DNA of 23,268 bases from a virus. Made by a program: the position numbers and the translations under genes. The DNA is taken from positions 1 to 23,268 of IMG/VR virus record IMGVR_UViG_3300037264_003420; one strand, given 5' to 3'. Positions 1 to 23,268 of this stretch are shown here, piece after piece (within the stretch, counting starts at the first letter, position 1; each line of letters begins with the position of its first letter). The notes below the pieces were generated by a model that made no database searches, had not been told where the DNA came from, and was given only the letters and a program-made list of their open reading frames with translations.

Positions 1-42
1 AGAGCAAACTAACACTAAAAGTGCGACGAAAAATTTACGCAT
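1..42 (-). CDS. Start of a secreted or membrane protein (cut by window edge)
   Basis: Only the first 14 codons lie in the window; the rest is beyond position 1. They read MRKFFVALLVLVCS, a short basic start followed by a hydrophobic run, which is the front of a signal peptide, possibly a lipoprotein leader because a Cys follows the hydrophobic run. A GAGG ribosome site sits four bases before the ATG at 42, which supports the start. The mature protein and its function cannot be judged. Confidence 0.6.
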   Translation of the reverse strand, partial: MRKFFVALLVLVCS

Positions 43-226
43 ATAACCTCTATGTTGATATTGGAAAAAAATGAATAAAAATAGGGATTCGTCGTTGTGA
101 TTAGAGTTTAGCGTCAATGAAGTATTACGCAACTGTAGGCTCCCTAGACCTCTGGCATTGTCGTGCCAAGTTTCACTCGCGTCCATGTGTTGGACCCGAT
201 CCATCTATCATGTAATAGTAATCAAA
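43..226 (-). other. 184-base non-coding gap with three short hairpins
   Basis: No convincing gene lies here on either strand. Three inverted repeats are visible: 111-118 with 124-130 (seven pairs and one bulge), 153-157 with 164-168 (TGGCA/TGCCA), and 181-185 with 191-195 (GTCCA/TGGAC). The tract lies between the end of the gene at 227 and the start of the signal-peptide gene at 42, so it could be a 3' untranslated region, a leader or a small structured RNA. None of the hairpins is followed by a U-run. I do not recognise a known RNA family. Confidence 0.4.
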
Positions 227-493
227 CTATATTTTATGAGCATTGTGCCAAGATTTCAACTTATGTATATTCCTATTAACCAAAGCATCATGCAGCATAT
301 TCCCGAAAAATTCTGCCCTTCTTGGGTCTTTTCCGTAGTATCTTAAGAATTCGTCAAATCCATCTTTATAAATTTCAGCATCGAATTTATCTTTTGGAGA
401 AAAATGCATAGGACTAAGACTACTAGGAGTAAATTTCTCTTCAGGAGTCGCAGCATTTCTCATATCGTCAAGATATTCCTTGAGTGTTTTCAT
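227..493 (-). CDS. Small protein of unknown function, capsid-targeting-like N-terminus
   Basis: This 88-residue charged protein starts MKTLKEYLDDM. An AAGGAG ribosome site lies about ten bases before the ATG at 493. The N-terminal pattern (Met, Lys-Thr, hydrophobic, Lys-Glu, aromatic, Leu, acidic) resembles the capsid-targeting peptides of T4 internal head proteins, which begin MKTYQEFIAE. The rest, with FDEFLRYYGKDPRRAEFFG and a basic His-rich tail, matches no family I recognise. It follows two similarly patterned genes on the same strand at 502-678 and 675-1073. An internal head protein is a guess from the N-terminus alone. Confidence 0.7.
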   Translation of the reverse strand: MKTLKEYLDDMRNAATPEEKFTPSSLSPMHFSPKDKFDAEIYKDGFDEFLRYYGKDPRRAEFFGNMLHDALVNRNIHKLKSWHNAHKI

Positions 494-501
494 AGGTGTA
501 T

Positions 502-678
502 TTACTCCTTATTTTTCTTTTTCTTCTTTTTTTTCTTCTTACCATCAAAGGTCAGAAGAGGTGGACAAGTGCGGGTAATCATATTGCCTCCACCAAACAA
601 AGGCATTGAAAAATTAGCAATACTGCCTGTACTAGTCCCAACCTCCCTAATAACCATCCAATCTTTAAATTTCATCAT
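502..678 (-). CDS. 58-residue protein with a nine-lysine tail
   Basis: The ATG at 678 overlaps the stop codon of the upstream gene (ATGA-type coupling), and GGAGGA lies just before it. A second ATG follows at 675. The protein begins MMKFKDWMVIREVG, has a short Gly-rich centre, and ends in nine consecutive lysines followed by NKE. The tail comes from a pure A/G tract (509-540). A small, very basic protein with an MKF-Lys-Asp-Trp start would suit a DNA-binding or internal head protein, but this is inference. Coupling on both sides supports a real gene: the next start at 493 is only eight bases downstream of the stop and uses the AAGGAG at the end of this gene. Confidence 0.6.
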   Translation of the reverse strand: MMKFKDWMVIREVGTSTGSIANFSMPLFGGGNMITRTCPPLLTFDGKKKKKKKKKNKE

Positions 679-1073
679 GTCATTCCTCCCCCAGATGCCA
701 CAGTAGCCTGGAATGGAAGTCCTAATATTTGTGCCAATTTCTCTTTAGTTATCATATGCACAGAATCTTCTAGTTTCCCCAGATAAGGTTGCATTTTACC
801 ATTCTTACCCTTTATGTAAGCTCTAACGAAATTAGGGTTGGTGTCGTTTGTTCCAAAATACCTAATTCTTACATATTTATCATGCGGTTCAAAAGGCAAT
901 GTCTGCCATATAGATTGGTTAAAATAAAGACCTTCACCTGGAAAGTCTAAATAGCCAGTAGAAAATTCTTTTGGGATACCCGCACCCAATTCTTTTTCAC
1001 TTGCGTCAATATAATTGACAGGTTTATTTTCCCCGCCTTTTTCTTCCACAAATCTTTTAAAACTAAAAATCAT
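675..1073 (-). CDS. Protein of unknown function, 132 residues
   Basis: It begins MIFSFKRFVEEKGGE, again a hydrophobic-Lys-Arg-Phe-Val-Glu-Glu start like the two genes downstream, and is otherwise a mixed alpha/beta sequence with no motif I recognise. No Shine-Dalgarno site precedes the ATG at 1073. Instead an AT-rich TATATACTAT box ends a few bases upstream, which suggests a very short or absent leader. It is divergent from the gene at 1106, separated by only 32 bases. It leads a three-gene coupled block (675-1073, 502-678, 227-493). Confidence 0.65.
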   Translation of the reverse strand: MIFSFKRFVEEKGGENKPVNYIDASEKELGAGIPKEFSTGYLDFPGEGLYFNQSIWQTLPFEPHDKYVRIRYFGTNDTNPNFVRAYIKGKNGKMQPYLGKLEDSVHMITKEKLAQILGLPFQATVASGGGMT

Positions 1074-1105
1074 ACATAGTATATAATGAAGATGGGGTAA
1101 AAGTT
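1074..1105. promoter_or_regulatory. Divergent intergenic region with TATA-like box
   Basis: The 32 bases between two divergent starts contain TATATAAT on the plus strand and TATATACTAT on the minus strand. Any promoters must start here or inside the flanking coding sequence. No -35 element matching the consensus is evident for either direction, so recognition might rely on an extended or phage-specific box. Confidence 0.3.
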
Positions 1106-1525
1106 ATGAATAATTACGGATTTAAGGTATTTAAAGAGAACAAAGACATTCTTAAAAGAGGCAAAATTAAAAGCCTCTTAGACGGTCAAAACCTCATCAT
1201 GTTTTTCAGCAAAGACAATAGATTTTTTGGTGCCCCAGAAGAGAGTAGAATCGTCTTCGCCAAGATGAAAAGCCCAGAAGGAGACGAAGATATGCCTGAC
1301 AATTGGGAAGAGGAAGCTAATTTTATGGCCTTCGACCTTATGAGCGCACTCAACGGCACGAACACCCAAAACATCTTCGCAGCAAAAGATTTACCACTTA
1401 TTAAAGTGCTAGACCGTGACAATATGGAAAAACACCTCATGCAATGCCCTGATGACCCAGATCAAAGCATCGCCCCTGCAAAAGTAGACAATATAGGAGT
1501 GATTAATCTAAAGGATAAAAAATAA
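1106..1525 (+). CDS. Protein of unknown function, 139 residues
   Basis: An acidic, soluble-looking protein starting MNNYGFKVFKENKD. A GGGGT stretch about ten bases before the ATG is a plausible ribosome site. There is no recognisable domain; the middle is acidic (PEGDEDMPDNWEEE) and the C-terminus includes a DDPDQS segment. Its stop overlaps the ATG of the zinc-finger nuclease gene (TAATG at 1523-1527), so the two are translationally coupled and may act together. Confidence 0.7.
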   Translation: MNNYGFKVFKENKDILKRGKIKSLLDGQNLIMFFSKDNRFFGAPEESRIVFAKMKSPEGDEDMPDNWEEEANFMAFDLMSALNGTNTQNIFAAKDLPLIKVLDRDNMEKHLMQCPDDPDQSIAPAKVDNIGVINLKDKK

Positions 1526-2181
1526 TGTTCGGAAAAGACGACGGAAAAAGAAAGTATCAATGCTTCGTCTGCGGAGTAAACTTTGAAGATATTGTATTGA
1601 TGAATGAGCATATCCTAGCCAAACATGAAGAACTTAAAGAATATGTTCGCTGCCCATTATGCAATTATTGTGTAAGAGACTTAAGACTCCATGCAAAAGT
1701 AAAACACCCAGGCAGGGCACTCCCCAAAAACACTGGTCCTAATAGAGCCATTGTTTGGAAAGACCAAGCTGGAAGACCAAAAAGGAATAGAAAGCCCGCT
1801 TTCAGAAAAGGTCATTTTATCAGCATTAAGAATGGTGGTAAAGAATTTGAATATCAGTCAGGCTATGAATGCGAAGTGCTAGAATGTATAGAACTAATAC
1901 CAGAAGTGGTAGCGTTTGAAGCCCAGCCATTCAAAGAAGGCATCCCCTACTTATACCAGGGAGAAGCACATAACTATTTCCCAGACATACTACTAAAATT
2001 CAGCGATGGGCATGTCGAAGTTTGGGAGATTAAGCCAGCCAATCAAACTATGCTTCCACTCAATGAAGCTAAATGGAAATCTGCAAACATTTATTGCCAG
2101 ACAAGGGGATGGGAATTTATTGTTATTACAGAAGTGGGAATTGGAAAGCTTAAACAAAGAGCAAGAAGCCTGAAAGAGTAG
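1525..2181 (+). CDS. Two C2H2 zinc fingers plus a TnsA-like PD-(D/E)XK nuclease domain
   Basis: Residues 13-61 hold two zinc-finger-like units: C13-x2-C16 with H29/H34, and C43-x2-C46 with H56/H61. A basic linker (GRPKRNRKPAFRKG, 83-96) follows. Residues 110-205 look like the TnsA N-terminal/PD-(D/E)XK fold: a Tyr-Glu pair near 114-115, YFPD at 151-154, and WEIKP at 167-171 giving the D154, E168-x-K170 catalytic set, then a K...YC...GWEFIVITE segment typical of TnsA and T4 gp4-type proteins. Possible roles are a site-specific (homing) endonuclease or a gp4-like head-completion nuclease with an added DNA-binding head. An AAGGA site lies upstream. The domain call is fairly sure; the role is not. 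Confidence 0.75.
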   Translation: MFGKDDGKRKYQCFVCGVNFEDIVLMNEHILAKHEELKEYVRCPLCNYCVRDLRLHAKVKHPGRALPKNTGPNRAIVWKDQAGRPKRNRKPAFRKGHFISIKNGGKEFEYQSGYECEVLECIELIPEVVAFEAQPFKEGIPYLYQGEAHNYFPDILLKFSDGHVEVWEIKPANQTMLPLNEAKWKSANIYCQTRGWEFIVITEVGIGKLKQRARSLKE

Positions 2182-2199
2182 GCAACTCTTTCAGGCTTC
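2165..2199. terminator. Hairpin between convergent genes
   Basis: A perfect 15-base inverted repeat (2165-2179 and 2185-2199) with a five-base loop overlaps the end of the nuclease gene, including its TAG stop, and lies just past the 3' end of the convergent gene at 2208. Neither side has a long U-run, so it may act as a bidirectional terminator or as an RNA-stabilising 3' hairpin. Confidence 0.6.
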
Positions 2200-2207
2200 A
2201 GGATAAA

Positions 2208-3467
2208 TTACTCTTGCAGTTTTGATAGAAGGTCTTTAGCTGTTTCTGCTGCCTTGGTATCAGGATACTTCTTAATGATATCCTCTAACCTGTTCTTAAC
2301 AGAGGCCAACTTCTTTTCCTTAATCAAGTCCTTGGCCATGTTTAGCTTGCCGTTTGCGGCCCTCTCATTGTCTTCTTCCGTAGGCTCTAGCTTAGGCATA
2401 GGCACTGCTGCTTTAACCCCAAGCCTTGGGACGACATGGTTAATCTCGTCACCAGCCTTGAAAGAAACCTTTGCATTGTAATTCTGCTTTACTCCACCTT
2501 CAGTCCATTGAACCTTAATATCATAGTTGTAAACCAACTTGGGATCAAGTGGTGGACTGATATACTTCCTAATAAGACCCTTATGCGGCATTTTCAGGTC
2601 ATTTAACCAGACTTCAGCCTTTTCATCAGGCAATTCTACTGTCAACCAAGCTGTATCTGGGTCGTCCTCATCAAAAACTGCAAGCGGTTGTGGCACTGCC
2701 ACAGGAGCGGCTGCAACGCCCAAACCATACCCATCATACCCACCAAACCCGCCGCCTCCACCGAAATTAAAGGATGGTGCATAAGTTGGACTACCGCCTG
2801 TGTAAGTTCCACCAGTTGGGCTGTAACTGTAGCTATTACCACCACCGAAACCACCATTGCCGAAGCCACCACCATTACCATTGCCATACCATCCGTCATT
2901 ATAACCGCCACCATTACCATTGCCACCACCGAAACCACCACCAAACCCGCCGCCAACTTTGACGTTTACGTTAGTCTTATTGGTGTTGGTATTCTTGTTG
3001 TTATTACCGTTCTTATTGGCATTGGCATTACCGTTAACATTACCGTTGGCATTACCGTTTTTGTTTCCATTACCATTCTTATTATTTATACCGCCATTAC
3101 GTCCTGCACAAGCTGTATTGAATCCACCATTACCGAATCCACCATTCTTGTTGCACCTATTTGGAATAGGACACGGCACAGGAGGCTTAGTCTTCTGTTG
3201 CGTATTAGCTACAAACGGTTGCGGCCTTTGCTGTGGAGCAACAAACGGAACAACTGGCTTTTGCTGCTGAGCAAACGGTTGCGGCCTTTGCTGTGGAGCA
3301 ACAAACGGAACAACTGGCTTTTGTTGGGGAATAGGTGGCTTAACCTGATTTCCCTTACCATTTGGCGCATTCTTATTCTTGCCGTTATTACCAGCGGCTT
3401 CAACAAATCCGTTGCAAAATAATCCAACCATCATCATTAACACACAGATTTTGATTAACTTGTTCAT
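2208..3467 (-). CDS. Secreted Gly/Asn-rich protein with planctomycete TIGR03000 domain
   Basis: I place the start at the ATG at 3467 (MNKLIKICVLMMM) because GAGG lies six bases before it; an in-frame ATG at 3485 lacks one. The 419-residue product has a signal peptide (about 1-24, cleavage near VEA-AG), a Pro/Gln region with a duplicated 20-residue unit, a long Asn/Gly-rich stretch (about 105-245), then a TIGR03000-type domain (about 273-346) with its diagnostic ISPPLDP, Y-x-Y and W-x-E-G-G segments. A C-terminal helical repeat (about 370-419) has the KYPDTKAAETAKDLL pattern common in planctomycete exported proteins. TIGR03000 is known essentially from Planctomycetes. It is likely a surface or envelope protein; its role in a phage is unknown. 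Confidence 0.85.
   Translation of the reverse strand: MNKLIKICVLMMMVGLFCNGFVEAAGNNGKNKNAPNGKGNQVKPPIPQQKPVVPFVAPQQRPQPFAQQQKPVVPFVAPQQRPQPFVANTQQKTKPPVPCPIPNRCNKNGGFGNGGFNTACAGRNGGINNKNGNGNKNGNANGNVNGNANANKNGNNNKNTNTNKTNVNVKVGGGFGGGFGGGNGNGGGYNDGWYGNGNGGGFGNGGFGGGNSYSYSPTGGTYTGGSPTYAPSFNFGGGGGFGGYDGYGLGVAAAPVAVPQPLAVFDEDDPDTAWLTVELPDEKAEVWLNDLKMPHKGLIRKYISPPLDPKLVYNYDIKVQWTEGGVKQNYNAKVSFKAGDEINHVVPRLGVKAAVPMPKLEPTEEDNERAANGKLNMAKDLIKEKKLASVKNRLEDIIKKYPDTKAAETAKDLLSKLQE
3212..3323 (-). repeat. Tandem 60-base repeat inside the TIGR03000 gene
   Basis: Positions 3212-3263 and 3272-3323 are identical over 52 bases, at a 60-base period. They encode two copies of a 20-residue unit containing KPVVPFVAPQQRPQPF. 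The perfect DNA identity implies a recent duplication or ongoing copy-number variation in the Pro/Gln-rich spacer. Confidence 0.9.
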
Positions 3468-3496
3468 GGTTTGCCTCGTATTCATGTTAGATTAAA

Positions 3497-3529
3497 AGTG
3501 GGCAGAGTTACTTTAACTCTGCCCACTTG
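3497..3529 (-). terminator. Intrinsic terminator after the low-complexity secreted gene
   Basis: A perfect 15-base-pair inverted repeat (3497-3511 and 3515-3529) with a three-base loop lies nine bases past the stop of the gene at 3538. On the minus strand it is followed by TTTTAAT, a short U-tract. It separates the two secreted-protein genes, so the downstream gene at 2208-3467 probably depends on read-through or on a promoter immediately after the hairpin. Confidence 0.75.
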
Positions 3530-3537
3530 AACGTTAA

Positions 3538-4047
3538 TTACTGACCAATTCTGATTCTGATATTGGCACTATTGTTGTTGGTATTGCTGTTTGTGTTTGT
3601 GTTTGTGTTTGTGTTGGCATTAGTGTTCGCATTATTATTTGCGTTTCTGTTGCCATTCACGTTACTATTGCGACCACCACTGGCAGGCTTATTGTTGCCG
3701 TGGCCTTGACCATTTGGCTTGCACTGCGGGCGCGGCTTGCCGTCGTTTGGCCTGCAATTAGGGCGCGGCTTGCAATGACCGTTCTCGTTTGGCTTGCAAT
3801 TCGGACGCGGCTTGCAATGACCATAAGCATGGCCTTGCCCTCGGTTTCCTGGCTTGCCACAACCTGGCTTGCCATGACCGTGACCTTGCCCATTACCATT
3901 AGAAGGCTTGCAATTACCATTAGGGCCACACTTTGGAGGGCATTTAGGCTTATTTGGAGGATTAGTAGCATTTGCTACACCACCAAAACACAGACCAAAC
4001 AAAGCCAGACCAGCTAGCACAAAACTACACTTCACTAACTTCATCAC
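3538..4047 (-). CDS. Secreted low-complexity Cys/Lys/Pro- and Asn/Thr-rich protein
   Basis: It starts at 4047 (second ATG at 4044) behind an AAGGAG site. Residues 1-27 form a clear signal peptide ending near ANA-TN. The mature part has repeats of the form GHCKPRPNCKPN and GQGHG (residues 30-120), rich in Lys, Pro, Cys, His and Gly, then an Asn/Thr-rich tail with an alternating NTNTNT run (about 130-165) and a short RIRIGQ end. The evenly spaced cysteines and histidines could form disulfides or bind metal. No family is recognised. With its neighbour at 2208-3467 it forms a pair of envelope-directed, compositionally extreme proteins. Confidence 0.75.
   Translation of the reverse strand: MMKLVKCSFVLAGLALFGLCFGGVANATNPPNKPKCPPKCGPNGNCKPSNGNGQGHGHGKPGCGKPGNRGQGHAYGHCKPRPNCKPNENGHCKPRPNCRPNDGKPRPQCKPNGQGHGNNKPASGGRNSNVNGNRNANNNANTNANTNTNTNTNSNTNNNSANIRIRIGQ
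3588..3616. repeat. Hexanucleotide microsatellite
   Basis: More than four tandem copies of TGTGTT (plus strand) encode the Asn-Thr alternation in the tail of the secreted protein. Such a tract is prone to slippage in units of two codons and would change tail length without shifting frame. Confidence 0.8.
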
Positions 4048-4096
4048 TTACTCCTTCAAATTTAGAAATCTTCCATTTTAACCATAAACATTATGG

Positions 4097-4429
4097 CTAA
4101 TACTGACAGCAACTCTTACAATCTTTGTCGCATGTCAAAACTCTGTTACATCTTCCCATAAGATAACAATAAAAACAAGGTACATATCTATATTTGTGAT
4201 ACTTAGTGGACGGATAGTAACTGAGAAACCTTTTTACAAGCGGAAAATGCCCCAATATCCAGCACGCTTGCCAAAACGTTACAAAGAAAATCATACAACA
4301 AACAGGGATGTTACTGCGCCGCCCGCATCTAAAATGATGCAAAAAATAAGGTTTAAATTTACAGTTCTTACGCAGACAATACAGATATTCAATTTCTCTA
4401 ACATCAGAAGCTTTGATTTCCATTGTCAT
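4097..4429 (-). CDS. Possible small Cys-rich membrane protein
   Basis: 110 residues from the ATG at 4429, or 108 from the ATG at 4423. GAAGG lies before the first start, which is inside the end of the upstream gene (26-base overlap). One hydrophobic segment (IPVCCMIFFVTFWQACWILG, about 41-60) could cross the membrane. The N-terminal part has CLRKNCKF and the C-terminus has CFYCY, C-N-R and CDKDCKSCC, giving over a dozen cysteines. No family is recognised. The long overlap and unusual composition leave some doubt that it is translated. Confidence 0.5.
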   Translation of the reverse strand: MTMEIKASDVREIEYLYCLRKNCKFKPYFLHHFRCGRRSNIPVCCMIFFVTFWQACWILGHFPLVKRFLSYYPSTKYHKYRYVPCFYCYLMGRCNRVLTCDKDCKSCCQY

Positions 4430-4709
4430 AGCCTTCTAATTCACAGACCCGCATAATTGTTTTCTGCAACCGATTATATTCTTTTAGATTCATTTTGCAA
4501 CCCTTCTTTTTCAACCTTTTAATATCTTCTAATTTTTCTTCTGTAGTTCGGTTGCTAATGTCGTTGTAGAAATTTGGACAAGCTTCAAAAGCCTCTTTTA
4601 TAGAGGTTAGAAAATTTTCATAACACATCACCGTATCTTTGGCTTCTTGTGGAGTTAGTTCTACACCATCCTCAGCACACAAGTTGCGAAAAACTAGAGT
4701 TTCCATCAT
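4404..4709 (-). CDS. Small helical protein of unknown function
   Basis: 101 residues, largely predicted helix by eye, with a charged central stretch (TTEEKLEDIKRLKKKGCK). Its ATG overlaps the stop of the dNMP kinase-like gene (ATGA-type, 4706-4709), and an AAAGAAG ribosome site lies about nine bases before the ATG, so it is probably co-translated with the kinase. No motif is recognised. Confidence 0.65.
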   Translation of the reverse strand: MMETLVFRNLCAEDGVELTPQEAKDTVMCYENFLTSIKEAFEACPNFYNDISNRTTEEKLEDIKRLKKKGCKMNLKEYNRLQKTIMRVCELEGYDNGNQSF

Positions 4710-5341
4710 AATAATCTTCTTTCTTTAATATAAGGAATAAGAGAATTGTCGATCTTTCTATACAAATCGTCTAGACCACCATCGTTTATTAAAAAATAAT
4801 CGAAATATTTCAATTCTGGAACGCTGTTCTCGATCCAGTTATCAATATCAAACAGAATCTTACCATTGCTGTAATTCTTTGCGCAATAATCCACATAAGG
4901 TCTTATTTGAGATTCAGAGGGATTCGGATCATTATTCTCAAAGCCTGGACGCCAGAGCAAAACTGAAACGCCACCCTGCTCTTTAACCATTTTAGCTTCA
5001 TTGAGATATCTGCCATCAGATATCACCATATTAAATTTGTTTCTCAATGCAGTTCTGATCCAAACATCGGATTGTATATGCCTGAAGCCATCACCAATCT
5101 GTTGCAAACTTTTACGAATATTCAAATCAAATTCTGGAGGCACTTCATCTTTGCGTTTCCACTCTTCAATAAATTCCCATGTTACATCGAAGGAACTCAT
5201 GAACACTTTCTTCAAAGCGTCAGCGAATCCAATACGCTGCCACTTGTTTTCAGTCTCATTGTTCAGTTGTTTCACAAGATAGTTGGCCACGGAGTCTTTG
5301 CCGCCTGCCAACTGTGCGAAGATACAAATTTTGTTACTCAT
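4706..5341 (-). CDS. Deoxynucleoside monophosphate kinase-like protein (T4 gp1 type)
   Basis: A 211-residue protein from the ATG at 5341; an in-frame GTG at 5368 is possible but has no better ribosome site. Family-like features are a modified P-loop with GGKDS at 13-17 (T4 gene 1 has GVKRSGKD), FADALKK near 39-45, RKSLQQIGDGFR at 76-87, and a strand-loop ISDGRYLNEA at 107-116 followed by VLLWRPG. Such kinases phosphorylate dNMPs to dNDPs for phage DNA synthesis. The first P-loop glycine appears to be replaced by Ala, so activity should not be assumed. No Shine-Dalgarno is seen; GATAAT lies ten bases before the ATG with TTGATT 16 bases further up, suggesting a nearly leaderless transcript. Confidence 0.7.
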   Translation of the reverse strand: MSNKICIFAQLAGGKDSVANYLVKQLNNETENKWQRIGFADALKKVFMSSFDVTWEFIEEWKRKDEVPPEFDLNIRKSLQQIGDGFRHIQSDVWIRTALRNKFNMVISDGRYLNEAKMVKEQGGVSVLLWRPGFENNDPNPSESQIRPYVDYCAKNYSNGKILFDIDNWIENSVPELKYFDYFLINDGGLDDLYRKIDNSLIPYIKERRLL

Positions 5342-5420
5342 GATGAGACTATTATCTACAATTGGCACTAAAAATCAATATCATTTATTTCCAAAATTTT
5401 GTCTGGACAATACTCTTACA

Positions 5421-5606
5421 ATGTATATGCAGAAGAAACGGGAAAAACTTCAGAAAGATTTGGTCATCAGGGTACAACCTTCACTTTTCAAAAAGTTCCA
5501 GAAGAGGTGTACTGATGATTACAAATCCATTTCACAGGCCATAAGGGACTTGATGCGACAATATATTACCGAAAAAGATACCAACGATAATAAGAATGGA
5601 ATATAA
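5421..5606 (+). CDS. Ribbon-helix-helix (CopG/Arc-like) DNA-binding protein
   Basis: 61 residues from the ATG at 5421 (another ATG at 5427). Residues 14-49 have the ribbon-helix-helix pattern: a basic-hydrophobic strand (LVIRVQPSLF), helix (KKFQKRCTDDY), turn with KSIS, and helix (QAIRDLMRQYI). These proteins dimerise and bind operators as repressors. It stands first in the plus-strand block with the intein gene and the Cys-rich gene, and is divergent from the dNMP kinase gene, so it might regulate either. The in-frame upstream region to 5283 overlaps the kinase gene and is unlikely to be coding. No Shine-Dalgarno site is obvious. Confidence 0.7.
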   Translation: MYMQKKREKLQKDLVIRVQPSLFKKFQKRCTDDYKSISQAIRDLMRQYITEKDTNDNKNGI

Positions 5607-5635
5607 TGAATGGAATGAAAGGTAGGGCAGCATGA

Positions 5636-6952
5636 ATGAAAAAGAAAAAAGAGATAGAAAAGAAATGCAAGAATTGCGTATGCGGAGATACACTAATTAT
5701 AATCGACAACTGCGTGAAAAGGATAGATGAAGCACGCAATGCAAAGAAAACATTTGTAAATAACAAATGGGAGAAAATTCTCAATTGGCAGTTTACTGGC
5801 AAAAAAGAAACCTTACAAATTACTACAACATTAGGTCTTCAATTAAAATTAACCAAGGATCATCTAATTGCAACGCCTAATGGATGGGTGCAAGCTGATA
5901 AAATCAAAATCAATGATGAGTTAATTTGCTTAAAAGAATATCAAAATAAAAATTTTGATTTAATAAGTGCGGAAGATGCTTTGTTCATAGGTGCAATAAC
6001 TGGAGATGGGTGGATAGGTCATTATAAACAAAAAGAAAAAATATTAACTGGAATCGGTTTCGGATTTTCGGCACAAAGATACGAAGATTGGAAGCCGATG
6101 TTAGAATATGCATCATTGAAATTTAATTCAAAAGAAAAAATACATTTTGTCAAAAACACAAAATCCCCTTTTATTAGGATAGATTGGAGAAATAAAAAGG
6201 CGGAAGAATTTCAAAAACTCTTCAATAAAAACCACATACCAGACATTGTATGGAAATCTTCAAAAACAATATGGGGGTCTTATCTAAAAGGATTATTCTC
6301 TACTGATGGGTGCCTATCATGTACCAAGAGTCAAATTCAAATAATGTTTTACCAAACAACAAAATCACTCATTTGTGAAGTTCAAATGATGCTTCGCATG
6401 ATGGGGATTTATAGTTATTTAACACATTCAAAAAGACCACCACATAAAGACCTTTGGTGCATTACGATAGGAAGAATAGAATCTGTTACTATGTTCCAAA
6501 AAAACATTGGATTTGTGGACTTTGCAAGAAATCTAAAATTAAATAAATTTATAACTGAAATTAATACGCCTAAATCGTCAAGATATAAAACAATAAGGAA
6601 AGTAAACAAAACGGAAAGAGTGAAATCAATAGAACTTTTAGAGGAATCGAATGTGTATGATATGAGTGTCGATAAAGAAGAAAGTTTTTTTGCAAATGGT
6701 ATTTTAGTTCATAATTGTCTTTTATACGACGACATTAAAGAACAATGTAAAGTCGCAATTTTAATAAACGGGGAACAGATACATCTGCCCGTTTCTCCTG
6801 AAGATAACTGCCATATGGACGAACTTGGGATTCCAGTTGAGCAAGTTCGTTGGTGGGTTGAAGACCCTAGAACGGGTAAGCCCACAGATGGAAAAGGAAT
6901 TGTTAAAATCGAATATCCAGAAGGCTTCTTTGGGGAGAATAATAAGAAATAA
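5636..6952 (+). CDS. Small Cys protein interrupted by a LAGLIDADG intein
   Basis: The 438-residue precursor consists of a 13-residue N-extein (MKKKKEIEKKCKN), a 347-residue intein (14-360) and a 78-residue C-extein starting CLLYDDIKEQC. After splicing the product would be 91 residues with cysteines at 11, 14, 24 and 45, a CxxC...C...C array suited to metal binding, and a conserved-looking tail (EQVRWWVEDPRTGKPTDGKG). I do not recognise the host protein. The start at 5636 gives the only frame that joins the intein; an out-of-frame ATG at 5632 is closer to the AGGTAGGG site. The stop overlaps the ATG of the Cys-rich gene (TAATG). Splicing is inferred from motifs. Confidence 0.8.
   Translation: MKKKKEIEKKCKNCVCGDTLIIIDNCVKRIDEARNAKKTFVNNKWEKILNWQFTGKKETLQITTTLGLQLKLTKDHLIATPNGWVQADKIKINDELICLKEYQNKNFDLISAEDALFIGAITGDGWIGHYKQKEKILTGIGFGFSAQRYEDWKPMLEYASLKFNSKEKIHFVKNTKSPFIRIDWRNKKAEEFQKLFNKNHIPDIVWKSSKTIWGSYLKGLFSTDGCLSCTKSQIQIMFYQTTKSLICEVQMMLRMMGIYSYLTHSKRPPHKDLWCITIGRIESVTMFQKNIGFVDFARNLKLNKFITEINTPKSSRYKTIRKVNKTERVKSIELLEESNVYDMSVDKEESFFANGILVHNCLLYDDIKEQCKVAILINGEQIHLPVSPEDNCHMDELGIPVEQVRWWVEDPRTGKPTDGKGIVKIEYPEGFFGENNKK
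5675..6715 (+). mobile_element. Intein with LAGLIDADG homing endonuclease
   Basis: The 347-residue insert starts CVCGDTLIII (splicing block A), has a block B region (LTKDHLIATPNGW), two dodecapeptide motifs GAITGDGWIG and GLFSTDGCLS typical of homing endonucleases, block F (VYDMSVDKEESFFANGILV) and the terminal VHN followed by Cys as the +1 nucleophile. All residues needed for class 1 splicing are present: Cys1, block B His, penultimate His, final Asn and +1 Cys. It is inserted between Asn and the second Cys of a CKNC motif. Confidence 0.9.
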
Positions 6953-7758
6953 TGCAGACTGGTTGCCAACCTCCATTTGTCAACGGTACGGGCGGCTGGT
7001 GTGGGTGTAACTGTAGATGTTGCCCGCCACCATGCTGTTGCGTGATTTCTGTATACTTTGAATGTGGTTCGCCATATAACGAAGAGTGTGCGCCTGAAGG
7101 CTGTTTCGGTTTAAGCTGTGCGCCATTTACACTTACTATGGCGAACTCACAGCCACTTCAACAAGTCAATAATCCTGCATGGACAAATCTGGCACTGCCA
7201 ACCCCTACGCCTGAATTGCCTGAATTTAGCAATTTGCCAATCCGCTCTAAAGACGGTAAATTCCAGCTTGGCACTGGTAGCGTACCATGCACAATACCTT
7301 GCTCAAACGTCTGCGTAGAATTAACATGCGGTGGTGGACCAACTCCTTGTTGCTGCCTACAATTAAAAGATGGCAAAATATATTCTGTCGGTAATGGGCA
7401 TGTTACCGCACCAACAATTGTTGATATACCGAGCAGTTGTGTGTATGCATATGTTTACATTAATGGAATGCCACCACCAGTGTTTGTTTGTGACGGCCAA
7501 GAGATTGTCGTCACTTTAGCTCCTATAGAAGAAGAATGCTGTTGCTGCCAGCAGGTTGATGTACAATGCTGTGGGTGTGAAACACAAATGGGATTTGCCA
7601 AGAAGCAAATCCCATTGTGGGTAAGAAAAACTGATAAACTAACTGGCAAGACTAAGATTAATCCAGAGACTGGCTTGCCTATACTTGCCATTAACAAGGC
7701 AGCACTTATACAACGTATCCAAGAAAGAGCTATGAAATCAAGACGAAGAGGCAAATAG
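6952..7758 (+). CDS. Very Cys-rich protein of unknown function (29 Cys in 268)
   Basis: The ATG at 6952 overlaps the stop of the intein gene; GGGGAG lies about 13 bases upstream. Cysteines cluster in four places: 17-31 (CGCNCRCCPPPCCC), 39-54, 109-136 (ending PCCC), and 197-213 (CCCCQQ...CCGC). Between them are beta-rich segments (VYAYVYINGMPPPVFVC, EIVVTLAP). The final 50 residues are different: a basic, Cys-free tail (QIPLWVRKTDKLTGK... ERAMKSRRRGK). There is no signal peptide, so cytoplasmic metal clusters are as plausible as disulfides. The gene is convergent with, and overlaps by 21 bases, the helicase gene at 7738. No family is recognised. Confidence 0.75.
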   Translation: MQTGCQPPFVNGTGGWCGCNCRCCPPPCCCVISVYFECGSPYNEECAPEGCFGLSCAPFTLTMANSQPLQQVNNPAWTNLALPTPTPELPEFSNLPIRSKDGKFQLGTGSVPCTIPCSNVCVELTCGGGPTPCCCLQLKDGKIYSVGNGHVTAPTIVDIPSSCVYAYVYINGMPPPVFVCDGQEIVVTLAPIEEECCCCQQVDVQCCGCETQMGFAKKQIPLWVRKTDKLTGKTKINPETGLPILAINKAALIQRIQERAMKSRRRGK

Positions 7759-9771
7759 TCTCTTCGCTTCCGCTAGTATTTCGTCAACTTCCGCTGTCTT
7801 CAAACCAGTAGCCTTGCGAACCCTTTCTGGACTATTGATAATAGATAGGAAATCCCTTAACCCTTCCTTCCAGAGTTTGTTCGCTCTCACTTTGCCGATA
7901 TGCGGAAGCTGACATAGTTCAACCATTGGCCCCTTGACACCATAAGTAACTCTTAACTGAAGCTGCCTGAGCCAACTAGTCTTTTGCCACTTGCCTGTGA
8001 ACCCATCAATAGCTTGAATAACTTGATTCAGACGCGGAAAATCAAAGTGTAATCCCCTTGTAAGTGACACAAAGATTGGATTGCTATTACCATTCATCAT
8101 CTGATGATATGCGTATGCAACTTTGATTGCTGGTTCCATCACAGCGCCTTTACCAAAAGCTTGATGCACCTGATTGGCAAACAAACTCATTTCTTCACGC
8201 TCTGCCTTACTGACAATGCCGAATCTATGAGTGTCTAAATTTGCCAATGCAACTGCCACTGATAAGTCGTCATTCTCTTTGTTGTTATCAAACAAAGCAG
8301 TAAAATTCTTCTTCAAATCAGACACATCGAACGGCGAGAAGTAGAACAAACTAGCAATCTTACCGATAGAAGTTACTGTATATTGACCTTCTTCTTCCCA
8401 GACCGCACCGCACTTCTTTAATAATTCCATAGTATGGTCAACGATACTTTCATCTAATTCATTAGCCTGGAAACAAGCCAAACTTCTCTTATACCAATGA
8501 TGCACATCATCGCGGTTCTTAATAGTCTCTTGATGTATTTCACTTACTAAATGGAAGGCAAGCACCTTATGGTGTTCACCCATCGCTGCCAACATCTGTG
8601 ATTGAATCAACTGTGGCTTTTTAATCCTTTCTTTATGCATATCATAAGTCTTCTCTGGTAGCAGTACATATGCATCGCCAACAGGATCAAATGCTGGACG
8701 ACCAGCACGCCCGAACATTTGCCATATATCATAAGTTGCCACTTCATCTAAACCACGATGGACGCCAAGAATGATTACTCTTCTGGCTGGAAGATTAAGT
8801 CCCCATGCCAACGTACTTGTAGCAACTATAACACGCAGATTCTTATTAGTTTTGAATTCTTTCTCGACTTTATTTCTCTTGGCTTTATCTAAATCTGCAT
8901 TATGAACTTCGCACTTAATGCCTGCTCCTGTCAGGGCTTCTTTCATTAAAGCACAAGTCTTCTTGGTGTGAGAGAATATCAGGAACTTATCATCTGGGTA
9001 GTATTCCACTATCTCCAGTGCCATATTTACTTTTTGTTTCTCGTTATCATCATAGGAACGTTCTCCGTCCCAATACTTCTCATAATGAAGGTTTAGTGGG
9101 CATGGTCTGTAAGTAGACTTCAACAAAACAGTGTGCTTATTATTCAGGATGAAGCTCGTCCAATCAGCAAGCTCATCAACATTAGGCATGGTTGCGGACA
9201 GGAAAACTAATCTGCAATTCTTATTAATTTCAGTGAATCGCATCATGCCAGCTTCTAGGTGGTCGCCGCGATTTGGCACCGTCAATAGATGCACTTCATC
9301 TGCTACGAGTGTGCCAACCTTCATCAAGAACTCGCTACGTTCTGAGCCAAGGTTACGCACCCTGGAATTAAACATTTCATAACTCATAACAATCAAATCC
9401 GCAGCTTCTAATTCCTTCTTACGTTCTGCCGTCAAACGATAGTCGCCAGTGCAAACCGATATTTTCAAATCTCCGAAATGATGGTTTTCATCTTGCCAGT
9501 CATCAATTTTTTCTTGTGCCAATGCTTTCAATGGCACAAGGTACAAGCCCTTACCTTTACGTTTACGGACTTCGTGTGACAATACCATTTCTGCACATAC
9601 TGTTTTCCCTGAAGATGTAGCAGTAGCAATCAGTATGTTATTATCTTTGTCGTAATATTCTAGAATCCTGCTTTGTACTGGATTGAATTTGTCGAAAGGA
9701 AATTTGGCAAGTGGGAATGTACTTGCATCAACTAAATCTCCACGATCACCTACTTTAACTACTGGAGGCAT
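7738..9771 (-). CDS. Hel308/Ski2-like superfamily 2 DNA helicase
   Basis: 677 residues with a GAGGAG ribosome site. Motifs in order are Q-motif-like NPVQ (30-33), Walker A ATSSGKT (51-57), motif Ia VPLKALAQEK (79-88), DEVH (158-161), SAT (192-194), motif IV FSHTK, motif V TSTLAWGLNLPA (318-329) and motif VI QMFGRAGRP (351-359). The C-terminal part resembles the winged-helix/ratchet region of Hel308 and ends in a helix-hairpin-helix (LPHIGKVRANKLWKEG, about 617-632). Such 3'-5' helicases act on stalled forks and recombination intermediates, and this one would serve phage replication or repair. It is not the UvsW or Dda type found in T4. Confidence 0.9.
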   Translation of the reverse strand: MPPVVKVGDRGDLVDASTFPLAKFPFDKFNPVQSRILEYYDKDNNILIATATSSGKTVCAEMVLSHEVRKRKGKGLYLVPLKALAQEKIDDWQDENHHFGDLKISVCTGDYRLTAERKKELEAADLIVMSYEMFNSRVRNLGSERSEFLMKVGTLVADEVHLLTVPNRGDHLEAGMMRFTEINKNCRLVFLSATMPNVDELADWTSFILNNKHTVLLKSTYRPCPLNLHYEKYWDGERSYDDNEKQKVNMALEIVEYYPDDKFLIFSHTKKTCALMKEALTGAGIKCEVHNADLDKAKRNKVEKEFKTNKNLRVIVATSTLAWGLNLPARRVIILGVHRGLDEVATYDIWQMFGRAGRPAFDPVGDAYVLLPEKTYDMHKERIKKPQLIQSQMLAAMGEHHKVLAFHLVSEIHQETIKNRDDVHHWYKRSLACFQANELDESIVDHTMELLKKCGAVWEEEGQYTVTSIGKIASLFYFSPFDVSDLKKNFTALFDNNKENDDLSVAVALANLDTHRFGIVSKAEREEMSLFANQVHQAFGKGAVMEPAIKVAYAYHQMMNGNSNPIFVSLTRGLHFDFPRLNQVIQAIDGFTGKWQKTSWLRQLQLRVTYGVKGPMVELCQLPHIGKVRANKLWKEGLRDFLSIINSPERVRKATGLKTAEVDEILAEAKRLFASSS

Positions 9772-9789
9772 ATTCTACTCCTCAATAAA

Positions 9790-9824
9790 TAGGCTGGACC
9801 TAGCACAACACTAGGTCCAGCCTA
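9790..9824 (-). terminator. Hairpin upstream of the Hel308-like gene
   Basis: A perfect 14-base-pair inverted repeat (9790-9803 and 9811-9824) with a seven-base loop lies between the stop of the gene at 9833 and the start of the helicase at 9771. On the minus strand it is followed by ATTTATTG, a weak U-tract, so it could be a partial terminator that limits read-through into the helicase. Confidence 0.6.
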
Positions 9825-9832
9825 AAATTACC

Positions 9833-10228
9833 TTATTTGTGGTAGGTTTTTTCTGCGTTTTTCATTTCTAGCATAACCGTTTGAACCAGCACTCCCGAAC
9901 TTCTTATGGTTATACGATTTTGCTTGAAATGATACAACAGATTTTCTGCTAATTTGCTCATGAAATCACTAACATCATAATGAGAAGCAGGACTATTTGG
10001 GTATGTGATAGCAGACACTTCCCATCCATCTTCATGATAATCCTTCATCGTGAACGTTACGGTATCACTCACTTTCACAGGCATGGACTTAGGAAATTCG
10101 TGCTGGAATTTACTGATTTGATTCAGCACGTCTTTCCTTGTGAAAGACGGTCCATTGTAACCTTCTCTACTTCCGATGCAAAAAGTTACTTCATAGGTTG
10201 GCGAATACTTGAGTTCGTGATTATCCAT
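9833..10228 (-). CDS. Protein of unknown function, 131 residues
   Basis: I choose the ATG at 10228 (MDNHELKYSPTYEV) because it overlaps the stop of the upstream gene and follows a G-rich CGGGGGC; the longer frame to 10318 would run through that gene. The protein is mixed alpha/beta with a strand-rich first half (TYEVTFCIG, DTVTFTM) and a helix ending in LLYHFKQNRITI. No motif is recognised. It is coupled to 10221-10487 and followed by a strong hairpin, so these two form a small transcription unit. Confidence 0.65.
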   Translation of the reverse strand: MDNHELKYSPTYEVTFCIGSREGYNGPSFTRKDVLNQISKFQHEFPKSMPVKVSDTVTFTMKDYHEDGWEVSAITYPNSPASHYDVSDFMSKLAENLLYHFKQNRITIRSSGVLVQTVMLEMKNAEKTYHK

Positions 10229-10487
10229 GTGAAGCCCCCGCATCTGGAACACGCCTTGAAAACTCTCTGTCAATGGCCGCAGCCACAGCATCCAGTACAG
10301 CAAAGAATTCTTCACCATTCTTTGCCGCGCCTAAAAGTCTATCCATATCAGAACTTTTGGATATGAAATCCGTACATTCTGATAAATCAGAACCGATCCT
10401 ATTATTGAATCTTTCCGCTAGATACTTAAGATTGTCGAAGGACAACTTAGAAACATAGTCCTTAACCGACGTATCAACCTTCTTCAT
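10221..10487 (-). CDS. Small helical protein of unknown function
   Basis: 88 residues starting MKKVDTSVKDYVSKLS behind a good AAGGGAG ribosome site. It appears entirely helical, with an alanine-rich C-terminal helix (FFAVLDAVAAAIDREFSRR). No family is recognised. Its end overlaps the start of the gene at 10228 by eight bases. Confidence 0.65.
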   Translation of the reverse strand: MKKVDTSVKDYVSKLSFDNLKYLAERFNNRIGSDLSECTDFISKSSDMDRLLGAAKNGEEFFAVLDAVAAAIDREFSRRVPDAGASHG

Positions 10488-10596
10488 TACTCGCTCCCTT
10501 AATAATTAGACACGCTAATGCACCAGACCAACTAAAACATATTAATTGCTTCTATCTCTAGTGCATTCGAAGGTAACTAACACTATATCAAAAAAA
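10488..10596. other. 109-base intergenic gap
   Basis: No gene is seen. The minus strand holds the ribosome site of the gene at 10487, and upstream of it an AT-rich stretch (CAATTAATATG) that could contain a promoter, though no pair of -35 and -10 boxes stands out. Confidence 0.4.
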
Positions 10597-10896
10597 TTAC
10601 ACCACGTCTAGTCTTCTTATCTTCTCGCCGTTGTCATCAATGACGGTATCCTCAAATACTATCAATTTAGTATCATCGTTGAACCTAAGACCAAGATTGT
10701 AGGAATCAAGAATAGCCATTTTGTCTTCCTTGGCTGCTGTAATCCAGCAATAGTCATTGACATTAACCAACTCGCCATGAACACCGATTTGATTTGTGCC
10801 TATTTCTAAAACAATTCCATCTGGTAATAACAATTTCAGATTTCCATATCTCTGAAGGTGATTGATTAATAATGCTTGAATTTTGTTGTTTAACAT
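10597..10896 (-). CDS. Small beta-rich protein of unknown function
   Basis: The ATG at 10896 is preceded by GAGGAAA at correct spacing; an in-frame GTG at 10911 would place that site inside the gene. The 99 residues begin MLNNKIQALLINHLQ and continue with alternating short strands (LKLLLPDGIVLEIG, KLIVFEDTVID). It resembles many small phage proteins, and I recognise no family. Upstream, TATACT at 10931-10936 on the minus strand could be a -10 box, but no good -35 is at normal spacing. Confidence 0.65.
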   Translation of the reverse strand: MLNNKIQALLINHLQRYGNLKLLLPDGIVLEIGTNQIGVHGELVNVNDYCWITAAKEDKMAILDSYNLGLRFNDDTKLIVFEDTVIDDNGEKIRRLDVV

Positions 10897-10967
10897 GACT
10901 ATTTTCCTCACAAATAGATTTGAACTGTGAAGTATATAGCCTTAATAAACTTGGTAATTCAAAATTT

Positions 10968-11429
10968 TTAGTAGAAGTTCACTTTTGCTGGATTTAAACA
11001 TCTGTAACAAAATCCCTCGTAGGAACAGTCCGAAACATCGAGTTTATAAGGGTTTTTTATAGGTGAATTATTCAAATCCAAAACAACCGTCCAACAATAA
11101 ACCTTACGACTTTCCTTTATAAAGTCCACATAAGAAAGCTCCCTGTCGCCAAGAAAACTCTTACCAATCTTACATACTAACGAAAAGGGTAGGAACGGTG
11201 CGTGCCTACCTGTAATCTGCAAAATCTCTAAATAATGCTCGGTCCAGTCAGCTTTATTGTAATAGACGATGACACTATAACCGTCCACCGTCATTTCACG
11301 ACTCTTTATAAAACCTATATCATCTTCATCTTCGGGCGGTACTTTCGGGAAATTATAAGGCATTAGAAATGCCCCAAATGATTTCATTTCCTTTATATTT
11401 TGCTCAAGACTTTTATTTTCAATCAACAT
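10968..11429 (-). CDS. Protein of unknown function next to the amidoligase
   Basis: 153 residues from the ATG at 11429. The first third is acidic (KVPPEDEDDIGF), the middle carries alternating strands (YSVIVYYNKADWTEHYLEIL), and the end has a YEGFCYRCLNP element with a CxxC that could bind metal. It lies 20 bases downstream of the amidoligase gene on the same strand and is probably cotranscribed. It is neither a glutamine amidotransferase nor a gamma-glutamyl cyclotransferase, the usual amidoligase partners. GGGG just before the start is a weak ribosome site. Confidence 0.65.
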   Translation of the reverse strand: MLIENKSLEQNIKEMKSFGAFLMPYNFPKVPPEDEDDIGFIKSREMTVDGYSVIVYYNKADWTEHYLEILQITGRHAPFLPFSLVCKIGKSFLGDRELSYVDFIKESRKVYCWTVVLDLNNSPIKNPYKLDVSDCSYEGFCYRCLNPAKVNFY

Positions 11430-11449
11430 ATGGCCCCATAATTATTTAG

Positions 11450-12415
11450 TTAAGAGGAGTAAATTTTGCCATACAACACCTCATTAAGTAATGTTGGTTG
11501 TAACGCTTCTTGCGGTTCAATATTGAATTTATTGATTAACTCGTTGACCTGTTTACTAGTTATAATTCTCATGTGCTTAAAAAATTCATCAATCTCAGAT
11601 TTATGATTATAATAAATTCTCGCCAAAAACCAATCCCTAATTTGCTCCATGCCCGCCGACAAATCTCCGTTAAACCCCAAAAAGTTAATAACATCATCTA
11701 AATCCAACCAACTTAAATCATCTGGTTCAATATCTTTAGCAACTTCAAAGAAATGTATCAATAACCTAATCCAGTTTTTAACAAAAAAGGCATTCCTGCA
11801 CAGCTTATGTTCCCCAAGTCTAAACTCCAAAGTGTCTAAATCCCCAGAAACTAAATGATACGCATTAGCACTTAAATATTTATCGAATCCAAAAGTATCT
11901 ATTAACTCGTCGTCGGAGACAGACCCCATTTCCCATGCACACAACCCAAAAAACTGACAGAATCTACTGTTCTTCCTGCTACTAGGCACGCTATCAAAAA
12001 ACACAGGCTCACACTTAATCCACCACCTCAAAACATTAGCAATCTGCTTCGTACTTAAATCAGCTGTATTAATGTGTACATGAAAAGAACACCTGCCATC
12101 CGCAGAAATATCCTTTGTGTTAAAGGCATCAATCACCTTGACAATGTTCCTAAGTCCTAACCAACCACTTGAAACGGGTGAACAGACTTCTATCCCGCAG
12201 CTATTATCAGGCTTCAACACCCAATGACCAAGTGTTTTATACCAGTGCGTGTTACCGTAACCCCTTACCTCAACATATTCATCCAAAACAGATGAAATCA
12301 GGTTCGCCACATCATGAATGCCTTTCGGAAAAGCATTATGTTTGGTTTCTGCAACAGAATCAAAAGCATTTAATTCTGCCTCTATACCAAAAGGTCTACA
12401 ATAATAAAATTTCAT
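11450..12415 (-). CDS. Amidoligase_2-family COOH-NH2 ligase
   Basis: I choose the ATG at 12415 (MKFYYCRPFGIEAEL), which has AAGAGA upstream; a longer frame to 12529 would overlap the divergent gene. The 321-residue product shows the three hallmark motifs of the glutamine-synthetase-like amidoligase family: FGIEAEL (9-15), KPDNSCGIEVCSPV (68-81, with Asp and Glu that bind metal) and SFHVHIN (110-116). The C-terminal half is helical and less conserved. These ATP-dependent enzymes form amide bonds between a carboxylate and an amine, and phage members have been proposed to modify host envelope peptides or make small peptides. The substrate here is unknown. Confidence 0.85.
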   Translation of the reverse strand: MKFYYCRPFGIEAELNAFDSVAETKHNAFPKGIHDVANLISSVLDEYVEVRGYGNTHWYKTLGHWVLKPDNSCGIEVCSPVSSGWLGLRNIVKVIDAFNTKDISADGRCSFHVHINTADLSTKQIANVLRWWIKCEPVFFDSVPSSRKNSRFCQFFGLCAWEMGSVSDDELIDTFGFDKYLSANAYHLVSGDLDTLEFRLGEHKLCRNAFFVKNWIRLLIHFFEVAKDIEPDDLSWLDLDDVINFLGFNGDLSAGMEQIRDWFLARIYYNHKSEIDEFFKHMRIITSKQVNELINKFNIEPQEALQPTLLNEVLYGKIYSS

Positions 12416-12421
12416 AATCTC

Positions 12422-12450
12422 TTGACCTGCACACATACATTTTATATAAT
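12422..12450 (+). promoter_or_regulatory. Near-consensus sigma70 promoter
   Basis: TTGACC (12422-12427) and TATAAT (12445-12450) are separated by exactly 17 bases. Transcription would start near 12457 and read the gene at 12480. The box lies in the divergent gap to the amidoligase gene and may also affect that gene. Confidence 0.85.
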
Positions 12451-12479
12451 ACTTTAAAATCCCGCAAGAGATAAATATT

Positions 12480-12950
12480 ATGAAACAATGCTTGATGATC
12501 CGCACGAATGATCGTAAAAAGTTGTTCACTCATGAAAAGAACCTGCCACAACTCATCGAATTCTCAAAAGCATTCAATGCTGAGATTTCCATCGTTCAAA
12601 TTTCAAATGAGAAAGAAATCCTAGAGTTGGAAGAATTAGCCCCTGCCCTGTGTGAGAAAAGATCACAAAATCAAACAGAATATGAAGTTGTAGAAATTAA
12701 ACTCAAACCAAGAGAAAGCCGACAAACCATATTAAAAAGAGCTAAATATATCAAAAACACTATCAAAAGGAATCTCGTTAAGGGCAAAGTGGTATCTTTG
12801 AGGGATTTATCCAAGAAATACAAGAAGTACAAAATTACGACTGCATGTTTGTGTAATCATTTCAAACAAACTAGACATGAACTGGAACGGCAAGGTTACG
12901 TTTTTGTTAAGGTTGGCGGCGGCAAATACAAACTTACACCTGCCGTTTGA
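12480..12950 (+). CDS. Basic protein of unknown function, possible DNA binding
   Basis: 156 residues from the ATG at 12480 with a weak AAGAG site. The N-terminal 60 residues are mixed; the centre is strongly basic (ILKRAKYIKNTIKRNLVKGK) and the C-terminal 50 residues (VSLRDLSKKYKKYKITTACLCNHF... YVFVKVGGGKYKL) have the spacing of a helix-turn-helix followed by a beta wing. A winged-helix regulator is plausible but unproven. It is a single-gene unit with its own strong promoter and a terminator hairpin, and a strong host-type promoter suggests early expression. Confidence 0.65.
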   Translation: MKQCLMIRTNDRKKLFTHEKNLPQLIEFSKAFNAEISIVQISNEKEILELEELAPALCEKRSQNQTEYEVVEIKLKPRESRQTILKRAKYIKNTIKRNLVKGKVVSLRDLSKKYKKYKITTACLCNHFKQTRHELERQGYVFVKVGGGKYKLTPAV

Positions 12951-12966
12951 GACAGCAGGTGTAAGT
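12932..12966. terminator. Bidirectional hairpin between convergent genes
   Basis: A 12-base-pair perfect inverted repeat (12932-12943 and 12955-12966) with an 11-base loop that contains the TGA stop of the plus-strand gene. GTTT follows on the plus strand and TTTG on the minus strand. It lies just past the end of the recA-like gene at 12975, so it may serve both. Confidence 0.65.
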
Positions 12967-12974
12967 GTTTGATA

Positions 12975-14177
12975 TTAATCCCCGTAATCATCGTCACTGG
13001 ATTCATCGCTAGATGCATCCTTTTCTTCGTTTGCGGTATTGTTACCCTGTTTGATAGCAGCACCGAAAATATCGAAGTAATCTCTCACAGTCTTTTCATC
13101 AGGAGCATCTATCAAAGCTGGGCATTTGTAAAGAACATCAGCTTCAATTTCATTCTTAGCTTTTGATGCTCTGAACTTAATCTCTTCACCAGCAGCCCAA
13201 GGCTCTTTGACGATGTAAACACCATTGCCAACCTTGTCGATTCTTTCATCCTGAATCAGGCATGTAAGCAAACCACTTAATGGATTGACACCATCATTCC
13301 AATACAAGTGGACACCTTCTACCTCACGGAACGGAGAACAACAACGATTTTTCTTATTAGTAACCTTCAAGTTAATACCAATGGAAGTTTTGAGCTTTGA
13401 ATTCTCAATCTTCTTTTGGATAGAGGTTCTAACACGGCAAGAAGCGTAAAACTTTAAAGATTCACCGCCACCTGCTGTTGTCTCTGGATTGCCATACATG
13501 ACACCGATTTTCATTCTTGTTTGGTTTAGAACCAACAGTGTTGCATTTGCCTTCTCAAGAACTGAACCAAGCTTCCTGAATTCCTTGCTACAAATCTTAG
13601 CTCGTTCACCTGGCTGTTCTTTACCGCCAACAACTGCCTTAAATTCTTCCTTAGTACATTTATCTGTATCAACTTCTGTTTCTCTCAGTTCTCTTGCGCA
13701 AGGCGATGAAGCAATGCTATCGTATATGAAAATGATAGGTCTATCATCCCCTGCATCCCGAACCTTCTTAATTACAGTGTAGATTTTGTTAAATACACCT
13801 TCCAAACAATCAGCACCCTTAGAAGGATCAAATCTTACAATTCTCTTCAAATCAATATGACTAGTTTTAACAACGAAGTCATTGTTTAGGGAGTTTTCGC
13901 AGTCTAAATAGACAGGGATACCGCCGATTGCTTGTGCGCCACGGGCTATATTAGCACCCCAATATGATTTACCAGAAGCTTCTGGACCAAAGAACTCAGT
14001 GATCTTGCCACCAGGAATTCCACCGCCCATGAACTTGCCGCTTAAAACCCAATTAAAAGCTAAATTACCTGTATCTAAAAAGTATGTAACAGGTGCTGCA
14101 TCTGCTAATACATCACCGTCAAGTTCTGACGCAATAAAATTGAAAATATTGTCTTCGTTAGCTTTCTTTTTAGCCAT
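12975..14177 (-). CDS. recA/uvsX-like: RecA/UvsX-family recombinase
   Basis: 400 residues with an AAGGAG site before the ATG. Walker A is GPEASGKS (64-71), the Walker B strand is IFIYDS (149-154), and the RecA signature region NQTRMKIGVMYGNPETTAGGGE runs from 218 to 239, followed by SLKFYASCRVR. This is closer to bacterial RecA than to T4 UvsX in these motifs. The last 25 residues are very acidic (EEKDASSDESSDDD), as in RecA regulatory tails. It would carry out strand exchange for recombination-dependent phage replication. It lies directly downstream of the SSB gene with a terminator hairpin between, so its expression may be a fraction of SSB expression. Confidence 0.92.
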   Translation of the reverse strand: MAKKKANEDNIFNFIASELDGDVLADAAPVTYFLDTGNLAFNWVLSGKFMGGGIPGGKITEFFGPEASGKSYWGANIARGAQAIGGIPVYLDCENSLNNDFVVKTSHIDLKRIVRFDPSKGADCLEGVFNKIYTVIKKVRDAGDDRPIIFIYDSIASSPCARELRETEVDTDKCTKEEFKAVVGGKEQPGERAKICSKEFRKLGSVLEKANATLLVLNQTRMKIGVMYGNPETTAGGGESLKFYASCRVRTSIQKKIENSKLKTSIGINLKVTNKKNRCCSPFREVEGVHLYWNDGVNPLSGLLTCLIQDERIDKVGNGVYIVKEPWAAGEEIKFRASKAKNEIEADVLYKCPALIDAPDEKTVRDYFDIFGAAIKQGNNTANEEKDASSDESSDDDYGD

Positions 14178-14212
14178 ATGTTGCTCCTTTGTGTTGGGAA
14201 TAGTTTAAAGAA

Positions 14213-14242
14213 AAGACCTGTAGCCCGAAGGCTACAGGTCTT
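14213..14242 (-). terminator. UUCG-tetraloop terminator between SSB and recombinase genes
   Basis: A perfect 13-base-pair stem (14213-14225 and 14230-14242) whose minus-strand loop is C(UUCG)G, the extra-stable tetraloop common in T4 and bacterial terminators. On the minus strand it is followed by TTCTTTAA, with UCUUUUCUUU across the base of the stem. It would terminate or attenuate SSB transcripts before the recombinase gene. Confidence 0.85.
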
Positions 14243-14249
14243 GAATTGA

Positions 14250-15227
14250 TTACTTGCCTTCTACTTTTCTTAGTTCATCGAAGAAGTCTTCGCCAAGAAC
14301 TTCATCCTTGGCTGTAGGCATTGCGATTGGAGGAGCAACCTTTGGCTTGCTCTCAGTCTTAGCCTGTTCAACCTGAGCCTCAAGGCTCTCTGGCTTCTTG
14401 CGATACTTGTTCATATCGAAGGAAGTTTCTGCATCATCGTCAGGAATGACGTGATTGTACTTCTGCAATTCGATATCAAGCTCGTCACTAGTCTTGAGTA
14501 CCCTTAGTGAGGACAGATCATGCATCTGGGCAAGCCAAACGTCAATCTGATCCTTGTCACCAAGCGGTGTTGGGTCTTGGAACTTTGAATCCTCGTAGTA
14601 AGGATACTGTTCCTTGCCCTGACCTCTTAGCTTCTTAACGATCTTGAAATCGCGTCCGACCTTCAGATCAGAAACGTCGCCCAAACCCTTCTCTTCGTTC
14701 TTGGCATCGCCAGTGATTGCTCTGACGATTCTCTCATGGAGAGTCTTGCCAATAGAGAGGATTTTCGGACCAACGTTCTTCTCGACTTCGCCCTTCTTAT
14801 TCACCTGATGGCGAACGATACAATTGTAGTAGTATCTCTCGATAGGCTTAATCTTACGAGCGTCATTCTGCAATGCAGTCGCTTCTTCAGCTGAAGCATC
14901 TTCCGACTCACGCCACAGTCCATTATAGAACTTGCAAATCGGGCATGGGTCTTTAGAATTGCAGTCAACCCAACGCTTTTTACCCTGGATGTTTTCCAAG
15001 TTTCTTGGACAGTGAAGGTTTTTCCTATCAAGACGATGTGTGCGAGTTGCACAGAAGAACTTCTTACCCCTAGCTGGGGGTAATAGTCTAACTATTACGA
15101 ACCCTTCCTTTTCGGGCATTCTAACAAAATTGCTGAGATAGTCATCATTTCCTTCGCCAGCAGCGTCGAAACGCTCGGCTTCTTCAAAAATATCAGCTAG
15201 GTTTACTGCTTCGTAGTTTCCAGCCAT
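14250..15227 (-). CDS. gp32-like: Single-stranded DNA-binding protein, T4 gp32-like
   Basis: 325 residues with a GGAG ribosome site. The region around residues 40-106 matches the gp32 core: GFVIVRLLPPARG, then a zinc site with H64, C73, C89 and C95-P-I-C98, as in gp32 where one His and three Cys bind zinc. The C-terminal 20 residues include an acidic GEDFFDEL segment, like the protein-interaction tail of gp32. It coats single-stranded DNA and recruits helicase, polymerase and recombinase. It has its own promoter (15308-15336) and terminator, consistent with the high dosage needed. Confidence 0.88.
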   Translation of the reverse strand: MAGNYEAVNLADIFEEAERFDAAGEGNDDYLSNFVRMPEKEGFVIVRLLPPARGKKFFCATRTHRLDRKNLHCPRNLENIQGKKRWVDCNSKDPCPICKFYNGLWRESEDASAEEATALQNDARKIKPIERYYYNCIVRHQVNKKGEVEKNVGPKILSIGKTLHERIVRAITGDAKNEEKGLGDVSDLKVGRDFKIVKKLRGQGKEQYPYYEDSKFQDPTPLGDKDQIDVWLAQMHDLSSLRVLKTSDELDIELQKYNHVIPDDDAETSFDMNKYRKKPESLEAQVEQAKTESKPKVAPPIAMPTAKDEVLGEDFFDELRKVEGK

Positions 15228-15307
15228 TGTCTTTCTCCTGTAAAATAAAGTTATTCATTTGTGCGACAGCACTCAACTGTTACTAACATTTAGTTTCAGT
15301 GAGTCCC

Positions 15308-15336
15308 GTTATAAGGTAAATCGGAATTTGTGTCAA
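15308..15336 (-). promoter_or_regulatory. Near-consensus sigma70 promoter for the SSB gene
   Basis: On the minus strand TTGACA (15336-15331) and TATAAC (15313-15308) are 17 bases apart, giving a start near 15301 and a leader of about 74 bases before the SSB ATG. It is among the strongest promoters in the window by sequence. Confidence 0.85.
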
Positions 15337-15353
15337 TGATATTAAATCAAAAT

Positions 15354-15554
15354 TCAATTTTCTTGTTTTTCTTCCAAGTGAGTCAGTAAATTGCTCAATT
15401 CTGGAGATACTTTGGTCGTCGCAAGTTCTTCCTCACGCTGGAGTTTCTTCATTTCTTTAACTTCAGCACGCCTACGCTCTCGCTTGACCAAAATCTTCTT
15501 TCTGACGGCCCTCTCACGCTCTTTTCTCTTCTCAAACTTGGCTCTAGCTTTCAT
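15354..15554 (-). CDS. Small, highly charged coiled-coil protein
   Basis: 66 residues, starting MKARAKFEKRKERERAVRKK. It is almost one long Lys/Arg/Glu helix, with a short Ser/Leu-rich end. The start overlaps the previous stop (ATGA) and has AGGGGAAG upstream. It may bind nucleic acid or be a small assembly factor; no family is recognised. Confidence 0.6.
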   Translation of the reverse strand: MKARAKFEKRKERERAVRKKILVKRERRRAEVKEMKKLQREEELATTKVSPELSNLLTHLEEKQEN

Positions 15555-16264
15555 CTTCTTCCCCTAATATCTGGAATAATATCTTTGTAAGAATCATCAA
15601 ACTTCAACTTTGGCACACCTACTTCCTGATCTACGCTTGAAACAAACCCTTGTTGCAGGATTTGATCCGCATTCAAGAAATAAGTATCTTCCAAAGTAAC
15701 CTCACGCTTGTTGTCATCCATCATCACATATATCATGACGCCAAATTTCTTCGGATGGGTACTTTCAGAGAAAACTGGATATCTCTTGTCTGGCGTAAAT
15801 GCCAAGCCAGAGCTTTTCACTTTATCTAAATTCGGCAAATCAGGGTCGAGTGCTACCCATTTGATCGGTCTTTGCGGCCTTTGTGGACCAGCCAAATTAA
15901 TCATGCCACCATTTGGCTGAGCAGCAATATTAACCAGCCCATTCTGAGGCTTTGCAGGCACCTCATCCATCTCTTGAACAACTATGTTCATTTCACCATC
16001 TAACAGGAACTTTTTGTTTTTGATTACGATACCTCCCTTAGTTTCACGGAAACTAATTTCTCTTTTCACCAATTCGTAAATTTTAACATCAAATATCCAA
16101 ATATCACGCCTAGCAAGCTGTGACATTATTGTAGAAGCCAGCTTGTCCAGCAAAACATCTTCAAATGGCTCACCAAGCTTCTTTTTCAGTTCCTTAACTT
16201 CATCTTTTTTGTAACTTCCTTCCTCATCCTTCGGATGGAAGGAGTAAATAATTTCATATCCCAT
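15551..16264 (-). CDS. Phage protein of unknown function, 237 residues
   Basis: It begins MGYEIIYSFHPKDEEG, with AAAGG upstream and an 11-base overlap with the previous gene. The first 100 residues (LLDKLASTIMSQLARRDIWIFDVKIYELVKREISF) are mixed alpha/beta; a Pro/Gln/Asn-rich linker (about 105-135) follows; the last 80 residues contain a beta-rich region (KFGVMIYVMMDDNKREVTLED). No family is recognised. Its position between the methyltransferase-like gene and the SSB gene suggests replication-linked expression, not a specific role. Confidence 0.65.
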   Translation of the reverse strand: MGYEIIYSFHPKDEEGSYKKDEVKELKKKLGEPFEDVLLDKLASTIMSQLARRDIWIFDVKIYELVKREISFRETKGGIVIKNKKFLLDGEMNIVVQEMDEVPAKPQNGLVNIAAQPNGGMINLAGPQRPQRPIKWVALDPDLPNLDKVKSSGLAFTPDKRYPVFSESTHPKKFGVMIYVMMDDNKREVTLEDTYFLNADQILQQGFVSSVDQEVGVPKLKFDDSYKDIIPDIRGRR

Positions 16265-16880
16265 GTTTAACCTTTCTAATTAAAGCCACACCATAAGTGG
16301 TGTTAATGTATATAGGCTCTAGATTAATACTTATGCAGAAGTCCTTCAAAGCCAATGAAGAAGGCTTATGCTTATCTGCATACTCCACCACTATCAAGCC
16401 ATCTACAGTTAATTGCGGCCATATCAAGTCAAAATACAACCTATGCCTGTCATAACTCGTCTCTTCATTGATGATCGCTAAATCAAATTCCATAGATTTC
16501 AACTTCGCAACCAAGATATCGTCATCTATATTCCCAGCATAAAAGTAAAAATCGCCTTTATAATTGTCTTTGATGTTCGCTTTTGCTAACCTACTTGAGT
16601 AATACTCGCCACTGCATACCTCTTGTATGGCAAGAAATTTAGTAACTGATTTGCAGGATTTGAGAAAATTACCACTTAACAAACCCAGCCTTAATCCCAC
16701 CTCTATCATAGTCTTGGTATTTAAAATAGTTCCTAACCAATAGTAAAAAGGCACATAAGTATGGTCGTTGTAGGCAAAACTTTGCCTCGAATCTTCATCT
16801 ATTACACGCATTCGATCTAAAAACACTTGAGAAGGTAGGTGTTTTTTCAACTTCTCTTCAATGTAAGGTTTAATTTCCAT
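16254..16880 (-). CDS. Class I methyltransferase-like protein
   Basis: 208 residues. MIEVGLRLGLLSG (about 58-70) fits the SAM-binding first strand and glycine loop, though the loop is degenerate (G-L-R-L-G). EFDLAIINEETSYDRHRLYFDLIWPQLTVDGLIVVEYA fits the Methyltransf_24 pattern of strand, acidic residue, His/Tyr helix and 'L-x-x-G-G-x-I-x-x-D'. The family includes O-methyltransferases acting on small molecules or sugars. The degenerate loop makes activity uncertain. No Shine-Dalgarno site is seen: TATTTATATT lies immediately before the ATG, just after a strong terminator hairpin. Confidence 0.55.
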   Translation of the reverse strand: MEIKPYIEEKLKKHLPSQVFLDRMRVIDEDSRQSFAYNDHTYVPFYYWLGTILNTKTMIEVGLRLGLLSGNFLKSCKSVTKFLAIQEVCSGEYYSSRLAKANIKDNYKGDFYFYAGNIDDDILVAKLKSMEFDLAIINEETSYDRHRLYFDLIWPQLTVDGLIVVEYADKHKPSSLALKDFCISINLEPIYINTTYGVALIRKVKHGI

Positions 16881-16893
16881 AATATAAATAAGA

Positions 16894-16921
16894 AGGCCCG
16901 CTACTAAAATGTAGCGGGCCT
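16894..16921 (-). terminator. Second terminator hairpin downstream of the putative RNA
   Basis: A perfect 11-base-pair GC-rich stem (16894-16904 and 16911-16921) with a six-base loop. The minus strand continues TTCTTATTTATATT. It lies between the putative structured RNA and the methyltransferase-like gene and would back up the terminator at 16961-17003. Confidence 0.7.
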
Positions 16922-16960
16922 CTATGATAAACTCGGTTGGTACACCGAGGAAAGCAAGGC

Positions 16961-17003
16961 AAAAAAAAAATAGTGACTTACAAGAACGCCCTGTAAGTCA
17001 CTA
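16961..17003 (-). terminator. Perfect intrinsic terminator with a ten-U tail
   Basis: A 12-base-pair stem (16971-16982 and 16992-17003) with a nine-base loop is followed on the minus strand by ten consecutive T residues (16970-16961). This is the strongest intrinsic terminator in the window, and no protein gene of normal size lies upstream of it on that strand. Confidence 0.92.
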
Positions 17004-17160
17004 GGAAGTTTTGGTTTCTTCCTTTGAGACTTACGCATTGGCTATAACCATCATGCGTCTGCGAAAGTCCCATTTATAGCCACGGTTGATTTTATAACGT
17101 CCTCGCAGGCAGTTATAGACCGATACCCCGCAGCACCTAGACAGAAAACAACACAATGTA
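16961..17160 (-). ncRNA. Putative structured non-coding RNA (limits approximate)
   Basis: Minus-strand DNA before the perfect terminator has no gene of normal size, only a 31-codon frame with no ribosome site that ends inside the terminator hairpin. It holds dense base-pairing: a hairpin of 17093-17098 with 17112-17117 (plus an inner CCT/AGG), an interrupted stem of 17028-17038 with 17053-17058 and 17065-17069, and a nine-pair stem of 17039-17047 with 17074-17082. The last two interlock as an H-type pseudoknot. I recognise no known RNA family, tRNA or tmRNA. The 5' end is a guess because no clear promoter is visible near 17160-17230. A regulator, a host-interfering RNA or a leader of the methyltransferase gene are all possible. 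Confidence 0.55.
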
Positions 17161-17233
17161 TCTATTTTCATACAACTAAATTACTTTAAGATTATGTTAA
17201 AATCTTACCATTTATGAAGAGTATATAACCATT

Positions 17234-17392
17234 ATGCATAAATTCAAATTAGGTGATAGCGTAATAATAAAGTACGGCCCAGAACAAGGCAAAACAGCAA
17301 TAATAATAGAATTACAAAAAGGATTAGTTTATAAGGTAGAAATTGGTGGAAAGATAGGATATTATAGCGAAACAAGCCTGAAAGAACCCTAA
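17234..17392 (+). CDS. KOW-like mini-protein, 52 residues
   Basis: It starts MHKFKLGDSVIIKYGPEQGK and continues through short strands (TAIIIELQKGLVYKVEIG) to YYSETSLKEP. The F-x-x-G-D-x-V pattern followed by G-P-x-x-G is typical of KOW/SH3-like RNA- or protein-binding folds found in many small phage and bacterial proteins. No Shine-Dalgarno is present; TATATAA ends five bases before the ATG, suggesting a leaderless transcript. It lies alone between the putative RNA (-) and the gene at 17535 (+). Confidence 0.6.
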   Translation: MHKFKLGDSVIIKYGPEQGKTAIIIELQKGLVYKVEIGGKIGYYSETSLKEP

Positions 17393-17466
17393 CTCCTGTC
17401 CCTACCATGAACTAATATATAAGCCACAAAGAAAAACACCGCATATATTATTGTGTCAGCAGCCAT
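17389..17466 (-). CDS. Possible 25-residue membrane peptide
   Basis: A short frame from the ATG at 17466 encodes MAADTIIYAVFFFVAYILVHGRDRS: one hydrophobic helix with a basic end, as in small membrane toxins or holin-like peptides. It converges on the KOW-like gene, overlapping its stop by three bases. There is no ribosome site, and the length is within what chance could give, so the call is weak. Confidence 0.25.
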   Translation of the reverse strand: MAADTIIYAVFFFVAYILVHGRDRS

Positions 17467-17534
17467 TTACATAAAAATCTATTTTACGCCGCACTCCCTA
17501 TTAATTTCGGCTTACCTCTTCCATAAATAGAATC

Positions 17535-17885
17535 ATGACCTTTAAAGAATTCCTAGAACGTATTGAAGATAACGCACCACGCAAACTACCATTTGCATAT
17601 CAGCCTACCCAGGATCAGCTACAGTTCCAACAAGCCGCACAACAAGAAGCACAACTGAAACAGAATATAAAAGATAAACTCACCAAAGCTATGCAAGAAC
17701 CACAAAACGCTCTGATGTACGTCTCACAAATAGTCGATCCTCACACTGGCGATCTTAACAAAGTAGAAGTTAAGAATAAAAACTTGGGTAAATATCTCCA
17801 AGCTTGGCTTCAATACTTCAAAGCAGGCGAAGAATTCCCTGGCCAACTAAATTCAATCCTCAAAGCGGCGCTGACTTTAGTTTAA
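17535..17885 (+). CDS. Gln-rich small protein, capsid-targeting-like N-terminus
   Basis: 116 residues starting MTFKEFLERIEDNAP. The first ten residues resemble the T4 capsid-targeting peptide and the starts of the genes at 227-1073. A Gln/Ala-rich helix (QLQFQQAAQQEAQLKQ, about 29-44) follows, then LGKYLQAWLQYF. No Shine-Dalgarno site precedes the ATG; CATAAATA ends five bases before it, close to the T4 late promoter box TATAAATA, whose transcripts would then start at the ATG. It could be an internal head protein expressed late. Its end overlaps that of the dCMP deaminase gene by four bases. Confidence 0.65.
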   Translation: MTFKEFLERIEDNAPRKLPFAYQPTQDQLQFQQAAQQEAQLKQNIKDKLTKAMQEPQNALMYVSQIVDPHTGDLNKVEVKNKNLGKYLQAWLQYFKAGEEFPGQLNSILKAALTLV

Positions 17886-18568
17886 TCCTTCCAAATCCAG
17901 TCTTCCTGAACCAAAATCAAATTTACCCTGGATTTCTCGAACAACCATCTGGAAGAATTTGGGCTGTAATCACCACGCCCATGATTTATTCCAACTACAG
18001 TGTCTATTCCAGCATTAATGATTACTTTGGTACATTCTATACAAGGAACACCGCAGTAACATATCATATAACACCCAGATACATCCCTGTTTGCTCTAAT
18101 TATGGCGTCAACTTCCCCATGAATACAAGTGCATAGTTCTAATCTCTTCCCGCTTAGCGCACCTATCGGTTTACGGGGACAAGTCTTGCAATTAGCGTAT
18201 TTATTCACAAATTCTTGTCTGCAAACCTCATCTGGCTCTCTTTGCCACTTTGAATCAAGTGCTACCTTCTCCTCTGGTGTCAATTGTGGCCATACAACGT
18301 TCCGCAAATAATCAGGGTCATCATTTTTAGGGCACCCTTCTGGTGGCCCATTATGCCCTGATGATACTAAAGAATTTGTATTGGGGTCAACAATGACAAC
18401 GCCAATTTGCCTAGAGTAACAAGGATTTTCTACTTCCTTGACCGCTTTTGCAAGCCTCAACCACTTCTTTGTGAACACCGAAGACAGTTTAGAATTGACT
18501 GGAAATCCCATTTGAACACTGCCGATGCCACATTCATATATTTTATCAACTTCATATATCACACCCAT
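17882..18568 (-). CDS. dcd-like (T4 cd): Deoxycytidylate (dCMP) deaminase
   Basis: The ATG at 18568 has AAGGA at good spacing; an in-frame TTG lies six bases further up. In the 228 residues, the catalytic zinc site is H150-G-E152 and P175-C176-x2-C179. The inserted segment with extra cysteines (C116, C127, C130, C146, C148) fits the structural zinc site of T4-type dCMP deaminases. The enzyme converts dCMP to dUMP, feeding dTMP synthesis for AT-rich DNA. It stands next to an HhH-GPD glycosylase gene, with 10 bases between, on the same strand. Ribosome site and motifs make this a secure call. Confidence 0.92.
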   Translation of the reverse strand: MGVIYEVDKIYECGIGSVQMGFPVNSKLSSVFTKKWLRLAKAVKEVENPCYSRQIGVVIVDPNTNSLVSSGHNGPPEGCPKNDDPDYLRNVVWPQLTPEEKVALDSKWQREPDEVCRQEFVNKYANCKTCPRKPIGALSGKRLELCTCIHGEVDAIIRANRDVSGCYMICYCGVPCIECTKVIINAGIDTVVGINHGRGDYSPNSSRWLFEKSRVNLILVQEDWIWKD

Positions 18569-18578
18569 TGTCAATTCC

Positions 18579-19166
18579 TTATATTGCTATTTTTATTTTA
18601 TTACCACTGTATTCACGCCAAGTGTCTAAATCCCACGCCGCACAAGTCTTCTTACTCTTCTTCACATAACTCAAACACAACTTCTCAATCTCTAAATACT
18701 TCTTTTTGCCTGGAGTTGCCTTGGGCACATCATGCCCCAAATCTCTCAAATAATGCAGTACATGCACGTCCAAGGGAATGCATTTCGCATCTTCCCTTGT
18801 GTGTAAGATGAATAGACGTGAAGTTTTCATGCCGATGCCACTGATCTTCTCAAGTTCAGCGACTGTGCATGTTCTTAAATTCAGATTTGCTCTAATAAGC
18901 TGATAAATGCCCTTGGCTTTGGCATTATAACAACCAAATCCATAATCCCTTAATGCGATGGACAATCTGGGCACATCATCCATTCTGAACTTCTTAAAGA
19001 CTTCAAATGGGGTATCGCCCTCATATTTGAAGTCTTTAATGAAATTGTCCAATAATCTAGATGTTGTTATGGCGTTTTTACCAGCAACAAGAAGTCCAAA
19101 AAGAAGTGTTTCCTCTAACTCATAATCTGTACGATTAAAATTAGTGAAATTAATTGGATCGACCAT
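18579..19166 (-). CDS. HhH-GPD DNA glycosylase/lyase (endonuclease III-like)
   Basis: 195 residues with a GAGG ribosome site. The helix-hairpin-helix ISGIGMKTSR (108-117) carries K114 at the catalytic lysine position of endonuclease III, and D133 in PLDVHV matches the catalytic aspartate of the GPD motif. The iron-sulfur cluster cysteines of endonuclease III are absent. The protein probably excises damaged bases and cleaves the abasic site, although the substrate is unclear. Similar small glycosylases occur in cyanophages. It is between dCMP deaminase and an unknown gene, in the replication block. Confidence 0.75.
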   Translation of the reverse strand: MVDPINFTNFNRTDYELEETLLFGLLVAGKNAITTSRLLDNFIKDFKYEGDTPFEVFKKFRMDDVPRLSIALRDYGFGCYNAKAKGIYQLIRANLNLRTCTVAELEKISGIGMKTSRLFILHTREDAKCIPLDVHVLHYLRDLGHDVPKATPGKKKYLEIEKLCLSYVKKSKKTCAAWDLDTWREYSGNKIKIAI

Positions 19167-19168
19167 GC

Positions 19169-19507
19169 TTACCTCAAATATTTTGCAGTTTCTAACATCG
19201 TAGAACCCTGCTCTACTGGTCGTTGCTTCGTTAAAACAATTTTAGGTTGGGCCTTGAATTCTGCTTGCTCTTTCTTTTCCTGCTGTCGTCTCTTAACAGC
19301 ATCTGCCTTCTTATATTCGTCATGAATTCTTTGCCATTCTTTTTCAGGCACATCGCCCTCCTTGGCGACTGTAATACCAGTCTTGACAGATTCTGCCCAA
19401 GTTTTCTTATAAAGTCTGGAGAACAAGTACATCGCCTCATCTTGGAACTCAGTCAGGAAAACAGCAAGAGGCATACCGTCCTTGAAAAAGAAATAGTGAT
19501 CTTTCAT
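19169..19507 (-). CDS. Small protein of unknown function
   Basis: 112 residues from the ATG at 19507, with AGGTAAG upstream. The N-terminal half (MKDHYFFFKDGMPLAVFLTE) is compact; a strongly charged helical stretch (KKADAVKRRQQEKKEQAEF) follows and the end is flexible. No family is recognised. It is two bases from the glycosylase gene on the 3' side and two from the DUF1264 gene on the 5' side, so it belongs to the same operon. Confidence 0.65.
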   Translation of the reverse strand: MKDHYFFFKDGMPLAVFLTEFQDEAMYLFSRLYKKTWAESVKTGITVAKEGDVPEKEWQRIHDEYKKADAVKRRQQEKKEQAEFKAQPKIVLTKQRPVEQGSTMLETAKYLR

Positions 19508-19509
19508 TA

Positions 19510-20136
19510 TTACTTACCTAAGAGTTTCGCTCTAGATTTCTTGACTTCTTCTACATTCAATTTGTACTTTTCATCACGCTTTTTCACTAACTTAGGATCA
19601 ACAGTATCAGTCAATCCAACCGACCACATAAGAATGGGCTTGCCCATAGGAATAGGTGTAGTCACATCAGGCCAAGTATGCCAGGTCTTACCCCATGAAG
19701 AATACAATGCCTTAAGCAATGTCTCTTCACAAGATTTGGTTACTTCATGAATAGTAAGTAGACCTTCATCAATTTCTCTTTTATGAGGATGCCACAACTT
19801 CGCCTCATCTTGAGGAAGCTGGCCAAACTTCTGCTCACTAATGACATACTCAACCCCAATTAACTTGGCATTCTTTTCTGGAGAATCATAAAGAATGCAT
19901 TGAAAAACACCATCCCCTAAAGCAGTGCAGTAATGCGTTACTTCCATTTGTAGCTTCGGGTCGTCAACTCCAAGGTGGAAAGCACAAATATGTGCGTGCT
20001 TTCTTTCCAATGGATGCTTTGCCTTCTTGTCCTGATCTACACAAGGACATTTTGGCTTAGGTCTTGGACCTCTAGCATCCGCATTAAAGGAAAATACTAA
20101 CGTAGCACCCGCTGCAATCGCTTCACGTCTATTCAT
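19510..20136 (-). CDS. DUF1264 (oil-body-associated-protein-like) protein with Tat-like leader
   Basis: The ATG at 20136 (MNRREAIAAGATLVFSF) has AGGAG seven bases upstream; an in-frame ATG at 20154 does not. Residues 1-23 form a twin-arginine-like signal (NRREAIAAG, hydrophobic core, ADARG). The rest of the 208 residues carries DUF1264 hallmarks: HICAFHLGVDD, THYCTALGDGVFQCILYD, AKLIGVEYVIS, and EAKLWHPHKREIDEG. The biochemical role of DUF1264 is not known. Planctomycete genomes are rich in Tat-exported proteins of this style. It sits inside a replication operon (10 bases after the coiled-coil gene), an odd place for an exported protein, and is likely acquired from a host. Confidence 0.8.
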   Translation of the reverse strand: MNRREAIAAGATLVFSFNADARGPRPKPKCPCVDQDKKAKHPLERKHAHICAFHLGVDDPKLQMEVTHYCTALGDGVFQCILYDSPEKNAKLIGVEYVISEQKFGQLPQDEAKLWHPHKREIDEGLLTIHEVTKSCEETLLKALYSSWGKTWHTWPDVTTPIPMGKPILMWSVGLTDTVDPKLVKKRDEKYKLNVEEVKKSRAKLLGK

Positions 20137-20146
20137 TTCTATTCTC

Positions 20147-20662
20147 CTATACATCTACATGTTTGATGATTTCGTCAATTTTGTCATCCATAAAACGATC
20201 TTTATGGAGACGTTCCATTTCTTTTCTCAGTGTATTACCACGGTTTTGTGCGTTTTCATGGTTTTTGTCCCACGCACGCAAATGTTGCCTTAGCATATTG
20301 ACAGTATGTTTGTACCCAATAGCTTCAGACCTTAAATCATGAACCTTAGATTTAGCAGCAACAACCGTTGGTTCGATCTTACTTTGACCTTCTACCAACT
20401 TATCGCTACCGCCTTCTGTAGACTTGATTGTGCTAAATACTCTTGCGTACACTCGTTCGTACTCATCCTCTTCTATCTCTACTTTCATTTCCATTTCAGC
20501 TAACTGCCTTTCGGCATCAGCTAGTTTGGCTCCGAAATAGTCAATCCACCCGCCTTCTATTTCCAGATAATGATCTAATGTTCCTTCACTGAAAAATAGT
20601 TTGGAAGTATCCAGTACAACTTCTTGCCCCTTAACAGTTATTTTTCTTTTTTCTTCAAGCAT
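20147..20662 (-). CDS. Coiled-coil protein, candidate recombination mediator (UvsY-like)
   Basis: 171 residues with an AAGGTGAT ribosome site. It starts with a short strand-rich part (KRKITVKGQEVVLDTSKLFF) and is then long helices: DYFGAKLADAERQLAEMEMKV, and LRQHLRAWDKNHENAQNRGN ending LRKEMERLHKD. The layout (membrane-free, long coiled coil, STEGGS-type turn, final Leu-Arg helix) is like phage proteins found near RecA and helicase genes, including UvsY. The match is pattern-level only, so function is inference. It is the gene directly after the replicative helicase. Confidence 0.55.
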   Translation of the reverse strand: MLEEKRKITVKGQEVVLDTSKLFFSEGTLDHYLEIEGGWIDYFGAKLADAERQLAEMEMKVEIEEDEYERVYARVFSTIKSTEGGSDKLVEGQSKIEPTVVAAKSKVHDLRSEAIGYKHTVNMLRQHLRAWDKNHENAQNRGNTLRKEMERLHKDRFMDDKIDEIIKHVDV

Positions 20663-20695
20663 ATATCACCTTTTAACATAATGTAACAAATAATG

Positions 20696-23268
20696 CTAGC
20701 CAATTCTTTCCCCATCTTTAGGTTCAAATTTCTTTTTACCAACACTGACTTTATCAATAACAGTTTCCGTGTGGTCAGCATCAGCTTCCTGAGCCTTTGT
20801 CATATGCCCCATGTAAGCCTGATGTGGTATCTCTTCCAGTCTCAGTGTTTGATCTTCAAAATGATAACGAATCTTGAATGAATACTTGGATTTACCATTT
20901 CTTGCCTTAGCAACAAACCCGCGACCAACGTTTGCCTTGTTTTCTGCTGGAGTTTGATTCAATGTCCAGAACGCATCAAATATCTGGAATTGTTTGAAGG
21001 AGTCGCCCTGATTCTTTTCATCCATAAACTCTTCAAGGCCCAAATCAGAAATGCTTCTATTTGGATGCACGGCAATAAGTGTGCAATGCTTTTCCTCGAC
21101 ACCGAAACCACGAATCTCTCGTAATAGTCTGAAACGTGAATCCCAACCTGCCAGGTTTGAATTATCCTTCATGTCGCCTGGATAATCGAATATCACCAAA
21201 TCTGGTCTGAACCCTAAAGACGTAATTTGTGCATAGTACGCTTTGATCGTACTCATATCTGCACTACCGCTTGGGAATTGCTTGATGATTAATCTTCTTT
21301 TATCTTCATACTCACTAACCGTATTCCTCAACGCACGCCACACTTCCTCCTTTTTCAAAATCAACTGATGATGACCGATGTGTGTTAATTGCGCATCGAA
21401 TCGGGTAGCAATACGGTCAGGGTCCATTTCTGTCGAAATGTATAAGACCTTCTTACCTTTCTCAATGTTGCAGGCGGATGCCCATGTAAGCGCAAGTGAA
21501 TTGTGGACGACCGTAAAATCACTAAGCAAAAACAAATGATTCCCATCTATCTCAAACCCATAAAATTCAGCACTCTTGTTATGCTTGATTACCCTGATAC
21601 CAGTAACTAAGTGATTCTTTGTCTGCTTCCTTGGTTCACACTTTTTATATTTTATCCTTACTGGTATTTGTGAACAATCCCCAGAAATACTGATTCTCCA
21701 ATAATAACCACCATTACCAGTTTGACACTTCTTAACACACCGTCTCATATAAGCTGCAAAACCTAAAGATCGTGCTAAAAACAAAACATCCTTTGCCAGT
21801 GTTTTGTTTTTCTGAATAAAATCATATCCGCCACATTTATGATTATACCCGTCAGTGTCAATTAGCCCAGCCAATAACTTTAGCCTAGACGCTCTGCTAT
21901 TAATCTTATAATCAAATGGTATATGCTTGTTGTTTATAAGATTATAATGACGCAGATCGTTCAATAAAGAATTTTTACTAACACCTTTGCCTGGAATTTT
22001 TACTTTGTTATCTTTTGAAAAAATGAAGTAATCATGGCCATCTTTAATCCTAACACTCAAACTTCTTTTTGCAGCAGTCTTTTTGACTTCTTCTACAACC
22101 ACATCATCGACATTAGTAACAGCAGATGTATTCTTGTGACCATCACCAAGCCAAAGTCCTAAGAAATAAGGGTCTATTTTTACTTCTCTAGCATCCCATT
22201 CAATACCAACTCTCCACCCCTTCATACATTTTTTGAAAGACTTGGATTCTTTCAACCATTCTTCAACGCTGATGTTAAATATGTTAGTATCGCCCATCCT
22301 TGAAAAATGATTGTGATATCTTACATTCTTCCTTATTTTAGTAGGTCTATCATTCCTTTTAGTTGGCTTTTTAGAACTCCTCTTAAGACTCAAAATATGC
22401 TTGCTGTTAACGAAATAAGATTCACCTTTGACTGGTTTAACTTCATAAACTTGGTCAATGAGACTATGTGTGTGCAACACTCTTCTTGGAGTAGAATCGT
22501 TACCCATTACCAAGTCCCCAACAAGAACATCCTCACAATTCTTAACTGTCCCGTCATACATCAAAATTTTAGTGCCCCTTATGGTGCATTTGCCTGTGCC
22601 TGCGGCACCCATCCATGCCCCCATTTCACCACGAACCAACCCGCCACCCATCAAACCATTATCAATAGCCCTGAAACCACTGGTAAATGTCTCTGCATTT
22701 TCTATATTTTGTTGAATTCTTATATATCGGTCTTCTAGAGTCTCAAAGTAATTCAAACCCATATCTATATTGCGATTCACCAACCTTGCTTCTTTATAGA
22801 GCAAATCAATCTTATCGAACGTTTCATCAGCTTCTGGATTCCTACGAATCAAATCAACAGACTTTGCAAATGCGATCTTAATTGCTTGGGTTTTAGCGAA
22901 ACTGGTGATCTTATCCAGAATGGCTTCTGGAGAATCCACCATCATCATGATATTACTGTTGCCGCCCTTAATGTAATAATCATAAATTAAGTTAATCTCA
23001 GTCTGATAAATCAAACGGATGGCACGATATGTGTCTTCTTGATTTTGGTATCTCTTTTTAAGAAATTCATCAATAAGTTCACGGAGGAATATCTTGCTAG
23101 GTTGCTGCTTATATTCCTCGAAATAAGTGAACAGAGTCTTGCATACAACTTGATGTATCTCACTTCTGAAATACTCTGGTTTGACTAAATTGATGCCTTG
23201 ACAGATGAAATAACGATTGCAAAGAAGAGTTCCTAAGACCATTCTTAAGAACTCTTCATCGAAAGGAT
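20696..23268 (-). CDS. dnaB/gp41-like: DnaB/gp41-like replicative helicase with intein (N-terminus beyond window)
   Basis: The frame is open through the right edge (upstream codons read PFDEEFLR before the first visible Met at 23242), so the N-terminus is missing. The extein is about 493 visible residues. The N-terminal domain (SEIHQVVCKTLFTYFEEY) is followed by the SF4 ATPase with Walker A GAAGTGK-S, split by the intein at Lys|Ser. Downstream are VLYISTEM, the Walker B-like PDLVIFDYPGD, AVHPNRS, and QIFDAFWTLNQT...GRGFVAKARNGKS. It is the replication-fork helicase that acts with primase. A DnaB-type loader is not visible. Its C-terminus is acidic/basic and low complexity. Confidence 0.92.
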   Translation of the reverse strand, partial: PFDEEFLRMVLGTLLCNRYFICQGINLVKPEYFRSEIHQVVCKTLFTYFEEYKQQPSKIFLRELIDEFLKKRYQNQEDTYRAIRLIYQTEINLIYDYYIKGGNSNIMMMVDSPEAILDKITSFAKTQAIKIAFAKSVDLIRRNPEADETFDKIDLLYKEARLVNRNIDMGLNYFETLEDRYIRIQQNIENAETFTSGFRAIDNGLMGGGLVRGEMGAWMGAAGTGKCTIRGTKILMYDGTVKNCEDVLVGDLVMGNDSTPRRVLHTHSLIDQVYEVKPVKGESYFVNSKHILSLKRSSKKPTKRNDRPTKIRKNVRYHNHFSRMGDTNIFNISVEEWLKESKSFKKCMKGWRVGIEWDAREVKIDPYFLGLWLGDGHKNTSAVTNVDDVVVEEVKKTAAKRSLSVRIKDGHDYFIFSKDNKVKIPGKGVSKNSLLNDLRHYNLINNKHIPFDYKINSRASRLKLLAGLIDTDGYNHKCGGYDFIQKNKTLAKDVLFLARSLGFAAYMRRCVKKCQTGNGGYYWRISISGDCSQIPVRIKYKKCEPRKQTKNHLVTGIRVIKHNKSAEFYGFEIDGNHLFLLSDFTVVHNSLALTWASACNIEKGKKVLYISTEMDPDRIATRFDAQLTHIGHHQLILKKEEVWRALRNTVSEYEDKRRLIIKQFPSGSADMSTIKAYYAQITSLGFRPDLVIFDYPGDMKDNSNLAGWDSRFRLLREIRGFGVEEKHCTLIAVHPNRSISDLGLEEFMDEKNQGDSFKQFQIFDAFWTLNQTPAENKANVGRGFVAKARNGKSKYSFKIRYHFEDQTLRLEEIPHQAYMGHMTKAQEADADHTETVIDKVSVGKKKFEPKDGERIG
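21500..22588 (-). mobile_element. Intein with LAGLIDADG endonuclease in helicase Walker A
   Basis: A 363-residue intein lies between the Walker A lysine and serine (GAAGTGK|CTIRGT ... TVVHN|SLALTW). Motifs present are Cys1, block A (CTIRGTKILMYDG), two LAGLIDADG motifs (GLWLGDGHKN and GLIDTDGYNH), block F/G (YGFEIDGNHLFLLSDFTVVHN), and +1 Ser. The host nucleotide-binding loop is incomplete until splicing. Both the endonuclease and the splicing residues look intact. Confidence 0.92.

Follow-up and report, generated by a model that had tools for sequence, protein, structure and literature searches.

Inteins are inclined to insert next to invariant residues (PMC5050341). In the native P. abyssi MoaA intein, and in a trap engineered into Ssp DnaE, a Cys at position -3 and the first Cys of the intein (Cys1) constitute a redox trap (PMC3922620, PMC10663303), and inhibition by zinc has been documented for inteins as well (PMC7360933, PMC10663303). 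Here, we describe an intein of a known kind in an IMG/VR virus record of 23,268 bases that is probably a fragment and is referred to below as the window. What sets the intein apart is its unusually small host protein and an insertion site at which redox or metal control lends itself to testing.

Results

The intein gene is a single open reading frame on the plus strand (5636-6952) that encodes 438 residues without an internal stop; at the base composition of the window, 347 open codons would arise by chance with P ~ 2e-14. The precursor consists of a 13-residue N-extein (5636-5674, plus strand; MKKKKEIEKKCKN), a 347-residue intein (residues 14-360; 5675-6715, plus strand) and a 78-residue C-extein followed by the stop codon (6716-6952, plus strand), and the joined exteins amount to 91 residues. 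In the N-extein, position -3 is Cys (5666-5668) and position -1 is Asn, each invariant across the host family, and the +1 Cys of the C-extein (6716-6718) is the second Cys of a CxNC motif in the host. Family conservation marks two further invariant Cys in the C-extein, at 6746-6748 and 6809-6811 on the same strand. The preliminary description of this locus had given the same 347-residue intein, 13-residue N-extein and 91-residue product, and translation of the reading frame reproduces these figures exactly. A frameshift separating the exteins is ruled out at the level of the reading frame, which is open throughout 5636-6952.

The intein was assigned to class 1, with a homing endonuclease, from Pfam and NCBIfam matches, its predicted fold and its absence from homologues. 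The N-terminal HINT splicing half (5675-5928, plus strand) carries block A (CVCGDT) and block B (TKDH, 5852-5863), and was delimited by alignment with the Spl DnaX mini-intein and by predicted strands. The LAGLIDADG homing endonuclease domain (5969-6562, plus strand) was placed from Pfam, the predicted fold, its match to I-DmoI and its motif residues, and its two motifs, LFIGAITGDG (5981-6010) and YLKGLFSTDG (6281-6310), each contain the catalytic Asp. The C-terminal splicing half (6611-6715, plus strand) contains block F, VYDMSVDKEESFFANG, in which Glu replaces the block F His, and block G (VHN). On the 438-residue reading frame, Pfam Intein_splicing scores 57 bits (cut-off 35.8) and LAGLIDADG_3 scores 42.5 bits (cut-off 22.5); NCBIfam intein_Cterm scores 30.7 bits (cut-off 15.6), and intein_Nterm falls below its own cut-off on the precursor. 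Of the residues expected of class 1, Cys1, the block B TxxH, the block F Asp, the penultimate His, the terminal Asn and the +1 Cys are all present.

The precursor was modeled with AF2 from 32 aligned sequences, and the model has a mean pLDDT of 83.7 and a pTM of 0.79, with pLDDT of about 90 across most of residues 14-360 and poorly defined exteins. Compared with solved structures, the model aligns with the TliVMA HEN-intein 7qss (VIA Z 30.8, rmsd 2.8, 309 aligned residues) and with PI-PfuI 1dq3 (VIA Z 29.2), while its splicing part matches the Ssp DnaB mini-intein 6frg (Z 22.1, rmsd 1.4 A), its endonuclease part matches I-DmoI (Z 17), and a Foldseek search with the precursor model gave E 1.1e-17. 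The model thus predicts a HINT fold, the two LAGLIDADG motifs with their catalytic Asp sit in a matching predicted endonuclease fold, and the element is an in-frame insertion with an exact junction that is missing from homologues. Judged by its residues and predicted fold, the element is a homing intein of the standard class 1 type, and the earlier view of it as a full homing intein is upheld by Pfam scores above cut-off, the catalytic residues and the model. Identity to the relatives found is at most about 31%, and a single-sequence search for close intein relatives found none.

Intein-free alleles of the spliced 91-residue sequence do exist. The joined exteins, used as a single query, found 15 intein-free loci on viral contigs, and an alignment query extended this to 75 intein-free viral loci; the 595-kb phage LR756511 has an intein-free homologue as well. 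The nearest intein-free homologue is 95% identical to the joined exteins in an alignment that runs unbroken over the junction, and all intact homologues are continuous across the site. At the DNA level, 23 of the 25 bases around the site are identical between the window and the empty allele L002, and the junction is clean and scarless. Both intein boundaries are confirmed because these intein-free alleles exist. No intein was found in any homologue of the small protein, and occupancy is therefore sporadic. Two homologues are incomplete: that in L088 (near 8001-8257) appears to be frameshifted, which may reflect a sequencing error, and that in L089 ends at the contig edge. A match among the genome_contigs (L090) was discarded as a chance PVEQVRWW in a TetR-like reading frame. 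Silent sites of the joined exteins are closer to those of L018 than are other genes (17/25 vs 0.43, P 0.009); this was 1 of 21 pairs and an intein-less pair gave P 0.011, and co-conversion is not claimed.

Glu occupies the block F His position at residue 349, where His is found in 20 of 31 related phage inteins, Asn in 8 and Glu in 1. This His is common and not strictly defining, so that Glu is compatible with class 1 membership, although it may lower the rate of splicing. Taken further, the rarity of Glu could mean that splicing is impaired and that this allele is decaying or already dead. We consider this highly improbable, given that the other catalytic residues are all intact, the reading frame is open, the exteins have kept their close identity to an empty allele, and more than one related intein departs from His at this position, as the eight with Asn illustrate.

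The host protein was examined in an alignment of 48 homologues, which has C9, N11, C12, C22 and C43 among its invariant positions (in L002 numbering) and not one invariant Ser or Thr. All four Cys of the exteins are thus among the invariant residues, and the +1 Cys is the second of the invariant CxNC. This conservation among the 48 homologues places the intein directly before an invariant Cys, with both halves of CxNC invariant, and bears out two earlier proposals, that the insertion lies within a CxxC pair in which the +1 residue provides the second Cys, and that the small host protein is conserved. Since the four Cys are invariant, the site that the intein interrupts probably binds a metal, and the host is probably a metal-binding protein that is important, and probably essential, to the phage. 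The 91-residue protein gave no match over threshold in Pfam, PHROG, NCBIfam or PDB, and no secure zinc family. DUF6370 (PF19897) was rejected as the host family, as scores were below the Pfam cut-off: matches are weak in 41 of the 48 members (lowest E 5.9e-5), the window protein is not among them, and a look-up of DUF6370 across the records gave no match. The AF2 model of the 91-residue protein is poor (pLDDT 62.8), and a fold search with it found nothing. Of the eight records examined, seven have the gene once each, and the eighth has one frameshifted copy.

Immediately downstream, on the plus strand, lies a gene for a Cys-rich 268-residue protein of no known family (6952-7758), the start codon of which shares one base with the stop codon of the intein gene, and the arrangement suggests that the two are probably translationally coupled. 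In most relatives examined, a similar Cys-rich reading frame starts a few bases from the stop of the homologue, and the proteins that follow the small gene have variable Ser- or Pro-rich linkers. Upstream, a ribbon-helix-helix-like reading frame (5424-5606, plus strand) was assigned from a weak Pfam match and synteny, and the small-protein gene is flanked by genes for a dNMP kinase and a helicase. Promoter-like sites within 5200-7900 are not more frequent than in shuffled sequence. A gene for a gp4-like head-closure/TnsA-like nuclease is close by (1525-2181, plus strand); it occurs in 83 of the loci, and its product has a possible N-terminal zinc finger below the Pfam cut-off. Elsewhere in the window are two Gly/Asn/Pro-rich reading frames with signal-peptide-like starts (2208-3485 and 3538-4047, minus strand), and a putative amidoligase (11450-12529, minus strand; Pfam Amidoligase_2).

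A second intein, of 363 residues with Hom_end_hint and LAGLIDADG matches, is located at 21500-22588 on the minus strand of the window, within a DnaB-like helicase reading frame (20696-23242), where it is inserted in the P-loop between GTGK and S. Contigs L093-L098, which have the small four-Cys gene, carry inteins in SpoVR, the T4-like portal (gp20), ribonucleotide reductase and a DNA polymerase III alpha-like reading frame, the ribonucleotide reductase and polymerase hosts being assigned by reading only. Carriers of the four-Cys gene are an intein-rich group of large T4-like phages.

In order to place the host among those of other inteins, we surveyed 71 related intein reading frames, a set biased toward relatives of the window intein, in which the 91-residue protein is by far the smallest host; that it is the smallest known is not claimed. 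The next-smallest hosts, in L133, L139 and L145, have approximately 204-297 extein residues when measured between stops, in reading frames at least two of which are cut by locus ends, and by reading look like pieces of a terminase or other ATPase. Other hosts in the survey are SpoVR and the T4-like portal (from Pfam), helicase (from annotation) and ribonucleotide reductase (from our own reading of the sequence).

Discussion

The reading that we favor with considerable confidence, from the gene sequence, the predicted fold and the intein-free alleles, is that a selfish class 1 LAGLIDADG intein invaded a strictly conserved, single-copy protein of 91 residues and four Cys in a large T4-like phage, and that it splices, rebuilds CxNC and homes. 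The intein would have inserted immediately before the second Cys of CxNC. Splicing would proceed from a thioester at Cys1 through transfer to the +1 Cys to cyclization of the terminal Asn, and would restore CxNC and with it the probable metal site. The apparently intact endonuclease would copy the intein into intein-free alleles such as L002, which retains the target site. We infer splicing and homing from the intein, and metal binding from the invariant Cys of the host. Under this explanation, any reversible oxidative block by a disulfide between Cys(-3) and Cys1 would follow incidentally from where the intein inserted.

Such a block is chemically plausible by analogy, and an oxidized precursor may well be trapped in vitro. 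The N-extein Cys lies at -3 relative to Cys1, and the parallel with the MoaA intein drawn in the preliminary description is therefore exact in position. It could be argued that the arrangement is a physiological redox switch, in which the Cys(-3)-Cys1 disulfide forms under oxidizing conditions and the small metal-binding protein is held back until reducing conditions return in the cell. The -3/1 geometry is exactly that of the native P. abyssi MoaA intein and the engineered Ssp DnaE trap (PMC3922620, PMC10663303), and residues 9 to 360 of our model align with 3nzm, the DnaE redox-trap structure (Z 17.2). Nevertheless, we regard a switch as unlikely. Cys(-3) did not arise as an intein switch, because it is part of the host protein and invariant across all of the intact homologues that lack an intein. 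Furthermore, the host family offers only four invariant Cys, Ser or Thr residues as nucleophiles, all of them Cys, and one of these has a Cys at -3. Given that Cys(-3) belongs to the host and that so few sites were available, selection for a switch is not indicated. This intein has a single occurrence, and Cys at -3 is also seen in 2 of 38 junction contexts elsewhere in the survey, namely L118 and the ribonucleotide reductase intein of L095 (CNP/C, the slash marking the junction). The latter is on the minus strand of the same contig as the nearest intein-free allele.

A related argument concerns metal. The precursor retains CKNC, with Cys1 standing in for the host Cys, and zinc or another metal bound by C11 and Cys1 might inhibit splicing so that metal supply gates the protein, in keeping with the zinc inhibition already on record for inteins (PMC7360933, PMC10663303). 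However, inteins without an extein CxxC are also inhibited by zinc, the metal site of the host is itself putative, and Pfam, PHROG and PDB give no secure zinc family; metal gating therefore appears very unlikely. The broader idea of a natural redox-gated intein, with the CxNC of a small host serving as a Cys(-3)-Cys1 disulfide or a metal clamp that delays splicing until reducing conditions prevail in the infected cell or metal becomes available, strikes us as quite improbable, but if it were true the phage would sense its host through intein chemistry. Regulation of splicing is possible in that the sequence allows it, but the sequence does not indicate it.

On the favored reading, of a selfish intein in a conserved protein, intein hosts now extend to a very small conserved phage protein, of 91 residues and with an N-extein of only 13, whereas the other identified hosts in the survey are large enzymes or a portal protein. 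Its presence in a four-Cys protein that is single-copy and uncharacterized marks that protein as one that matters across a broad group of large T4-like phages. The intein also provides a further natural case of Cys(-3), small enough to be expressed whole, in which redox or metal control can be tested in native exteins.

Compared with described systems, the intein is closest in whole fold to the TliVMA and PI-PfuI HEN-inteins (7qss, 1dq3), which share the HINT domain and the two-motif LAGLIDADG endonuclease, but identity is approximately 17-22% over aligned residues and the host and insertion site are unrelated. By sequence, the solved intein that matches best is the Spirulina platensis DnaX mini-intein (7cfv; E 1e-9, with VYD..V and ANG..VHN within the match), but this one lacks an endonuclease and has the block F His where the phage intein has Glu. 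Inteins in SpoVR, TerL, helicase and ribonucleotide reductase of related phages are LAGLIDADG inteins of the same kind, some of them on contigs that also have the small four-Cys gene, yet their hosts are several hundred residues long and they too reach at most 31% identity. The P. abyssi MoaA intein likewise has a host Cys at -3 that is in principle able to pair with Cys1, but its host is an archaeal oxidoreductase rather than a 91-residue phage protein, and the disulfide is native there and only a candidate in the phage. Finally, the Ssp DnaE redox-trap construct shares Cys at -3, Cys1 and, as far as the model predicts, a similar splicing fold, but Cys(-3) was engineered in that construct, whereas in the phage it is a natural and invariant residue of the host protein.
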